Positions 1-64,000 of a stretch of 64,000 nucleotides of DNA are shown one piece after another (the first letter of the stretch is position 1; each line of letters begins with the position of its first letter). The position numbers were made by a program, and so were the translations under genes. The stretch is from an uncultured Jannaschia sp. (GTDB taxonomy: Bacteria; Pseudomonadota; Alphaproteobacteria; Rhodobacterales; Rhodobacteraceae). The DNA lies in NCBI RefSeq assembly GCF_947494025.1, contig NZ_CANLTQ010000007.1, positions 1 to 64,000 on the forward strand, given 5' to 3'. Below the pieces are notes generated by a model. That model was not told the DNA's origin. It saw only the letters and a program-made list of their open reading frames with translations, and made no database searches.

Positions 1-33
1 GATAGTGTCCATTATCTCATAGTGGACACTATC
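1..33. repeat. Inverted repeat at the left edge, within a gene-free stretch
   Basis: The arms GATAGTGTCC (1-10) and GGACACTATC (24-33) are perfectly complementary around a 13-nt spacer, and the pairing extends inward with one mismatch. It could be an operator, a transposon end or a small hairpin; the window edge hides its context. The stretch 1-343 otherwise holds only the terminator of the neighbouring tRNA; the short reading frames there have no ribosome binding site or recognisable product. Confidence 0.5.
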
Positions 34-285
34 GATGCTCAGCGGACGACGTCAGGGCAGCGAGCCCGGACGCTTACGTTCAATCTCCGTTGGCGTGGAT
101 ATCGTTCGAAACGCGCGTTTGGGTTTTGGCGGGGTTCGCAGGCAGGCCATTGAAAAGTAATGCCAAAAGTGGACCGAACCGGAACGAACGAGGTTCGCCC
201 AAACTGAGACTGAGGGCCATTCTGAGCACAGCTTCGGCTAGGCGGCGCGTCTATGAGGTTCGGTCGGTTCGCGCAAACCTCTTTG

Positions 286-305
286 AAAACACGGAAAAAT
301 CCGTG
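286..305 (-). terminator. Intrinsic terminator of tRNA-Ser
   Basis: Read on the minus strand, a 6-bp stem CACGGA/TCCGTG (290-305) closes a TTTT loop and is followed directly by four Ts (286-289). It starts about 40 nt past the 3' end of the minus-strand tRNA-Ser gene, which is where its terminator should be. Confidence 0.7.
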
Positions 306-343
306 CCCGTCAGCGTGGTGTCACCGGTTCGCAATGGGGATTC

Positions 344-433
344 TGGCGGAGACGAAGGGATTCGAACCCTCGAGACGGTTTCCCGCCTACTCCCTTAGCA
401 GGGGAGCGCCTTCGACCACTCGGCCACGTCTCC
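344..433 (-). tRNA. tRNA-Ser (anticodon GCU)
   Basis: A 90-nt tRNA gene with encoded CCA. The acceptor stem GGAGACG pairs with CGTCTCC, followed by discriminator G and CCA. The D-arm begins TGGCCGAGTGGTC, the anticodon stem-loop carries loop CTGCTAA (anticodon GCU, reading AGC/AGU), a long variable arm typical of class II tRNAs is present, and the T-loop is GTTCGAATC. Length and long variable arm fit serine. It lies just downstream of the L,D-transpeptidase gene on the same strand and has its own terminator at 286-305. Confidence 0.95.
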
Positions 434-500
434 GCCGGCGGGTCTAGCAGGGCGCCCCGCCGGGGAACAAGGGCAAAAGCCCCTTTGCGCGACGTTCATG

Positions 501-1061
501 TCAGATCAGCGTCTTCGGATGGAGCACGACGCGCGAGTCGAGCGGCACCCGGTTGTAGAGTTCGATCATCTGGTCGTTCACCAGACGGGCGCATCCGTTC
601 GAAACCGCGGTGCCGATCGTGCCCGGGGCGTTCGTGCCGTGAATGCGAAGGAACGTATCGCCGCGACCGGGTTCGAACAGATAAAGCGCGCGGGCGCCAA
701 GCGGGTTGTCGGGACCGCCGGGCATCCCGTCCTCGAACTGCTTGTAGGAATCGGGGTCGCGCGCGATCATTTCCTGCGTCGGTGTCCAGCTCGGCCATTC
801 CTTCTTGGCGCCGACATAGAACACGCCCGATTCGTAGAGGCCGGGACGCCCGATCCCGCACATGTAGCGCATCGCCCGACCGCCGGGCATGGTCCAGTAG
901 AGCATGAACGTGTCCGGCACGACATGCAGCTCGTTCGGGGGAACGTCGTCGCGGATGCGAACCTCGACAGGCAGGAAGTCGGGACGGATCGACTGGGCCA
1001 CCGCCCCGCGACCGAACAAGGCAAGCGCGGCGCTGCCCGCGAGCAGATGACGTCTGTGCAT
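501..1061 (-). CDS. L,D-transpeptidase (YkuD domain), exported
   Basis: A 186-residue enzyme predicted to cross-link or remodel peptidoglycan in the periplasm using a cysteine nucleophile. The N-terminus (MHRRHLLAG, hydrophobic stretch, AVA-Q) is a signal peptide with a twin-arginine-like start, so Tat or Sec export is possible. The YkuD catalytic motif is near the C-terminus: His141 in RIHGTN and SNGCARL with Cys157 as nucleophile and Arg159. The start is the ATG at 1061, preceded by AAGGAG about 6 nt upstream; a longer reading frame to 1130 lacks such a site and would bury the signal peptide. The family call is secure; the precise cross-link made (3-3 bond or lipoprotein anchoring) cannot be told. 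Confidence 0.9.
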   Translation of the reverse strand: MHRRHLLAGSAALALFGRGAVAQSIRPDFLPVEVRIRDDVPPNELHVVPDTFMLYWTMPGGRAMRYMCGIGRPGLYESGVFYVGAKKEWPSWTPTQEMIARDPDSYKQFEDGMPGGPDNPLGARALYLFEPGRGDTFLRIHGTNAPGTIGTAVSNGCARLVNDQMIELYNRVPLDSRVVLHPKTLI

Positions 1062-1137
1062 GAATGACTCCTTGGCAAACCTCGGCTGGCCCCGTTCCCC
1101 CCCGGGGCCGGCACCTTCGAAAATGGGCATAGATGGC

Positions 1138-1155
1138 GTGTCCTAACAAGGACAC
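1138..1155. promoter_or_regulatory. Inverted repeat GTGTCC-N6-GGACAC between ldt and ychF
   Basis: Perfect 6-bp arms separated by TAACAA lie in the 137-bp spacer upstream of the transpeptidase gene and downstream of ychF, both on the minus strand. The element is itself flanked by a direct repeat ATGGCGTG (1133-1140 and 1157-1164). The core arms match those of the repeat at 1-33. The position fits an operator for the transpeptidase promoter or a short terminator for ychF. Confidence 0.35.
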
Positions 1156-1198
1156 AATGGCGTGTTTTCGCGCGCGGGGGGGGGCGGCCGGCAGTCGA

Positions 1199-2296
1199 TC
1201 AGGTGTTGAAGAGGAAGTGCAGCACGTCGCCGTCCTTGACGACGTAGCCCTTGCCTTCCGCGCGCATCTTGCCGGCCTCCTTGGCCGCCTGTTCGCCGCC
1301 GAGCGCGACGAAGTCGTCGTAGGCGATCGTCTCGGCCCGGATGAATCCCTTCTCGAAATCACCGTGGATCACGCCGGCCGCGCGAGGCGCATTGGTCCCC
1401 CGACGGATCGTCCAGGCGCGTGCCTCCTTCGGTCCGACGGTGAAATAGGTCTCGAGCGCGAGGAGGTCGTAGCCCGCGCGGATCAGCCGGTCGAGACCGG
1501 GCTCCGTCAGCCCCATCTCGGACAGGAACTCTGCGGCTTCCTCGTCGGAAAGCTGCGCGATCTCCTCCTCGATCTGCGCGGAGATGACGACATGCGCCGC
1601 GCCCTGCCGCGCGGCCATCTCGGCCACGGCGACCGAATGGGCATTGCCCTCCGCTGCCGATCCCTCGTCGACGTTGCAGACGTAGAGGATCGGCTTCGTG
1701 GTCAGCAGCTGCAGCCCCGCCCAGGCGCGGGCGTCGTCCTCGGACACCTCCACGGTGCGGGCGGGCCGGCCGTCCTCCAGCGCGGCGAGCGCGGCCCCCA
1801 GCAGGCGCTCCTGCTGAACCGCCTCCTTGTCGCCGCCACGCACCTTCCGGCTCAACCCCTGCAGGCGCTTCTCGATCGATTCCATGTCCGCGATCATCAG
1901 CTCGGTCTCAATGACCTCGGCGTCCTCGACCGGGTTCACGCGCCCATCGACATGGGTGACGTCGCCATCCTCGAAGCAGCGCAGAACATGCGCGATGGCA
2001 TCCGTCTCGCGGATGTTGGCGAGGAACTGGTTGCCGAGGCCTTCGCCCTTGGACGCGCCCTTCACGAGGCCCGCGATGTCGACGAAGGTCATCCGCGTCG
2101 GGATCACCTGCTTCGACTGCGCGATCGCGGCGAGCCGGTCGAGCCGTGCGTCGGGCACGGCGACCTCGCCCACGTTCGGCTCGATCGTGCAGAACGGAAA
2201 GTTCGCCGCCTGCGCGGCCGCGGTCCGGGTCAGCGCGTTGAAGAGTGTGGACTTGCCCACGTTCGGCAGTCCGACGATGCCCATCCTGAAGCCCAT
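1199..2296 (-). CDS. ychF: Redox-regulated ATPase YchF (Obg/HflX-like P-loop family)
   Basis: A 365-residue cytosolic P-loop NTPase of the Obg family that binds ribosomes and prefers ATP to GTP; in bacteria it is linked to translation and oxidative stress responses. The protein opens with the family signature MGF-x-x-GIVGLPNVGKST (P-loop at residues 9-17), has the switch sequence VDIAGLVKGASKGEGLGNQFL, and carries NVDE in place of the GTP-specific NKxD, the known basis of altered nucleotide specificity. The C-terminal TGS domain contains GVIHGDFEKGFIRAE. Length matches the family (about 363). The start is fixed by the conserved N-terminus. It is next to trpA, a pairing common in Rhodobacteraceae. 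Confidence 0.97.
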   Translation of the reverse strand: MGFRMGIVGLPNVGKSTLFNALTRTAAAQAANFPFCTIEPNVGEVAVPDARLDRLAAIAQSKQVIPTRMTFVDIAGLVKGASKGEGLGNQFLANIRETDAIAHVLRCFEDGDVTHVDGRVNPVEDAEVIETELMIADMESIEKRLQGLSRKVRGGDKEAVQQERLLGAALAALEDGRPARTVEVSEDDARAWAGLQLLTTKPILYVCNVDEGSAAEGNAHSVAVAEMAARQGAAHVVISAQIEEEIAQLSDEEAAEFLSEMGLTEPGLDRLIRAGYDLLALETYFTVGPKEARAWTIRRGTNAPRAAGVIHGDFEKGFIRAETIAYDDFVALGGEQAAKEAGKMRAEGKGYVVKDGDVLHFLFNT

Positions 2297-2356
2297 GATC
2301 TCATCCTTCGCTGGAACCGGGGCGTCCCATACGCGCAGGCCGGCGAACCGGCAAGG

Positions 2357-2542
2357 TCAGGCCCGGCGGTTGCGACCCTCGAAGATCACGAACCATGCAA
2401 GCAGGATGAACATCGGATGCGTCAGCCCGCCCGAGAAGAACAGGGCCGGAAGCCAGATCACGAAGGTCACGATGCTGAGGATCGGGCGCCCGGCGAGCAG
2501 GATCGACAGCGGCGGAAGGAGGATGGCGAGAATGTAATTCAT
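2357..2542 (-). CDS. YqaE/Pmp3-like small membrane protein
   Basis: A 61-residue, very hydrophobic protein with two predicted membrane helices. The start [16 protein letters not shown] matches the Pmp3/YqaE pattern (AILLPPL), a family of small stress-associated membrane proteins whose bacterial role is poorly known. A TTG at 2551 would add three residues; neither start has a clear Shine-Dalgarno sequence, so the ATG is preferred. The gene is upstream of ychF on the same strand and divergent from trpA (spacer 136 bp). The C-terminal half is longer than in yeast Pmp3, which is usual for proteobacterial variants. Confidence 0.7.
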
Positions 2543-2678
2543 GGATCGCAAATGGGGTCACCAGGTCGCCGCTTCCAGTCCCGCGCTGCGGGATCGGGCA
2601 CGGGCGGCGAACGGCGCGACGATTGACCCCGCCGCGCAAGTGTCGCAAGCCGTGCCGCGAACAGGGCGGGGGGCCGAC

Positions 2679-3470
2679 ATGACGCGCATCGACGACACTT
2701 TCGCCCGTCTCCGGGCGGCGAACCGCAAGGCTTTCGTCACCTACATCATGGCCGGCGACCCCGATGCGGAGACGACGAAGCGCATCGCCCGGGGGCTGGG
2801 CGCGGCCGGCGTCGACGTGATCGAGCTGGGCCTGCCCTTCACCGACCCGATGGCCGACGGGCCCACGATCCAGCTCGCCGGCCAGCGCGCGCTCGACGGC
2901 GGCATGACGCTGGAAGGGACGCTCGACATCGTGCGCGACCTGCGGGCGCATGACGACGCGACGCCGGTGGTCCTGATGGGCTATTACAATCCGATCTATT
3001 CCCGGGGCGTCGATCGTTTCCTGGAGGAGGCGCGCGAGGCCGGGGTGGACGGGCTGATCGTCGTGGACCTGCCGCCGGAGGAGGACGACGAGCTCTGCAT
3101 CCCGGCGCAGCGGGCGGGGCTGAACTTCATCCGGCTTGCCACGCCGACGACGGACGATCGCCGCCTGCCCAAGGTCCTCCAGAACACGTCGGGCTTCGTC
3201 TACTACGTGTCGATCACCGGCATTACCGGCGCGGGCTCGGCCAGCGTCGAAAAGGTCGCGCCCGAGGTCGCGCGGATCAAGGCGGCGACCGACCTGCCGG
3301 TGATCGTGGGATTCGGCATCAAGACGCCCGAGGCCGCGCGCGACATCGCCGCCGTCGCGGACGGCTGCGTCGTGGGCTCCGCCATCGTGGACCGGATCGG
3401 CAAGGGCGACGACGTGGACGCGGTCCTCGACTACGTCCGGGCGCTCGCCGACGGGGCGCATTCGGGCTAG
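2679..3470 (+). CDS. trpA: Tryptophan synthase alpha subunit
   Basis: A 263-residue TIM-barrel subunit that cleaves indole-3-glycerol phosphate to indole and glyceraldehyde 3-phosphate, passing indole to TrpB. Visible signatures are the catalytic glutamate in [19 protein letters not shown], an aspartate in [17 protein letters not shown] and GFGIKTPE near the phosphate site. The ATG at 2679 follows a G-rich ribosome site (GGCGGGGGG) and gives the normal N-terminus [11 protein letters not shown]; upstream in-frame sequence is not conserved. trpB is not in the window, so trpA stands apart from the rest of the trp genes here. The 3' end overlaps the convergent gene by 4 bp. Confidence 0.97.
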
Positions 3471-3820
3471 GGCGCCTCGGGCAGCGTCAGCACGTGGTCC
3501 ACGCTCCAGCCGTGGACGGTGTCATGCGCGCGCAGGATCACGCGCTCCGTCCCGTCCGGGATCGCCACGCCGGAAAGCGACCGGGTGAACGGCTGCTCGT
3601 CGTCGTGGGGGTGGAGGAGCTCGCGATGCGCGAGCGGCCCGCCCGTCTCCGTCAGGATCGTCCAGCCGTCGGCGTAGTGATCCCATCCGGCATCGGCGTG
3701 CCGGACGGTCACGTCGAAGCGCCACCCGGTCCCGAGACGGACCGCCTCCGCACGTTCGATCACGGGCACGTCGCCAAAGGCCGGACCGGCGAGCAGGACG
3801 AGGGGAAGCCACGGGCGCAT
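3467..3820 (-). CDS. Secreted protein of unknown function
   Basis: A 117-residue protein with a signal peptide ([16 protein letters not shown]). The mature part contains [23 protein letters not shown] and a C-terminal [11 protein letters not shown], suggesting a small beta-rich periplasmic domain. No catalytic motif or cysteine pair is visible and I do not recognise a named family. It lies 3 bp after the DUF599-type membrane protein gene and is probably co-transcribed with it; its end overlaps trpA by 4 bp tail to tail. Confidence 0.75.
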
Positions 3821-3823
3821 GGC

Positions 3824-4510
3824 TCAATCCTCCATCAGGACGCCGCGCGATGTCGAGGCGAATTCGCGCGACAGCACCGTCCAGCCGATCGCGGCCACGG
3901 CGAGGAGGAGGGGCAGGGGACCGAGGATCCAGGCGAGCGCCGCGAACGCAAAGTAAACGGAACGGAGCCCGCGATTGAAGTTCACCGCCGCGCGGATGTT
4001 GAGCTCCGCCGCCTTCGCGGCCCGCGACAGCGCGTGCGGATCGGTCACGTCGTTCGGAACCGACGCCATCACCACCGCGCAATAGCCGAACAGGCGGTTC
4101 GACCAGATGAACTTGAACACCGCGTGAGTGAGAATGAGGGCGACGGCGGCGAGCTTGGTCTGCCAGAACGCGACCGGATGCCCCGTCGCCCCGATCCCCA
4201 TCACCGTGTCGTCCAGGCGTTCGGCGTTGCCCGCGAGCGCCAGCACGCCCCCGACCGCGATCATCGCGCCCGATGCAAGGAACGTCGTGCCCTGTCTGAG
4301 CGAGCCGAGGATGGCGGCGTCGAAGATGCGTGGCTGCCGCGTCAGCATCTCCACCATCCAGGCCCGCCGATAGCCGTTCATCAGGCGGCTGACCGAGACG
4401 CGGCGCTCGGGCGGATTCTCGATCACCCAGCCGGCGAGCCCCCACGTGCCGACGAGGACGAGGACGGCGATCGCGTCGAGCGCGGTGAAATGACTGAGAA
4501 CGTCCGGCAT
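3824..4510 (-). CDS. DUF599 family inner-membrane protein
   Basis: A 228-residue protein with about four membrane segments (near residues 9-29, 70-93, 112-135 and 185-215). The pattern MNGYRRAWMVEML plus a later NFNRGLRSVYFAFAAL is characteristic of DUF599 proteins, which have no assigned function. It is the first gene of a two-gene minus-strand unit with the small secreted protein. It faces glcD divergently across 86 bp. I can say only that it is an integral membrane protein. Confidence 0.8.
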   Translation of the reverse strand: MPDVLSHFTALDAIAVLVLVGTWGLAGWVIENPPERRVSVSRLMNGYRRAWMVEMLTRQPRIFDAAILGSLRQGTTFLASGAMIAVGGVLALAGNAERLDDTVMGIGATGHPVAFWQTKLAAVALILTHAVFKFIWSNRLFGYCAVVMASVPNDVTDPHALSRAAKAAELNIRAAVNFNRGLRSVYFAFAALAWILGPLPLLLAVAAIGWTVLSREFASTSRGVLMED

Positions 4511-4596
4511 CGCACCGATTCCTAGCAGCGCCGCAGGCGCTTTGCCTCCGGTAATTTTGACGATACCTTGTGTCGGACCGCCGGAGGAGACGCATC

Positions 4597-6027
4597 ATGG
4601 AAATGCCGAAGATCGATCCCTTCACGCTTGCCCGTAAGGACGAGCTCGTCCGCGCGCTGCGCACGGTCCTGCCCGAGGACGCGGTGGTGCATGCGGAGAC
4701 GGAGTTGCGCGCCTACGAATGCGACGCATTGACCGCCTACAAGTGCCCGCCGCTCGCCGTCGTCCTGCCGCGCAGCACGGAGGAGGTCTCGAAGGTCCTG
4801 CGCATCTGCCATGACATGAACATACCCGTCGTCCCGCGCGGGGCCGGCACCTCCCTCGCGGGCGGCTCGCTGCCCACCGCCGATTCCGTGATCCTGGGTG
4901 TCGCCCGCCTGACCGAGGTGCTGGAGGTCAATTACGACGACCGCTTCGTGCGGGTGCAGACCGGCCGCACGAATCTGTCCGTCACCGGCGCGGTGGAGGC
5001 GGACGGGTTCTTCTACGCCCCCGATCCGTCGTCGCAGCTCGCCTGCGCCATCGCGGGCAACATCGCGATGAATTCGGGCGGGGCGCATTGCCTGAAATAC
5101 GGCGTGACGACCAACAACCTCTTGGGAGTGACGCTGGTGCAGATGGACGGCACCGTGGTGGAGATCGGCGGCGCGCATATGGATGCGGGCGGACTCGACC
5201 TTCTCGGCGTGGTCTGCGGATCCGAGGGGCAGCTCGGCGTGGTGACCGAGGCCACGCTCCGGGTTCTCCCCAAGCCCGAGGGCGCGCGCCCCGTGTTGAT
5301 CGCCTTCGACGACAACGAGACGGCGGGCGCCTGCGTGGCCGACATCATCAAGGCGGGCGTCCTGCCGGTCGCGATCGAGTTCATGGACCGCCCGGTGATC
5401 CGCGCGACGGAGGCCTTCGCCGGAGCGGGCTACCCGGATGTCGAGGCGCTCCTGATCGTGGAGGTCGAAGGCTCCGAGGCGGAAATCGACGAGCAGCTCG
5501 GCCTGATCGAGGAGATCGCGCGCCGGCACGGCCCCGTCGAGCTGCGCCGGTCCACCTCCGACGACGAGAGCGCGCGGATCTGGCTCGGCCGCAAGTCGGC
5601 CTTCGGCGCGATGGGGCAGATCAACGATTACATGTGCCTCGACGGCACGATCCCGGTGAGCGAGCTGCCCCGTGTGCTGCGCGGCATCTCCGACCTGTCG
5701 GAGCGCTACGGCCTGAAGGTCGGCAACGTCTTCCACGCCGGCGACGGCAACATGCATCCGCTGATCCTGTTCGACGCCAACAAGCCCGGCGACCTCGAGC
5801 TCTGCGAGGAGATGGGCGCGGAGATCCTGAAGCTCTGCGTCGAGGTGGGCGGCTGCCTGACCGGCGAGCACGGCGTGGGCGTCGAGAAGCGCGACCTGAT
5901 GGGCCACCAGTTCACGGCGGACGACATGGAGGCGCAGATGCGGGTGAAGGACGTGTTCGACCCGAAATGGCTGCTGAACCCGGCCAAGGTCTTCCCCCTC
6001 GCCACCACCGCGGAGCGTCGCGCCTGA
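4597..6027 (+). CDS. glcD: Glycolate oxidase subunit GlcD (FAD-linked)
   Basis: A 476-residue FAD-binding subunit of glycolate dehydrogenase, which oxidises glycolate to glyoxylate at the membrane and passes electrons on through GlcE/GlcF. The VAO-type FAD domain is clear: PRGAGTSLAGGSLP around residues 84-97 and NIAMNSGGAHCLKYGVTTNN; the FAD-oxidase C-terminal domain has VFHAGDGNMHPLILFD, GCLTGEHGVGVEKR and FDPKWLLNPAKVFP. The ATG at 4597 follows GGAGGAG and is preferred to a GTG 27 nt upstream. It is the first gene of glcDEF; no glcC regulator is adjacent. Confidence 0.96.
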   Translation: MEMPKIDPFTLARKDELVRALRTVLPEDAVVHAETELRAYECDALTAYKCPPLAVVLPRSTEEVSKVLRICHDMNIPVVPRGAGTSLAGGSLPTADSVILGVARLTEVLEVNYDDRFVRVQTGRTNLSVTGAVEADGFFYAPDPSSQLACAIAGNIAMNSGGAHCLKYGVTTNNLLGVTLVQMDGTVVEIGGAHMDAGGLDLLGVVCGSEGQLGVVTEATLRVLPKPEGARPVLIAFDDNETAGACVADIIKAGVLPVAIEFMDRPVIRATEAFAGAGYPDVEALLIVEVEGSEAEIDEQLGLIEEIARRHGPVELRRSTSDDESARIWLGRKSAFGAMGQINDYMCLDGTIPVSELPRVLRGISDLSERYGLKVGNVFHAGDGNMHPLILFDANKPGDLELCEEMGAEILKLCVEVGGCLTGEHGVGVEKRDLMGHQFTADDMEAQMRVKDVFDPKWLLNPAKVFPLATTAERRA

Positions 6028-6036
6028 TGCGTAGGA

Positions 6037-6073
6037 CGGAGCCTCCGGCGGGGATATTCGGGACGCAAAGACG
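6037..6073 (+). repeat. Dispersed intergenic repeat, copy 1
   Basis: A 37-bp element starting CGGAGCCTCCGGCG and ending with GCAAAGACG lies 9 nt after the glcD stop codon, just before glcE. Nearly the same sequence occurs, reverse complemented, at 63169-63205, with a partial copy at 43094-43121. Each copy sits shortly past a stop codon when read in the GGAGCC to AAAGAC direction. This looks like a family of short intergenic repeats; I have the impression of seeing similar GGGATATT-containing spacers in other Rhodobacteraceae. Confidence 0.7.
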
Positions 6074-6082
6074 GATGGACCG

Positions 6083-7165
6083 GTGCTGAAACCCGAAAGC
6101 GAGGCCGATCTGGCCGAGATCGTGCGCGGCGCGAACGGGCCGCTGGCCGTTCGCGGCGGGGCCACACGCCACGTGCCGGCCTTGGGCGAGGCGCTGACGA
6201 CGACCGGGCTGTCGGGGATCACGCTCTACGAGCCGGGCGCGCTGACGCTTGTCGCCCGCGCCGGGACGCCGGTGGCGGAGGTCGAGGCGGCGCTGGAGGC
6301 GGAGGGGCAGCGCCTGCCGTTCGAGCCGATGGACCATCGCGGACTTCTCGGGACCGGGGGGACGCCGACCGTCGGCGGGGCGGTGGCGCTCAACGTATCG
6401 GGCCCGCGGCGGGTGACTGTCGGCGCCTGCCGGGACTCGCTGATCGGAGTGCGCTTCGTCGACGGCGAGGGCCGGGTGGTCAAGAACGGGGGGCGGGTGA
6501 TGAAGAACGTGACGGGCTACGATCTGGTGAAGCTCCTCGCCGGGTCGCGCGGCCGGCTGGGCATCCTGAGCGAGGTGAGCTTCAAAGTGCTGCCGGCCGC
6601 CGCGACGCAGGCGACGCTCCGGCTCGACGGGCTGTCGGTCGTGGAGGCGGTGCGCGCGATGGCGGCGGGCCTGACGTCGCCGTTCGAGGTGAACGGCGCG
6701 GCGCACGATCCGGCCGGGGGGGCGACATGGCTGCGGATCGAGGGGCTGGAAGGCTCGGTCGATTACCGCGCGGGAGAACTCGCGCGCGTGCTTGCGGCGT
6801 TCGGGACGGCGACCCGGCTCGATCCCGAGGCATCGGCGCGGGTCTGGCGCGCGGTGCGCGACGCGACGGCGATGGCGGGGCCGGGCGATGTCTGGCGCAT
6901 CCACGCGCGGCCCAGTGCCGGGCCGGGGCTCGTCGCCCGGGCCGGGGCGGAGGCAGTGCTGATCGACTGGGGCGGGGGGCTGATCTGGGTCCGTTTGCCC
7001 GAGGGAACGGATCTGCGCGCCCGGCTCGGATCGTTCGACGGGCATGCGACGCGGGTGCGCGGCGGGCTGGATTTGCCGCCCGAGACGCCGCCGGTCGCGG
7101 TGCTGACGGCCGGCCTGCGCGCGAAGTTCGACCCGAGGGGCGTTTTCGCCGGGGCGGGGGGCTGA
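6083..7165 (+). CDS. glcE: Glycolate oxidase subunit GlcE (FAD-binding)
   Basis: A 360-residue partner of GlcD in glycolate dehydrogenase. It contains the PP-loop region LAVRGGATRHVP, the FAD contact GGTPTVGGAVALNVSGPRR and VKNGGRVMKNVTGYDLVKLLAGSRGRLG, the GlcE signature. The start is GTG at 6083, giving MLKPESEADLAEIV; no in-frame ATG is near. It is separated from glcD by 55 bp containing the dispersed repeat and lies one base before the glcF start, so glcEF are translationally close. Confidence 0.93.
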   Translation: MLKPESEADLAEIVRGANGPLAVRGGATRHVPALGEALTTTGLSGITLYEPGALTLVARAGTPVAEVEAALEAEGQRLPFEPMDHRGLLGTGGTPTVGGAVALNVSGPRRVTVGACRDSLIGVRFVDGEGRVVKNGGRVMKNVTGYDLVKLLAGSRGRLGILSEVSFKVLPAAATQATLRLDGLSVVEAVRAMAAGLTSPFEVNGAAHDPAGGATWLRIEGLEGSVDYRAGELARVLAAFGTATRLDPEASARVWRAVRDATAMAGPGDVWRIHARPSAGPGLVARAGAEAVLIDWGGGLIWVRLPEGTDLRARLGSFDGHATRVRGGLDLPPETPPVAVLTAGLRAKFDPRGVFAGAGG

Positions 7166-7166
7166 G

Positions 7167-8567
7167 ATGCAAACGACGTTCACGCCCGAGCAGCTCGCCG
7201 ATCCGGACACGAAGCGATCCAACGAGATCCTGCGCGCCTGCGTCCATTGCGGGTTCTGCACCGCGACCTGCCCGACCTATCAGGTGCTGGGCGACGAGCT
7301 CGATTCCCCGCGCGGCCGGATCTACCTCATCAAGGACATGCTGGAGAGCGGGCGCGACGCGGATGCCAAGACGGTCAAGCATATCGACCGCTGCCTTTCC
7401 TGCCTCGCCTGCATGACGACCTGTCCTTCGGGCGTGCATTACATGCATCTCGTCGATCATGCCCGCGCGCATATCGAACGGACCTACAGGCGCCCCCCCG
7501 TGGACCGGTTGCTGCGCTGGACGCTGGCGCGGATCCTGCCCTATCCGGGGCGGTTCCGGCTGGCGCTTCTGGGGGCGAAGATCGGACGGCCGTTTGCCTG
7601 GCTGATGCCGGATGCGCGCCTCAGGGCGATGATCGCGATGGCGCCGAGGACGATCCCGCCGGTCAGCCGCAACGACGATCCGCAGACCTTTCCCGCGCGC
7701 GACAGGAAGATGCGCGTGGCGCTGATGACCGGCTGCGCCCAGAAGGCGCTCAACACCGACATCAACGACGCGACGATCCGCCTCCTGACCCGGCTCGGCG
7801 CGGAGGTCGTGGTGGCGAAGGGCGCCGGCTGCTGCGGGGCGCTCACGCACCACATGGGCAAGGCGGACGAGAGCCACGGCTTCGCCGCGCGCAACATCGA
7901 GGCCTGGAGCGCCGAGATGGCGGGGGCGGGGCTCGACGCGATCGTCGTCAACACGTCGGGCTGCGGTACCACGATCAAGGATTACGGCCACATGTTCCGC
8001 AACGATCCGCTTGCGGACAAGGCCGCGAAGGTCAGCGCGCTGGCGAAGGACGTGTCCGAAGTGCTGCTCGACCTCCTGCCGGCGGATCACCCGTTCGAGA
8101 CGCCGCTCCGTCCGGCCCGCGACGGGGTCGGCGGCATCCCGACCGAGCACGTCCCCACGGCCGAGGGGCAGGGGCCGCTCCGCGTGGCCTACCACGCCGC
8201 CTGCTCGCTCCAGCACGGTCAGCAGATCAAGGCGGCGCCGAAGGAGCTTCTGAAGCGGGCCGGGTTCACCGTGGTCGAGCCGGCCGACGCGCATCTGTGC
8301 TGCGGAAGCGCCGGGACCTACAACCTGATGCAGCCCGAGATCGCGAACGAGCTGAAGCGGCGCAAGGTCGCGACGCTGGAGGCGCGCGACCCGGACGTGA
8401 TCGCGGCCGGCAATATCGGCTGCATGATGCAGATCGGTGGCGGCACGCCGGTCCCGGTCGTCCACACGGTTGAGTTGCTGGATTGGGCGACGGGCGGGCC
8501 GGTCCCGCCGGTCCTTGCCGCGAAGGCGCCGCCGCGACGCGACCCGGTGCCGGACCTGACCGGCTGA
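7167..8567 (+). CDS. glcF: Glycolate oxidase iron-sulfur subunit GlcF
   Basis: A 466-residue electron-transfer subunit of glycolate dehydrogenase. Two 4Fe-4S ferredoxin motifs are visible at Cys25/28/31/35 (CVHCGFCTATCP) and Cys76/79/82/86 (CLSCLACMTTCP). Two CCG domains follow, with GAGCCGALTHHMG in the first and LCCGSAGTYN in the second. About 25 residues around LRPARDGVGGIPTEHVP form an insertion between the CCG domains compared with my memory of shorter GlcF proteins. Start ATG at 7167, one base after the glcE stop. Confidence 0.96.
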   Translation: MQTTFTPEQLADPDTKRSNEILRACVHCGFCTATCPTYQVLGDELDSPRGRIYLIKDMLESGRDADAKTVKHIDRCLSCLACMTTCPSGVHYMHLVDHARAHIERTYRRPPVDRLLRWTLARILPYPGRFRLALLGAKIGRPFAWLMPDARLRAMIAMAPRTIPPVSRNDDPQTFPARDRKMRVALMTGCAQKALNTDINDATIRLLTRLGAEVVVAKGAGCCGALTHHMGKADESHGFAARNIEAWSAEMAGAGLDAIVVNTSGCGTTIKDYGHMFRNDPLADKAAKVSALAKDVSEVLLDLLPADHPFETPLRPARDGVGGIPTEHVPTAEGQGPLRVAYHAACSLQHGQQIKAAPKELLKRAGFTVVEPADAHLCCGSAGTYNLMQPEIANELKRRKVATLEARDPDVIAAGNIGCMMQIGGGTPVPVVHTVELLDWATGGPVPPVLAAKAPPRRDPVPDLTG

Positions 8568-8710
8568 CCCGGGGAACGCTCCATAGCGGCGCGCGCACCC
8601 TTGTTGCCGGACTGTTTCGTGCGAAGGGTGCCCGGATCGAGGGAATCGCGGTTCGATTCCGAACGGTCGCTCGTCCCGTCCGGGGGACGCGCGCCCGCAG
8701 GTATGCCGTC

Positions 8711-9439
8711 GTGACCGGCCTTTCGGGACTGCTGCTGGCCGCGACGCTGCTTCTGGTCACGGCGCTTTCCGCGTCGGCCGACACGAGGCTGCGCGTGCTG
8801 GACACCACCGAGGCGCAGAGCGGCTGGGAAGCGGTCGGCCGGTTGATCTTTCGGCCGGGCGGCTTCTGCACCGGCGCGCTGATCGCGCCGGAGCTCGTCC
8901 TCACGGCGGCGCATTGCCTCTACAATCCGCGAAGCGGGCGACGTTTCGCGCCGGGGGAGATCGAGTTTCAGGCCGGCTTCCGGCATGGTCGGGCCGCCGC
9001 GTACCGGAAGGTGCGACGGGTCGTCCTGCATCCCGATTACGATTTCGCCGACAGCGACAAGCTCGACCGCGCCGGCCGGGATCTCGCGCTCCTGCAGCTC
9101 GACCGGGCCGTTCGGCTGAACAATGTCGAGCCTTTCGCGACCCGCAAGTTCGCTCAATGGGGCGAGGTCGTGCAGGTCGTCAGCTACGGCGCGCATCGGG
9201 CCGACGCGCCTTTGCTGGAGGAGGGCTGCACGATCCTGTCGCGCGTGGGCGTCATGCTGGTGCTCGACTGTTCCGTCGAGTTCGGCTCCTCCGGCGCGCC
9301 GGTCTTCGTCGATGCCGGCGGCGAGGTGCGGATCCTCGGGATCATCTCCGGAATGGCGGAATGGAAGGGACGGGAGATCTCGCTCGCCGTGTCGATGGGG
9401 GCCGACCTCGAGAAGCTACTGGCAAGGATACGCGGCTAG
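8711..9439 (+). CDS. Secreted trypsin-like serine protease
   Basis: A 242-residue S1-type protease with a hydrophobic signal segment (LSGLLLAATLLLVTALSASA). The triad is recognisable: His68 in LTAAHCL, Asp124 in GRDLALLQL, and Ser194 in FGSSGAPVFV. Two cysteine pairs are possible (Cys53/Cys69 and Cys173/Cys187). It probably cleaves proteins in the periplasm or outside the cell. The start is uncertain: GTG at 8711 is the best-placed start for a signal peptide, but a longer basic N-terminus (RPVRGTRARRYAV) is encoded upstream in frame without a good start codon after glcF. It lies 143 bp after glcF. Confidence 0.8.
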   Translation: MTGLSGLLLAATLLLVTALSASADTRLRVLDTTEAQSGWEAVGRLIFRPGGFCTGALIAPELVLTAAHCLYNPRSGRRFAPGEIEFQAGFRHGRAAAYRKVRRVVLHPDYDFADSDKLDRAGRDLALLQLDRAVRLNNVEPFATRKFAQWGEVVQVVSYGAHRADAPLLEEGCTILSRVGVMLVLDCSVEFGSSGAPVFVDAGGEVRILGIISGMAEWKGREISLAVSMGADLEKLLARIRG

Positions 9440-9527
9440 GGACGTGGCCCGCCCAGGTCCGTGCGGGAAGCCCGAACGCGCCCGAGCACGCTTGACGACG
9501 CCGGACACCGCGCCACCATTCCCGGAC

Positions 9528-10076
9528 ATGTCGCTTCGAACCTGTGCCGCGATCCTCTGCTGTGTCGCCAGTCCGGCGCTCGCCGCCTGTCCGCCCAACC
9601 CGGATATCGCGGAGGACATCGACCGCCTGCTCGACGCCGTGCAGGCGGCCGACGATGCGGAGGCTGCCCGGCGGATCGCCAGCGAGATGTGGACCTTCTG
9701 GGCCAAGGCGCCGGACGATCGGGCCCAGCAATTGCTCGATGACGGGATGGCACGACGGGCGGCCTTCGATCTTGCCGGCGCCGTCGCGGCGTTCGACGGC
9801 CTGATCGCCTACTGCCCGGACTACGCGGAGGGCTACAATCAGCGCGCCTTCGCGAACTTCATCCGCGAGGACTACGCGGCCGCGCTGCCCGACCTCGAAC
9901 GAGCCATCACCCTGCGCCCGAGGCACGTCGCGGCGATCGCCGGCAAGGGCCTGACTCTGATCCGGATGGGTCGTATCCGCGAGGGTCAGGACACGATCCG
10001 CGCGGCCCTCGCCTTCAATCCCTGGTTGAGCGAACGGCAATATCTGCTGCTCGAGCCCAAGGGGATCGACCTCTGA
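9528..10076 (+). CDS. Secreted TPR-repeat protein
   Basis: A 182-residue protein with a signal peptide (MSLRTCAAILCCVASPALA). The rest is helical, with two tetratricopeptide units visible: GMARRAAFDLAGAVAAFDGLIAYCPDYAEG, then NFIREDYAAALPDLERAITLRPRH. Such proteins are usually periplasmic scaffolds for protein-protein contacts. Start ATG at 9528; no strong ribosome site is seen. It follows the trypsin-like protease by 88 bp on the same strand and could be transcribed with it, but no functional link is proven. Confidence 0.85.
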   Translation: MSLRTCAAILCCVASPALAACPPNPDIAEDIDRLLDAVQAADDAEAARRIASEMWTFWAKAPDDRAQQLLDDGMARRAAFDLAGAVAAFDGLIAYCPDYAEGYNQRAFANFIREDYAAALPDLERAITLRPRHVAAIAGKGLTLIRMGRIREGQDTIRAALAFNPWLSERQYLLLEPKGIDL

Positions 10077-10231
10077 GCTTGTCATCGAACCCGCGATTCG
10101 CGTAACTCCGTGGCGCGCGGACGAAGGGGCGGCGACGCGTTCCGAAGATCCGGCACCCTGTGCGCGATGCGCCGAGGCGTCGCGCGGCGGCAGGGGCGGC
10201 CGGAACTCGGGACAGCTGCCTCGCGCGCCGA

Positions 10232-10317
10232 GCGGGCGTGGTGGAATGGTAGACACATGGCACTTAAAATGCCTGGGCCGGAAGGCCGTGCCGGTTCGAG
10301 TCCGGCCGCCCGCACCA
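10232..10317 (+). tRNA. tRNA-Leu (anticodon UAA)
   Basis: An 86-nt class II tRNA with encoded CCA. Acceptor stem GCGGGCG pairs with CGCCCGC, followed by discriminator A and CCA. The D-arm has GGTGGAATGGTAGACAC, the anticodon loop is CTTAAAA (anticodon UAA), a long variable arm follows, and the T-loop is GTTCGAGTC. It lies between the TPR protein and the acetate kinase operon, with no integrase or attachment duplication near it. Confidence 0.95.
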
Positions 10318-10445
10318 TCGGACGCCATGCGACGGCCCCGATGGCGAAGCAGCCCGACCTGACATCGGCGCGGCCCGTGCCGTTCGATGAAAGGTCGGGC
10401 CCGGTCTGACGACGCGGCGGCCGGATCATCCAGCCGACATTTCGT

Positions 10446-10467
10446 GTTTGCGGGCTATACCGCAAAC
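10446..10467. promoter_or_regulatory. 22-bp palindrome upstream of ackA-xfp (putative operator)
   Basis: Perfect 8-bp arms GTTTGCGG (10446-10453) and CCGCAAAC (10460-10467) surround GCTATA. The site lies about 100 bp before the ackA start, in the 251-bp spacer after tRNA-Leu, and the central TATA could fall in a -10 region. Size and symmetry fit a dimeric repressor site such as those of LacI-, GntR- or TetR-type regulators. No regulator gene is adjacent. Confidence 0.5.
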
Positions 10468-10568
10468 GCATCGGTCGACCGCGCGGAATGGCGCCGCACA
10501 CGACGGGCCCGGGGAACCGCATCACGCAGGGGCCGTTCTCTCGTAGACGACACGGCGCAGGAGGCAAA

Positions 10569-11729
10569 TTGCCCCACATCCTCTGCTTCAACGCCGGATC
10601 GTCCAGCCTGTCCTTTGTGGCCTACAGAAGACAGGGGGACACGTTCGTCCACGCATTCGACGGCGGTGTCGACCTGTCGGCCGGGGATGTCGTCCTGTTC
10701 CGCCCCGCGGACGGTCCCGAGCGTCGCCTTTCCGTGCCCGACACGTCGGACTTTCCGGCCATCGCCTGCCGCGTCCTCGACGCGGTCGAGCGGCAGTTGC
10801 AGGCACCGCCCGTGGTCGCGCATCGGATCGTCCATGGCGGCGACAGACGCGCGGCCGTGACGGAGCTGACCCAAGACGAGATGATGGCGCTCGACGCCCT
10901 CGCGCCGCTCGCGCCGATCCATCAGCCGGCGGGGCTCGGTCCGGCACGGGCGATCGCGGCGGCCCGCCCCGATCTGCCGCAGGTCGCCGTGTTCGACACC
11001 GCCTTCCACGCCACCCTGCCGGACGTCGCGCGGCGCCTGCCGCTGCCCGAAACGGATGCCACCGCCGGCCTCCGGCGCTTCGGCTTCCACGGGTTGTCCT
11101 ACGCCTGGACGGCGCGCCACATGCGCGAGGTCGCCCCGGATCGGCGGCGCATCGTCGCGCTGCACCTGTCGGGCGGGGCGAGCGCCTGCGCGATCCGCGA
11201 CGGGCAGAGCGTCGACACGACGATGGGCGCGACGCCGCTCGACGGGTTGATGATGGGCGCGCGGTCCGGCGCGCTCGACCCGGGGCTCATCCTCGTGTTG
11301 ATGCAGGATCGCGGCCTGTCGGCGGAGGCGGTGGCGGAGATGCTTTGGCACCAAAGCGGCCTCGCCGGCGTGTCGGGGATCAGCAACGACACCCGCGATC
11401 TCCTCCCGTCCGGGGCGCCGGAGGCCGAAGCGGCGCTCGCGCTGTTCTGCCGACGCGCGGCGAAGGGCGCGGCCGGGATGGCGGTAAGCCTCGGCGGTCT
11501 CGACGCGCTCGTTTTCACCGGCGGCATGGGAGCGGAGCAGCCGGTGATCCGGGCCCGTATCTGCGCCGATCTGGAGTTTCTGGGGGTCCGGCTCGACGCA
11601 AGTTCGAATGCGCGCAACGAGGAGCGGATCTCGCCCCCGGACGCATCGGTCGAGATCCGAGCCTTCGCCGAACGGGAGGAATGGATCATGGCCCTCGAAA
11701 CCTCCAAATTGCTCGGGGCCATCGCATGA
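10569..11729 (+). CDS. ackA: Acetate kinase
   Basis: A 386-residue ASKHA-fold kinase that makes acetate and ATP from acetyl phosphate and ADP. Signatures are [13 protein letters not shown] at the N-terminus, [26 protein letters not shown] and [14 protein letters not shown] near the C-terminus. The phosphate-loop region reads LHLSGGAS rather than the usual HLGNGAS. The start is TTG at 10569, directly behind AGGAGGC, a strong ribosome site; an ATG 81 nt upstream has none and adds unrelated sequence. The 3' end overlaps xfp by ATGA. With phosphoketolase it converts the acetyl phosphate product into ATP and acetate. Confidence 0.93.
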
Positions 11730-14038
11730 TCGACGAGCTGGAGCGCATCGACGCGTGGTGGCGGGCCGCGAACTATCTGTCGGCGGCGCAGATCTACCTG
11801 ATGGACAACCCGTTGCTCGACCGGCCGCTTGAACCCGGAGACATCAAGCCACGCCTTCTCGGGCATTGGGGGACCTCGCCGGGGCTCAACTTCGTGCAGG
11901 CGCACCTGAACCGCGCGATCCGCGCCCGCGGCCTCGATCTCCTGTTCATCGCCGGGCCGGGCCACGGCGCGCCGGCGGTGCTGGCCAATGCCTGGCTCGA
12001 CGGGAGCTATTCGGAGCTCTATCCCGAGGTGTCGCAGGACGCGGCGGGGATGCGGCGCCTGTTCCGCCAGTTCTCCTTCCCCGGCGGCGTGCCAAGCCAT
12101 GCTTCGCCGCCCACGCCCGGCTCCATCCATGAGGGGGGCGAGCTGGGCTACAGCCTCGCCCATGCGACCGGCGCGGCCTTCGACAATCCCGGCCTGACCG
12201 TGGCCTGCGTGATCGGCGACGGGGAGGCGGAGACGGGCGCGCTCGCGACGAGCTGGCATTCGCACCGGTTCCTCGATCCGAGGCGCGACGGGGCCGTGCT
12301 GCCGATCCTGCACCTGAACGGCTACCGGATCGCGGCGCCGACGATCCTCGGACGGATGTCGGACGACGATCTGCACGCGATGTTCACGGGGCTGGGCTGG
12401 GCGCCGCGGATCGTGTCCGGCGACGATCCGGCGCGGATGCACGCCGCGATGGCGACGACGCTCGACGACGTGCTCGATGCGCAGGCGGCGCGCCGCGAGG
12501 CGGCCGACACGGCCCATCCCCCGATGATCCTGCTTCGCACCCCGAAGGGCTGGACCGGACCGGCGGAGGTGGACGGCGTCCCGGTCGAGGGGACCTTCCG
12601 CGCGCATCAGGTGCCCCTGAAGGGCGTGCGCGACGATCCCGAACACCGCGCGCAGCTCGAGCGCTGGCTGCGGAGCTACGACCCGGCCGCGCTGTTCCCG
12701 GACGGCGTGCCCTCGGACACGATCCGCGCGCTCGCCCCCGAGGGGAAGCGCCGGATCGGAGCGAACCCACATGCCGATGGCGGACGGCTCCTGCGGCCGC
12801 TCGATCTCCCCGATCCGGCGGATTACGCGCTGCGCTTCGATGCGCCGGGCAGCCTGACCGCCGGCGCGACCCACCGGCTCGGCGAATGGCTGGGCGAGAT
12901 CATGCGTCGGAACCCGGACACCTTCCGCCTTTTCGGGCCCGACGAGACCGGGTCCAACAAGCTCGACGCCGTGTTCGACGTGACCGACCGCATGGCGAGC
13001 GGCGCGGTCCGCGACGCGGATGTCGACGTCGCGCCGGACGGCCGCGTGATGGAAGTGCTGAGCGAACATCTCTGCCAGGGCTGGCTGGAGGGTTACGTCC
13101 TGACCGGACGGCACGGGCTCTTCAACAGCTACGAGGCTTTCATCCACATCGTCTCGTCGATGGCGAACCAGCACATCAAGTGGCTGCGCGGCGCGAAGGA
13201 GACGGGCTGGCGCGCGCCGCTGGCCTCGCTGAACTACCTCTTGTCGAGCCATGTCTGGCGGCAGGACCACAACGGTTTCAGCCATCAGGATCCGGGCTTT
13301 CTCGACCATCTTGCCACCAAGGGGGCGGATCTGGTCGGCCTCTACCTGCCGCCCGACGCCAACACGCTCCTCCACGTCGCCGACAAGGTCCTGCGGAGCC
13401 GCGACAAGGTGAACGTGGTCGTCGCCGGCAAGCAGGAGGAGCCGCAATGGCTCGCCGTCGACGCCGCCCGCGATCATGTCGCGGCGGGGTTCGGCGTCTG
13501 GGACTGGGCGGCCGACGACCCCGATCCGGAGGTGGTGATGGCCGCCGCGGGCGACGTGCCCACGATCGAGATGCTGGCCGCGATCGCGCTCTTGCGCGCG
13601 CACCTGCCCGACCTGCGGCTCAGGGCCGTCAACGTGGTCGACCTGATGGCGCTCCAGCCCGCGCCGCGGAACCCGGACGGCGCGTCCGAGGCCCGGTTCG
13701 ACGCCTGCTTTACTCGCGACCGCCCGGTCGTCTTCGCGTTCCACGGCTATCCCGGCCTTGTCCACGAGTTGACCTACCGCCGCGCCGGGCATGCCGGTTT
13801 CCACGTTCACGGCTACGGCGAGAAGGGCACCACCACGACGCCCTTCGACATGGCCGTGCTGAACGGCATCGACCGCTTCACGCTCGCGCGGGACGCCGCG
13901 GCGCGGAGCGGGCGCGGCGCGGACGAGACGGCTGAGCTCGAGCGGGTCTGCCGCGACCGGCTGGCGGCGCATCACGACTACATCCGCGAACACGGCGAGG
14001 ACATGCCCGAAATCCGCGACTGGCGCTGGAGCACCTGA
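11726..14038 (+). CDS. xfp: Phosphoketolase (xylulose 5-phosphate/fructose 6-phosphate)
   Basis: A 770-residue thiamine-diphosphate enzyme that splits xylulose 5-phosphate (and often fructose 6-phosphate) with phosphate into acetyl phosphate plus glyceraldehyde 3-phosphate (or erythrose 4-phosphate). Visible motifs include [20 protein letters not shown], the ThDP/Mg site GDGEAETG with LHLNGYRI, and [18 protein letters not shown], which is diagnostic for the family. The length is slightly shorter than the usual 790-820. ATG at 11726 overlaps the ackA stop by 4 bp, so the two are translationally coupled and form a phosphoketolase-acetate kinase bypass. Substrate preference cannot be read from sequence. 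Confidence 0.96.
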
Positions 14039-14042
14039 CCTC

Positions 14043-15251
14043 TTGCCCCCATTCGACAGCACCCTGCCGCTCCGCGCCGATCCCTACCGCTTCATCCGCC
14101 GCACCTGCGACGCCGTCGGATCGGATGCGTTCGAGACGCGCCTGATGCTCGAGCGGACTCTCTGCCTGACGGGCGTGGAGGCGGCGCGGTTCTTCTACGA
14201 CCGCGACATCTTCACGCGCGCGGGTGCGGCGCCACGGTTCCTGCGCCGGACCCTGTTCGGGGAGGGCGGGGTGCAGGGGCTCGACGGTGCGGTCCACGAA
14301 CACCGCAAGGGGCTGTTCCTCGCGCTCATGGGACCGGGGCGCACCGACGCCCTGACCGAACGCGCGGTCGCCGGGATCGCGCGGCGGCTGGAGGAGCCGG
14401 GGGAGATCGTCCTTCAGGACGCGTTCGAGCGCATCCTGACCCGCGCGGTCTGCGACTGGGCGGGCGTGCCGCTCGGTCCGCACGAAAAGGGCGAGACGGC
14501 GCGCATGCTCTCGCGTCTCTTCGAGCATGCCGGCTCGGTGGATCTGCGCCAGGTCGTCGCGCGGATCGCGCGTCACCGCGCCGATCGCTGGGCGGCGAAA
14601 CTCGTCGAAGCGGTGCGGGACGGCACCCATTCGCCACCGCGGGGCAACGCGCTCGCCGTCGTGGCGAGCTGGCGCGACACGACCGGCGCGTTGCTGCCTC
14701 CAAAGGTCGCGGCGGTGGAGCTTCTCAACATCCTGAGGCCCTTCGTCGCCATCTCGGCCTACCTGACCTTCGCGGCCCACGCGCTCGCGACGCGGCCGGA
14801 GGAGAGGGCGGCGCTCCGGTCCGACCCCGACCGCCTCTTCGGCTTCGTGCAGGAGGTGCGGCGCACCTACCCGTTCTTCCCGGCCTTGGTCGCCCGCGCC
14901 CGGGTCCGGACCGTGTGGCGTGAACACGCGATACCGGCGGGCCGCCTCGTCGCGTTCGACATCTGGGGCACGAACCGCGACCCGGCCGCGTGGGACGATC
15001 CCGACGCGTTCCGCCCCGTGCGGTTCCGCGACTGGCAGGGCGATCCCTTCACGCTGATCCCGCAGGGAGGCGGGGCGCACGCGACGAACCACCGCTGTCC
15101 GGGCGAATGGGTGACGGAGGACCTGATGCTGGCGGCCACCCGGACCCTGCTCGACCGGGTCGACTGGTCCGCCTTGCCGCCGCAGGACCTTTCGCTCGAC
15201 ATGCGCGACCTGCCGGGCCTGCCGCGCGACCGCCTGCGCCTTTCGACCTGA
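14043..15251 (+). CDS. CYP152-type cytochrome P450 (fatty-acid peroxygenase)
   Basis: A 402-residue P450 resembling P450-BSbeta/SPalpha, which use hydrogen peroxide to hydroxylate (or decarboxylate) fatty acids without a reductase. The N-terminal part SDAFETRLMLERTLCLTG matches the family, the I-helix has the characteristic Arg232-Pro233 (LRPFVAIS) in place of the usual acid-alcohol pair, and the haem loop reads PQGGGAHATNHRCPGEW with Cys352 as the axial ligand. The start is TTG at 14043, 4 nt after the xfp stop, with a poorly spaced GGAG upstream. It is therefore likely in the ackA-xfp transcript. Residue 86-type selectivity between hydroxylation and decarboxylation was not assigned. Confidence 0.9.
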   Translation: MPPFDSTLPLRADPYRFIRRTCDAVGSDAFETRLMLERTLCLTGVEAARFFYDRDIFTRAGAAPRFLRRTLFGEGGVQGLDGAVHEHRKGLFLALMGPGRTDALTERAVAGIARRLEEPGEIVLQDAFERILTRAVCDWAGVPLGPHEKGETARMLSRLFEHAGSVDLRQVVARIARHRADRWAAKLVEAVRDGTHSPPRGNALAVVASWRDTTGALLPPKVAAVELLNILRPFVAISAYLTFAAHALATRPEERAALRSDPDRLFGFVQEVRRTYPFFPALVARARVRTVWREHAIPAGRLVAFDIWGTNRDPAAWDDPDAFRPVRFRDWQGDPFTLIPQGGGAHATNHRCPGEWVTEDLMLAATRTLLDRVDWSALPPQDLSLDMRDLPGLPRDRLRLST

Positions 15252-15395
15252 CGCATCGCGGACGGGCCGCCGCACGGGGTCCGGCACGACGGACGGGCAG
15301 GGCGGCGCAATCGGGTGGAGCGCGCGCGATGGTTCGCTATGATCGCGACCGAACCGCGGACGCTTCGTTCCCCGCGCCGCCCGAGGAGACCCGAC

Positions 15396-16928
15396 ATGCC
15401 GAACCACCTCTTCGACGCGCTGTTCGCCCCGCAGGCGGGACGCGACGATCCGTTCCTGCACCTGCCGGATGGCGGCGCGCTGTCCTGCCGCGATTTCGAC
15501 GCCCTTTCGGCCCGCCTCGCCAACGCGCTGATCGCGGCGGACCTCCGGCCGGGCGATCGTCTGGCCGCGCAGATCGCCAAGACGCCCGCGGCGCTCGCCC
15601 TCTACGCGGCCTGCATCCGGGCGGGGATCGTGTTCCTGCCGCTCAACACCGCCTATACCGATGCCGAACTCGCGTACTTCATCGAGAACAGCGGCGCGCG
15701 GATGGTGGTCTGCGACCCGTCGCGCCGCGACGGGATCCGGGCCGTGACGCAGGAGACGGGTCCACGGATCGAGACCGTCGACGCCGACGGGCGCGGCAGC
15801 CTTTTGGACGCGGCGGCCGGTTGTCCCGACAGGCAGGACCCCGTGGCCCGCGGCGCGGACGATCTGGCGGCGTTCCTCTATACCTCGGGCACGACGGGCC
15901 GATCCAAGGGCGCGATGCTGACCCATGCGAACCTCGTCTCCAACGCCCGCACGCTCGCCGAACACTGGCGCTTCAGCCGGGACGACGTCCTTCTGCACGC
16001 GCTGCCGATCTTTCACACCCATGGCCTCTTCGTGGCGACGAACGTCACGCTCGCGGCCGGAGGGTCGATGATCTTTCTGCCGGGCTTCGACCTCGACGCC
16101 ATCGTCCGGCACCTGCCGCGAGCCACGACGATGATGGGCGTGCCGACCTTCTACACCCGCATGCTCGACGACGACCGGGTGACACGGGATCTGGTCGCGA
16201 ACATGCGCCTCTTCGTGTCCGGCTCCGCGCCCCTTCTGGCCGAAACGCATGCCGCCTTCGAGGCGCGGACCGGCCACCGCATCCTCGAGCGCTACGGCAT
16301 GACCGAAACCAACATGATCACCTCGAACCCTTACGAGGGCGAGCGGCGGGCCGGCACGGTCGGATTCCCGCTGCCGGGCGTCGAGATCAGGATCGCCGAT
16401 CCCGAAACGGGCGCGTCCGTCCCGGAGGGGGAAATCGGACAGATCGAGGTCCGGGGGCCGAACGTGTTCGCCGGCTACTGGCAGATGCCCGAGAAGACCG
16501 CCGCCGAGCTGCGCACGGACGGCTTCTTCGTCACCGGCGATCTCGCGAGCCGGGACGCGGACGGCTACGTCTCCATCGTCGGGCGCGGCAAGGACCTCGT
16601 GATCTCGGGCGGCTACAACGTCTATCCGAAGGAGATCGAGCTCGTCCTCGACGCGCAGCCGGGCGTGCGCGAATCCGCCGTCATCGGCGTGCCGCATCCC
16701 GATCTCGGCGAGACGCCGGTGGGCGTTCTCGTGCCGCGGTGCGACACCGGACCCGACCTCGACCGGATACAGGCGGCGTTGCGGGAAACGCTGGCCGGCT
16801 ACAAGCGGCCGCGAGCGTTGGTCGTGATCGACGAACTCCCCCGCAACACGATGGGCAAGGTGCAGAAGAACGCCCTCCGGGAGCGCTACCGCGACCTCTT
16901 CGCGGACGCACCGGCGCGCCCGGACTGA
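15396..16928 (+). CDS. matB: Malonyl-CoA synthetase (acyl-CoA ligase family)
   Basis: A 510-residue ANL-superfamily enzyme that activates malonate (perhaps methylmalonate) to the CoA thioester via an adenylate. Motifs are YTSGTTGRSKGAMLTH (phosphate loop), ERYGMTETNMITSNPYEGERR (MatB-like, with conserved arginines for the dicarboxylate), TGDLASRDADGYV, GYNVYPKEIE hinge and the catalytic lysine in PRNTMGKVQKN. ATG at 15396 follows GAGGAGACC. A TATGAT box lies 55 bp upstream and a GGTTCG/CGAACC inverted repeat (15329-15353) flanks it. No malonyl-CoA decarboxylase is adjacent, so it may feed malonyl-CoA to fatty acid synthesis. Confidence 0.9.
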   Translation: MPNHLFDALFAPQAGRDDPFLHLPDGGALSCRDFDALSARLANALIAADLRPGDRLAAQIAKTPAALALYAACIRAGIVFLPLNTAYTDAELAYFIENSGARMVVCDPSRRDGIRAVTQETGPRIETVDADGRGSLLDAAAGCPDRQDPVARGADDLAAFLYTSGTTGRSKGAMLTHANLVSNARTLAEHWRFSRDDVLLHALPIFHTHGLFVATNVTLAAGGSMIFLPGFDLDAIVRHLPRATTMMGVPTFYTRMLDDDRVTRDLVANMRLFVSGSAPLLAETHAAFEARTGHRILERYGMTETNMITSNPYEGERRAGTVGFPLPGVEIRIADPETGASVPEGEIGQIEVRGPNVFAGYWQMPEKTAAELRTDGFFVTGDLASRDADGYVSIVGRGKDLVISGGYNVYPKEIELVLDAQPGVRESAVIGVPHPDLGETPVGVLVPRCDTGPDLDRIQAALRETLAGYKRPRALVVIDELPRNTMGKVQKNALRERYRDLFADAPARPD

Positions 16929-17037
16929 TCGCCCGCGTCCGGATCTGTCGCGTGAAGTCTCCCCCAGGCCGGAGGCCGACGGCTGCGACCTGTCCGGCGC
17001 GGCCGTGCCCCGCATCCCCCCCGCCGCGCAACGTTCG

Positions 17038-18039
17038 TCAATCGGGCGTCGGCGCCTCGGGATGGATCAGGCCTTCGGAACGCAGCGCCTCCCAGAAGGC
17101 GGGCGCGACGGCGTGGGTCATCGCGGCAATGTCGTCCACCGCTTCGTCCGGCCGGCCGAGGCCCACCACGACCGCCTGCGCGACGTCGGGCGCGGCCGCG
17201 AATTGCAGCGCGGCGGCGAGCATGTCGACGCCGTGGTCAAAGGCGAGCTCCGCGATGCGCCGACGCTTCTCCATCCGGTCCTTCGAGATCACGGTGTTTC
17301 CGTCGCCGTAATGGTAGCGATGCACGCCCGCGAGGAAGCCCGCGTTCAGGGCGGAACCGACGACAAAGGCGTTGTCGCGTTCCCGCGCCTTCGGAAAGAC
17401 GTGCTCGACCGCGTGATCGTGCTCGATCAGGGAATACTGGCTCGCCAGCAGATGCAGGTCGGGATCCGAATCCTCCATCGCCTTCAGGATCGGCTCCGGC
17501 CGGTTCACGCCCATGCCCCAGGCCCGGATCACGCCCTGGTCGCGAAGCTCGCAAAGCGTGACGAAGCAGCCCTCCACCGCCTCGGGCCAAAGCGCCTCCC
17601 ACGGTTGCGGCAGCGCGCCGTTGTCGGGCGACAGGTCGTGGACGAAAACCACGTCGATCCGGTCGAGCCCGGTTCGCTGCAATGTGTCCTCGATGGAGCG
17701 CAGCGTGCCGTCGCGGCTGTAGTCGTAGATCTCCGCGTTGGGGGAGGGGGAGAACGGCATCATCTTCCGGTCGCGATGCTCCGGCGAGGCCTTCAGCAGC
17801 CGTCCGACCTTGGAGCTCAGCACGAAGCTGTCGCGCGGCTGCTGGTGCAGGAACCGCCCGTAGCGCCGCTCGGCGAGGCCCAGCCCGTAATGCGGCGCGA
17901 CGTCGAAGTAGCGGATGCCGGCCTGCCACGCCGTCTCGAGGGTCGCCTGGGCCTGATCGTCGGTCGTCAGGCCGAACTCGTTGCCGAGCGCGACGCCCCC
18001 CATGCCGAAGGCGTGGGGCAGGGTGTATCTCTCGGTCAT
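17038..18039 (-). CDS. Aldo/keto reductase (D-threo-aldose 1-dehydrogenase-like)
   Basis: A 333-residue NAD(P)-dependent TIM-barrel oxidoreductase. It resembles D-threo-aldose/L-fucose 1-dehydrogenases: MGGVALGN at the start, the catalytic Asp-Tyr in YFDVAPHYGLGLAE, lysine in LSSKVGRLL and histidine in VFVHDLS, with SPNAEIYDYSRDG between strands. ATG at 18039 is the first plausible start; the upstream in-frame extension is arginine-rich and unlike coding sequence. It is divergent from the amide operon across 249 bp that contain the attenuator. No sugar transporter is adjacent, so its substrate is open. Confidence 0.88.
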   Translation of the reverse strand: MTERYTLPHAFGMGGVALGNEFGLTTDDQAQATLETAWQAGIRYFDVAPHYGLGLAERRYGRFLHQQPRDSFVLSSKVGRLLKASPEHRDRKMMPFSPSPNAEIYDYSRDGTLRSIEDTLQRTGLDRIDVVFVHDLSPDNGALPQPWEALWPEAVEGCFVTLCELRDQGVIRAWGMGVNRPEPILKAMEDSDPDLHLLASQYSLIEHDHAVEHVFPKARERDNAFVVGSALNAGFLAGVHRYHYGDGNTVISKDRMEKRRRIAELAFDHGVDMLAAALQFAAAPDVAQAVVVGLGRPDEAVDDIAAMTHAVAPAFWEALRSEGLIHPEAPTPD

Positions 18040-18119
18040 GTCGGTATCCGCTCCGTGTCTGCGTCGGGGACGAAACGGCCGCCGGCGGCGTCCCGTTCCG
18101 GCCGGTCCGCTCCGCGCCG

Positions 18120-18220
18120 CCCGCTTCGTCTGCGGGAAGGGCGCGCCGCGTCGTCGCGGCAGGCTGGACACACGGGCGGCGATCGGGGCAGGATGGCTCA
18201 AACGGCCGCTGCGGGCGGCC
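18120..18220 (+). promoter_or_regulatory. Leader hairpins of the amide operon (putative ANTAR target region)
   Basis: Several small stem-loops precede the attenuator: CCCGC-N7-GCGGG (18120-18136), GCCGCG-TCGT-CGCGGC (18145-18160) and GGCCGC-TGCGG-GCGGCC (18204-18220). In addition 18211-18217 can pair with the 5' arm of the terminator (18232-18239, one bulge), giving a possible antiterminator. Canonical ANTAR RNA targets are two hexaloop hairpins with A and G at loop positions 1 and 4; I did not find a perfect pair by eye, so the binding site is inferred from position only. Confidence 0.4.
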
Positions 18221-18232
18221 AAGGGCAATCGC

Positions 18233-18274
18233 GCCCCGCTTCACGCCGGACGACCGGGGTGGCGGGGCTTTTTT
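18233..18274 (+). terminator. Intrinsic terminator/attenuator in the leader of the amide operon
   Basis: The arms GCCCCGC (18233-18239) and GCGGGGC (18262-18268) form a 7-bp GC stem, extended by a G-U pair, around a 20-nt loop that contains its own CCGG-ACGA-CCGG hairpin. Six Ts follow (18269-18274). The run ends only 14 nt before the first start codon of the operon, with the ribosome site between. A strong terminator here, pointing into the operon, implies read-through control, as in AmiR-regulated amidase operons. Confidence 0.8.
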
Positions 18275-18288
18275 CGTTCGGGGGGACG

Positions 18289-19395
18289 ATGACGCTCAGG
18301 CTCGGACTGATCTTCTCCACGACAGGCCCCTATGCCGCGCTCGGGCAAAGCGCGCTGGCCGGGGCGCTCGGCGCGGTCGCGACGCTGCGCGCGCAGGGCG
18401 TCGGGATCGAGCCGGTGATCCGCGACCCCGGCGGCGACGCCGCGCGCTACGAGGCCGAGACGGCGGCGCTCCTGGAGGACGGGGTGCAGCACATCCTCGG
18501 CGCGATCACCTCCTGGAGCCGCAAGGAGATGATCCCGGCGCTGGAACGCGGCGGCGGACTCCTGTGGTATCCTTGTCCCTACGAGGGGTTCGAGAGCAAC
18601 GACCACGTCGTCTATCTGGGCGCCGCGCCGAACCACCACGTCCTGCCGGCCACGGACTGGATCGCCCGGCAGGGGATGCGCCGCGTCTATCTCGTTGGTT
18701 CGAACTACGTCTGGGGGTGGGAAACGCTGCGCCTGGCGCGCGAACGGCTCGAGGCGCTGGGCGTGGGGATCGTGGGGGAGCGGTTCGTGCCGCTCGGCTC
18801 CGACCGGCATGATCACGTGCTGGACGAGATCTGCGCGCAGGGCGCCGATTGCGTGATCGACAGCCTGATCGGGCCGCCCAACGCCTCCTTTCTGCGGGGC
18901 CTCGCCGCCCGCGATCCGGGGCGCGTCGGACGGGCGGGCCATGTGGTGAGCTTCAACCAGACCGAGGCCGACATCGACGCGCTCGGCCCCGCTGCCGACG
19001 GTCTCCTTTCTGCCGGCTCCCTGTTCGAGGGGGATGCGGGCGCGGCGCTGAAGGGGGCGGCGCGGCGGTTCGCGCCGAACGGGCGCGTCTCGGCTTTTCT
19101 CGCGAGCGCCTATGCCGCGGTCGAGATCCTCGTCGAAGGCTGCCGCCGCGCCGGAACGGACGCGCCCCGCGCCGTGTTCCGCGCCGCGACCGAACGGTCC
19201 GTGGCCACGGCGATGGGGGAGGTCCGGATCGACCCCGTGCTACGCCACGCCGCGATCGCCCCGCGATTGGCGCTGGCGGAGGGCGGGCGCTTCCACGTCA
19301 TCGAGCGCGCCGCGACGCCCCTGCCGGCCGATCCCTATCTCACCGCGCAGCGCGCACGCGTCCCGCCGCGCCCCGATCTGAGAATCGTGCGATGA
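18289..19395 (+). CDS. amiC: AmiC-like amide/urea-type ligand sensor (type I periplasmic-binding fold)
   Basis: A 368-residue protein of the AmiC/UrtA branch of Leu/Ile/Val-type binding proteins. In Pseudomonas, AmiC stays in the cytoplasm, binds short amides and holds the antiterminator AmiR inactive. Here the N-terminus (MTLRLGLIFSTTGPYAALG) has no signal peptide, as expected for a sensor and not for a transporter binding protein. Family-like segments are GLLWYPCPYEGFESNDHVVYLGAAPNHH, VGSNYVWGWE and VSFNQTEADI. ATG at 18289 follows GGGGGGA. The stop overlaps the ANTAR gene by ATGA, supporting complex formation. Ligand identity is unknown. Confidence 0.85.
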   Translation: MTLRLGLIFSTTGPYAALGQSALAGALGAVATLRAQGVGIEPVIRDPGGDAARYEAETAALLEDGVQHILGAITSWSRKEMIPALERGGGLLWYPCPYEGFESNDHVVYLGAAPNHHVLPATDWIARQGMRRVYLVGSNYVWGWETLRLARERLEALGVGIVGERFVPLGSDRHDHVLDEICAQGADCVIDSLIGPPNASFLRGLAARDPGRVGRAGHVVSFNQTEADIDALGPAADGLLSAGSLFEGDAGAALKGAARRFAPNGRVSAFLASAYAAVEILVEGCRRAGTDAPRAVFRAATERSVATAMGEVRIDPVLRHAAIAPRLALAEGGRFHVIERAATPLPADPYLTAQRARVPPRPDLRIVR

Positions 19396-19982
19396 GCCCC
19401 GCACCGCTGCACAACTTCGCCGGCCGGTCGGCGCTCGTCCTGCACCGCTCGGACGGGCCGGGCCGGAACATCGTCGCGCGCTGCGACCGACTTGCCATCC
19501 GGGCGCGGATGCTGCGCGGGGACGTCTCGCCCGAGGACATGGCGGGGATCGACATGGTGATCCTCGACATCGACACCGGTGACGACGGCCAGCTTCCCTG
19601 GGGGGCGGGGCAAGCGCCCGTGCCCTTGATCGGCCTCGTCGGCTCGGAAAGTCCCGGCCGGCTGGCTTGGGCGCTTGCGCAGGAGGTGGACGCCTACCTG
19701 CCGCTTTCGGCGCTGGGCAACCTGTTCTCGGCCCTGGTGATCGCGCACGAAACCTTCGCGCGAAAGGCCGAGCGCCGCCGCCGCGAGGCGCGGGCCGCCG
19801 GGCGGGCGGCCGGGCAGCTTGACGTGATCCGCGCGGTCATGGCGCTCGCGGCGACGGGCGGGGACGAGGCGGTCGCCCTGAAGCAGCTTCGCGCGATGGC
19901 GATGGTCGAACGGATCAGCCTGGAAAATGCGGCGCGACGGATCCTCTCGGGAGGCCGCGACGCACGGGCGGGCGGGCGATGA
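19392..19982 (+). CDS. amiR: AmiR-like ANTAR-domain transcription antiterminator
   Basis: A 196-residue protein, the same length as Pseudomonas AmiR. The N-terminal ~120 residues form a degenerate receiver-like domain (ALVLHRSDGPGRNIVARCDRL; DMVILDIDTGDDG; VPLIGLVGSES) and a coiled stretch (AERRRREARAAGRAAG) leads to a C-terminal ANTAR three-helix RNA-binding domain (about 135-185: LDVIRAVMALAATGGDEAVALKQLRAMAM). ANTAR proteins bind leader mRNA hairpins and stop terminator formation. The gene overlaps amiC and the next permease gene by 4 bp on each side, and a terminator sits in the operon leader, so self-control of the operon is likely. Confidence 0.85.
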   Translation: MSPAPLHNFAGRSALVLHRSDGPGRNIVARCDRLAIRARMLRGDVSPEDMAGIDMVILDIDTGDDGQLPWGAGQAPVPLIGLVGSESPGRLAWALAQEVDAYLPLSALGNLFSALVIAHETFARKAERRRREARAAGRAAGQLDVIRAVMALAATGGDEAVALKQLRAMAMVERISLENAARRILSGGRDARAGGR

Positions 19983-20863
19983 GCGCCGCCGCCGACGCGC
20001 CCGTTCGCCGGCCGCGGGGTGTGCTGCGCCAGCTCCTCGGCCGTCCGCGCGCGGCCTTCGGGCTGGCGGTCATCGCGATCATGGTCACGGCCGCGCTTTT
20101 CGCGCCGTGGCTCATGCCGCACGACCCCTTCGCGCAGAGCTTCGACGGGCTCGACCTGATGGGCGCGCCGCTGCCGCCCGGGGGGGCCTATCCGCTCGGG
20201 ACCGACCTGCTGGGCCGCGACCTCGTCTCCCGTCTGATCCTCGGCACGCGGACCTCGCTCATCATCGGCGTGGTGGCGAACGGGATCGCGGTCGTCCTGG
20301 GCGCCGGCGTGGGCATCACCGCCGGCTATTTCGGCGGCTGGACGGCGGCGATCCTGATGCGGTTCACCGATCTCATGATGGCGTTCCCGGCGCTCCTCCT
20401 CGCCATCGTGCTCGCCGCGATCTTCCAGCCGTCGCTGATGATCGTGGCGCTTGTGATCGCGATGGTGAACTGGGTGCAGATGTCCCGCGTGATCTACACC
20501 GAGACGCGCAGCCTCGCGGAGCGGGAGTTCATCCAGGTGCAACGCGCGATCGGTTCCGGCCCCCTGCGCATCCTCGGCCGGCACCTGCTGCCGCACCTGC
20601 TGTCGTCGATCATCGTCTTCGGCACGCTCGGGATCTCCACCACCGTGTTGCTCGAGGCGACGCTTTCCTATCTCGGCGTGGGGGTGCAGCCGCCGATGCC
20701 GTCCTGGGGCAACATCATCTTCGAGAACCAGACCTATTTCTCGACCGCGCCCTGGCTCGTTTTCTTTCCGGGCCTCCTGATCGTGCTCCTCGCGCTCGCC
20801 TTCAACCTCGTCGGGGACGCGCTGCGCGACGTGCTCGACCCGACGCTGAAGGGACGGCACTAA
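19979..20863 (+). CDS. ABC transporter permease, DppC/OppC type
   Basis: A 294-residue inner-membrane permease of the peptide/opine/nickel class. It has an N-terminal helix (AFGLAVIAIMVTAALFAPW), the DppC-type segment YPLGTDLLGRDLVSRLILGTRTSL and a permease EAA-like loop in QVQRAIGSGPLRILGRHLLPHLL; about six membrane helices. The ATGA overlap with amiR places transporter production directly under the ANTAR unit. The order is unusual in that the C-type permease precedes the B-type permease. Substrate is unknown; context suggests amides or amidated/acylated peptides. Confidence 0.9.
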   Translation: MSAAADAPVRRPRGVLRQLLGRPRAAFGLAVIAIMVTAALFAPWLMPHDPFAQSFDGLDLMGAPLPPGGAYPLGTDLLGRDLVSRLILGTRTSLIIGVVANGIAVVLGAGVGITAGYFGGWTAAILMRFTDLMMAFPALLLAIVLAAIFQPSLMIVALVIAMVNWVQMSRVIYTETRSLAEREFIQVQRAIGSGPLRILGRHLLPHLLSSIIVFGTLGISTTVLLEATLSYLGVGVQPPMPSWGNIIFENQTYFSTAPWLVFFPGLLIVLLALAFNLVGDALRDVLDPTLKGRH

Positions 20864-21783
20864 TGGGCGCCTACATTCTCCGCCGCCTGTTCGAGAGCGC
20901 GCTGATCCTGCTCGGGATCACCTTCGTGACCTTCGTGCTCCTCTATCTCGTGCCCGCCGATCCGGCGCGGCAGATCGCGGGCCGTTCGGCCACGGCGGAA
21001 ACGGTGGCCAACATCCGCGACCAGCTCGGGCTCAACGATCCGCTTTTCGTGCAATACGGCCGCTATCTCTGGAACCTCGCGCAGGGCGACATGGGCCGTT
21101 CCTACCTTCAACGGGCGGAGGTGGCGGACCTGATCGCCGCACGGCTTCCGGCGAGCCTCTTGCTGATGCTGTCGGCCATCGTCACCGAACTCGTCATCGG
21201 GCTCACCATCGGCGTGGTCGCGGCGCTCCGCCGCAACCGGCCGGTGGACCATTCGCTGATGATCTTTTCCTTCGTGTCGATCTCCGCCCCGCAATTCGTG
21301 ATCGGCATCCTGCTTCTCTACGTCTTCGCGGTGAAGCTCGCCTGGTTTCCCATCGGCGGCTACGGCACGGCGGCGCATTTCGTGCTGCCGTCGCTGACCC
21401 TCGGCCTGCTCGGCGCGGGCTGGTACTCCCGGATGATGCGGTCCTCGATGATCGACGTGCTCGGGCAGGACTTCGTCCGCACCGCCCGCGCCAAGGGGCT
21501 GGCGAAGCTCCGCATCGTCACGCGCCACGTCATCCCGAACGCGATCCTGCCCATCATCGCGATGATCGGGATCGACATCGGCCTCTTCATGTCGGGTATC
21601 GTCGTCGTCGAGAGCGTGTTCGGATGGCCGGGGATCGGCCAGCTCGCCTGGCAGGCCATCCAGCGCATCGACATCCCCGTCATCATGGGCGTGACGATGG
21701 TGTCGGCGGCGGCGATCGTGATCGGCAACCTGCTCGCCGACCTCGCGGCGCCGCTCATCGATCCCCGCATCAAGACCAAATGA
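20863..21783 (+). CDS. ABC transporter permease, DppB/OppB type
   Basis: A 306-residue permease that pairs with the preceding DppC-type protein. It begins MGAYILRRLFESALILLGITFVTF, contains the B-type signature DPARQIAGRSAT/LNDPLFVQYGRYL, and the EAA loop FVRTARAKGLAKLRIVTRHVIPNAILP for ATPase contact. Six membrane helices are expected. The start codon overlaps the previous stop in TAATG (1-bp overlap), so translation is coupled. A short 19-bp gap with AGAGGAGAG leads to the binding-protein gene. Confidence 0.92.
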   Translation: MGAYILRRLFESALILLGITFVTFVLLYLVPADPARQIAGRSATAETVANIRDQLGLNDPLFVQYGRYLWNLAQGDMGRSYLQRAEVADLIAARLPASLLLMLSAIVTELVIGLTIGVVAALRRNRPVDHSLMIFSFVSISAPQFVIGILLLYVFAVKLAWFPIGGYGTAAHFVLPSLTLGLLGAGWYSRMMRSSMIDVLGQDFVRTARAKGLAKLRIVTRHVIPNAILPIIAMIGIDIGLFMSGIVVVESVFGWPGIGQLAWQAIQRIDIPVIMGVTMVSAAAIVIGNLLADLAAPLIDPRIKTK

Positions 21784-21802
21784 CCAACAGAGGAGAGACA
21801 AC

Positions 21803-23428
21803 ATGAAACGTACCCTTCTGACCGGCATCGCGACGGCCGCGCTCACCGCCACGGGCGCGCTCGCGCAGGTGGACCAGAACGCCCCGCAGGGCGGCGAGAT
21901 GGTCGTCACCTACCAGGACGACGTCGCCACGCTCGACCCCGCCATCGGCTACGACTGGCAGAACTGGTCGATGATCAAGTCGCTCTTCGACGGCCTGACG
22001 GGCTACGAGCCGGGCACGACGACGCTGCGCAACGAGCTGGCCGAAAGCCACGAGATCTCCGAGGACGGCCTGACCCACACCTTCACGCTGAAGGACGGGA
22101 TCGTCTTCCATAACGGTCGCGAGATCACCGCCGAGGATGTGAAGTACTCGCTCGAGCGCGTCACCAACCCCGGGACGCGCTCCCCCGGCGCCGGTTTCTT
22201 CTCCATGATCGAGGGCTTCGACGCGTGGAACGCGGGCGAGGGCGAAGGGCTTTCGGGTGTCGAGGTGATCGACGACAAGACGGTCGAGATCACGCTGTCC
22301 CGTCCCGACGCCACGTTCGGGCACGTCATGGCGCTGAACTTCGCCTCCATCGTCCCGCGGGAAGCGGTCGAGGAATCCGGCGAGGATTTCGGCCGCGAGC
22401 CCGTCGGCTCCGGCGCCTTCCGCCTCGCCGAGTGGACGCCCGGCCAGCAGCTCGTCTTCGAGCGCTTCGAGGATTACCACCGCGAGGGCGTGCCGAAGCT
22501 CGATCAGGTGACGTTCAGCATCGGGCTGGATCCGACCGTCGCGCTGCTGCGGCTTCAAAGCGGCGAGACCGACATACCGGGCGACGGCATCCCGCCGGCG
22601 CAGTTCCTGCAGGTGATGAACGACCCGGCCCAGTCCGAGCGCGTGGTCGAGGGCGGCCAGCTCCAGACCGGCTATATCACGCTGAACACGCAGATGGCGC
22701 CGTTCGACAACGTGGAGGTGCGCAAGGCGGTCAACATGGCGATCAACAAGGATCGCATCGTGCAGATGATCAACAACCGCGCGGTTCCGGCAAACCAGCC
22801 GCTCCCGCCCTCCATGCCGGGCTATGCCGAGGATCACGAGGGCTACGCCTACGACCCCGAGGCAGCCCGGCAGATGCTGGCCGATGCGGGCTACCCGGAC
22901 GGCTTCGAGACCGAGCTTTTCGTGATGAACGTCGATCCGAATCCCCGCATCGCCCAGGCCATCCAGCAGGATCTGTCGGAGATCGGCGTGACCGCCGAGA
23001 TCCGCTCGCTCGCGCAGGCCAACGTGATCGCGGCCGGCGGCGAGGCGGACCAGGCGCCGATGATCTGGTCGGGCGGCATGGCCTGGATCGCGGACTTCCC
23101 GGACCCGTCGAACTTCTACGGCCCGATCCTCGGCTGCGCCGGCGCGGTGCCGGGCGGCTGGAACTGGGCGTGGTACTGCAACGAGGAGATCGACGCGCGC
23201 GCGGCCGAAGCCGACGCGATGACCGGCGAGGGGCAGCAGGACGCCCGCGAGGAGGCCTGGCGGCAGATCTACCTCGACATCATGGAGGACGCGCCCTGGG
23301 TGCCCGTCTTCAACGAGCAACGCTTCACGCTCCACTCCGAGGGCGTGGGGGGCGACGACGCCCTGTTCGTCGATCCGGTCCACATCCCGGTGAACTACGA
23401 CTACGTCCATTCGACCGAGGCCCGGTAA
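21803..23428 (+). CDS. ABC transporter substrate-binding protein, family 5
   Basis: A 541-residue periplasmic binding protein (SBP_bac_5 family) with a Sec signal peptide (MKRTLLTGIATAALTATGALA-Q). Family signatures are DVATLDPAIGYDWQNW near the mature N-terminus, GLTHTFTLKDGIVFHNGREITAEDVKYSLER, and PVGSGAFRL. Ribosome site AGAGGAGAG precedes the ATG. The protein delivers ligand to the two permeases encoded upstream; the operon thus has both a secreted binding protein for uptake and a separate cytoplasmic AmiC-type sensor. Ligand class (di/oligopeptide, amide, glutathione-like) is not decidable from sequence. Confidence 0.93.
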   Translation: MKRTLLTGIATAALTATGALAQVDQNAPQGGEMVVTYQDDVATLDPAIGYDWQNWSMIKSLFDGLTGYEPGTTTLRNELAESHEISEDGLTHTFTLKDGIVFHNGREITAEDVKYSLERVTNPGTRSPGAGFFSMIEGFDAWNAGEGEGLSGVEVIDDKTVEITLSRPDATFGHVMALNFASIVPREAVEESGEDFGREPVGSGAFRLAEWTPGQQLVFERFEDYHREGVPKLDQVTFSIGLDPTVALLRLQSGETDIPGDGIPPAQFLQVMNDPAQSERVVEGGQLQTGYITLNTQMAPFDNVEVRKAVNMAINKDRIVQMINNRAVPANQPLPPSMPGYAEDHEGYAYDPEAARQMLADAGYPDGFETELFVMNVDPNPRIAQAIQQDLSEIGVTAEIRSLAQANVIAAGGEADQAPMIWSGGMAWIADFPDPSNFYGPILGCAGAVPGGWNWAWYCNEEIDARAAEADAMTGEGQQDAREEAWRQIYLDIMEDAPWVPVFNEQRFTLHSEGVGGDDALFVDPVHIPVNYDYVHSTEAR

Positions 23429-23432
23429 GCCC

Positions 23433-24374
23433 ATGTGCAAGCATTGCGACTACACGATCCACGGGCGCCATCACCACGGCTGGGACAATTCGATCCCGCC
23501 CGCCGAGACGGTGGCGCCGGGAAGCCGCATCCACTTCCGCTGCCTCGACAGCTCCGGCGGTCAGTTCACGCGGGAAAGCACGACGGCGGACGTCCCGAAG
23601 CTCGATTTCGATCTCATCAACCCGGTCACCGGTCCCGTCTTCGTCGACGGGGCCGAGCCGGGGGACGTGCTCAAGATCACGCTGGAGGCGTTCCACCCGT
23701 CGGGCTTCGGCTGGACGGCGAACATTCCGGGCTTCGGACTTCTGGCCGACCAGTTCCCCGACCCGCATCTGAAGATCTGGGACTACGACGCGGACAGCCT
23801 CGCGCCCGCGCTGTTCTCCGACATCGCGAAGGTGCCGCTCAAGCCCTTCGCGGGAACGATCGGCCTCGCCCCGGCGGAGGCTGGGCACCATTCGGTCGTC
23901 CCGCCCCGTCGGATGGGCGGCAACCTCGACATCCGCGACCTCGCCGCGGGGACCACGCTCTACCTGCCGGTGGAAGTGGCGGGCGCGCTGTTCTCCATCG
24001 GCGACACCCACGCGGCGCAGGGCGACGGCGAGGTCTGCGGCACCGCGATCGAAAGCCCGATGGACGTGGAGGTGACGCTCGACCTCATCAAGCAGGAGCG
24101 ACTCGCCAATCCGCGCTTCACCACGCCGGGCCCGGTCACGCGTCATCTCGACGCGAAGGGCTACGAGGCGACGACGGGCGTCGGGCCGGACCTGATGGCG
24201 GGCGCGCGGAACGCGGTCTCGGCAATGGTCGACCTTCTGTCGAAGGAGCACGGCTTCTCGGCGGAGGACGCCTACCTGCTCTGCTCCGTCGCGGGCGACC
24301 TGCGGATCTCGGAGATCGTCGACATGCCGAACTGGATCGTGTCCTTCTACTTCCCCCGCATCGTCCTCGAATGA
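23433..24374 (+). CDS. Acetamidase/formamidase family amidohydrolase
   Basis: A 313-residue FmdA/AmdA-family enzyme that hydrolyses small amides such as formamide or acetamide to the acid and ammonia in the cytoplasm. Visible features are HHHGWDNSIPPAETVAPG at the N-terminus, the GPVFVDGAEPGD motif, GTIGLAPAE, GGNLDIRDL and GDTHAAQGDGEVCGTAIE, typical metal-site and fold signatures. No signal peptide. It starts 4 nt after the binding-protein stop and overlaps the ATPase gene by ATGA. Its position inside a transporter operon with an AmiC/AmiR pair links uptake to amide cleavage. Confidence 0.92.
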   Translation: MCKHCDYTIHGRHHHGWDNSIPPAETVAPGSRIHFRCLDSSGGQFTRESTTADVPKLDFDLINPVTGPVFVDGAEPGDVLKITLEAFHPSGFGWTANIPGFGLLADQFPDPHLKIWDYDADSLAPALFSDIAKVPLKPFAGTIGLAPAEAGHHSVVPPRRMGGNLDIRDLAAGTTLYLPVEVAGALFSIGDTHAAQGDGEVCGTAIESPMDVEVTLDLIKQERLANPRFTTPGPVTRHLDAKGYEATTGVGPDLMAGARNAVSAMVDLLSKEHGFSAEDAYLLCSVAGDLRISEIVDMPNWIVSFYFPRIVLE

Positions 24375-26143
24375 GCGGGGCCGACGACACCGGACGGGGC
24401 GGTCGCCGCCCCGTCCTTTCGGTCCGTGACCTTTCGGTGCAGGTCGCGACCGAGGCGGGCGCAAAGACCGTCCTCGACGGCCTGTCCTTCGACATCGCGG
24501 CGGGTGAGACACTGGCGCTCGCCGGGGAGAGCGGGTCGGGCAAGTCGATGACGGCGCTGGCGATCATGGGCCTGCTGCCGAAGCCCATGGCCCGGATCGC
24601 GGGCGGCTCCATCCGGCTGGGCAAGACGGAGCTCACCACGCTCGACGAGACCGACTACCGCCGCATCCGCTCGGCCCGGATCGCGATGATCTTTCAGGAG
24701 CCGATGACCTCGCTCAACCCGCTCATGCGCGTCGAGCGGCAGCTTTGCGAGGTCCTGCTCGAACACGGCGTCTGTTCCCGCCGGGAGGCGCCCGGCCGGG
24801 CGCTGCGATTGCTGCGGGACGTCCGACTGACCGAGCCGGAGCGGCGGTTGAGGCAATATCCGCACGAATTGTCGGGCGGCATGCGGCAGCGGGTGATGAT
24901 CGCGATGGCGCTGGCCTGCGAGCCGGAGATCCTGATCGCCGACGAACCGACGACCGCGCTCGACGTGACGGTGCAGGCGGAGATCCTCGACCTCATCCGC
25001 ACACTCCAGCGCGAGCACGGCACGGCGGTGCTCATGATCACCCACGACATGGGCGTGGTGGCCGAGATGGCCGACCGGGTCGTCGTCTTGCGCGCGGGGC
25101 GCGAGGAGGAGCAGGCGCCGGTCCGCGACCTCTTCGCGGCGCCGCGCACCGATTACGCCCGCACGCTCCTCGCCGCCGTGCCCCGCCTCGGCACCGCGCC
25201 CGCGCGCCCCGAGCGAGGGGAGGCGCGGCGGGTCGTGGAGGTGGACGACCTCTCTGTTCGCTTCGACCTGGCGGGTGGCCTGCTCAACCGGACGGTGGCG
25301 CGCGTCCACGCGGTGGAGGGCGTGTCCTTCCACATCCGCGCGGGCGAGACGCTGGCGCTGGTGGGTGAGTCGGGCTGCGGCAAGTCCACCATCGGCAAGG
25401 CGCTTCTGGGCCTTGTCCCGTGGGACGGGTCGATCCGCGTCGACGGGGCGGAGACGCGCGGCCGTTCGCGCGCGGCCATGCGGCCGGTGCTGCGCGACAT
25501 CCAGATGGTGTTTCAGGATCCCGGCGCCTCGCTCGATGCGCGGATGCCGGTGGGCGCGCAGGTGACAGAGCCGATGCGCGTCCACGGTCTTGCCACCGGG
25601 TCCGAGCTGCGCGACCGGGCGGAATGGCTGTTCCGCAGGGTCGGCCTCTCGTCCGACATGCTGCGCCGCTACCCGCACGAATTCTCCGGGGGGCAGCGGC
25701 AGCGGATCTGCATCGCCCGCGCGTTGAGCCTTCAGCCCAAGGTCATCGTCGCCGACGAGAGCGTCTCCGCCCTCGACGTGAGCGTGCAGGCGCAGGTGCT
25801 CGACCTGCTGCGCGAACTTCAGGAGGCGGACGGGCTGTCCTATCTCTTCGTCAGCCACGACATGGCGGTGGTGGAGCAGGTGGCCGACCGGGTCATGGTC
25901 ATGCGGCTGGGCCAGGTGATGGAGGAGGGGCCGCGGGACGCCGTTCTGCGCGACCCCCGCCATCCCTATACGCAGCGCCTTCTCGCCGCCGTGCCGGTGC
26001 CCGACCCGACGCGGCGCCGCGCGCCGATGCCCGACGCGTCCGGCGTCGAAGCGGCCAGCCCGATCTTTCCCGTGGGTGCCGGCCCCGCCCGCGTCGCGCT
26101 GGAGGAGGCGGGGCTCGGCCACCGCGTCGCCCGTCCGGCGTGA
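24371..26143 (+). CDS. Fused double ABC ATPase (DppD-DppF type)
   Basis: A 590-residue protein joining the two ATPases of a peptide-type importer. Domain 1 (about 15-275) has Walker [10 protein letters not shown], signature LSGGMRQR and Walker [13 protein letters not shown]; domain 2 (about 290-560) has [17 protein letters not shown] and VIVADESVSALD. Both have the oligopeptide C-terminal extension (PRTDYARTLLAAVP, PRHPYTQRLLAAVP). Such fusions are known in proteobacteria. It overlaps the acetamidase gene and the M14 gene by 4 bp each and would energise the permeases at 19979-21783. Confidence 0.95.
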   Translation: MSGADDTGRGGRRPVLSVRDLSVQVATEAGAKTVLDGLSFDIAAGETLALAGESGSGKSMTALAIMGLLPKPMARIAGGSIRLGKTELTTLDETDYRRIRSARIAMIFQEPMTSLNPLMRVERQLCEVLLEHGVCSRREAPGRALRLLRDVRLTEPERRLRQYPHELSGGMRQRVMIAMALACEPEILIADEPTTALDVTVQAEILDLIRTLQREHGTAVLMITHDMGVVAEMADRVVVLRAGREEEQAPVRDLFAAPRTDYARTLLAAVPRLGTAPARPERGEARRVVEVDDLSVRFDLAGGLLNRTVARVHAVEGVSFHIRAGETLALVGESGCGKSTIGKALLGLVPWDGSIRVDGAETRGRSRAAMRPVLRDIQMVFQDPGASLDARMPVGAQVTEPMRVHGLATGSELRDRAEWLFRRVGLSSDMLRRYPHEFSGGQRQRICIARALSLQPKVIVADESVSALDVSVQAQVLDLLRELQEADGLSYLFVSHDMAVVEQVADRVMVMRLGQVMEEGPRDAVLRDPRHPYTQRLLAAVPVPDPTRRRAPMPDASGVEAASPIFPVGAGPARVALEEAGLGHRVARPA

Positions 26144-27825
26144 CCCCGCTCGACGAGACGTTCCCCCGCGCGCTGGACGCCTTGCTGTCCGGGGCGACGA
26201 CATTGTGGCTGTTCGAGGACGGGGCCACCCGCGCGGCGGCGGAGCGGAGCGCGGCAGAGGCCGGGCGCGCGGTCCGCATCCGCTCGGCCTACAAGACGCT
26301 GCTCCACGACGTGCTGGAGGACGGGGTGCTCGACGGGGCGCGGCGGGCGGTGATCCGGTATCCCGTCCTGCCGGGCGTGGCAGCCGACAGGTTCCGGCTG
26401 GAATGCTACCCGCTCCACGCTCTGGTGCCGGATTGCGAGATCGCGTTCGTGCCCGATCCGCAGGACGGCCCGGGCCTTCCCGTCTACACAGTGGAGACGG
26501 AGGACGCGCGCCACAGCGTGCCGGTCCCGGTGCGCCGGCGGGCGGGGGCGGACGGGCGGACGGTGCTCGGCGCCTGCGGCTGGGCCGCACGGGGCGACGA
26601 AGGCATGCCGCTCGAAACCGAATACGAGGCGATCTTCGAGCGAGCCTGCGCGGCGATGCGTGCGCTGCCGCCGGACCCGGCGGCGCCCGACGGCCCGTTC
26701 TTTCCGCGCCTCGATGTCGAGGTCACACTGCCAGTGGCGGACATGGTCCTGCCGGTCGGGCACGAGCGCATCTCGCTCGCGGAGGCGATGCACGAGGAAA
26801 TCTACTTCGCCGGGCTCGAGATATTCCGTCAGCGGCTGGGCCTGCCGCCGGGCGAGCGGAGCGTGCGCTGCGGCCAGATAGTCCCCCGCGTCGTCATCGG
26901 CGACGTGCCGCGCCTGCAGATGCGCCTGAACGCGCCGGAGATCGAGCCGCCCGCGCCGGCTTGCCCAGAGCCGCCCGACCTCGGCACGGTCTCCCATTGG
27001 CTGAGCCCGGCGGAGATCGCGGGCCATCTCGACCGGATCGGCGGCGTCCCCTTCGCAGGTCGCTCGCGACAGGGCCGGGCCATCCCGGGCCGGTTCGTGA
27101 AAGGCACGGGCCGCGCCGCGCTGGCGATCTCCGGCGGGCAGCATGCCAACGAGAGCACGGGCATCGTCGGCGCCCTGCGCGCCGCACGCGACCTCGCCGC
27201 CGAGGGCCGCGCGAGCTTCACCGTCACGCCGCTCGAGAACCCCGACGGCTACGCCGTGTTCCGCGCGCTTTGCCGCGACCGGCCGCACGACATGCATCAC
27301 GCCGCCCGCTACACGGCGAGCGGCGCCGATCTGGGACATGCCCGGGACTGTCCGGAACGGAACGTCCGCGACCGCGCGCGGGCGCATCTGTCGGCGGAGG
27401 TCCATCTGAATTTGCACGGCTACCCGAGTCACGAATGGACCCGCCCGCTTTCGGGCTACATCCCCGAGGGATTCGCGGGCTGGACGGTCCCGAAGGGCTT
27501 TTTCCTGATCCTGCGCCACGCGCCGGAGGCGGCGGCGCTCGGCCGATTGGTGCTCGACGCGGCGCTCGACGCGCTTGCCGCCTGCCCGGAAATCGCGGCG
27601 CAGAACCGCCGCATGTTGTCGCTCTACGACCGTTACGTCTCGGAACGTGCGTTCCGGGTCCATGCGGGCTGCGTCCCCTATGTGACCGGCGTCGAGGAAG
27701 GGGCGGACTATCCTGTGACGCTGATCACCGAGGCGCCCGACGAGACGGTCGACGGCGCGGCCTTCCGCCTCGCGCAGGCGGCCCATGCCCGGGTCGTCTC
27801 TGCCGTGGCAGCGGTGATCGGCTGA
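26140..27825 (+). CDS. M14-family zinc carboxypeptidase-like protein, cytoplasmic
   Basis: A 561-residue protein with a C-terminal M14 metallopeptidase domain. Zinc ligands are His335 and Glu338 in GGQHANESTG, and His426 in HLNLHGYPSHEW (His422 is nearby); Glu531 in TLITEAPDET is the likely catalytic glutamate. NPDGYAVF is also typical of the family. The first ~300 residues form an extra region of unknown function with few motifs. There is no signal peptide, so it should act on imported compounds. The start is GTG at 26140, overlapping the ATPase stop (GTGA). It is the last gene of the amide operon; removal of an end residue or acyl/amidine group before or after amidase action is possible but unproven. 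Confidence 0.85.
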   Translation: MTPLDETFPRALDALLSGATTLWLFEDGATRAAAERSAAEAGRAVRIRSAYKTLLHDVLEDGVLDGARRAVIRYPVLPGVAADRFRLECYPLHALVPDCEIAFVPDPQDGPGLPVYTVETEDARHSVPVPVRRRAGADGRTVLGACGWAARGDEGMPLETEYEAIFERACAAMRALPPDPAAPDGPFFPRLDVEVTLPVADMVLPVGHERISLAEAMHEEIYFAGLEIFRQRLGLPPGERSVRCGQIVPRVVIGDVPRLQMRLNAPEIEPPAPACPEPPDLGTVSHWLSPAEIAGHLDRIGGVPFAGRSRQGRAIPGRFVKGTGRAALAISGGQHANESTGIVGALRAARDLAAEGRASFTVTPLENPDGYAVFRALCRDRPHDMHHAARYTASGADLGHARDCPERNVRDRARAHLSAEVHLNLHGYPSHEWTRPLSGYIPEGFAGWTVPKGFFLILRHAPEAAALGRLVLDAALDALAACPEIAAQNRRMLSLYDRYVSERAFRVHAGCVPYVTGVEEGADYPVTLITEAPDETVDGAAFRLAQAAHARVVSAVAAVIG

Positions 27826-27956
27826 AGCGTCCGCGTGCGCTCCGACCCGGAGTTGCAGCAGGATAAAGCCGGGATCCCGCTCAAGAGGGCGGCGGGGACT
27901 GTCCGGCCCAGCGGAAAGGATGCGGGGCGGCGTATCGCGTCACGGCCGAACGCGAA

Positions 27957-27978
27957 GCCGGCGGCGTTGTCCGCCGGC
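27957..27978 (-). terminator. Hairpin terminator downstream of secG
   Basis: A perfect 8-bp stem GCCGGCGG/CCGCCGGC (27957-27964, 27971-27978) closes a 6-nt loop, 34 nt past the secG stop. There is no long T-run on either side, only TTCGCG on the minus strand, so it may work weakly in both directions between the convergent M14 gene and secG. Confidence 0.5.
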
Positions 27979-28011
27979 CGGAGATATCGATCCGCGCCTG
28001 CGGTCCTCGAC

Positions 28012-28359
28012 CTAGTCCGCGCGGGGCGGGACCAGCGGGGCGTCGCTCGCGGCCGGCGGCAGGAGATTCTCGGACGGCAACGACGGCGTCGCGTCTTCGG
28101 TCTCGGGCGGGGTCAGATCCACCACCGAGCCGCCCGTCGCGTTCGAGGCCGCGATGATCGTCAGCGCGATGGAGGTGGCAAGGAACGAGATGGCAAGCGC
28201 CCAGGTCAGCTTGGTCATCGCCGTCGCCGCCTGCCGGCCGCTCATCACGCCGCCGGAGCCGCCCATGCCGAGCCCGCCCCCTTCGGAACGCTGCAGCAGC
28301 ACGATGCCGATCAGGCACACCGCGAGGATCAGGTGGATGACGAGGACGACGTTTTCCAT
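28012..28359 (-). CDS. secG: Protein-export membrane protein SecG
   Basis: A 115-residue accessory subunit of the SecYEG translocon. Two membrane helices are visible (VVLVIHLILAVCLIGIVLL and LTWALAISFLATSIALTIIAA), separated by the conserved cytoplasmic loop LQRSEGGGLGMGGSGG. The C-terminal tail (from about residue 75) is Pro/Ala/acid-rich and disordered, as in other alphaproteobacteria. The gene is divergent from purA with a 135-bp spacer. Confidence 0.95.
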   Translation of the reverse strand: MENVVLVIHLILAVCLIGIVLLQRSEGGGLGMGGSGGVMSGRQAATAMTKLTWALAISFLATSIALTIIAASNATGGSVVDLTPPETEDATPSLPSENLLPPAASDAPLVPPRAD

Positions 28360-28494
28360 GCGGGGGCCGGCTCCGGTCTCTGGGTCGGCGGCTACCTATT
28401 GGGTCCGCGCCCGTGCCGCAAGTCCCGGAGGCTTCCCTCGCCGGGGACGCTGCGCTAGGGGGACGCGGCTTGAACGCGCGATGCGGGGAACCTG

Positions 28495-29787
<1,293 letters not shown>

Positions 29788-29796
29788 GTTCCCGGC

Positions 29797-30036
29797 ATGG
29801 CTCTCGCACACCGGACCCGAAAGCGCCTGTCGCTCCTGATCCTCGTGGTGGGACTGCCGCTCTACATCTTCGTGGTCGTGGGCGTGCTCGGCCTGATCTA
29901 CGACCGCTTCGGCCAGCCGCCGATCCTGCTGGAGCTGGCGATCTACGTCGTGCTGGGCGTGGCGGCGTTCCTGCCGCTCAAGCCCATCTTCCTCGGCACC
30001 AGCCGCGCGGATCCCGACGCGCCGCCGGAGGAGTGA
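29797..30036 (+). CDS. DUF2842 family small membrane protein
   Basis: A 79-residue protein with two membrane helices (LSLLILVVGLPLYIFVVVGVLGL and PILLELAIYVVLGVAAFLPL) and a basic N-terminus (HRTRKRL), matching the DUF2842 family of alphaproteobacteria, which has no known function. It begins 9 nt after purA and is likely in the same transcript. The 175-bp spacer that follows holds a CCGGCC-ATTC-GGCCGG hairpin at 30153-30168. Confidence 0.8.
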   Translation: MALAHRTRKRLSLLILVVGLPLYIFVVVGVLGLIYDRFGQPPILLELAIYVVLGVAAFLPLKPIFLGTSRADPDAPPEE

Positions 30037-30211
30037 CGTCCGGGCGGCGCGGACAGGGTCTCGTCCCACGCCCGGGCGGACGTCGCACGCGCCATCGGCC
30101 GCGACGGGGACGGGGACGGGTCAGGTTTTGCTGGAAGCGGGCAAAGGCCTTTCCGGCCATTCGGCCGGCGGGCGGGTCGCGTCCGGCGCCGTCGTCCCCC
30201 GACCCGCGACG

Positions 30212-31372
30212 TCAATCCTCGCTGCGTCCGCGCGGGTCTGTCGCCGCGTAAAGGCCGCGCGCGACCTTGACGATGCGGCCTTCGCGCAGGAGCGATCCGA
30301 AGGCGCGCAGGCCTTCCTCCCGCCCGATCTCCCCGAAGGCTTCCGCCGCGATATGCAGGAGACGGGGGCGCGAGAAGCGGTCCTGACCCAGCATCTCCGA
30401 CGCGAAGATCGCGGCGGCGGCGAGGATCTCGGGCAGCCTCGCCGCGCCGGTCTCCAGCGCGAAGCTCTCGAAGTCGAGCGGCTCGGACGGGTCCGGCCGA
30501 TCCCCCTCGATCCGCTGCCCCGACGCGAGGATGAGCGGGCTCGTGCCGTCCTCGCCGCCCGCGCGCGGCCGCACGTTGGAGGCGAGGTCGGCACGGTAGG
30601 CTCCGGTCTCGTCGTCCGGGCGGGACGGTGCCGTCGTGTCCGCCCGCTTTGCGGCGACGGCGGCCCTGAGATGCGAGATGCTGGCGTGGCGGCTTCTGGC
30701 GTCGTCCTCGGTCAGGCGGCTGTCCGTCGCGGCGAACAGGCGTTCCGCCTCCGGATCCCCGAGATCGGCCTTCGCTGAGCGGGAGGTCCGGGGGGGAGCC
30801 CCGGGCCGGTCGGTCGCCGGATCCGGCGGCGCGCCGACCTCGATCGTGTCGTCGGCTTCCGCGCGTTCCTCGTCGGCCTGCCAGAAATGCCAGGCGCCCT
30901 CGTCCCAGATCTCCTCCTCCCAGGCGTGGTCCCCGGCCTCGAGCGGGCCGTAGGGCAACTTCGCGTCGGCGACCGGCCCGGCGGGCGCCGGATCGGGGAT
31001 GTCGGCGTCCGACGGAGAATCCGGCTCGTCTTCGCGCGTCTCTGCTGCGGGGTCCGTCGGCGTGCCCGCGTCCGGCGGTTCGCCGTCCCCGGGAGGCGCC
31101 GGGTCCGCGACGGGCTCCGTGACGAGCCGTCCGGTCGCCCCGTGCGGCGCGGCCGGGGCCGGCGGGGACGGCGCGGCGCCGAAATGGCGGTCCTGCGCGG
31201 CGAGGTCGCGGAACTGCGCGGCGATCTCCGACAGCGCGCCGACCGGATCGTCGAAGCCCTCCAGCGTACAGGAAAAGGCCCCGTAGGACACGGTCAGCTT
31301 TTTCGTAGGCGGGGACATCTCTGCGGCCACTTCCTTCCCGGCGGGGAATCTGTGTTTCTCTCCCTTGGACAT
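30212..31372 (-). CDS. Uncharacterised protein with conserved ends and a disordered middle
   Basis: A 386-residue cytosolic protein of unknown function. Residues 22-60 (KKLTVSYGAFSCTLEGFDDP then FRDLAAQDRHFGA) form a compact conserved-looking N-terminal module; residues about 65-290 are rich in Asp, Glu, Ala and Pro with no fold visible; residues 297-386 (LPEILAAAAIFASEMLGQDRF, then EAFGEIGREEGLRAFGSLLREGRIVKV) look like a folded helical or winged-helix-like domain. An internal ATG at 31318 could be the true start; it would begin just before the conserved module. The layout (two domains joined by an acidic linker) suggests a tether or adaptor. No homologue name is offered. Confidence 0.75.
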   Translation of the reverse strand: MSKGEKHRFPAGKEVAAEMSPPTKKLTVSYGAFSCTLEGFDDPVGALSEIAAQFRDLAAQDRHFGAAPSPPAPAAPHGATGRLVTEPVADPAPPGDGEPPDAGTPTDPAAETREDEPDSPSDADIPDPAPAGPVADAKLPYGPLEAGDHAWEEEIWDEGAWHFWQADEERAEADDTIEVGAPPDPATDRPGAPPRTSRSAKADLGDPEAERLFAATDSRLTEDDARSRHASISHLRAAVAAKRADTTAPSRPDDETGAYRADLASNVRPRAGGEDGTSPLILASGQRIEGDRPDPSEPLDFESFALETGAARLPEILAAAAIFASEMLGQDRFSRPRLLHIAAEAFGEIGREEGLRAFGSLLREGRIVKVARGLYAATDPRGRSED

Positions 31373-31387
31373 GAACCGGGGAATTCA

Positions 31388-31419
31388 GTCAAATGGCGTC
31401 CCCTTCGGGGCCATTTGAC
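31388..31419. promoter_or_regulatory. Long perfect hairpin between divergent genes
   Basis: The 9-bp arms GTCAAATGG (31388-31396) and CCATTTGAC (31411-31419) enclose a second 4-bp CCCC/GGGG stem with a TTC loop, with only CGT unpaired. It lies in the spacer between the divergent uncharacterised gene (start 31372) and thiamine pyrophosphokinase. Each arm carries a TTGAC -35-like hexamer facing outward, so it may be a shared operator/promoter; an RNA hairpin in a 5' leader is the alternative. Confidence 0.5.
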
Positions 31420-31478
31420 GATGACGAGGCCAGATTTTGACACGATCCGAGCGCGAGGGGGACATGGAGGCGGGGGCG

Positions 31479-32129
31479 ATGACGACCTTCGTGGGCGGCG
31501 CGCCCGTCGAGGCCGCGACGCTTCGCGCCGCGCTCGCCCGGGCGCCGCGGCTCGTCGCGGTCGACGGGGGCGCGGACATGCTGCGCGCCGCGGGCCTCGT
31601 GCCCGAGGCGGTGATCGGCGATCTCGATTCGATCTCGCCCGCCGCGCGCGACCACTTCGCCGACCGGCTCCGGCACGTCGCGGAGCAGGACAGCACCGAT
31701 TTCGCCAAGGCGGTACGCAGCTTTCCCGGCCCGGCCATCGCCGTCGGCTTCCTCGGTGCCCGGGTCGACCACTTCCTCGCCTGCCTGACGGAACTGGCGC
31801 GGAGCGGAACCGATTGCGTCCTGCTGGGCGAAATGGATTGCGTCTGCATCGCCCCGCCCGAGGCGGTGCTGGACCTCGCCCCCGGCACGCGCGTCTCGCT
31901 CTGGCCGCTGGAGCCGGCGACGGGGCGCAGCGCCGGGCTCGAATGGCCCATCGACGGTCTCGGCCTCGCACCGGCCGTCCGCGCGGGCACGTCGAACCGG
32001 GCTACCGGGCGCGTCACGCTGTCGCTTTCGGGCGGGCCGGTGGCGCTGATCCTGCCGGCGGAGGCGCTCGACGCGATGCTCGCGGCGCGGAAAATGGGGC
32101 CTCGCGGCGCGGCACCCCCCTCGCTATAA
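31479..32129 (+). CDS. Thiamine pyrophosphokinase
   Basis: A 216-residue enzyme transferring pyrophosphate from ATP to thiamine, giving thiamine diphosphate, the cofactor needed by transketolase-type enzymes (for example the phosphoketolase in this window). Signatures are LVAVDGGADMLRAAGLVPEAVIGDLDSI, EQDSTDFAKAV and FLGARVDHFLACL. The chosen ATG at 31479 has GGAGG 8 nt upstream; an ATG 15 nt earlier (31464) is possible. It is followed by rpiA after 39 nt. Confidence 0.88.
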   Translation: MTTFVGGAPVEAATLRAALARAPRLVAVDGGADMLRAAGLVPEAVIGDLDSISPAARDHFADRLRHVAEQDSTDFAKAVRSFPGPAIAVGFLGARVDHFLACLTELARSGTDCVLLGEMDCVCIAPPEAVLDLAPGTRVSLWPLEPATGRSAGLEWPIDGLGLAPAVRAGTSNRATGRVTLSLSGGPVALILPAEALDAMLAARKMGPRGAAPPSL

Positions 32130-32168
32130 GGCTGTCGGACAGAACCCGGACAGACCAAGGAGCCGCGC

Positions 32169-32948
32169 ATGCCAGCCGATCTCGATCCGTCCGACATGGC
32201 AAAGGCCGTCGCCGCGCGCCGCGCGCTCGACTACGTGCAGGACGGCATGCGGATCGGACTCGGCACCGGCTCCACGGCCAACTTCATGATTCGCGGGCTG
32301 GGCGAGATGATCCGCCGCGACGGGCTGCGGGTGACAGGCGTGCCGACCTCCGGGCGGACGGCGAAGCTCGCGGCGGAATGCGGCGTTCCGCTCGCCACGC
32401 TGGACGAGCTGCGCTGGCTCGACCTGACCATCGACGGCGCCGACGAGTTCGACGGCGACCTGCATCTTATCAAGGGCGGCGGCGGTGCGCTGCTGCAGGA
32501 AAAGATCGTGGCCACCGCGTCGGACATGATGGTCGTCATCGCCGACGCGGCCAAGAAGGTGGAGCATCTGGGCGGCTTTCCACTGCCGGTGGAGGTCATC
32601 CCGTTCGGCTGGCAGACCACGAAGGGCCTGATCGAGGAGAGCCTGATCGGCGCCGACGTGAACGGCCGGACCGTCACCCTCCGGCAGGGCGACGACGCGC
32701 CGTTCCGCACCGACGAGGGGAACCTGATCCTCGATTTGCACCTGCGGCGGATCGGCAACCCCAACCAGCTCGCGCTGGTCCTCAACCAGATCCCCGGGGT
32801 GGTGGAGAACGGCCTGTTCCTCGACATCTGCGACGTGGTCGTGATCGGTGCCGCCGACGGCACGATCGAGCTGCATGACAGCCTCGCCGGCACGATCCTG
32901 CGGGACCGCATCGACCTTGCGCAGGACGACAACATCTTCCGCGACTAG
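32169..32948 (+). CDS. rpiA: Ribose-5-phosphate isomerase A
   Basis: A 259-residue isomerase interconverting ribose 5-phosphate and ribulose 5-phosphate in the pentose phosphate pathway. Conserved blocks are GLGTGSTANFMI, TIDGADEFD, LIKGGGGALLQEKI and the C-terminal GVVENGLFLDICDVVVIG. ATG at 32169 follows AAGGAGC. It lies between thiamine pyrophosphokinase and glutathione reductase on the same strand; the 49-bp gap to gor suggests one transcript. Confidence 0.97.
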   Translation: MPADLDPSDMAKAVAARRALDYVQDGMRIGLGTGSTANFMIRGLGEMIRRDGLRVTGVPTSGRTAKLAAECGVPLATLDELRWLDLTIDGADEFDGDLHLIKGGGGALLQEKIVATASDMMVVIADAAKKVEHLGGFPLPVEVIPFGWQTTKGLIEESLIGADVNGRTVTLRQGDDAPFRTDEGNLILDLHLRRIGNPNQLALVLNQIPGVVENGLFLDICDVVVIGAADGTIELHDSLAGTILRDRIDLAQDDNIFRD

Positions 32949-32997
32949 ACGGCCCGTGCGCCGCCGGCCCGGGCCCCGATCCGCGAAAGGATTGCTC

Positions 32998-34356
32998 ATG
33001 GATTTCGACTACGACCTCTTCGTCATCGGCGGCGGCTCCGGCGGGGTCCGCGCGGCCCGGCTGACGGCGCAGGACGGCCACCGCGTCGGGCTCGCCGAGT
33101 CGAGCCGGATGGGGGGCACCTGCGTGATCCGGGGCTGCGTGCCCAAGAAGCTCATGGTCTATGCCAGCGAATATCCGGAGGCGATCGCCCTGGCGCGCGA
33201 ATACGGCTGGGACGCCAGCTCCGGCGCGTTCGACTGGATGCGGTTCCGCGACGGACTGCACGCGGAGCTCGATCGGCTCGAGGGGGTCTACCGCCGCAAT
33301 CTCGACGCCGCCGGAGTGGAGATCTTCGACCAGCGCGCCGTGCTCGACGACCCGCATACGGTGCGGCTCGCCGACGGCACGACGAAGACCGCGCGGCACA
33401 TCCTCGTCGCGACCGGCGGGCGACCCTACCGGCCGGAGATGACGAATGCCGACGCGGGTATCGTGTCTGACGACGTGTTCCATCTGGACGCGGTGCCGCA
33501 GAAGATGCTGGTCGTCGGAGCCGGCTATATCGGCTGCGAGTTCGCCTGCATTTTCCACGGGCTCGGCGCCGAGGTCAGCATGTTCGTCCGCGGCGCGCAG
33601 ATCCTGCGCGGCTTCGACGAGGAGGCGCGCGGCCATGTCGCCGACGCCATGCAGCAGCGCGGCATCCGCATCCATACGGGATGCGCGCCCATGCAGGTCG
33701 AGCGGCGCGACGGCCGCATCCACGTGAAGGGGTCGAACGGGCACGAGGAGGCGTTCGATTGCCTGCTCTGGGCCACGGGCCGGCGCCCCAACACGGAAGG
33801 GATGGGGCTCGAGGCGCTCGGCGTGGGGATCGACCGCAAGGGCACGGTCGCCGTGGACGAATACGGCCAGACCGCCGTGCCCTCGATCTTCGCTCTGGGC
33901 GACGCGATCGGTCGGATGGAACTGACGCCCGTGGCGATCCGCGAGGCGGCGGCGTTCCACAGGACCGTGTTCCGCGGCGAGAAGACGGCGATGGATTACG
34001 ACCTCGTCGCCACCGCCACCTTCACCCAGCCCGAGATGGGCAGCGTCGGCATGACGGAGGAGGAGGCCGAGGCGGCGGAGCCGACGCTGGTCTACGCCAC
34101 ATCCTTCAGGCCCATGCAGCAGGCCTTCGCGGGCGGAGAGGAGCGCGTCCTCTTCAAGCTCCTCGTCAGTCGGGATACGGACCGGATCCTCGGGGCCCAT
34201 ATCGTCGGGCCGCAGGCGGGCGAGATGATCCAGATCGTCGCGATCGCGCTCAAGATGGGGGCGACCAAGGCCGACTTCGACCGGACCTGCGCGGTGCACC
34301 CGACGATGGCCGAGGAGATGGTGACCATGCGCGAGCCCGTCCGCACATTGTCTTGA
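32998..34356 (+). CDS. gor: Glutathione-disulfide reductase
   Basis: A 452-residue flavoprotein that reduces oxidised glutathione with NADPH. It has the FAD motif FVIGGGSGGVRAAR, the redox disulfide GGTCVIRGCVPKK, the NADPH-binding GAGYIGCEFACIFHGLGAEV followed by an arginine-containing loop FVRGAQILRGFD, and the C-terminal active-site His-Glu in CAVHPTMAEE. Start ATG at 32998 with AAAGGA upstream. The sequence VIRG between the cysteines is of the plant/alphaproteobacterial type. Confidence 0.95.
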   Translation: MDFDYDLFVIGGGSGGVRAARLTAQDGHRVGLAESSRMGGTCVIRGCVPKKLMVYASEYPEAIALAREYGWDASSGAFDWMRFRDGLHAELDRLEGVYRRNLDAAGVEIFDQRAVLDDPHTVRLADGTTKTARHILVATGGRPYRPEMTNADAGIVSDDVFHLDAVPQKMLVVGAGYIGCEFACIFHGLGAEVSMFVRGAQILRGFDEEARGHVADAMQQRGIRIHTGCAPMQVERRDGRIHVKGSNGHEEAFDCLLWATGRRPNTEGMGLEALGVGIDRKGTVAVDEYGQTAVPSIFALGDAIGRMELTPVAIREAAAFHRTVFRGEKTAMDYDLVATATFTQPEMGSVGMTEEEAEAAEPTLVYATSFRPMQQAFAGGEERVLFKLLVSRDTDRILGAHIVGPQAGEMIQIVAIALKMGATKADFDRTCAVHPTMAEEMVTMREPVRTLS

Positions 34357-34473
34357 GGTTCTGCGGCCAGCCCGCACACTTTCTTGAATCGGGGTGGCCA
34401 AGGCCCGATCTAGCGTGGAGAAGCACCGCGGACGCGAAATACGCGGAACAACGATCTGAGAGGGACGATCCTG

Positions 34474-35631
34474 ATGGCAGGTAGCGGAGGCCCCTGGGGC
34501 GGTGGCGGCAATTCGGGCGGAGGCGACAATCGGCCGCCGGAACGTCCGAACGGCGGGCGGAGGTCCCCGGGCCGCGGGTCGCAAGGCGTTCCCGAGATGG
34601 ACCAGCTCTTGAAGAAGGGCCAGGACCAGCTCCGCGTCCTGATGGGCGGGCGCGGCAACGGGCCGAACAAATCGGGCGGGCCGGGTGGCGGCCTGCCGAT
34701 CAACCGCGCGACCATCGGCATCGGGATCGCGATCCTCGTAGTGATCTGGCTGGTCCTGTCGGTCTATCGCGTCCAGCCCGATCAGCGCTCGGTCGAGCTG
34801 TTCCTGGGCGATTTCTCCGGCATCGGTGAGCCGGGCCTGAACTTCGCGCCCTGGCCCGTGGTGACGAAGGAGGTGCTTTCGGTCACGGCCGAACGCACGG
34901 TCGCCATCGGCGAGAATCGCGGCGACCGGGCCGAGCAGGGCCTGATGCTGACGGGCGACGAGAACATCGTCGACATCGACTTCGAGGTGGTCTGGAACAT
35001 CAACGACCCGGCCGAATACCTCTTCAACCTTCGCGACCCCGAGCAGACGATCCGCGCGGTGAGCGAATCCGCCATGCGCGAGATCGTGGCGCAGTCGCAG
35101 CTGGCGCCGATCCTCAACCGCGACCGCGGCGTCATCGCGGACCGTCTGCGCGAGCTCATCCAGTCGACGCTCGACAGCTACAATTCCGGCGTCCAGATCC
35201 TCCGTGTGAACTTCAACCGCGCCGACCCGCCCGAGCAGGTGATCGACGCCTTCCGCGAGGTGCAGGCCGCCGAGCAGCAGCGCGAGCGGCTCCAGTCGGA
35301 GGCCGACCGCTACGCCAACCAGGTGCTTGCCGGGGCGCGCGGCGAGGCGGCACAGCTTCTCGAGGAGGCGGAGGGCTACCGCGCCCGCGTCGTCAACGAG
35401 GCCGAGGGTGAGGCGAGCCGCTTCACCGCAGTTCTGCAGGAATACGTCAACGCGCCCGAAGTGACGCGCAAGCGCCTCTATCTCGAGACGATGGAGCAGG
35501 TGCTGGGCGACGTCGACAAGATCATCGTCGACGGCGGCGTCACCGGCGGCGCCGGGGGGCAGGGCGTCGTGCCCTACCTGCCGCTCAACGAACTGCGCGG
35601 TGGCCGCACCACCCAAGGAGGAACGAACTGA
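34474..35631 (+). CDS. hflK: FtsH protease modulator HflK
   Basis: A 385-residue inner-membrane SPFH/prohibitin protein that forms a cage with HflC around the AAA protease FtsH. The N-terminus is Gly/Pro/Asn-rich and disordered (MAGSGGPWGGGGNSGGG), followed by one membrane helix (about 79-98, IGIAILVVIWLVLSVYRV) and the SPFH domain (YRVQPDQRSVELFLGDF, NINDPAEYLFNLRDPEQTIR). A coiled coil EQQRERLQSEADRYANQVLAGARGEA comes next. It overlaps hflC by one base (TGATG). Confidence 0.95.
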   Translation: MAGSGGPWGGGGNSGGGDNRPPERPNGGRRSPGRGSQGVPEMDQLLKKGQDQLRVLMGGRGNGPNKSGGPGGGLPINRATIGIGIAILVVIWLVLSVYRVQPDQRSVELFLGDFSGIGEPGLNFAPWPVVTKEVLSVTAERTVAIGENRGDRAEQGLMLTGDENIVDIDFEVVWNINDPAEYLFNLRDPEQTIRAVSESAMREIVAQSQLAPILNRDRGVIADRLRELIQSTLDSYNSGVQILRVNFNRADPPEQVIDAFREVQAAEQQRERLQSEADRYANQVLAGARGEAAQLLEEAEGYRARVVNEAEGEASRFTAVLQEYVNAPEVTRKRLYLETMEQVLGDVDKIIVDGGVTGGAGGQGVVPYLPLNELRGGRTTQGGTN

Positions 35632-36749
35632 TGAACCGCTCTATCTGGCTTCTTCCCGTCGCGGTCGTCGTGCTCGCGCTGATCTTCTCGTCGATCTATG
35701 TGGTCGACGAGCGGCAGAAGGCGCTGGTCCTGCAGTTCGGCCGCGTGGTCGACGTCAAGACCGAGCCGGGCCTGTCGTTCAAGATCCCGCTCATCCAGGA
35801 CGTGGCCTATTACGACGACCGCATCCTGTCGCGGGACTTCCCGCCGATCGAGGTCACGCCGAGCGACGACCGCCGCCTCGTCGTGGACGCCTTTGCCCGC
35901 TACCGCATCGCCGACCTGCGCCAGTTCCGGGAGGCGAACCCCGCCGCCGGGATCGAGCAGGCGGAATCACGGCTCGACGGGATCATCAGCTCGCAGCTGC
36001 GCGCCGTGCTGGGCTCGGTCTCCTCCGACGAGATTTTGTCGGAGGACCGCGCGACCCTGATGCAGGAAATCGCGCAGAACGTCCGCTCGAGGGCCGCCAA
36101 TCTCGGCCTGCAGATCATCGACGTCCGGCTCAAGCGCACCGACCTGCCGTCGCAGAACCTCGACGCGACCTTTGCGCGGATGCGGGCGGAGCGCGAGCGC
36201 GAGGCCGCCGACGAGGTCGCCCGCGGCGAGGAAGCGGCACAGCGCATCCGCGCGCAGGCCGACCGCACCGTGATCGAGCTGACCTCCGAGGCGCAGCGCG
36301 AAGCCGAGATCGCCCGGGGCGAGGCCGATGCCCGCCGCAACGCGATCTTCGCGAGCGCGTTCTCGAGCGATCCCGAGTTCTTCGAGTTCTACCGTTCGCT
36401 GACCGCCTATACGCGCGCCCTGCAGGGCAGCAACTCGACGCTCGTCCTGTCGCCGGATTCGGAGTTCTTCGACTACCTGAAGACCGACCGTCGGCCTGAT
36501 TCCGCGGGCACGCCCACGGCGCGGGTGCAGCCCGCGAACCCGCCGGGCAACGTGGCCGAGGGCGACGACGCGGACCTTTCACCCGAGGCGATTACCGACG
36601 ACACCCCGCCGTCGGACGACGCGGGGACGCAGGACCAGCCGGACATCGAGACGCCGGCCGCGGGGAGCGTCGCCCCGGACGCCGCCGGTGACGGAAGCCA
36701 GGTCGAGGCGGAGCTCGAGACCGATGTGGAAATCGTGCCGGCTGAATGA
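35631..36749 (+). CDS. hflC: FtsH protease modulator HflC
   Basis: A 372-residue partner of HflK. An N-terminal membrane helix (WLLPVAVVVLALIFSSIYVV) precedes the SPFH domain (VDERQKALVLQFGRVV, EPGLSFKIPLIQDV, DRRLVVDAFARYRI) and a coiled coil (MRAEREREAADEVARGEEAAQRI). After residue ~285 an acidic Pro/Asp-rich tail of about 85 residues extends past the usual end of the family; it is predicted to be disordered. A terminator follows at 36774. Confidence 0.95.
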   Translation: MNRSIWLLPVAVVVLALIFSSIYVVDERQKALVLQFGRVVDVKTEPGLSFKIPLIQDVAYYDDRILSRDFPPIEVTPSDDRRLVVDAFARYRIADLRQFREANPAAGIEQAESRLDGIISSQLRAVLGSVSSDEILSEDRATLMQEIAQNVRSRAANLGLQIIDVRLKRTDLPSQNLDATFARMRAEREREAADEVARGEEAAQRIRAQADRTVIELTSEAQREAEIARGEADARRNAIFASAFSSDPEFFEFYRSLTAYTRALQGSNSTLVLSPDSEFFDYLKTDRRPDSAGTPTARVQPANPPGNVAEGDDADLSPEAITDDTPPSDDAGTQDQPDIETPAAGSVAPDAAGDGSQVEAELETDVEIVPAE

Positions 36750-36773
36750 CCCGACGGGTCCGAAGGACGGTGG

Positions 36774-36795
36774 AACGGGCGCGCAAGCGCCCGTT
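36774..36795 (+). terminator. Intrinsic terminator after hflKC
   Basis: A perfect 9-bp stem AACGGGCGC/GCGCCCGTT with a GCAA tetraloop, 24 nt past the hflC stop codon and followed by TTCGCG. It closes the gor/hfl transcription unit before degP. Confidence 0.75.
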
Positions 36796-36952
36796 TCGCG
36801 TTCGGGCTTCGCGTCTTGTGCCCCGGCCACGATGCGCGAGCGTCACACCCATGTGAAGCTTCGTGCGTTGAACCCGACCGGTGTGATATGAACATGGCGA
36901 GCACCGAACAGGCGGCGCCGGCGCCGCGAACTGGTATCTCAGGAGGATCATC

Positions 36953-38422
36953 TTGACGACCGACATCACCATTCCGCGGCCCGTCGGCGACGCGTTCCGC
37001 GCCCTGCAGGCCGCCGTCCTCGGCGTCGCGCTCATTGTCGCGACCCCGCTGGCCGCCACGGCGCAGACACGGCCCGACACCTTCGCCGACCTCGTGGATC
37101 AGGTCTCCGAATCCGTGGTCAACATCACCACGAACACCACGATCGCCTCCGCCGAGAGCGGACCGAACTCGGGCAACCCGCTCGAGGACTTCTTCGAGGA
37201 GTTCCGCAACCGCCGCCCCGACGGGCTCGAGCCGCCGGTCCCGCCGCGGTCGCGTCGCGGCAGCGCCCTCGGGTCCGGCTTCGTGATCTCCGAGGACGGC
37301 TACATCGTCACCAACAACCACGTCATCGAGAACGCCGACGAGATCACGATCGAGTTCTACTCGGGCGAGGAGCTCGACGCCGAGCTGATCGGCACCGACC
37401 CGAACACCGACATCGCGCTCCTCAAGGTCGAGACGCCGGAGCCGATGGAGTTCGTTCCCTTCGGCGACAGCGACGCGATGCGGACCGGCGACTGGGTCAT
37501 GGCGATGGGCAACCCGCTGGGGCAGGGCTTTTCCGTCTCCGCCGGCATCGTCTCCGCCCGCGAACGTGAGCTGCAGGGCGCCTACGACGACTACATCCAG
37601 ACCGACGCGGCCATCAACCGCGGCAATTCCGGCGGCCCGCTCTTCAACATGAACGGCGAGGTCATCGGGGTGAACACCGCGATCCTGTCGCCCACCGGCG
37701 GTTCCATCGGCATCGGTTTCGCCATGTCCTCGAACGTCGTGACCCGCGTGATCGAGCAGCTGCAGGAATACGGCGAGACCCGTCGCGGCTGGCTCGGCGT
37801 GCGCATCCAGGACGTCGACGAGGAGCTGGCCGACGCGCTCGGGCTCGAGACGGCGCGCGGCGCCCTCGTCACCGACGTGCCGGACGGCCCGGCCAAGGAT
37901 GCCGGCATCGAGGCGCGCGACGTGATCGTGTCCTTCGACGGCACGGAAATCGACTCCACCCGCCAGCTCGTCCGCACCGTCGGCAACGCGCCGGTCGACA
38001 AGGCCGTCCGCGTCACCGTCTTCCGTGACGGCGAGACGCAAACGTTGCTTGTGACGCTTGGCCGTCGCGAGGAGGCGGAGCGCGCCGTTCCGGCGTCCAT
38101 GAATCCGGACGATCCCGCGGAGACGACGACTCTGGGTCTGACGGTCTCCGCCCTGACCGACGAGGTCCGTGCCGAGCTGGGCCTCGGCGAGGACGCACAG
38201 GGAATCGTCGTGACCGACGTCGCGGAGGACAGCGCCGCCTTCGAGAAGGGGATCGCCGCCGGCGACCTGATCGAGCAGGCCGGGCAGGTCGACGTCACGA
38301 CCGTCAGCGAGTTCGAGGACCGGATCGAGGAGGCGCGGGACGCCGGGCAGAAGACTTTCCTGCTGCTCGTCCGCCGGGGCGCCGACGCGCGCTTTGTCGC
38401 GATCCCGCTCGAGGATGAATGA
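36953..38422 (+). CDS. degP: Do-type periplasmic serine endopeptidase (DegP/MucD)
   Basis: A 489-residue HtrA-family protease/chaperone for misfolded periplasmic proteins. A long signal region ends near AATAQ; the protease domain has His123 (TNNHVI), Asp153 (NTDIALLK) and Ser226 (GNSGGPL); two PDZ domains follow (about 275-365, starting RRGWLGVRIQDV, and 390-480). The start is TTG at 36953 with AGGAGG 6 nt upstream; no in-frame ATG is better placed. It neighbours hflKC, so membrane and periplasmic quality control genes cluster, but a terminator separates them. It has its own terminator at 38454. Confidence 0.95.
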   Translation: MTTDITIPRPVGDAFRALQAAVLGVALIVATPLAATAQTRPDTFADLVDQVSESVVNITTNTTIASAESGPNSGNPLEDFFEEFRNRRPDGLEPPVPPRSRRGSALGSGFVISEDGYIVTNNHVIENADEITIEFYSGEELDAELIGTDPNTDIALLKVETPEPMEFVPFGDSDAMRTGDWVMAMGNPLGQGFSVSAGIVSARERELQGAYDDYIQTDAAINRGNSGGPLFNMNGEVIGVNTAILSPTGGSIGIGFAMSSNVVTRVIEQLQEYGETRRGWLGVRIQDVDEELADALGLETARGALVTDVPDGPAKDAGIEARDVIVSFDGTEIDSTRQLVRTVGNAPVDKAVRVTVFRDGETQTLLVTLGRREEAERAVPASMNPDDPAETTTLGLTVSALTDEVRAELGLGEDAQGIVVTDVAEDSAAFEKGIAAGDLIEQAGQVDVTTVSEFEDRIEEARDAGQKTFLLLVRRGADARFVAIPLEDE

Positions 38423-38453
38423 TCCGCGTCTTCTGACGTGGTGACGACACGGG

Positions 38454-38479
38454 AACGGGCGCCCCGCGGGCGCCCGTTT

Positions 38480-38480
<1 letters not shown>
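38454..38480. terminator. Strong bidirectional terminator between degP and the acyltransferase gene
   Basis: An 11-bp perfect stem AACGGGCGCCC/GGGCGCCCGTT with a 3-nt CGC loop ends in a short T-run on the plus strand (38477-38480) and an A/T-containing edge on the other. It lies 31 nt after degP and touches the stop of the minus-strand acyltransferase gene. Confidence 0.85.
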
Positions 38481-39800
<1,320 letters not shown>

Positions 39801-39804
39801 CGCC

Positions 39805-40185
39805 TCACCGACGTCGCCCCGCCACGTCCCACGCCACCGCGAGCGCGAGGCAGCCGCCCGCGATGGCCCAGTTCTTGACGAAGATGGTCATCTGCCACGG
39901 ATCGTCGGGAAGGAAGTGGAACAGGCTGGTGACGCCGCAATAGGCCGCGAGCGACAACGCCACCGGCGTGACGAAGCGCCCCGCGACGAGGCAAAGCGCC
40001 GACGCGGCGCCGTAGGCCAGCGCCACCCAGACGAGCCAGACGGGCAGGTTTCGCCCCGCGAGGAGGCCCTCGACCGACCCGGGGTCGAGCGCCTTCTGCA
40101 CAGCGCCCCCCGCGAAGAGAGCGGCGATCAGAAGGCGCGCGATCAGGAGCGCCGGCGCGTGCCAGCGGGCGCGGCGGCGACTCAC
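39805..40185 (-). CDS. DoxX-family membrane protein
   Basis: A 126-residue protein with four membrane helices (starting LLIARLLIAALFAGGAVQKALDP) and the sequence SLFHFLPDDPWQMTIFVKNWAIAGG near the end, characteristic of the DoxX/YphA family. The role of this family in most bacteria is unclear (some act in thiosulfate or redox stress complexes). The start is GTG at 40185, overlapping the purD stop in GTGA, so it is translated together with purD. Confidence 0.85.
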   Translation of the reverse strand: MSRRRARWHAPALLIARLLIAALFAGGAVQKALDPGSVEGLLAGRNLPVWLVWVALAYGAASALCLVAGRFVTPVALSLAAYCGVTSLFHFLPDDPWQMTIFVKNWAIAGGCLALAVAWDVAGRRR

Positions 40186-41438
40186 AGCGCGCGCCACCCG
40201 ATATCCCGCCGGCAGAACCCGTCCACCCAATCGATCCGGTCCACCGCGGCATAGGCCCGATCCCGCGCCGTCCGAAGCGTCTCGCCCCGCGCGGTGACGC
40301 CCAGCACCCGGCCGCCCGTCGCGACGAGTCGTCCGTCCTGCATCGCCGTGCCGGCATGGAACACCGTGGTCCCATCGTCGGGCGCCACCGCGTCGAGCCC
40401 GCCGATCGCGCCGCCCTTCGCGTAGGGCCCCGGATAGCCCTCCGCCGCCATCACGACGCAGAGCGCGTGATCGTCGGCCCAGCGGACGCGTGCCTCGCCC
40501 AGCCGTCCTTCCGCGCAGGCCAGCATCAGGTCGAGCGCCTGTCCGCCCAGCCGCATCATCAGGCACTGGCATTCCGGGTCGCCGAAGCGGACGTTGTATT
40601 CCACGAGGCTCGGCCGGCCCTCCGCGATCATCAGGCCGACGAACAGGACGCCCCGCATCGGCGTGCCGCGCCGCGCCATCTCCGCCATGGTCGGCCGCAC
40701 GATCTCGTCGAGGGCCCGGCGCTCGACCTCCGGCGTCATCACGGGGGCGGGGGAATAGGCGCCCATCCCGCCCGTGTTCGGCCCGGTATCGCCCTCGCCG
40801 ACGCGCTTGTGGTCCTGCGCCGAGCCGAGGGACAGGACATCCTCGCCATCGACGAGGCAGAAGAACGACGCTTCCTCGCCCTGGAGGAACGCCTCGATCA
40901 CCACCTCTGCCGTCCCATGCGCGCCGTCGAAGATGTCGGCGAGCGCCGCCTCCGCCGCCTCCCGCGTTTCCGCCACGGTGACGCCCTTGCCGGCGGCGAG
41001 CCCGTCGGCCTTCACCACGACCGGGAGCGGATGGTCGGCCACGTAGGCCCGGGCGGCGTCGGGGTCGTCGAATCGCGCATGGGCGGCGGTCGGCGCGCCC
41101 ACGGCCGCGCAGATCTCCTTGGTGAAGGCCTTCGACGCCTCGAGCCGGGCCGCGGCGACGGACGGTCCCAGGACCGTCAGCCCGGCGTCGCGGAGCGTGT
41201 CGGCCACGCCCAGGACGAGCGGTGCCTCGGGCCCCACGATCACGAAGTCGATGCTTTCCTCGCAGGCCCATTCCGCCACCGCCGCGCCGTCGAGGATGTC
41301 GAGCGCTGCGCATTCCGCGAGCTCCGCGATGCCGGCATTGCCCGGCGCCACGACCAGACGGTCGCATTTCGGGTTCTGCAGCACCGCCCAGGCCAGCGCG
41401 TGCTCCCGTCCGCCGGAGCCGAGGATGAGAATGTTCAT
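40182..41438 (-). CDS. purD: Phosphoribosylamine-glycine ligase
   Basis: A 418-residue ATP-grasp ligase joining phosphoribosylamine and glycine with ATP in purine synthesis. N-terminal MNILILGSGGREHALAW, later GPEAPLVLGVADTL, VVKADGLAAGKGVTVA, EASFFCLVDGEDVLSLGSAQDHKR, NTGGMGAYSPAP and EYNVRFGDPECQ are all conserved. ATG at 41438 follows AGGAGG. It is divergent from xseA (95-bp spacer). Confidence 0.97.
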   Translation of the reverse strand: MNILILGSGGREHALAWAVLQNPKCDRLVVAPGNAGIAELAECAALDILDGAAVAEWACEESIDFVIVGPEAPLVLGVADTLRDAGLTVLGPSVAAARLEASKAFTKEICAAVGAPTAAHARFDDPDAARAYVADHPLPVVVKADGLAAGKGVTVAETREAAEAALADIFDGAHGTAEVVIEAFLQGEEASFFCLVDGEDVLSLGSAQDHKRVGEGDTGPNTGGMGAYSPAPVMTPEVERRALDEIVRPTMAEMARRGTPMRGVLFVGLMIAEGRPSLVEYNVRFGDPECQCLMMRLGGQALDLMLACAEGRLGEARVRWADDHALCVVMAAEGYPGPYAKGGAIGGLDAVAPDDGTTVFHAGTAMQDGRLVATGGRVLGVTARGETLRTARDRAYAAVDRIDWVDGFCRRDIGWRAL

Positions 41439-41533
41439 GGCCGCCGCCTCCTGTCGTGTCGCCGGCGGTGTAGGGGGCCGGGCGGACCCGGACAAGGCTG
41501 GCCCGCGGCAGGCCCGCGCGGTAGGAGCGGGGC

Positions 41534-43093
41534 ATGGACGATCTGATCGACGGCCCCGAGCCGCAACCCCGCCGGAACGAGGCCGAATACACCGTCTCCG
41601 AGATCTCGGGCGCGGTGAAACGGACGCTGGAGGACGCGTTCGGCCGCATCCGCGTGCGCGGCGAGATCGGGCGCATCTTCCGCGCCCGCTCGGGCCATCT
41701 CTACTACGACATCAAGGACGACCGGAACGTGCTGGCCTGCACGACATGGAAGGGCCAGATCGCGCAGCTCTCCGTCGAGCCCGAGGAGGGGATGGAGGTG
41801 ATCGTCACCGGCCGGCTGTCGGGCTTCGGGGCGCAGTCGAAATACAACCTCAACGTCGACGCGATGGAAGTGGCGGGCGCCGGCGCGCTGATGGCGATGC
41901 TGGAGAAGCGGCGTCTGGCGCTGGCGGCGGAGGGTCTGTTCGACGCGTCGCGCAAGCGCGACCTGCCGCGGCTGCCGAATGTGATCGGGGTCGTCACCTC
42001 GCCGCAGGGGGCGGTGATCCGCGACATCCTGCATCGCTTGAGGGAGCGGTTCCCGCGCCATGTGCTGATCTGGCCCGTGGCGGTGCAGGGCCGCGCCTGC
42101 GCGCCGGAGGTGGCGGCGGCGATCCGCGGCTTCAACGCGCTCGCCCCCGGCGGGCCGATCCCGCGGCCGGACCTCATCATCGTCGCGCGCGGCGGCGGCT
42201 CCATCGAGGATCTGTGGGGCTTCAACGAGGAGGTCGTGGTCCGCGCCGCCGCCGGGAGCGCGATTCCACTGATTTCCGCTGTGGGGCACGAAACCGACAC
42301 GACGCTGATCGACCACGCGGCCGACCGACGCGCGCCGACGCCCACGGCGGCCGCCGAGATCGCCGTGCCCGTCCGGCTTGACCTTTTGGCGACGGTGGCC
42401 GATCTGGGCGCACGACAGGCGCGCTGCGCCCGTGCCGGCGTGGAGGCAAGGCGGCAGCGCTGGCGCGACTTGTCCCGCGCCATGCCGCGGCGCGAGACGC
42501 TGCTCTCGGGCGCACGGCAGCGGCTCGACCTCGCCTCCGACCGCCTGCCCACGGCACTCCGGGGGCGGACGGCGCGCGCGCGGGTCGCGCTGTCCCGGCT
42601 GGAGGGACGCATCACGCCCGGCGCGCTCGCCGCCCGGACGGCGACCGAGCGGCGGCGGCTCGAACAACTCGTGCAGCGCCTTGACGCGGCCCTGCCTCGG
42701 GCGCGGACCCGGGCGGCGCAGGACCTCGCCCGGCAGGCCGCCCGCCTTTCGCCCGAGCCGCTCCGCCGCCGTCTCGTCGCGGAAGGCTGCCGGGCCGACA
42801 ACGCCGCCGCCCGCCTTCGCCCGCTGATCCGGGGAATCGCGGGTCGGGCGGAGGAGCGATTGGCCGGGCTCGAACGGCTGCGTCTCTCGCTTGGCTACGA
42901 GCGCACGCTGGAACGCGGCTTCGCGGTTGTCTGGGCGGCCGGTTCGGTCGTGACCGATGCCCCGGAGGCACGCCGGGCCGGCCAGGTGCAGATCCAGTTC
43001 GCCGGCGGGGCACGGGTGGAGGCGATCACCGGCACCGTTCCGCCGCGCGGCAGGGACAAACCCAAGCCGCCCGATCAGGGCTCGCTCTTTTGA
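41534..43093 (+). CDS. xseA: Exodeoxyribonuclease VII large subunit
   Basis: A 519-residue subunit of the single-strand-specific exonuclease VII. The N-terminal OB-fold (YTVSEISGAVKRTLEDAFGRIRVRGEIG) and catalytic region (GVVTSPQGAVIRDILHRL; IVARGGGSIEDLWGFNEE; ISAVGHETDTTLIDHAADRRAPTPTAAAE) are clear, followed by a long Arg-rich coiled coil and the C-terminal GYERTLERGFAVVW. xseB is not adjacent. The stop is followed at once by a copy of the dispersed repeat. Confidence 0.95.
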   Translation: MDDLIDGPEPQPRRNEAEYTVSEISGAVKRTLEDAFGRIRVRGEIGRIFRARSGHLYYDIKDDRNVLACTTWKGQIAQLSVEPEEGMEVIVTGRLSGFGAQSKYNLNVDAMEVAGAGALMAMLEKRRLALAAEGLFDASRKRDLPRLPNVIGVVTSPQGAVIRDILHRLRERFPRHVLIWPVAVQGRACAPEVAAAIRGFNALAPGGPIPRPDLIIVARGGGSIEDLWGFNEEVVVRAAAGSAIPLISAVGHETDTTLIDHAADRRAPTPTAAAEIAVPVRLDLLATVADLGARQARCARAGVEARRQRWRDLSRAMPRRETLLSGARQRLDLASDRLPTALRGRTARARVALSRLEGRITPGALAARTATERRRLEQLVQRLDAALPRARTRAAQDLARQAARLSPEPLRRRLVAEGCRADNAAARLRPLIRGIAGRAEERLAGLERLRLSLGYERTLERGFAVVWAAGSVVTDAPEARRAGQVQIQFAGGARVEAITGTVPPRGRDKPKPPDQGSLF

Positions 43094-43121
43094 CGTCTTT
43101 GCGTCCGAAATATCCCGGGTG
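43094..43121 (-). repeat. Dispersed intergenic repeat, copy 2 (partial)
   Basis: Read on the minus strand this is CCCGGGATATTTCGGACG then CAAAGACG, matching the 3' two-thirds of copies at 6037 and 63169; the GCCTCCGGCG part is replaced. It abuts the xseA stop and lies 38 nt after the minus-strand secreted protein gene. Confidence 0.55.
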
Positions 43122-43158
43122 AGGGCCGCAGACCCGAGGGCGGCGCCCTTGCGGCCCT
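43122..43158. terminator. Bidirectional hairpin between xseA and the convergent secreted-protein gene
   Basis: Perfect 9-bp arms AGGGCCGCA (43122-43130) and TGCGGCCCT (43150-43158) enclose a second stem AGGGC/GCCCT (43137-43149). It directly adjoins the stop codon of the minus-strand gene and closes both convergent units; the T-run is short. Confidence 0.6.
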
Positions 43159-43159
43159 T

Positions 43160-43570
43160 TCAGACCCCGAGATCCGGCAGCGGACAGTCGAGCGGCTCGC
43201 TCCCGATCTCCCGGGTGACGAGGTCGGAAGCGGCGGGATCGTCCGCCAGCCTCGCGCGAAACCGCCCGTCGGTCCCTTCGAGAAAGGACCAGCATTGCGG
43301 TTCCGGACTGGTGTCGTAGACGAAGCAGATCTCGCCCGCCCGGTTCGCGAACCAGATGCCGCGCTGGCACTGGCCGCTCTCGAACGCCCAGATCACGCGC
43401 TTGTCCTCGAAATACTGCTCCGCGCCGAAGGCCGACCCGTCGCGATCGAAGCGCAGGGTCTTGCCCGTCACCATCCGCGCGAATTCGTCGGCGGAGACGA
43501 CGCGCTGGGCGAGGGCCGGCATGGCGGTCGCGCAGAGGAGAAACAGGCAGAGGACGGGGATCGGACGCAT
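43160..43570 (-). CDS. Secreted cysteine-containing protein of unknown function
   Basis: A 136-residue protein with signal peptide (MRPIPVLCLFLLCATAMPALA-Q). The mature protein has SADEFARMVTGKTLRFDRDGSAFGAEQYF, GQCQRGIWFANRAGEICFVYD, PQCWSFLEG and four cysteines that could form two disulfides. I recognise a pattern common to small periplasmic proteins of Rhodobacterales but not a named function. ATG at 43570. It is divergent from the NuoE-NuoF fusion gene (222-bp spacer). Confidence 0.8.
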   Translation of the reverse strand: MRPIPVLCLFLLCATAMPALAQRVVSADEFARMVTGKTLRFDRDGSAFGAEQYFEDKRVIWAFESGQCQRGIWFANRAGEICFVYDTSPEPQCWSFLEGTDGRFRARLADDPAASDLVTREIGSEPLDCPLPDLGV

Positions 43571-43704
43571 GGCTGGTTTCCTTCTTCGGGGCGAGTCTTT
43601 CCGCTTCCGTCGCGGCTGTCCATCCCGCCCGCCGCGACATGGTAACCGCCCGGGCCATCCACAGACCTTAGTCGCGTCCGTCTTGCATCGGCGCGCGCGG
43701 GCAT

Positions 43705-43721
43705 CGCAATAAGCCATTGCG
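43705..43721. promoter_or_regulatory. Inverted repeat CGCAAT-N5-ATTGCG upstream of the NuoEF-like gene
   Basis: Perfect 6-bp arms around AAGCC, about 70 bp before the start at 43793 and in the spacer shared with the divergent secreted-protein gene. Size fits a regulator site; the identity of any regulator is unknown. Confidence 0.3.
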
Positions 43722-43792
43722 GGGTCGCGAACGCGCGCCGCCGCCGGACCGGCCCGCTCCGGGGCCGCGTCGAACCAGGGGAAGGGCGAGCG

Positions 43793-45538
43793 ATGCTGGA
43801 CGACAAGCAGAAGGGTGTCTGGAAGTCCGGCCGCGGCCGGGGGCGCGCCACGCCGAAAGGACGGCAATACGACGACACGGCACTGGACGAGGTGCTGGCG
43901 CTTCTGGGCGACCGTCCGCGCCGGCGCGACCTGCTGATCGAGTTCCTGCACCTTATCCAGGACGAATACGGCCATCAGAGCGCAGCCCACCTGCGGGCGC
44001 TGGCCGAGGAAATGCGCCTGTCGATGGCGGAGGTCTGGGAGGTCGCGACCTTCTACGCCCATTTCGATCCGCGACGGGAGGACGATCCGGTTCCGCCCGC
44101 GCTCACCATCCGCGTTTGCGACTCGCTGTCCTGCGAGCTCGCGGGTTCGGAGGCGCTGATCGCCGCGCTGGAAGCCGGCCACGATCCGGCGGAGGTGCGC
44201 GTCCTGCGGGCGCCCTGCATGGGCCGTTGCGACACCGCGCCGGTGCTGGAGATCGGCCACCGCCACGTCGACCATGCCACGCCGGAGGCGGCGCGGGAGG
44301 TGATCGCGGCCGGCGACTTCCATCCGGTCGTATCCGGTTACGAGGGATTCGACGCCTACCACGCGGCCGGCGGCTACGACACGCTGACCCGGCTCCGCCG
44401 GGAGGGCGACTGGGAGGCGGTCCAGGCGAAAATCGGAGAAAGCGGGTTGCGCGGCCTTGGCGGCGCGGGCTTCCCCTCCGGCAGGAAGTGGGGCTTCGTG
44501 CGCGCCAATCCGGGTCCGCGATACATGGCCGTGAACGGCGACGAGGGCGAGCCCGGCACGTTCAAGGACCGTTGGTATCTGGAGCGGACGCCACACCTGT
44601 TCCTCGAGGGCATGCTGATCGCCGCCTGGGCCGTGGAGGCGGAACAGGTCTTTCTTTACATGCGCGACGAATACCCGGCCGTTCTGCGGATCCTGCACAC
44701 GGAGATCGCCGCGCTGGAGGCGGCGGGGATGGTCGCGCCGGGCTTCGTCGACCTTCGCCGCGGCGCGGGCGCCTATATCTGCGGCGAGGAATCGGCGATG
44801 ATCGAGTCGATCGAGGGCAAGCGCGGCCTTCCGCGACACCGCCCGCCCTACGTCGCGCAGCACGGCGTTTTCGGGCGACCCACGCTCGTGCACAACGTCG
44901 AGACCTGCCACTGGATCGCGCGGATCTGCCGCGAGGGGCCGGAGGTTCTTTCCGCGCACGAGCGGAACGGGCGGAAGGGCTTGCGAAGCTACTCCGTCTC
45001 GGGCCGCGTCGCCGATCCGGGCGTGCACGTCCTGCCCGCGGGCTCTACCATCCGCGACGTGATCGCGGCGGCGGGCGGCATGGCCGAGGGTCACGAGTTC
45101 AAGGCCTATCAGCCGGGCGGGCCTTCCTCGGGCCTTCTGCCCGCCACGCTCGACGACGTGCCGCTCGATTTCGACACGCTGCAGCCGCACGGCTCCTTCA
45201 TCGGCTCGGCGGCGGTGGTCGTCCTGTCGGACCGGGACCGTGCGCGCGATGCCGCGCTCAACATGCTGCGCTTCTTCGAGGCGGAGAGCTGCGGGCAATG
45301 CACGCCCTGCCGCGTCGGCTGCGAAAAGGCGGTGAAGTTGATGCAGGCCGACCGCTGGGACGCCGCGCTGCTCGAGGACGTCGCGCAGGCCATGGTCGAC
45401 GCCTCGATCTGCGGTCTGGGGCAGGCGGCGCCGAACCCGATCCGGCTGGTGATGAAGCATTTCCCCGAGGAGGTGGGCGCCACCGGATCGGAGCCCGACC
45501 ACGAGAATTACGGCACGGAACAGGCGCTCGACGGCTGA
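43793..45538 (+). CDS. NuoE-NuoF fusion, formate dehydrogenase beta (diaphorase)-like subunit
   Basis: A 581-residue NADH-handling iron-sulfur flavoprotein. The N-terminal NuoE-like part has [2Fe-2S] ligands Cys109/Cys114 (CDSLSC) and Cys142/Cys146 (CMGRC). The NuoF-like part has the FMN/NADH region GLGGAGFPSGRKW (221-233), NGDEGEPGTFKDR and YICGEES, and a [4Fe-4S] site Cys500/Cys503/Cys506 with Cys540. Such fusions are the beta subunit of soluble NAD-dependent formate dehydrogenases (for example the Fdh1 type); the catalytic molybdenum/tungsten alpha subunit would normally follow. Here no alpha-subunit, fdsC or fdsD gene is present. All cofactor ligands are intact, so the protein should still transfer electrons between NADH and a partner encoded elsewhere. 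Confidence 0.88.
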   Translation: MLDDKQKGVWKSGRGRGRATPKGRQYDDTALDEVLALLGDRPRRRDLLIEFLHLIQDEYGHQSAAHLRALAEEMRLSMAEVWEVATFYAHFDPRREDDPVPPALTIRVCDSLSCELAGSEALIAALEAGHDPAEVRVLRAPCMGRCDTAPVLEIGHRHVDHATPEAAREVIAAGDFHPVVSGYEGFDAYHAAGGYDTLTRLRREGDWEAVQAKIGESGLRGLGGAGFPSGRKWGFVRANPGPRYMAVNGDEGEPGTFKDRWYLERTPHLFLEGMLIAAWAVEAEQVFLYMRDEYPAVLRILHTEIAALEAAGMVAPGFVDLRRGAGAYICGEESAMIESIEGKRGLPRHRPPYVAQHGVFGRPTLVHNVETCHWIARICREGPEVLSAHERNGRKGLRSYSVSGRVADPGVHVLPAGSTIRDVIAAAGGMAEGHEFKAYQPGGPSSGLLPATLDDVPLDFDTLQPHGSFIGSAAVVVLSDRDRARDAALNMLRFFEAESCGQCTPCRVGCEKAVKLMQADRWDAALLEDVAQAMVDASICGLGQAAPNPIRLVMKHFPEEVGATGSEPDHENYGTEQALDG

Positions 45539-46117
45539 CGCCTCCGCTGCACGGCGCGGGAAGGGGCGGGTTCGGCGGCGGGCACGGACGGGCCTTTCCT
45601 GTCCGCCGGTCGGCATGACGCCGCGCCGGACGTCCGGCCCCGGCCGGTCCCGACGCGTGGAAACCGCCTTCCCCCGCGGAGCACCGGTGAGGGCCGGTGT
45701 CCGGGTAGGGAAGGGGTGGGGGTTGTGAGAGTGTCCCGCCGCCTGACCCCGAGGGAGAAAGGTCGGCAGCGGGAGCACTGCACGGAGCAAACCTTGGCGC
45801 ACGGGCCTAAGTCTACGTCGCCCAATTTGAGCCCCAATGGTTAAGAAGTTCCTAACAGGAGTATCATGGATTAGTTTATTCGCGGTAAACGCGGAAAACG
45901 CGGGACAATTCAGCGAACGCTGCTCCGCCGTTAACCTCTCGTTGGCCTTCGCGATGGGCGAATCGGTCCGATTCGCGCCGGGCGTGGAGCCGAAACAGGT
46001 GTCGAGGGTGGCAACGAAAGCCTCCGGGGGTGCGAGCCCCGCGCCGGACAGCCGGGGCCTCACGGTCTTTCGCCATGCCGCCGGGCATATTAGGTGAAAC
46101 GGGAAAAGGGGGCCTGA
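45539..46117 (+). other. Gene-free 579-bp stretch with a locally lower-GC patch
   Basis: No convincing gene lies between the NuoEF-like gene and ftsY. The first half is GC-rich and featureless; from about 45,780 to 45,960 the sequence is visibly richer in A and T and contains the palindrome at 45840-45856 and a short repeat of AAACGCGG (45887 region). An 86-codon frame from 45837 has no ribosome site and no recognisable product. The patch is the likely ftsY promoter region, perhaps left by a rearrangement. Confidence 0.6.
45840..45856. promoter_or_regulatory. 17-bp near-perfect palindrome GTTAnGAAnTTCnTAAC
   Basis: GTTAAGAAGTTCCTAAC is symmetrical about its central G except for one pair. It also contains TTAA-N7-CTAA, one base from the CtrA consensus TTAA-N7-TTAA. 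It lies about 260 bp upstream of ftsY in the lower-GC patch, and is a candidate operator or CtrA-type site. Confidence 0.4.
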
Positions 46118-47284
46118 ATGTCGTTCTTCAAGAAGCTCAAGGATCGTCTCACCCGGTCATCGTCCAAGCTGGAAGAGGGCCTGGACGCGATCGTGGAGGA
46201 GGGTGCCGAAACGGAGGCGCCCGATCCCGAGGCCGCGTCCGGGCCCGAAGCCGCTGCGCGGGAACCCGAGCCGCAGGCCGCGCCGCGTCCGGTGCCCGTC
46301 GCTCCGGCGCTCGACATCGCGCCGCTGCCGAGCCCCGGCGCCCCGGTCCCGCCCGCGACATCCGAGCCCGAGGCCGAGCCGGCCCCCGGCGCTCCGGCGA
46401 AGCGCGGCCTCCTCGACCGTCTCATGGGCCGGACCGCGCCCGTCGCGCCGCGCCGCGTGCTCGATGACGAGATGCTCGAACAGCTCGAGGAGCTTCTGAT
46501 CGCCGCCGACATGGGCGTGGACACGGCCCTGCGGGTGACCGCGAACCTTGCCGAGGGGCGGATGGGCCGACGGGTCTCCACCGAGGAGATCAAGCGCCTG
46601 CTGGCCACGGAGATCGCCCGCGTGATGGAGCCGGTCGCCACCCCGATGCCGCTTTTTCCGAAGCGGCCGCAGGTGGTGCTCGTCGTGGGCGTCAACGGCT
46701 CCGGCAAGACCACGACGATCGGCAAGCTCGCCTCGCAGTTCCGCGCCGCCGGAAAGTCCGTCGTGATCGCCGCGGGCGACACGTTCCGCGCCGCCGCCGT
46801 GGAGCAGCTGCAGGTCTGGGGCGACCGCGCCGGCGTGCCGGTGATGACCGCGCCCGAGGGCTCGGACCCGGCGTCGCTCGCCTTCGACGCGATGGGCCGC
46901 GCCGAGGCGGACGGGGCGGACCTCCTGCTTATCGACACGGCGGGACGGCTGCAGAACCGCGCCGACCTGATGGAGGAACTTTCCAAGATCGTGCGCGTGA
47001 TCCGCAAGAAGGACGAGAGCGCCCCGCACAATACGCTTCTGGTGCTCGACGCGACGACGGGGCAGAACGCGCTCAATCAGGTCGAGGTGTTCCGGAAGCT
47101 CGCGCAGGTTTCGGGGCTCGTGATGACGAAGCTCGACGGGACCGCCAAGGGCGGCGTTCTGGTCGCGCTCGCCGACCGGTTCGGTCTGCCGATCCACGCG
47201 ATTGGCGTGGGCGAGCAGATCGACGACCTCGACGCCTTCGACCCCGAGGAGTTCGCGGCCGCGCTGGTCGGCCTCGACGCCTGA
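46118..47284 (+). CDS. ftsY: Signal recognition particle receptor FtsY
   Basis: A 388-residue SRP GTPase that docks ribosome-nascent-chain complexes to the membrane with Ffh. An acidic, Ala/Pro-rich A region (about 1-90) precedes the N domain and the G domain: GVNGSGKTTTIGKLA (G1), DTFRAAAVEQL, DTAGRLQNRADLMEEL, TKLDGTAKGGVLVALADRFGLPIHAIGVGE. ATG at 46118 (MSFFKKLKDRL). In relatives ftsY usually follows a tRNA-modifying MiaB-like gene; here a NuoEF-like gene takes that place. Confidence 0.97.
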   Translation: MSFFKKLKDRLTRSSSKLEEGLDAIVEEGAETEAPDPEAASGPEAAAREPEPQAAPRPVPVAPALDIAPLPSPGAPVPPATSEPEAEPAPGAPAKRGLLDRLMGRTAPVAPRRVLDDEMLEQLEELLIAADMGVDTALRVTANLAEGRMGRRVSTEEIKRLLATEIARVMEPVATPMPLFPKRPQVVLVVGVNGSGKTTTIGKLASQFRAAGKSVVIAAGDTFRAAAVEQLQVWGDRAGVPVMTAPEGSDPASLAFDAMGRAEADGADLLLIDTAGRLQNRADLMEELSKIVRVIRKKDESAPHNTLLVLDATTGQNALNQVEVFRKLAQVSGLVMTKLDGTAKGGVLVALADRFGLPIHAIGVGEQIDDLDAFDPEEFAAALVGLDA

Positions 47285-47355
47285 GTGGCGACGCAGGATC
47301 GCGATTCCGGCTTTCGCCCGCGATCCCGATAGGACAGGTTCCGCCCGGTCGGAGG

Positions 47356-47382
47356 GGCCGCCCGACGTGACGCCGGGCGGCC
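47356..47382. terminator. Hairpins between convergent ftsY and mgtC
   Basis: A 9-bp perfect stem GGCCGCCCG/CGGGCGGCC with a 9-nt loop. A second inverted repeat GGATCGCG/CGCGATCC (47296-47303 and 47319-47326) lies closer to the ftsY stop. Together they probably end both convergent transcripts; T-runs are absent, as is common in GC-rich genomes. Confidence 0.55.
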
Positions 47383-47400
47383 GATCGGATGCCCCCGACT

Positions 47401-47922
47401 TCAGGTCTCGCGATCCCGGTCCTCCTCCTCCTGACGGGAATGCTTCGGCGAAAAGCACCGCTCGACCCAACCCAGGAGGACGACCACGAAGATCACGATC
47501 CCGCTCGCCATGATCGCCAGAACGGCCTGTCCCGCGCCGCAGGCCATGCCGATCGCGCCGGCGAGCCAGAGCGACGCGCCCGTGGTGATGTTGCGGACAC
47601 GGCCGCGCGAGGTGAAGATGATCCCGGCCGCGAGGAACGCCACGCCGGCGGTCACCGCCTCGATCAGGCGCAGCGGATCGATCCTCAGCTCCGTCTCGCG
47701 GCCATAGTCGAGGCTCGAGAGCTCCTGCCCGATGATGATGAAGATGCAGGCCGCGACGCCGACGAGGATATGCGTGCGCAGCCCGGCGGGACGGCGCGTC
47801 ATCTCGCGCTCGAACCCGACCGCACCGCACAGGATCGCGGCGAGCAGAAGCCGGGCGGCCGAAACGCCGAAGGGCACGACGGTGAAGCCGCTGTTCAGGT
47901 CCGACAGGAATGTGTCCAGCAT
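47401..47922 (-). CDS. MgtC/SapB family membrane protein
   Basis: A 173-residue inner-membrane protein of the MgtC family, linked in other bacteria to low-magnesium growth or ATP synthase control. The signature is present: RLLLAAILCGAVGFEREMTRRPAGLRTHILVGVAACIF, then VTAGVAFLAAGIIFTSRGRVRNITTGASLWLAGAIGMACG. The C-terminal soluble domain of longer MgtC proteins is missing, leaving a charged tail (SRQEEEDRDRE), so this is the short SapB-like form. ATG at 47922. Confidence 0.9.
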   Translation of the reverse strand: MLDTFLSDLNSGFTVVPFGVSAARLLLAAILCGAVGFEREMTRRPAGLRTHILVGVAACIFIIIGQELSSLDYGRETELRIDPLRLIEAVTAGVAFLAAGIIFTSRGRVRNITTGASLWLAGAIGMACGAGQAVLAIMASGIVIFVVVLLGWVERCFSPKHSRQEEEDRDRET

Positions 47923-48035
47923 CGCGCGGCCCTCGTTCGACGGGAAACCTCCGGGTTTTAGCGGCCTGTCGGCCCCTTGCCCAGCCCGCCCGACAGGTAG
48001 AGAGGAGGCGCGACCGGCACGACACGGACAGGGTG

Positions 48036-48929
48036 ATGCGCGACTGGATCCATGCCATCGAGGGCACGCCGGCCGGCCACGACGCGGCGCTCCTCCTCGC
48101 GCTCGCGGCGGCGTTCCTTCATGCGCTCTTCGGTGCGCTGCAGAAGGGCGGGACCTACGATCCCTGGACCTCGCGCACGGTCATGGACGTCGCGATCTTC
48201 TGCATGGCGACCCCGGTCGCGCTGTTCGTCGTGCCCTGGCCACCGGCGGAGCTGTGGTGGGTGCTTGCCGGGATGATCGCGATCCAGACGACCTACAAGC
48301 TCCTGCAGGGCGCGACCTACGAGCGGGGGGCCTACACGGTCGTCTATCCGGTGGTGCGCGGGACCGGACCGCTCTTCACCGTGCTGGGAGCGGGCCTGAT
48401 CTTCGGCGAGCATTTCACCCCGGTCCAGTGGGGCGGCGTGGGCATCCTCCTCGTGGGCCTGTTCGGCCTGTCGGCCTACAACATGGCCAAGATCACGGTG
48501 AACCGCGCGACGCTGGTGCCCGCGCTCTGGCTCGCGGTCGTGACGGGGCTGATGGTGGCGGTCTACACGACGTGGAACGCCTTCGGCATTCGCGCGATGG
48601 CCGATCCGTTCACCTTTCTCGCGTGGTTCTTCATGCTGACCTCGTGGGACTTCCCCCTGATCGCGGCGGTGCGCGGCAAGTGGCGATGGCCGGAGCCGCC
48701 GCTCGTGCGGCTCGGGGCGGTGGGCGGCGTGGTCGCGCTCGGCTCCTTCGGGTCGATCATGCTGGCCACCCGGCTCGACAACGTGGGCGAAGCGGCAATC
48801 CTGCGCGAGACCTCCACCGTCTTCGCGGCGCTTCTGGGCTGGCTCCTCCTCGGTGAAGCCGTCGGTCCCCGCCGTCTGGTCCTCATCTGCCTCATCGCTC
48901 TCGGCGCCGTGGTGGTGGAGTTCGGGTGA
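48036..48929 (+). CDS. DMT-superfamily (EamA-type) permease
   Basis: A 297-residue protein with about ten membrane helices arranged as two repeats, typical of drug/metabolite exporters. Recognisable features are an N-terminal helix FLHALFGALQKGG, the first-repeat end YPVVRGTGPLFTVLGAGLIFGEHFTPVQWGGVGILLVGL, and the second-repeat equivalent ILRETSTVFAALLGWLLLGEAVGPRRLVLICLIALGAVVVEF. The substrate is unknown. The ATG at 48036 is directly preceded by an in-frame GTG. Its place between ftsY and yciB is common in Rhodobacteraceae. The next 244 bp hold no feature I can name. Confidence 0.9.
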   Translation: MRDWIHAIEGTPAGHDAALLLALAAAFLHALFGALQKGGTYDPWTSRTVMDVAIFCMATPVALFVVPWPPAELWWVLAGMIAIQTTYKLLQGATYERGAYTVVYPVVRGTGPLFTVLGAGLIFGEHFTPVQWGGVGILLVGLFGLSAYNMAKITVNRATLVPALWLAVVTGLMVAVYTTWNAFGIRAMADPFTFLAWFFMLTSWDFPLIAAVRGKWRWPEPPLVRLGAVGGVVALGSFGSIMLATRLDNVGEAAILRETSTVFAALLGWLLLGEAVGPRRLVLICLIALGAVVVEFG

Positions 48930-49173
48930 GGGCCGCCCGGAGATCGATCCGAGGGATCGGGTTCAGGTCCGTCCAACGCCGGCTTTTCCCCATGCCCGGT
49001 CCTCGCCGCCCGCGCCGAACGACGAGGCCGGCCGACCTCCCGACTGTCCCCGCAGATTTGCATCGGGTGCGCGACCCGCTGTCCCCGTCGCGTCCGCGTG
49101 ACGCCCGCGTTCGCGCAGGCTGGACCCCGCCCCGCGCATTCCCTATTCCCGCCGCACCCGACAGGAGATCCCC

Positions 49174-49782
49174 ATGTCCGACAGACCCGAACGCACCGTG
49201 CCCGGATGGGTCAAGACCGCGCTGGAGCTCGGCCCGGTCGTGCTGTTCTTTCTGGGATACCTTTACCTGAAGGACGAGACCTACGCGTTCGGCGGGACCG
49301 AATACGAGGGCTTCATCGTCATCACCGCGCTGTTCGTCCCGCTGGTGCTCGCCTCGACGGCGGCGCTCTGGTGGCTCACGGGCCGGCTGAGCCAGATGCA
49401 GCTCGTCACGGCGGTCCTCGTGACGGTGTTCGGCGGGCTGTCGGTCTGGCTCAACGACGAGCGGTTCTTCAAGATGAAGCCCACGCTGATCTACGCGCTC
49501 TTCGCGGCGGTGCTGTTCTTCGGCGTCTGGCGCGGGCGCAGCTATCTGGCGATGGTGCTGTCGGAGGCGCTGCCGCTCGACCATGCGGGTTGGATGATCC
49601 TGACGCGGCGGATGGCCTGGTTCTTCGTGGGCCTCGCCGTCGCCAACGAGGTGATCTGGCGCGGGATGTCGACGGAGACGTGGGTGAACTTCAAGACCTT
49701 CGGCCTGCCGCTGGCGATGTTCGCGTTCTTCTTCGCGCAGGCGCGGCTGATGAAGGCGCACGGGCTTGAAGACAAGGGCTGA
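49174..49782 (+). CDS. yciB: Inner membrane-spanning protein YciB (septation protein A family)
   Basis: A 202-residue protein with five to six membrane helices. LELGPVVLFFLGYLY at the start, GGLSVWLNDERFFKMKPTLIYALFAAVLF in the middle and LTRRMAWFFVGLAVANEVIWR are the family signature. YciB helps cell-envelope synthesis and division with other membrane proteins. ATG at 49174 follows AGGAGATCCCC. The gene ends convergently with rluB. Confidence 0.95.
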   Translation: MSDRPERTVPGWVKTALELGPVVLFFLGYLYLKDETYAFGGTEYEGFIVITALFVPLVLASTAALWWLTGRLSQMQLVTAVLVTVFGGLSVWLNDERFFKMKPTLIYALFAAVLFFGVWRGRSYLAMVLSEALPLDHAGWMILTRRMAWFFVGLAVANEVIWRGMSTETWVNFKTFGLPLAMFAFFFAQARLMKAHGLEDKG

Positions 49783-49814
49783 GACCGGATCCGCAGTCCC
49801 GCGCGGTTGGATCC

Positions 49815-49833
49815 GCCCGGCGGGACGCCGGGC
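49815..49833. terminator. Convergent terminator between yciB and the pseudouridine synthase gene
   Basis: A perfect 8-bp stem GCCCGGCG/CGCCGGGC with a GGA loop. A second inverted repeat GTCCCC/GGGGAC follows at 49845-49858. Both lie in the 121-bp convergent spacer. Confidence 0.6.
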
Positions 49834-49903
49834 AACCCCCGATCGTCCCCACGGGGACCGCCGCGGAGGGCCCGACCGGGGTTCGGACCCGGTGTCCGCG
49901 CGC

Positions 49904-51481
49904 TCAGGACTTCCCGTCGGGCTTGTTCGTCAGCGTCTTGCCGGAAGTCCGCTTCGGCTTCGCGACGCCACGGCCGCGCTGACCGCCCTTGCGGAGGCTG
50001 ATGGAGCTGTCGGCGCGCAGCCGCGCGGTCCGCTCCGCCTTGGTCTCCTTGGGGGCGTCGGTCGCGCCGGGGCGGCGGTCGGAGCGCGCCCCGGCGCCGG
50101 GCTTCGCGCCCTCCGCACCGCCGGGCTTGCCGTAGGGCTTTCCGCCGCCGGTCCGCGCGGCCCGGTCCGAGCGGGGTCCGCGCGGATCGTCGCCCTCGGT
50201 CCTGCGCGCGCCTGCGGGCTTGCTGTTGCGGGGCCGGTCCCCGCTCTCGCCTTTGCGGGGCCGGTCCCCGCTCTCGCCGTCGCGGGGCGGGCGGTCGCCG
50301 AAGGTCCGGCGGGGCTTGCCATCGTCCCGGTCGCGCCCACCGGTGCGGGGCCTGTCGGACTTGCCGGGATCGCTCCGCGAGCGGTCGGGCCCGGCCCCCT
50401 CGGCGCGGGGCTTGCCGCCGCGCGGTCCCGGTTTGCCGCGCGGCTTGTCGCCGTCCCGGCCGGGACGGTCGCCGCGCGGGCGGCTGCCTTCGCCGTCGTT
50501 GCGCGTGACCGGCGGCTTGCCGGTATGCGGTCGGTCGGGCCGGCCCGCGCGTTCGGCGCGTTTCTCCGCATCGGGTTCCGTGCCCTTGCGGTGGCCGCCC
50601 TTCGGCTTCGTCCCGCCCGGCTTGCCGCGTCCGTGATCGACCAGCCGGTCGCCCGCGCTGCGCGGCTTGCGCGGCTTTCCGCCCTTGTCGTCCTCCGCCA
50701 TGGATATTCCTTTCCGGCCATCGGCCAGTTCGCCTTCGAACGTGCCCCCGAGCTGCTCGCGCAGGATGCGGGGCTTTACTTCCTCGACCGCGCCCGGCTC
50801 CAGATTGCCCAACTGGAACGGTCCGTAGCTCACCCGGATCAGGCGGTTGACGTAAAGCCCCACGGCCGCCATTGCGCGCCGCACCTCGCGGTTGCGTCCC
50901 TCGCGCAGGGCGACGGTCAGCCAGGCATTCGCACCCTGCTGCCGGTCCAGCGCGACCTGCATCGGCGCGAAGAAGTCGCCCTCGACCTCGATGCCCGCGC
51001 GCAGCCGCTCCAGCGCGGCCTCCTCCGCCGTGCCGTTCACCCGCACGCGGTAGCGTCGGAGCCAGCCGGTCGCGGGCAGCTCCAGCTTCCGCTTCAGCGC
51101 CCCGTCGTTGGTCAGCAGCAGCAGCCCCTCGGAATTGAGGTCGAGCCGCCCGACCGAGAGCACCCGGCCAAGCTCGGCGGGCAGCGTCTCGAACACCGTC
51201 TCACGGCCCTTTTCGTCGCGCTCCGAGGTCACGAGGCCGGCGGGCTTGTGATAAAGCCAGAGCCGCGCGCCCTCGGCCTGCGGCAGCGGCGCGTCGTCCA
51301 CCGTCACGCGGTCGCCCGCGGTCACGTTGTGGGCGACGTTCGACACGGTGCGGCCGTTCACCTTCACGCGCAGTTCCTCGACCATGCGCTCGGCGTCGCG
51401 GCGGGAGGCGAGGCCCGCGCGGGCGATCACTTTGGCGATGCGGTCTCCGGGGCGGTCGGTCTGGTGCGGGTCATCGGTCAT
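49904..51481 (-). CDS. rluB: rRNA pseudouridine synthase (RluB/RsuA family) with long disordered tail
   Basis: A 525-residue protein. Residues 1-~245 form the enzyme: an S4 RNA-binding domain (RIAKVIARAGLASRRDAERMVEELRVKVNG) and a catalytic domain with the nucleophilic aspartate in GRLDLNSEGLLLLTNDG and the C-terminal REGRNREVRRAMAAVGLYVNRLIRV. It converts a specific uridine in 23S (or 16S) rRNA to pseudouridine. The remaining ~280 residues are Arg/Gly/Lys/Asp/Pro-rich, repetitive and disordered, and likely bind RNA. ATG at 51481. Which uridine is modified cannot be told. Confidence 0.9.
   Translation of the reverse strand: MTDDPHQTDRPGDRIAKVIARAGLASRRDAERMVEELRVKVNGRTVSNVAHNVTAGDRVTVDDAPLPQAEGARLWLYHKPAGLVTSERDEKGRETVFETLPAELGRVLSVGRLDLNSEGLLLLTNDGALKRKLELPATGWLRRYRVRVNGTAEEAALERLRAGIEVEGDFFAPMQVALDRQQGANAWLTVALREGRNREVRRAMAAVGLYVNRLIRVSYGPFQLGNLEPGAVEEVKPRILREQLGGTFEGELADGRKGISMAEDDKGGKPRKPRSAGDRLVDHGRGKPGGTKPKGGHRKGTEPDAEKRAERAGRPDRPHTGKPPVTRNDGEGSRPRGDRPGRDGDKPRGKPGPRGGKPRAEGAGPDRSRSDPGKSDRPRTGGRDRDDGKPRRTFGDRPPRDGESGDRPRKGESGDRPRNSKPAGARRTEGDDPRGPRSDRAARTGGGKPYGKPGGAEGAKPGAGARSDRRPGATDAPKETKAERTARLRADSSISLRKGGQRGRGVAKPKRTSGKTLTNKPDGKS
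50228..50278. repeat. Tandem 27-bp repeat inside the pseudouridine synthase tail
   Basis: A 24-bp unit beginning GCGGGGCCGGTCCCCG occurs twice (50228-50251 and 50255-50278), a 27-bp period encoding GESGDRPRK/N. A third, diverged unit follows. Repeat slippage probably changes the length of the basic tail between strains. Confidence 0.7.
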
Positions 51482-51558
51482 GATTCGGGACGTAGCGCGC
51501 GGGGCGGGCCGGGGGAAGCGGCTTGCGCGGTCGGTCCGGGACCGGCAGGAGCGGGCCC

Positions 51559-52002
51559 ATGTTCCGGTCCTTCATGCCCCAGGCGCTCGAGGAGGCCCGC
51601 GCCGCCGCGCGGCGGGGCGAGGTGCCGGTCGGTGCGGTCGTCACGCGCGGGGCGGCGGTGCTGGCGCGCGCGGGCAACCGGACGCGGGAGTTGGCCGACC
51701 CGACGGCCCATGCGGAGATGCTGGCGATCCGCGCCGCCTGCGCCGCGCTCGGGCAGGAGCGGCTCGCGGACTGCGCGATCTGGGTGACGCTGGAGCCCTG
51801 CGCGATGTGCGCGCAGGCCATCGCCCATGCCCGGCTCGCGCGGCTGCATTTCGGCGCGGCGGACCCAAAATCGGGCGGCGTGCTGCACGGGGCGCGCGTC
51901 TTCGCGCATCCGCAGACCCATCACGTTCCGGAGGTGCAGGACGGGCTCGTGGCCGAGGAATGTGCGGCGCTGCTCCGCGATTTTTTCCTCAGCCGCCGCT
52001 GA
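51559..52002 (+). CDS. tadA: tRNA adenosine(34) deaminase
   Basis: A 147-residue zinc deaminase that converts A34 to inosine in tRNA-Arg(ACG). The zinc/catalytic motifs are HAEML (DPTAHAEMLAIRAAC) and PCAMC (TLEPCAMCAQAI). KSGGVLHGARVF is a TadA-type loop. ATG at 51559 follows AGGAGC. It is divergent from the pseudouridine synthase gene, and its last 14 bases overlap the convergent P1 peptidase gene. Confidence 0.95.
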   Translation: MFRSFMPQALEEARAAARRGEVPVGAVVTRGAAVLARAGNRTRELADPTAHAEMLAIRAACAALGQERLADCAIWVTLEPCAMCAQAIAHARLARLHFGAADPKSGGVLHGARVFAHPQTHHVPEVQDGLVAEECAALLRDFFLSRR

Positions 52003-52969
52003 ACCGCGTGCGCCAGGCGGGGAGGGATCCGTCGCCGGCGAGATACACCCCCCGCGCGATGGCGCGGGCGAGGCAGGCGGCGGCGGCGTGTCCGAGCCGC
52101 AGCGCGTCCCAGACCGGATCGGCGAGGGGTCGCGCCCCGGTCGCGGCGGCGAAGACGAGGTCGCCGTCCATCGGCGTGTGACTCGGCACGATGGCGCGGG
52201 CCATGCCGTCATGCGCGGCCACCGCCATTCGCGTCGCCTGCGCCTGCGTGAGCGCGGCGTCGGTGGCGACGATGGCGATGGTGGTGGACTGGCCCGGCGC
52301 CCGGTCTCCGTAGGGCTCCCACCCGGGGTCGAGCGCGGCGGGACCGCGCCCGCCGAACTCGTCCGCCATTTCCCAAGGGCTCGCATGGAACCGGCCCGCG
52401 TCGTCGCAGACCCGCCCGAGCGCGTTCACCGCGACCAGCGCGCCGACTGTCACGCCGCTGTCCAGCACGCACGAGGCCGAGCCGAGCCCGCCGGCGAGGT
52501 CCATCGTGGTCGCACCGTATCCCGCACCGGCCGTGCCGAGCGCGAAGTCCTCGCCCGCCGCCTCCAGCGCCGCGCGGCCGAGCGCGCCGTAGGGATTCGC
52601 GGTCCAGCCCTTGTCGCCGCCGTTCAGCAGGTCGAACAGGATCGCCCCCGGCACGATCGGTACGCGCTGGTCGCCCACGGCGAAGCCGCGCCCCATGCCG
52701 CGCAACCCGTCCGCCACGCCCGAAGCCGCGTCGAGCCCGAAGGCCGAGCCGCCCGAAAGCACCAGCGCGTCGACCTCCTGCACCAGCTTGTCGGGGGCGA
52801 GCAGATCCGTTTCCCGCGTTCCGGGCGCGCCGCCCATGACGTGCACCGCGGCGGTGAACGGACGCGCGCCCAGAAGGACCGTCGCGCCCGAGCGCAGCCT
52901 TTCGTCCGCGGCGTTCCCCACGCGCAGGCCCGCCACGTCGGTGATGAGGTTGCGCGGCCCCGGTCTCAC
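51989..52969 (-). CDS. P1-family aminopeptidase (DmpA/beta-aminopeptidase-like)
   Basis: A 326-residue N-terminal-nucleophile hydrolase. The family self-cleaves before a Ser/Thr, which then acts as nucleophile; here that residue is expected in QSTTIAIVATDAALT. Other signatures are NLITDVAGLRVGNA at the start, HVMGGAPGTRETDLL and LSGGSAFGLDAASGV. Known members release N-terminal D-, L- or beta-amino acids from peptides and amides. GTG at 52969. It is the last gene of the second ABC operon, 10 bp after the unknown 107-residue protein, so it may process the imported peptide. Confidence 0.9.
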   Translation of the reverse strand: MRPGPRNLITDVAGLRVGNAADERLRSGATVLLGARPFTAAVHVMGGAPGTRETDLLAPDKLVQEVDALVLSGGSAFGLDAASGVADGLRGMGRGFAVGDQRVPIVPGAILFDLLNGGDKGWTANPYGALGRAALEAAGEDFALGTAGAGYGATTMDLAGGLGSASCVLDSGVTVGALVAVNALGRVCDDAGRFHASPWEMADEFGGRGPAALDPGWEPYGDRAPGQSTTIAIVATDAALTQAQATRMAVAAHDGMARAIVPSHTPMDGDLVFAAATGARPLADPVWDALRLGHAAAACLARAIARGVYLAGDGSLPAWRTRFSGG

Positions 52970-52979
52970 GACGCCCCCC

Positions 52980-53303
52980 TCACGACAGGGCCGCCCGCGT
53001 GACGTGACCCGGATGCCGCCCGAGATCGCGCAGCATCGGCGTTTCGGAAAATGTGCCGGTGACGAAGGCGCCGGGCAGGACGAGGATCAGCGCCTCCCCG
53101 TCGGCGGCCCGGACCAGTTCGCCCACGAGGGCGTCGTCGAAATAGGCGCGCAGCCGCTTGTGGAGCGGCCCGGCGATCACCTCCACGTGGTCGAGATCGG
53201 GCGAAAGCCCCTCCGCCTCCGCCACGTCCAGAAGATGCGCGAAGGCCAGCTGCTGCGAGGCGAAGGCCCCGGCGAGGACGTGGATATCGACCGCGATCCG
53301 CAT
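52980..53303 (-). CDS. Uncharacterised 107-residue protein
   Basis: A small soluble protein starting MRIAVDIHVLAGAFASQQLAF. It has an even mix of helix and strand and no cysteine, metal or nucleotide motif. It starts 3 bp after the SDR stop and precedes the P1 peptidase by 10 bp, so it is certainly co-transcribed. I do not recognise the family. Confidence 0.7.
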   Translation of the reverse strand: MRIAVDIHVLAGAFASQQLAFAHLLDVAEAEGLSPDLDHVEVIAGPLHKRLRAYFDDALVGELVRAADGEALILVLPGAFVTGTFSETPMLRDLGRHPGHVTRAALS

Positions 53304-53306
53304 GGC

Positions 53307-54047
53307 TCAGATGCAGCGCCCGCCATCCACCTCCAGCGCGACGCCGGTCACCATCGACGCCTCGTCGGAGCACAGGAAACAGGCCGCGTTGCCCAGATCC
53401 TGCGGGGTGGAGAAGCGGCCGAGCGGAATGGTCGACAGGAACTTCGCGCGCATCTCCGGCGTGTCCTCGCCCATGAAGCTTGCCAGAAGCGGCGTTTCCC
53501 CCGCGACGGGGTTCAGCGCGTTGACGCGCACACCTTCGGGGGCGAGCTCCACCGCCATCGCCTTGGTCGCCGTGATCATCCAGCCCTTGGACGCGTTGTA
53601 CCAGTTGAGCCGGGGCCGGGGGGAGACGCCCGCCGTGGAGGCGACGTTCAGGATCGCCCCCGCGCGCGCGGCCTTCATCACCGGCACGACATGGCGGGCG
53701 GAAAGGTAGACCGATTTCGCGTTGACGCGCAGGACGCGGTCGAACTCCTCCTCGGTGACGTCCTCCATCGGCTTCGGCATATGGGTGATGCCCGCGTTGT
53801 TCACGAGGATGTCGATGCGGCCCCATTCGTCCATCGCGCGCGCGGTCAGCGCCGCCCAGTCGGCATCCGCCGAGACGTCGATCCGGTGGGCCATGCCCAG
53901 CACCGCCTGCGCGACCTCCTCGGCGCCGTCGGCGTTCAGGTCGGCCACCATCACCCGCGCGCCCTCCGCGGCGAACTTCTCGGCGATGCCGCGGCCGAAG
54001 CCGGAGGCCGCCCCCGTCACGATCGCCGTCTTGCCTTCGAGCCTCAT
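53307..54047 (-). CDS. Short-chain dehydrogenase/reductase (SDR)
   Basis: A 246-residue NAD(P)-dependent oxidoreductase of the classical SDR type. It has TGAASGFGRGIAE (cofactor loop), an acidic DLN after the second strand (favouring NAD), NNAG, the catalytic Ser in NVASTAG and Tyr-x3-Lys in WYNASKG, and the C-terminal VTGVALEVDGGRCI. The product is probably an alcohol/ketone interconversion step in the pathway served by the ABC operon. ATG at 54047. Confidence 0.92.
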   Translation of the reverse strand: MRLEGKTAIVTGAASGFGRGIAEKFAAEGARVMVADLNADGAEEVAQAVLGMAHRIDVSADADWAALTARAMDEWGRIDILVNNAGITHMPKPMEDVTEEEFDRVLRVNAKSVYLSARHVVPVMKAARAGAILNVASTAGVSPRPRLNWYNASKGWMITATKAMAVELAPEGVRVNALNPVAGETPLLASFMGEDTPEMRAKFLSTIPLGRFSTPQDLGNAACFLCSDEASMVTGVALEVDGGRCI

Positions 54048-54125
54048 GGAACTCTCCCTTTTCTTCCCCGTGAACCGCTAGCCTGTCCTGCGCGCGGCCC
54101 CAAGAGCCTACGGAAACAAGCAGCG

Positions 54126-54178
54126 GGCGCGACGCTCGGGCGGGGCGATCCCGCGTTTCGCGCGGCCGGCGTCGCGCC
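54126..54178. repeat. 10-bp inverted repeat between the aldehyde dehydrogenase and SDR genes
   Basis: The arms GGCGCGACGC (54126-54135) and GCGTCGCGCC (54169-54178) are perfect; between them smaller stems (for example CGCG-TTT-CGCG) can form. It lies just after the aldehyde dehydrogenase stop, in the only long gap (135 bp) inside the operon, and may terminate or stabilise part of the transcript. Confidence 0.5.
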
Positions 54179-54182
54179 GGTC

Positions 54183-55628
54183 CTAGCCGTGGTAGGCCGC
54201 GACGGTCTTGAGCTGCGAAAAGCCGTAGAGCGCCTCGAATCCCTTCTCGCGGCCGTGGCCGGACTTGCCGACGCCGCCGAAGGGCAGCTCCACCCCGCCG
54301 CCCGCGCCGTAATTGTTGAGGAACACCTGACCCGCGCGCAGGTCGCGCGCCATGCGCATCTGCCGGGCGCCGTCGCGGGTCCAGACGCCGGCGACGAGGC
54401 CGTAATCGGTGCCGTTGGCGATGGTGCGCGCCTCGGCCTCGTCGACGAAGGGGATGACGACCTGGACGGGGCCGAAGATCTCCGCCTGCGCCAGACGGTG
54501 GTCGCCCGAGGCGCCGGTAAGCAGGGTCGGGGCGACGAAATGGCCGTCCGTGCCCTCGATCCGTCCCTCGGCGGCGACCGCGAGCCCGTCGGCGTCGCCG
54601 AGGAAGCCGTCCACGATCGCCTTCTGCCGCGCGGAGATGAGCGGGCCGACATCGAGATCGTCCATCGCCGCCCCGACGCGGAGCGCGCGATAGCGCTCGG
54701 CCATGCGCGCCACGACCTCGTCGTGGAGGCTCGCATGGACGAGGATGCGGGACGCGGCGGAGCAGGTCTGGCCCGCATTCTGGACGCCGGCATTGACGAG
54801 AAAGGGCAGGGCCGCGTCGAGATCGGCGTCGTCGAACACGATCTGGGGCGACTTGCCGCCGAGCTCGAGCGTCACCGGGACGACGTTCCGCGCCGCCGCC
54901 GCCTGGATCCTCGCGCCCGTCGCGACCGAGCCGGTGAAGCTGATGTGGTGGATGCCCGGATGGGCGGCGAGCGCCGCACCCGCCTCCGCGCCCAGTCCGG
55001 GCACGACGTTGAGCGCGCCGGGCGGCAGGCCCGCCTCCTCCGCCAGACGGGCGAAGGCCAGCGCGGAAAGGCAGGCCTCCTCGGCGGGCTTCAGGACGCA
55101 GGCGTTCCCCATGGCGAGCGCCGCGCCGACCGAGCGGCCGATGATCTGCATCGGGTAGTTCCACGGCACGATGTGGCCCGTCACCCCGTGCGGCTGGCGC
55201 AGGGTGTAGACGTTGTAGCCGTCGAGATAGGGGATCGTGTCCCCGTGCACCTTGTCGGCCGCGCCGCCGTAGAACTCGAGGTAGCGGGCCAGCGCCACCG
55301 CGTCGGCGCGGGCCTGACGGAGCGGCTTGCCCACGTCGAGCGCCTCGAGCACGGCGAGATCGTCCACCCGTGCCTCGACCAGCCGGCCCATCCGCGCGAG
55401 GATGCGGCCACGCTCCAGCGCGGGCATCCGGCCCCATTCGCCGGCCAGCGCCGCGTGCGCGGCGGCCACGGCGGCGTCGACCTCGCGCGACTGGCCGCGG
55501 GCGATGCGCGCGAGCGGCTCCGTCGTGGAGGGGTTCTCGAGCGTCAGGGTTTCCGAGGCGCGGAGCCAGCGTCCGCCGATCAGCATCTCCTCGGGGTCGA
55601 ACCAGAGGGGGGCGGGCATGTCCTTCAT
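54183..55628 (-). CDS. Aldehyde dehydrogenase family protein
   Basis: A 481-residue NAD(P)-dependent dehydrogenase resembling betaine-aldehyde/gamma-aminobutyraldehyde dehydrogenases. Key sites: VPWNYPMQIIGRS (catalytic Asn), KPAEEACLSALAFARLAEEAGLPPGALNVVPG, FTGSVATG (cofactor), catalytic Glu in TLELGGKSPQ and nucleophilic Cys in QNAGQTCSAASRI. It oxidises an aldehyde to the acid. The ATG at 55628 overlaps the ABC ATPase stop by 4 bp, so aldehyde oxidation is tied to uptake by the transporter. Confidence 0.94.
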   Translation of the reverse strand: MKDMPAPLWFDPEEMLIGGRWLRASETLTLENPSTTEPLARIARGQSREVDAAVAAAHAALAGEWGRMPALERGRILARMGRLVEARVDDLAVLEALDVGKPLRQARADAVALARYLEFYGGAADKVHGDTIPYLDGYNVYTLRQPHGVTGHIVPWNYPMQIIGRSVGAALAMGNACVLKPAEEACLSALAFARLAEEAGLPPGALNVVPGLGAEAGAALAAHPGIHHISFTGSVATGARIQAAAARNVVPVTLELGGKSPQIVFDDADLDAALPFLVNAGVQNAGQTCSAASRILVHASLHDEVVARMAERYRALRVGAAMDDLDVGPLISARQKAIVDGFLGDADGLAVAAEGRIEGTDGHFVAPTLLTGASGDHRLAQAEIFGPVQVVIPFVDEAEARTIANGTDYGLVAGVWTRDGARQMRMARDLRAGQVFLNNYGAGGGVELPFGGVGKSGHGREKGFEALYGFSQLKTVAAYHG

Positions 55629-57247
55629 GATGTCTCCTTCACCCAGGCGTCGGGTATGGCGGGGGCGGCCGCGATAAGCGTCCGGGTATAATCCGATTCC
55701 GGCGCGGTGAACACGTCGGCGACGGGGCCTTCCTCGACGAAGCGGCCGGCCTGCATGACGATCACCCGGTCGGCGATGGCGCGCACGACGCTCAGGTCGT
55801 GGCCGATGAAAAGGTAGGCGAGCCCGAGCCGCGTCTGCAGGTCGTCCAGCAGCGCCAGAACCTGCGCCCGGACGCGGACGTCGAGGGCGGAGACAGCCTC
55901 GTCGAGGACGAGCACCTCCGGCTCCGTGACGAGGGCGCGGGCGATGGCGATGCGCTGACGCTGGCCGCCGGAGAACTCGTGCGGATACTTGTCGAGGTCG
56001 CCCGCGCCGAGCCCGACCCGTTCGAGCGTGGCAGCGAGGCGGGCATCCGCATCGCGCGGACGGCCGGTCAGGTGGAAGGGCTCCGCCACGATGCGCCGGA
56101 CGGTCCAGCGCGGGTCGAAGGATCCGTAGGGGTCCTGAAAGACGACGGACACCTTCGCGCGTTCCCCGCGGGTCATCGCCGTGCCGCCGGGCCGGCCCAT
56201 CAGCTCGATCGCACCGCCCTGCACCGGTTCCAGCCCGAGAAGCGCGCGGGTCAGGGTGGACTTGCCGCAACCCGACTCGCCCACGAGGCCCAGGCTCTCG
56301 CCCCGGTGCAGCGTGAACGACACGCCGTCGACCGCCCGGTGCGCGCCATAGGTCCGCACCACGTCGCGGGCGGCGAGGACGGGATCGGGGGGCACCTTGC
56401 GTCGCGCGCGGGCCGGAACGCGCGAGGCGGCGAGGAGATCGCGCGTATAGGGGTCGCGATGGTGGCGGAACAACGCCTCGGTCGTGTCCGCCTCCACGAT
56501 GCGGCCGTTGTTCATCACCGCCACCCGGTCCGCGATGCCCGCCACGACGCCGAGGTCGTGGGTGATGAGGAGGAGCGCCATTCCCTCGTCGTCCACGAGC
56601 CCGCGCAGGAGCGCGAGGATCTCCGCCTGCGTGGTCACGTCGAGCGCGGTCGTCGGCTCGTCCGCGATCAGCAGGCGCGGCCGGCGGGCGATGGCGAGCG
56701 CGATGCAGACGCGCTGGCGCTGGCCGCCGGAAAGCTCGTGCGGGTAGCGGTCGAGCGGAATGCGGCTCAGCCCCACGCGGTCGAGCCGGTCGCGCGCGAT
56801 CCGCATGGCCTCCGCGCGGGATGCGCCGCGCAGGCGCAGCGTCTCGGCGACCTGCGCGCCGATCGTGTGGACCGGGTTCAGGGCGGTCATCGGCTCCTGA
56901 AAGATCATCGCGACGTCGTTGCCGCGGATGCCGAGCCAGTCGCGCTCGCGGAGCGCGACGAGGTCGCGTCCGTCCATCCGGATTGCGCCTGAGGTCGCCG
57001 CGCCGTCGGGCAGCAACCCGATCGCGGCCAGCGCGGTCATCGACTTGCCCGAACCCGATTCGCCGACGAGCCCGGTGACGCGGCCCGCGAACAGGGCGAG
57101 CGAGACGTCATGCAATATCGTGGTGCCGTGGATCGCGAGGGACAGGCGGTCGAAGGCGAGGAGCGCGTCCCGGTCGGTCGCCGGGTCGGACAGCTCGGAT
57201 CCGCCACCGTGCGGTCGCGGTCCCTCGTTTTCCAGCAAGGCGGTCAT
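55625..57247 (-). CDS. Fused double ABC ATPase of peptide type (second operon)
   Basis: A 540-residue DppD-DppF-type fusion. Domain 1 has [17 protein letters not shown] and [12 protein letters not shown]; domain 2 has [17 protein letters not shown] and [12 protein letters not shown]; the oligopeptide C-terminal segment [12 protein letters not shown] ends domain 2. It is the third gene of the minus-strand operon, 124 bp after the C-type permease. It shares its architecture with the ATPase at 24371 but differs clearly in sequence, so this is a separate transporter, not a recent copy. Confidence 0.93.
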
Positions 57248-57371
57248 CGATTGTCACGCCCGGACGGGCGCTGTCCCGGCGGCCTCGGTCGTCCGGTCCC
57301 CGTCCGTCGGGTGTTCGGATCGAGGATTCCCCCCCCGCCCGGTGTCGCGTGCCGCGTTCGCATCCCGTCCC

Positions 57372-58187
57372 TCACATCCGCATCCGCCGGAGGCGCGGGT
57401 CGAGCAGGTCGCGCAAGCCGTCGCCCAGGAGGTTCAGCCCCAGCACCGTTCCGACGATGGCGAGACCGGGCAGGATGGCGAGCTGCGGCTCGGTGTAGAT
57501 CATCGTCTGCGCATCGGCGAGCATCCGGCCCCAGCTCGCCGTGGGCGGCTGCGCGCCGAGGCCCACATAGCTCAGCGCCGCCTCCGCGAGGATGCCGAGC
57601 GAGAACTGGATCGTCGCCTGCACGATCAGGAGGTTGGCGATGTTGGGCAGGATGTGCTCCACGCTGATCCGGCCCCGGCCCTTGCCCGCCACCCGCGCGG
57701 CCATGACGTAATCCAGCGTCCAGAGCGGCAGCGCCCCGCCGCGGGCGACGCGGGCGAAGACGGGAATGTTGAAGATGCCGATGGCGAGGATCGCGTTCAC
57801 CGCCGAGGGGCCGAACACCGCGGTGATCAGGATCGCGATGACCAGCGAGGGGAAGGCGAAGATCAGGTCGTTGCCGCGCATCACGACCTCGTCCACCCAA
57901 GCGCCCCGCCGTGCCGCCGCCAGAAGCCCGAGCGGCACGCCCGCGCCCGCCCCGATCCCGACGGCGAGGAGCGCCACGGCGATCGAGGTGCGCGCGCCCG
58001 CCATCAGCATCGACACCATGTCGCGGCCGAAATGGTCGGTGCCGAGCGGGTGCGCCATCGAGGGGCCGAGCGTCCGTTCGGCGATGTTCACGCTTGCCGT
58101 ATCGTAGGGGAGCCATACGAGCCCGACCCCCGCCGCGAGAACGGCCAGCCCCGCGAGGAGCGCCCCGATCCGAAAGGCCCAGCTCAC
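57372..58187 (-). CDS. ABC transporter permease, DppC/OppC type (second operon)
   Basis: A 271-residue permease. It contains GTDHFGRDMVSMLMAGARTSI (DppC signature), a helix pair near IFAFPSLVIAILITAVFG and the permease loop YVMAARVAGKGRGRISVEHILPNI. The start is GTG at 58187, overlapping the previous permease stop in GTGA. The N-terminus is short. The 124-bp gap to the ATPase gene contains no recognised element. Confidence 0.92.
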   Translation of the reverse strand: MSWAFRIGALLAGLAVLAAGVGLVWLPYDTASVNIAERTLGPSMAHPLGTDHFGRDMVSMLMAGARTSIAVALLAVGIGAGAGVPLGLLAAARRGAWVDEVVMRGNDLIFAFPSLVIAILITAVFGPSAVNAILAIGIFNIPVFARVARGGALPLWTLDYVMAARVAGKGRGRISVEHILPNIANLLIVQATIQFSLGILAEAALSYVGLGAQPPTASWGRMLADAQTMIYTEPQLAILPGLAIVGTVLGLNLLGDGLRDLLDPRLRRMRM

Positions 58188-59125
58188 CTGCGGCGCAGCC
58201 GGGGATCGGCCAGCGTGTAGGCGAGCTCCACCGCGAAGGTCACGGCGATCACCGCGAAGACGAGGAGCATCGTCACGGATTGCACCACGACGAGGTCGCG
58301 CTGGGTGATGCCTTGGAAGATCAGCCGGCCCAGCCCCGGAAGGAAGAACACGTTCTCGATGATGATCGCGCCAGCGAGCAGAAAGGAGAATTGCAGCCCG
58401 AGGATCGTCAACACCGGGATCGCCGCGTTGCGCAGCGCGTGACGCAGCACCGTCGCGCGACGGCTCAGCCCCTTGGCGCGGGCGGTGCGGATGTAGTCCG
58501 CGTCGAGCGTGTCGAGGAGCGCGGAGCGCAGCACGCGCGCGAGGATCGAGGCCTGCGGCAGCGCCAGTGCTATCGCAGGCAGGGTGAGCGCGCCGATCGC
58601 CGCCACCGGGTCGGACCAGCCCGGAAACCCGCCGGCCGAGACCCAGCCGAGCGAGACGGCGAAGACGAGGACCAGAAGCATCGCGAACCAGAAGTTCGGC
58701 ACGGCGAGACCGAGCTGCGTGGCGCCCATCACGCCCCAATCCGCGACCCCGCCCCGCCGCGATGCCGCGAGAAGTCCCGCCGGGATCGCGACAAGGAGCG
58801 TGAGGCCGAGCGCGTAGAGCGCCAGCGGTGCGCTCACGCCAATGCGGTCGGCGACCAGTTCCGCAACGGGCACGCGGTAGGTGTAGGAGGTGCCGAAATC
58901 GCCCGTGAGCATGCCACCGATCCAGTCGAGGTAGCGCGCGGGCAGCGACCCTTCGAGCCCGAGTTCGGCGCGTAGCGCGGCCACCGTGTCGGGCTGCGCG
59001 TTCAGCCCCAGCATGAAGGCCGCCGGATCGCCCGGCACGGCCTGCAGCATCACGAAGATCACCACGCTCGCCACCGCGAGCGCGGCGACGAGCGAGATCG
59101 TCCGGTGCAGAAGGGCGCGCCACAT
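58184..59125 (-). CDS. ABC transporter permease, DppB/OppB type (second operon)
   Basis: A 313-residue permease beginning MWRALLHRTISLVAALAVASVVIFVML, with the B-type motif GDPAAFMLG and EAA loop YIRTARAKGLSRRATVLRHALRNAAIPVL. It is the first gene of the second transporter operon. No substrate-binding protein gene is present upstream (the FtsX-type exporter begins 88 bp away) or downstream, so the receptor must be encoded elsewhere. Confidence 0.93.
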   Translation of the reverse strand: MWRALLHRTISLVAALAVASVVIFVMLQAVPGDPAAFMLGLNAQPDTVAALRAELGLEGSLPARYLDWIGGMLTGDFGTSYTYRVPVAELVADRIGVSAPLALYALGLTLLVAIPAGLLAASRRGGVADWGVMGATQLGLAVPNFWFAMLLVLVFAVSLGWVSAGGFPGWSDPVAAIGALTLPAIALALPQASILARVLRSALLDTLDADYIRTARAKGLSRRATVLRHALRNAAIPVLTILGLQFSFLLAGAIIIENVFFLPGLGRLIFQGITQRDLVVVQSVTMLLVFAVIAVTFAVELAYTLADPRLRRR

Positions 59126-59213
59126 GCGCGGGAGGCTAGCCGTCCCGCCGGGCGGAGGGAATGGCCCTGAGCCACGATGGGCGGCGGAACGGCTGCGGAA
59201 CCGTCATCCGCAC

Positions 59214-61754
59214 CTATTCCTGGGCGCGCAGCACGCGGGCCGGACGCGTGGCGAGCGGTCGCCAGGCGAAGAGGAGCCCCGCGAGCAGGGTCGCCACGGC
59301 CCCGCCGAGCACGATCGCGGTCGCCGACACCCATTCGAAGGCATAGGGCGCCTCCATCACGAAGCGCATGATGCCCCAGCCCGCGAGCGCGCCGCCCGCG
59401 ATGGCGACGATCCCCGCGGCCGCCCCGAGGAGCGCCGAGCGCAGCGCGAAGCTCGCGAGGATGGTGGGTCGGGTCGCGCCGATGGTCTTCAGCACCGCCG
59501 CCTCGAAGATCCGGCCACGCTCCCCCGCCGCCGCCGCGCCGACGAGGACGACGAACCCCGTGAGCAGCGTCGCGCCCGCTCCCCAACTGGTCGCGGCGGC
59601 GAGCGCGGACAGCGCCTCGGTCACGAGGTCGATGGCGTCGCGCACCCGGATCGCGGTGATGTTGGGCGCGTCGCCCGCCACCGCGCGCAGCAGGCGCGCC
59701 TCGGCCTCCGGATCGGCGTAGACGGTCGAAAGCCACGTATGGGGCGCGCCCCGGAGGGCGGCGGCATCGAAGACGATGACGAAGCCGATCCCGCCGGAGG
59801 AGAAATCGACCTCGCGGAAGGAGGTGACGGTGCCCGTGATGTCGCGGCCGAGCACGTTGACCGTGACCTCGTCGCCCAGCGCGATGCCGAGCTCCTCCGC
59901 CTCCTCCCGCGCGAAGCTGATCTGCGGCGGTCCGTCGTAGCCCTCGGGCCAGAACTCGCCCGCGACGATCCGCGTGCCCGAACCCGGTGCGTCGGCGAAG
60001 CTGATCCGCCGGTCGCCGCGCGTGACCCAGTGGTCGAACTCGGCGGCCGGCCGGCCGCCGATGGACTTCACCACGGCGCCCAGCATCGGTGCGGTGTCGA
60101 CGCGGCTGACCGCCGGGTCGCCCTCCACCGTCTCGAGGAAGCCGGGCAGCTGATCCGGTTGGATGTCGATGAAGAAGTAGCTCGGCGCGACCGCGGGCAG
60201 GTCGCGGTCGATGGCCGCGCGCATGTTGGCGTCGATCTGCCCCACGGCGGCGAGCACCGTGAGCCCGAGCCCGAGCGACAGGACGACCGCCGTGGCGTCC
60301 CCGCCCGGCCCGCCCACCGCGCCGAGCGCGAGGCGCAGCGCGGGGCGGCCCCGGGCGAGGCGGGTGCGGGCGAGCCGGCGGGCCAGCGCGCGCACGCCGA
60401 TGGCGGCAAGCACGAGCGCGGCCAGCGCCGCGACGATACCGCCCGCCGACCAGAGCGCGAGGGTGGGAATGCCCGAAAGCCATGCGGAAAGGCCGATCAA
60501 GGCCGCGACGGCCACCGCCAGCGTGACCAGATAGCGGCGCCGGGGCCAGACGCGCACCGACCCGGTCGCATCGCGGAAGAGCGAGGCCGCGCGGACCTGC
60601 TCCGTCCGGGCGAGCGGCCAGAGCGTGAAGATGAGCGCGGTGAGCGCGCCGTAGATCGCCGCCTCCAGAAGCGGCAGCGGATGCACGCCGAGCGCGACCG
60701 GCACCGGCAGCAGCGACTGGATGAGCGGGCCGGCGACCAGCGGGATGATCGTCCCGAGGATCAGCCCGCCTGCGATCCCCGCGAGCGCCAGCACGCCGAT
60801 CTGCATCATGTAGGCCGCGAAGATCGTCCGCCCTTCCGCCCCCAGTGTCTTCAGCGTGGCGATCACCTCGGTCTTGCGGTCGAGATAGGCCCGCACCGCC
60901 GCCGACACGCCGACGCCCCCCACGGCGAGGCCCGCGAGGCCGACGAGCACGAGGAAGCTGCCGATCCGCTCCACGAAGCGCTGGACCGCGGGCGAGGCGT
61001 TGCGCCGGTCGCGCCAGCGCGTGCCGGCCTCGGCGAACTCGGCCCGCGTGGCCTCCCGCAGCCTGTCGAGGTCGTCGTCGGTCGCGTCCGGCATGGCGAT
61101 GCGGTAATCGGTGTCGAAGAGGCTGCCCTCCGCGATCAGGCCCGAGCCCTCGAGCGCCTCGGTCGCGACGATGGTTCGCGGCCCGAGCCCGAAGCTCGCC
61201 CCGCCGGCATCCGGCTCCCGCGTGACGAGGGCGCGCAGCGTGAGGCGCTTGGTGCCGAGGAAGATCGCGTCGCCCGGTTCGAGCGCCAGACGGTCGGCCA
61301 GCACCGGGTGCAAGATCGCTCCGTCATCGGCCAGCGCCTCGGCGATGGGCATCGGCGGGTCGAGCTCGATCTCTCCGGTAAGCGGGTAAAGGCCGTCCAC
61401 CGCCTTCACCTGCGTCAGAGCGCGGTCCGCCTCCGCCCCCTGACCGGTCGCGACCATGGAGCGGAAGTCCACGACCTCCGACACGGTGCCGAGCCCCTCG
61501 AGATAGGCGCGTTCTCCGGGGTCGGCGCGCCGGTAGCCGAACTCCACTTCGGCGTCGCCCCCGAGGAGGATCCGTCCCTCGCGCGCCAGCCCGTCCGTGA
61601 TCGACACGCGCACCGAGCCCACGGCGGCGATGGCGGCGACGCCGAGCGCGAGGCAGAGCAGGAAGATGCGGAACCCCGCGAGCCCGCCGCGCAGCTCCCG
61701 CCGGGCGATCGTGCCGGCGTTGCCGAACCAGCCGCGACCCGCCGCCGCGCTCAT
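59214..61754 (-). CDS. FtsX-like ABC exporter permease (YbbP type)
   Basis: An 846-residue membrane protein with about ten helices in two MacB/FtsX core blocks separated by large periplasmic regions (residues ~50-255 and ~480-690). The N-terminal helix AGFRIFLLCLALGVAAIAAVGSV, the FtsX region RFVERIGSFLVLVGLAGLAVGGVGVSAAVRAYLDRKTEVIATLKTLGA and the C-terminal GRIFEAAVLKTIGATRPTILASFALRSALLG are characteristic. YbbA-YbbP-type pairs are thought to extract lipids or hydrophobic compounds. The ATG at 61754 overlaps the ATPase stop by 4 bp. Confidence 0.92.
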   Translation of the reverse strand: MSAAAGRGWFGNAGTIARRELRGGLAGFRIFLLCLALGVAAIAAVGSVRVSITDGLAREGRILLGGDAEVEFGYRRADPGERAYLEGLGTVSEVVDFRSMVATGQGAEADRALTQVKAVDGLYPLTGEIELDPPMPIAEALADDGAILHPVLADRLALEPGDAIFLGTKRLTLRALVTREPDAGGASFGLGPRTIVATEALEGSGLIAEGSLFDTDYRIAMPDATDDDLDRLREATRAEFAEAGTRWRDRRNASPAVQRFVERIGSFLVLVGLAGLAVGGVGVSAAVRAYLDRKTEVIATLKTLGAEGRTIFAAYMMQIGVLALAGIAGGLILGTIIPLVAGPLIQSLLPVPVALGVHPLPLLEAAIYGALTALIFTLWPLARTEQVRAASLFRDATGSVRVWPRRRYLVTLAVAVAALIGLSAWLSGIPTLALWSAGGIVAALAALVLAAIGVRALARRLARTRLARGRPALRLALGAVGGPGGDATAVVLSLGLGLTVLAAVGQIDANMRAAIDRDLPAVAPSYFFIDIQPDQLPGFLETVEGDPAVSRVDTAPMLGAVVKSIGGRPAAEFDHWVTRGDRRISFADAPGSGTRIVAGEFWPEGYDGPPQISFAREEAEELGIALGDEVTVNVLGRDITGTVTSFREVDFSSGGIGFVIVFDAAALRGAPHTWLSTVYADPEAEARLLRAVAGDAPNITAIRVRDAIDLVTEALSALAAATSWGAGATLLTGFVVLVGAAAAGERGRIFEAAVLKTIGATRPTILASFALRSALLGAAAGIVAIAGGALAGWGIMRFVMEAPYAFEWVSATAIVLGGAVATLLAGLLFAWRPLATRPARVLRAQE

Positions 61755-62443
61755 TCCGCCGCCTCGGCCGCTCGCCGGCTGTCGGTGTCGAGCCGCCCGT
61801 CCACGAGCCGCACCACCCGGTCGCACCGGTCGGCCAGGCGCGGGCTGTGCGTGACGAGGACCAGCGTCGCGCCGTGCCGGTCGCGCAGCCCGAAGAGGAG
61901 GTCCATGATCGCCTCCCCCGTCGCCTGGTCGAGATTGCCCGTGGGCTCGTCGGCCAACAGGATGTCGGGGCGCGGCGCGGCGGCGCGGGCGAGCGCCACG
62001 CGCTGCTGCTCGCCGCCCGACATCTGCGCGGGGTAATGCCCTGTCCGGTGGCCGAGCCCGACGGCATCGAGCTCGGCGGCCGCGCGGTCGAAGGCCCCGG
62101 CTTGGCCCGCGAGCTCCAGCGGCGTCGCGACGTTCTCGAGCGCGGTCATCGTCGGGATCAGGTGGAAGGACTGGAACACCACCCCCATATGAGAGCGGCG
62201 GAAGCGGGCCAGCGCGTCCTCGTCCATCGTCGTGAGATCGTGGCCCAAAGCCTCGACCTCACCGGAGGTGGCGCGTTCCAGCCCGCCCATCAGCATCAGG
62301 AGAGACGACTTGCCCGAGCCCGACGGACCGACCAGCCCCAGCGTATCCTTCGCCGCCACCTCGAGCGTGATATCGTGCAGGATGTCCACGACCCCCGCGT
62401 TGCCCGCAAGCGACAGCGACACGTCTCTGAGGGACAGGACCAT
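61751..62443 (-). CDS. ABC exporter ATPase (LolD/YbbA type)
   Basis: A 230-residue ATPase pairing with the FtsX-like permease. Walker A GPSGSGKSS, signature MSGGEQQR, Walker B ILLADEPTGNLD and switch His in LVTHSPRL are present; the DEPTGNLD sequence is typical of the MacB/LolD/FtsE class. The ribosome site (GGAG) for the ATG at 62443 lies inside the tesA coding sequence, and its start codon overlaps the tesA start codon on the other strand. ybbA-tesA divergent pairs are known in many proteobacteria. Confidence 0.95.
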   Translation of the reverse strand: MVLSLRDVSLSLAGNAGVVDILHDITLEVAAKDTLGLVGPSGSGKSSLLMLMGGLERATSGEVEALGHDLTTMDEDALARFRRSHMGVVFQSFHLIPTMTALENVATPLELAGQAGAFDRAAAELDAVGLGHRTGHYPAQMSGGEQQRVALARAAAPRPDILLADEPTGNLDQATGEAIMDLLFGLRDRHGATLVLVTHSPRLADRCDRVVRLVDGRLDTDSRRAAEAAE

Positions 62444-63161
62444 GATACGTCTCCGGGATCTGGCGGCTTGTCTGCGGCGGGCGGCGGGTTCCCTCGCATA
62501 TGGGGCCGTCGCCCGGTGCGGCAAGCCGCTCGCCGCCGGGGCGGTCGCCGTCGCCGTCGCGCTGCCCGTGGCGGCGGAGCCGGTGCGCGTGGTGGCCCTG
62601 GGCGACTCGCTCACCGCGGGCTACGGCCTGCCGGAGGGGCAGGGCTTCGTGCCGCAGCTTCAGGACTGGCTCGACGCGAACGGGGTCGATGCCACGATCG
62701 TGAACGCGGGCGTGTCGGGCGACACGACGGCGGGCGGGCTCGCCCGGCTCGACTGGGCGCTCGACGCGGAGACCGACGCGATGATCGTGGCGCTCGGCGG
62801 CAACGACCTGCTGCGCGGCCTGCCACCCGCCACCTCCCGCGACAACCTCATGGCCATCCTCGACCGGGTGGCGGGGGAACGGGACCTGCCGGTCCTCCTC
62901 ATCGGCCTCGACGCGCCCGGCAATTACGGCGCCGGATACGAGGCCGCCTTCGACGCGATGTATCCCGAACTGGCAAGGCGACACGACACGCTGCTTGAGC
63001 CGAACTTCCTCGGCCCCCTGATCGAGGGCAACGACATCGCCACCGCTCGCACGCGCTATCTGCAATCCGACGGCCTGCACCCGAACCGCGAGGGCGTCGA
63101 GCGGATCGTGGCGACGTTCGGGCCGACGGTCGCGGAGCTCGTCGCGCGCGCGAAGCCTTAA
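62442..63161 (+). CDS. tesA: Arylesterase/acyl-CoA thioesterase I (SGNH hydrolase)
   Basis: A 239-residue GDSL esterase. Catalytic Ser56 is in LGDSLTAGYG, the oxyanion Asn121 in GGNDLL, and the Asp210/His213 pair in DGLHPN. A hydrophobic signal segment (about 29-46, LAAGAVAVAVALPVAAE) suggests periplasmic location, as for TesA of E. coli. The start ATG at 62442 shares two bases with the divergent ATPase start codon, making CATG at 62441-62444; the ribosome site GAGGGA is inside the ATPase gene. Neighbouring exporter genes suggest shared lipid/acyl handling. Confidence 0.93.
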   Translation: MIRLRDLAACLRRAAGSLAYGAVARCGKPLAAGAVAVAVALPVAAEPVRVVALGDSLTAGYGLPEGQGFVPQLQDWLDANGVDATIVNAGVSGDTTAGGLARLDWALDAETDAMIVALGGNDLLRGLPPATSRDNLMAILDRVAGERDLPVLLIGLDAPGNYGAGYEAAFDAMYPELARRHDTLLEPNFLGPLIEGNDIATARTRYLQSDGLHPNREGVERIVATFGPTVAELVARAKP

Positions 63162-63168
63162 GGTCCGC

Positions 63169-63205
63169 GTCTTTGCTTCCCGAATATCCCCGCCGGAGGC
63201 TCCGC
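63169..63205 (-). repeat. Dispersed intergenic repeat, copy 3
   Basis: Reverse complement of the element at 6037-6073 with about two differences: CGGAGCCTCCGGCG at one end and GCAAAGACG at the other. It lies in the 64-bp spacer between the convergent tesA and FMN-dehydrogenase genes, 20 nt past the stop of the latter. Confidence 0.7.
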
Positions 63206-63225
63206 GGCCCCGGCCGGGTGCCGCC

Positions 63226-64000
63226 TCATCGTATGAGCCGCCCCGGCAGGTCGTCGAGCGAGGCCGCACCGATCTGCGTCATGTTGGCGATCATGTCGTC
63301 GGAAAGGACATGGACGAGGTGATCCACGCCGCGCGGTCCGAGCGCGGCCAGCGCGAAGTACCACGACTTGCCGAGGAACACGAACTCCGCGCCGAGCGCC
63401 AGCGCGCGCAGGATGTCGAGCCCGCCCTGGATACCCGAGCAGTAATAGACCGGCACGCGCCCCGCGACGCGCTCCGCCACGGGGCCAAGCGCGTCGATCG
63501 CGGCGGGGCCGCCCTCGAACTGGCGGCCGGAATGGTTGGACACCCAGATCGCGTCGGCCCCCATCCCGATCAGGCGGTCCGCGTCGTCGGGATCCTGTAC
63601 GCCCTTGACGACGAGCGGCCCGTCCCATTCGGCGCGCAGGGCCTCGATATAGGCGTCGTCGGGAAAGCCGCGGATGATGCGGCCGGCATGGGTGAAGCTG
63701 TCCGGTCCGCTCGCCACCGGCGCGTAGGAGGCGGGGAAGGCCATGTGCGGCATGCCCTTGCGCGCCATGCCCGCCGCCCAGGCGGGACTCGCGACGATGG
63801 AAGCGAGGATGCGCGGGGTGAGCACCGGAGGCATCGAGACCTGCGCCCGGCGCTGCCGTTCGCGGCGGCTCTCTCCCGGCACGTCCACGGTCACGACGAG
63901 GACGCGCCAGCCCGAGGCCTTGATCCGGGCGAGCATGTCGCGGCGGATTTCCGGCTTGTTGACGGGGTAATGCTGAAACCAGCCCAGATCGCCTGCGATC
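63226..64000 (-). CDS. FMN-dependent alpha-hydroxy-acid dehydrogenase (LldD-like), N-terminus beyond window
   Basis: The C-terminal ~257 residues of a TIM-barrel flavoenzyme of the L-lactate dehydrogenase/glycolate oxidase/mandelate dehydrogenase family. The segment GDLGWFQHYPVNKPEIRRDML is near the window edge; further on are LVVTVDVPGESRRERQRR, LVVKGVQDPDDADRL, the FMN/catalytic motif WVSNHSGRQFEGGPAAIDAL, and GGLDILRALALGAEFVFLGKSW. It oxidises a 2-hydroxy acid to a 2-keto acid. The substrate and the start codon cannot be determined as the gene runs off the right edge. Confidence 0.9.
   Translation of the reverse strand, partial: IAGDLGWFQHYPVNKPEIRRDMLARIKASGWRVLVVTVDVPGESRRERQRRAQVSMPPVLTPRILASIVASPAWAAGMARKGMPHMAFPASYAPVASGPDSFTHAGRIIRGFPDDAYIEALRAEWDGPLVVKGVQDPDDADRLIGMGADAIWVSNHSGRQFEGGPAAIDALGPVAERVAGRVPVYYCSGIQGGLDILRALALGAEFVFLGKSWYFALAALGPRGVDHLVHVLSDDMIANMTQIGAASLDDLPGRLIR

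Follow-up and report, generated by a model that had tools for sequence, protein, structure and literature searches.

The closest described relatives of the leader studied here are targets of ANTAR antiterminators. In the published examples, the 3' arm of the second of two hairpins, P2, is also the 5' arm of the terminator (available part of PMC3369931), and both loops carry A at position 1 and G at position 4 (A1 and G4; available parts of PMC3369931 and PMC8164766). In Pseudomonas aeruginosa, the target of the AmiC-AmiR pair precedes amiE, and its loops have A1 and G4 (PMC3369931, same part). In the Rhodobacterales, the nasA leader is paired with NasT, and a Paracoccus mutant in hairpin I no longer grew on nitrate (available part of PMC5424462). 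EutV of Enterococcus faecalis combines a receiver-type domain, a coiled coil and a three-helix ANTAR domain with a hexaloop P2 that excludes a terminator; G4 stacks on Tyr164 of EutV and bonds Arg142, Lys149 and Glu160 (available part of PMC8934654). The hairpins of the E. faecalis eut genes are separated by a linker of 5-12 nt, and a linker cut to 3 nt hurt EutV-dependent induction (PMC3369931).

We analysed a 64,000-nucleotide stretch of DNA from an uncultured Jannaschia sp. (the window, which means the whole stretch), in which an amiC-amiR operon is preceded by a leader of similar build. Like the P. aeruginosa system, the locus has AmiC and AmiR homologues, a leader terminator, a P2 that shares the 5' arm of this terminator and amide-type operon genes, but its target precedes amiC itself, its P2 has A1 without G4, its AmiR has no Lys149 and its amidase is of the FmdA type. 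The NasT leaders come from related bacteria and have the same P2-terminator architecture, whereas NasT keeps Lys149 and its P2, GAGC-N6-GCTC, has G4. The domain order and the P2-terminator exclusion of EutV are also found here, but Arg142, Lys149 and Tyr164 of EutV are Gln, Val and Leu in the window AmiR, G4 is missing from the loop, and the linker of 2 nt is outside the range of the eut genes. The leader thus has two small hairpins with P2 overlapping an intrinsic terminator, as expected of an ANTAR target, but since it departs from the A1/G4 definition and from the eut linker range, we file it as a variant of the ANTAR target RNA, not as a standard member. Our literature search returned no paper on an A1-without-G4 variant, although the supplementary tables of PMC3369931 may list some of these leaders. 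The leader most likely works like the ami switch of P. aeruginosa, judging from this analogy.

A terminator and a mutually exclusive hairpin precede amiC

The leader lies in the intergenic region 18040-18288, between a divergent aldo/keto reductase gene and amiC. We compared it with a sample of 73 non-redundant amiC-amiR leaders, selected by a tblastn score of AmiR above 100 bits with at least one of 18 proteins in an AmiR alignment (A1); these 18 enter the sample by self-match. The features of the region are as follows.

17038-18039, minus strand: aldo/keto reductase gene, the divergent upstream neighbour of amiC
18204..18220, plus strand: P1, GGCCGC-TGCGG-GCGGCC, the 5'-terminal hairpin of the leader RNA (-12.0 kcal/mol; shuffle test)
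18223..18236, plus strand: P2, the putative antiterminator hairpin GGGC-AATCGC-GCCC (MFE fold; conservation in 69 of 73 leaders)
18227..18232, plus strand: P2 hexaloop AATCGC, with A1, C4 and G5 and no G4 (loop counts in 69 leaders)
18233..18268, plus strand: intrinsic terminator stem-loop (scan, folding, shuffles, covariation)
18269..18274, plus strand: T-tract of the terminator, six T (sequence)
18280..18286, plus strand: probable ribosome-binding site of amiC, GGGGGGA (from the sequence)

The stem at 18233-18268 consists of seven G-C/C-G pairs at its base followed by inner CAC/GTG and CCGG/CCGG stems, has an energy of -27.3 kcal/mol by itself in the energy model, and is followed by a T-tract that ends 14 nt before the amiC ATG at 18289. 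Among the six runs of at least five T on both strands of the window, that at 18269-18274 is the single one that follows a qualifying stem (at least 7 pairs, at least 5 of them G-C), while 15 of 20 dinucleotide shuffles of the plus strand had no such terminator site and 5 had one or two. A simple consensus scan of 17000-26000, which requires an unbroken stem and a loop of 3-8, did not list 18233-18268. The leader RNA 18200-18276 has a folding z of -2.5, with 4 of 200 shuffles as stable. In a MAFFT alignment of 25 leaders, chosen from the 69 that have the complete unit described below, 98.3% of cells have the 7-pair arm paired, three pairs are changed on both sides, and none of 500 shuffles attains the covariation score; pairing falls to 42-55% if the partners are shifted by 1-3 columns. 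This stem and its T-tract are a strong intrinsic terminator pointing into the amiC-amiR-ABC-FmdA genes. The earlier note, made from the sequence alone, had placed the stem, the six Ts and the 14-nt distance exactly so and had pointed the terminator into an amiC-amiR-transporter operon; sequence, folding, scan and downstream genes bear it out, as does the conservation of the arm in homologous leaders, the lack of which it had named as a refutation.

P2 is formed by pairing of 18223-18226 (GGGC) with 18233-18236 (GCCC), and the 5' arm of the terminator begins with the 3' arm of this hairpin. Therefore, P2 and the terminator are mutually exclusive. Indeed, P1 and P2 make up the MFE structure of the RNA 18200-18240, and folds of the RNA from 18200 to 18240, 18245, 18250 or 18260 contain both hairpins, but the full leader folds with the terminator at -43.1 kcal/mol. 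If P1 and P2 are forced in the full leader, the best structure reaches -36.1 kcal/mol, a cost of 7 kcal/mol, and the base of the terminator beside the U-tract is open. The earlier note had overlooked P2 and had proposed that 18211-18217 competes with the terminator by pairing with 18232-18239; on inspection of alignment A3, that pairing is not kept in relatives, and the conserved competitor is 18223-18226 with 18233-18236.

The P2-terminator unit is widely conserved. In a scan that left the loop letters free, 69 of the 73 leaders have GGC-N6-GCC joined to a terminator, while loops of 3, 4, 5, 7, 8, 9 and 10 nt are fused to the terminator in 2, 0, 2, 3, 0, 6 and 2 of the 73, respectively. The leaders without the full unit are L013 (identical to L120), L014, L042 and L077; L014 has a broken amiC, and in L042 P2 is seen by eye and the T-tract is absent. 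In a looser scan, which allowed any stem with a loop of 3-9 competing at the terminator, a hexaloop was best in 41 of the 69 and another size in 28.

A terminator at this place might instead end transcripts that arrive from upstream, as read-through or antisense RNA, and so halt stray transcription without being part of a leader. We consider this very improbable, in that the upstream gene faces the opposite way and the unit stays near amiC in relatives with different upstream DNA (the distance from stem end to start codon is mostly 20-40 nt and at most 104 among the leaders listed). In six relatives, the divergent reductase was not found within ~3.8 kb upstream of amiC in any, and the leader unit nevertheless stays with amiC, which counts for the attenuator reading.

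Leader attenuators are often of the leader-peptide kind, in which translation is coupled to termination. For this leader, we regard such a mechanism as scarcely credible: 18200-18288 contains a single ATG, GTG or TTG, the GTG at 18259 within the terminator stem, and thus no ORF lies upstream of the terminator given the likely transcript start near 18200.

The regulators and the operon

The operon that follows the leader contains the genes listed here.

18289..19395, plus strand: amiC, amide sensor homologue (AmiC 1PEA, E 1.2e-38)
19392..19982, plus strand: amiR, AmiR-type antiterminator with a diverged ANTAR domain (Pfam, family profile, fold model)
19979..26143, plus strand: remaining operon core, with two OppC/OppB-type permeases, an SBP_bac_5 binding protein, an FmdA-type amidase and a fused DppDF-type ATPase
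26140..27825, plus strand: probable last gene, a weak M14-type peptidase match (Pfam Peptidase_M14 21.7 bits, cut-off 21.6)

The AmiR protein is below the Pfam thresholds, with 13.3 bits for ANTAR (PF03861; cut-off 27.3) and 16.1 bits for AmiR_N (cut-off 27). A search with PF03861 gave zero matches in its own genome and likewise zero in control genomes, and so carries no weight. A sequence search with the single AmiR protein against solved structures found none. With a family profile built from the 18 relatives, the best match is P. aeruginosa AmiR, 1QO0, at E 7.4e-21, with Rv1626, EutV and NasR next. Similar results come from structure: an AlphaFold2 model based on seven sequences (pLDDT 86, pTM 0.69) has the two AmiR chains of 1QO0 as its top two Foldseek matches (E 3.8e-8 and 9.8e-8, TM 0.56-0.61), with EutV third and fifth. 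Based on profile and model, the amiR product is a homologue of AmiR whose ANTAR domain has diverged, and its predicted parts are a pseudo-receiver, a coiled coil and a three-helix ANTAR domain. At E<=1e-15, the same profile finds proteins in 33 of a phylum-wide sample of 398 genomes.

The amiC product aligns with AmiC 1PEA from query residue 5 to chain residue 10. Since an extracellular ligand-binding receptor, 8TG1, scores slightly above 1PEA (E 4.1e-40), the neighbouring amiR is part of the grounds for the name AmiC. Inspection revealed no signal peptide, which fits a cytoplasmic receptor.

The switch is kept in front of 69 of 73 amiC-amiR operons, P2 and the terminator exclude each other, and AmiR has 1QO0 as its best match. 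These findings support the central proposal of the earlier note, that the terminator is a leader attenuator and that the operon behind it carries the gene for its own ANTAR-type antiterminator. The gene order amiC-amiR-oppC-oppB-SBP-FmdA-ATPase is the same in all 6 relatives read (L031-L036), with the ATPase cut by the locus end in this comparison. The AmiR of L031, another uncultured Jannaschia sp., is 87% identical to that of the window, and the leaders of L031 and L002 (genome G012, of the window's own genus) are identical to each other. The gene at 26140-27825 starts with GTG and overlaps the stop of the ATPase gene; it resembles M14-type zinc carboxypeptidases weakly, with a sub-threshold match to AstE_AspA as well. 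The regulators diverge faster than the transporter and amidase over 18289-24374: compared with L031-L035, identity is 66-88% for amiC and 61-87% for amiR, but 85-98% for the permeases, binding protein and FmdA. Two tRNA genes are also present in the window, at 347-433 (minus strand) and 10232-10314 (plus strand).

Transcript start, P1 and the proposed switch

Upstream of P1 are two candidate promoter boxes.

18165..18170, plus strand: likely -35 box, TGGACA (pattern match)
18189..18194, plus strand: likely -10 box, CAGGAT (weak match, 18-nt spacer)

From these boxes, we infer that the RNA starts near 18200, directly before P1. A stricter scan of 17000-26000 reported no sigma-70-type promoter. 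In 40 of the 69 leaders, the best TTGACA/TATAAT-like site has the end of its -10 box 26-33 nt before P2, compared to 11.6% in shuffled sequences, and the mean score of the site is 10.0 versus 7.9. The earlier note had described three small stem-loops before the terminator; the third, at 18204-18220, is in the likely leader, but the two at ~18120-18161 are upstream of the -35 box and, with a start near 18200, are probably not transcribed. The near relative L002 has a different sequence at ~18120-18161.

The window P1 scores 18.0 against a shuffled mean of 7.1 (p 0.013); the energy model adds a U-G pair, which leaves a 3-nt loop. Over the leaders, the best P1 score averages 11.1 compared to 5.5 for shuffles, with p<0.05 in 31 of 69. 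P1 stems vary widely among species, and the loops are mostly 4-7 nt with no common A1/G4. In a MAFFT alignment of 12 leaders that was not fitted to structure and in which some rows look misaligned, 76% of P1 stem cells are paired with four two-sided changes, but the covariation is weak: of 500 shuffles, 30 reached the number of two-sided cells, 91 the covariation score and 265 the number of pairs with two-sided changes. The case for P1 is therefore mainly that of the shuffle test. The linker between P1 and P2 in the window is AA with a 4-bp P2, and 3 nt if P2 is taken as 3 bp.

Some leaders may have no P1. The likely start is too near P2 for any P1 in L006, L007, L037, L045, L053, L057, L063, L064, L065 and L119, all ten with a -35 box of the T.GAC type, and none of the ten reaches p<0.05 in the P1 shuffle test. 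These ten are among 12 of the 69 leaders with a short distance of 14-20 nt from -10 to P2; as the shuffled rate of 9.6% corresponds to 6.6 of 69 and the excess is thus less than twofold, we treat absence of P1 as a lead only. NasR binds P2 alone in vitro, though poorly (available part of PMC7496416). If the leaders are indeed without P1, they bear on whether the 'recruitment hairpin' model, put forward for EutV (PMC8934654), is general.

Being a compact 5' RNA in which two folds exclude each other, the leader could also be a riboswitch, in which P1-P2 binds a small molecule directly. P1 differs freely in sequence and loop and may be absent from ten leaders, which makes a conserved ligand pocket unlikely; moreover, the leader is associated with amiR, and Rfam gave no match for the window leader at gathering level and none at E up to 5 in 18040-18300. 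We thus think it most unlikely that the RNA senses a ligand by itself.

Our preferred reading, which we hold to be highly probable, is that 18200-18276 is an AmiR-controlled transcription attenuator in which AmiR released by amide stabilises P2, allows read-through and closes an autogenous feedback loop. Polymerase would start near 18200, and P1 and then P2 would fold first. With no inducer, AmiC would hold AmiR inactive, as in P. aeruginosa; 18233-18239 would then leave P2 and pair with 18262-18268, and transcription would stop in the U-tract. With amide bound, AmiC would free AmiR, and the ANTAR dimer would hold P2, and probably also P1. P2 so held would withdraw 18233-18236 from the terminator, and polymerase would enter the amiC-amiR-transporter-amidase genes. 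As the transcript carries both amiC and amiR, the switch would be autogenous, with basal read-through supplying the regulator and induction amplifying it.

A model of the element (R1), in whose training set the window leader is included, finds one strong site in the window's own genome, which is that leader (E 1.3e-16; the next site is at 0.11). With no second strong site, the switch looks private to the amiC-amiR operon, and we rejected the idea of a trans regulon in this genome. In 30 other genomes, R1 matched at E<=0.01 in 26; those with none are G056 and G697, both with an amiC-amiR pair, and G062 and G066. Three of the weaker second matches were read: one (L168) has converging ORFs on its two sides and resembles an ordinary terminator, one (L170) is within a long ORF of the other strand, and the third (L169) is a plausible second leader near amiR-like and urtA-like genes of family f46. 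Leaders of the same build also occur outside the window's family (L111-L116, L118, L119 and L122).

Loop sequence and RNA-contact residues

The earlier note had found no perfect pair of A1/G4 hexaloops, and we confirm this for the window: P1 has the 5-nt loop TGCGG, P2 has AATCGC, and neither has A1/G4. Among the 69 leaders, position 1 of the P2 loop is A in 68 and G in 1; position 4 is C in 39, A in 14, T in 9 and G in 7; and position 5 is G in 45, A in 18, T in 4 and C in 2. The note had left two options, a degenerate target or a motif that differs from the known one. Mere degeneracy is disfavoured by these counts, and the comparison resolves towards a motif that appears conserved but different from the known ANTAR target, with A1 kept and G4 mostly not.

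Some of the residues that contact RNA in EutV have changed as well. At positions 142, 147, 149, 160, 164 and 172 of EutV, the window AmiR has Q, R, V, E, L and M. Lys149 is found in none of the 69 AmiRs (Val in 61, Ile in 3, Thr in 2, and Leu, Ala and Met in 1 each). Position 142 is Arg in 68 of 69, with the window AmiR alone in having Gln; position 160 is E or D in 60; and the equivalent of EutV Met172 is kept in 67. At position 164, 54 proteins have Tyr or Phe and 14 have Leu, the latter including the 12 of the window's clade. Since the window AmiR has none of Lys149, Tyr164 and Arg142, which hold G4 in EutV, RNA binding cannot be assumed. This divergence, in which known RNA-contact residues are missing from the ANTAR domain, is what one would expect if the terminator were a fixed, unregulated attenuator that merely lowers operon expression, with AmiR acting elsewhere or vestigial. 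We judge that explanation improbable, because a P2 with a 6-nt loop and A1, kept in 69 of 73 leaders, is needless for a plain terminator, and its own genome offers AmiR no other good element site.

As a positive control, we used 17 NasT loci with the same P2-terminator architecture, setting aside unrelated GAGC-N6-GCTC matches elsewhere in these loci. Lys149 is present in 17 of 17, the GAGC-N6-GCTC that occupies the same position downstream of nasT has G4 in 17 of 17 and A1 in 16 of 17, and a run of four T lies downstream of the hairpin in 16 of 17. Two remote AmiR-like loci with Lys149, L017 and L100, both have the loop AGGGCA; L169 has Lys149 and the loop AATACG, without G4. Altogether, G4 is found with Lys149 in 19 of 20 cases and without Lys149 in 7 of 69 (Fisher p 1e-12), a comparison that counts related proteins and rests largely on one deep split of the tree. 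As the 69 AmiR proteins form one supported clade (support 100/93), this association is not a count of independent events and is no proof of co-evolution. Lys149 was probably lost once. Mapping of G4 on the tree gives 8 changes, 5 of them forced by supported branches, with several gains or losses within the clade; in the largest AmiR subclade, G4 is missing in 43 of 43. More remote AmiR-like loci (<100 bits, e.g. L123, L126 and L136) have mixed leaders and were left out of the counts.

These patterns suggest a broader interpretation, the chances of which we see as evenly balanced: a large alphaproteobacterial AmiR clade may read another loop code (A1, usually with C4 and a purine at position 5) through a rewired face without Lys149, and in the window's subclade also without Tyr164, while the first hairpin would be degenerate or missing in some members, with one hairpin sufficing for antitermination. 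Searches for ANTAR targets have relied on models of a double hairpin with A1 and G4 (PMC3369931); if the clade truly uses A1 without G4, such searches would tend to miss its regulated operons. The clade also offers natural pairs of protein and loop variants for learning how ANTAR proteins choose their RNA.

Some individual leaders differ in their layout. In L169 (genome G637), the AmiR-like gene is a second one, and the leader lies between amiR and the urtA-like gene, not before amiC. Several NasT leaders (L171-L187, ~1.3 kb downstream of nasT) seem by eye to have a first hairpin with a 7-nt loop, e.g. CCC-AATGACA-GGG. In the remote AmiR-like loci L124, L125, L127 and L129, the leader has a hairpin of the GGGC-(6 nt)-GCCC type, e.g. 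GGGCAGTTCGGCCC in L124, which by eye is very roughly 75 nt upstream of the pre-terminator hairpin.
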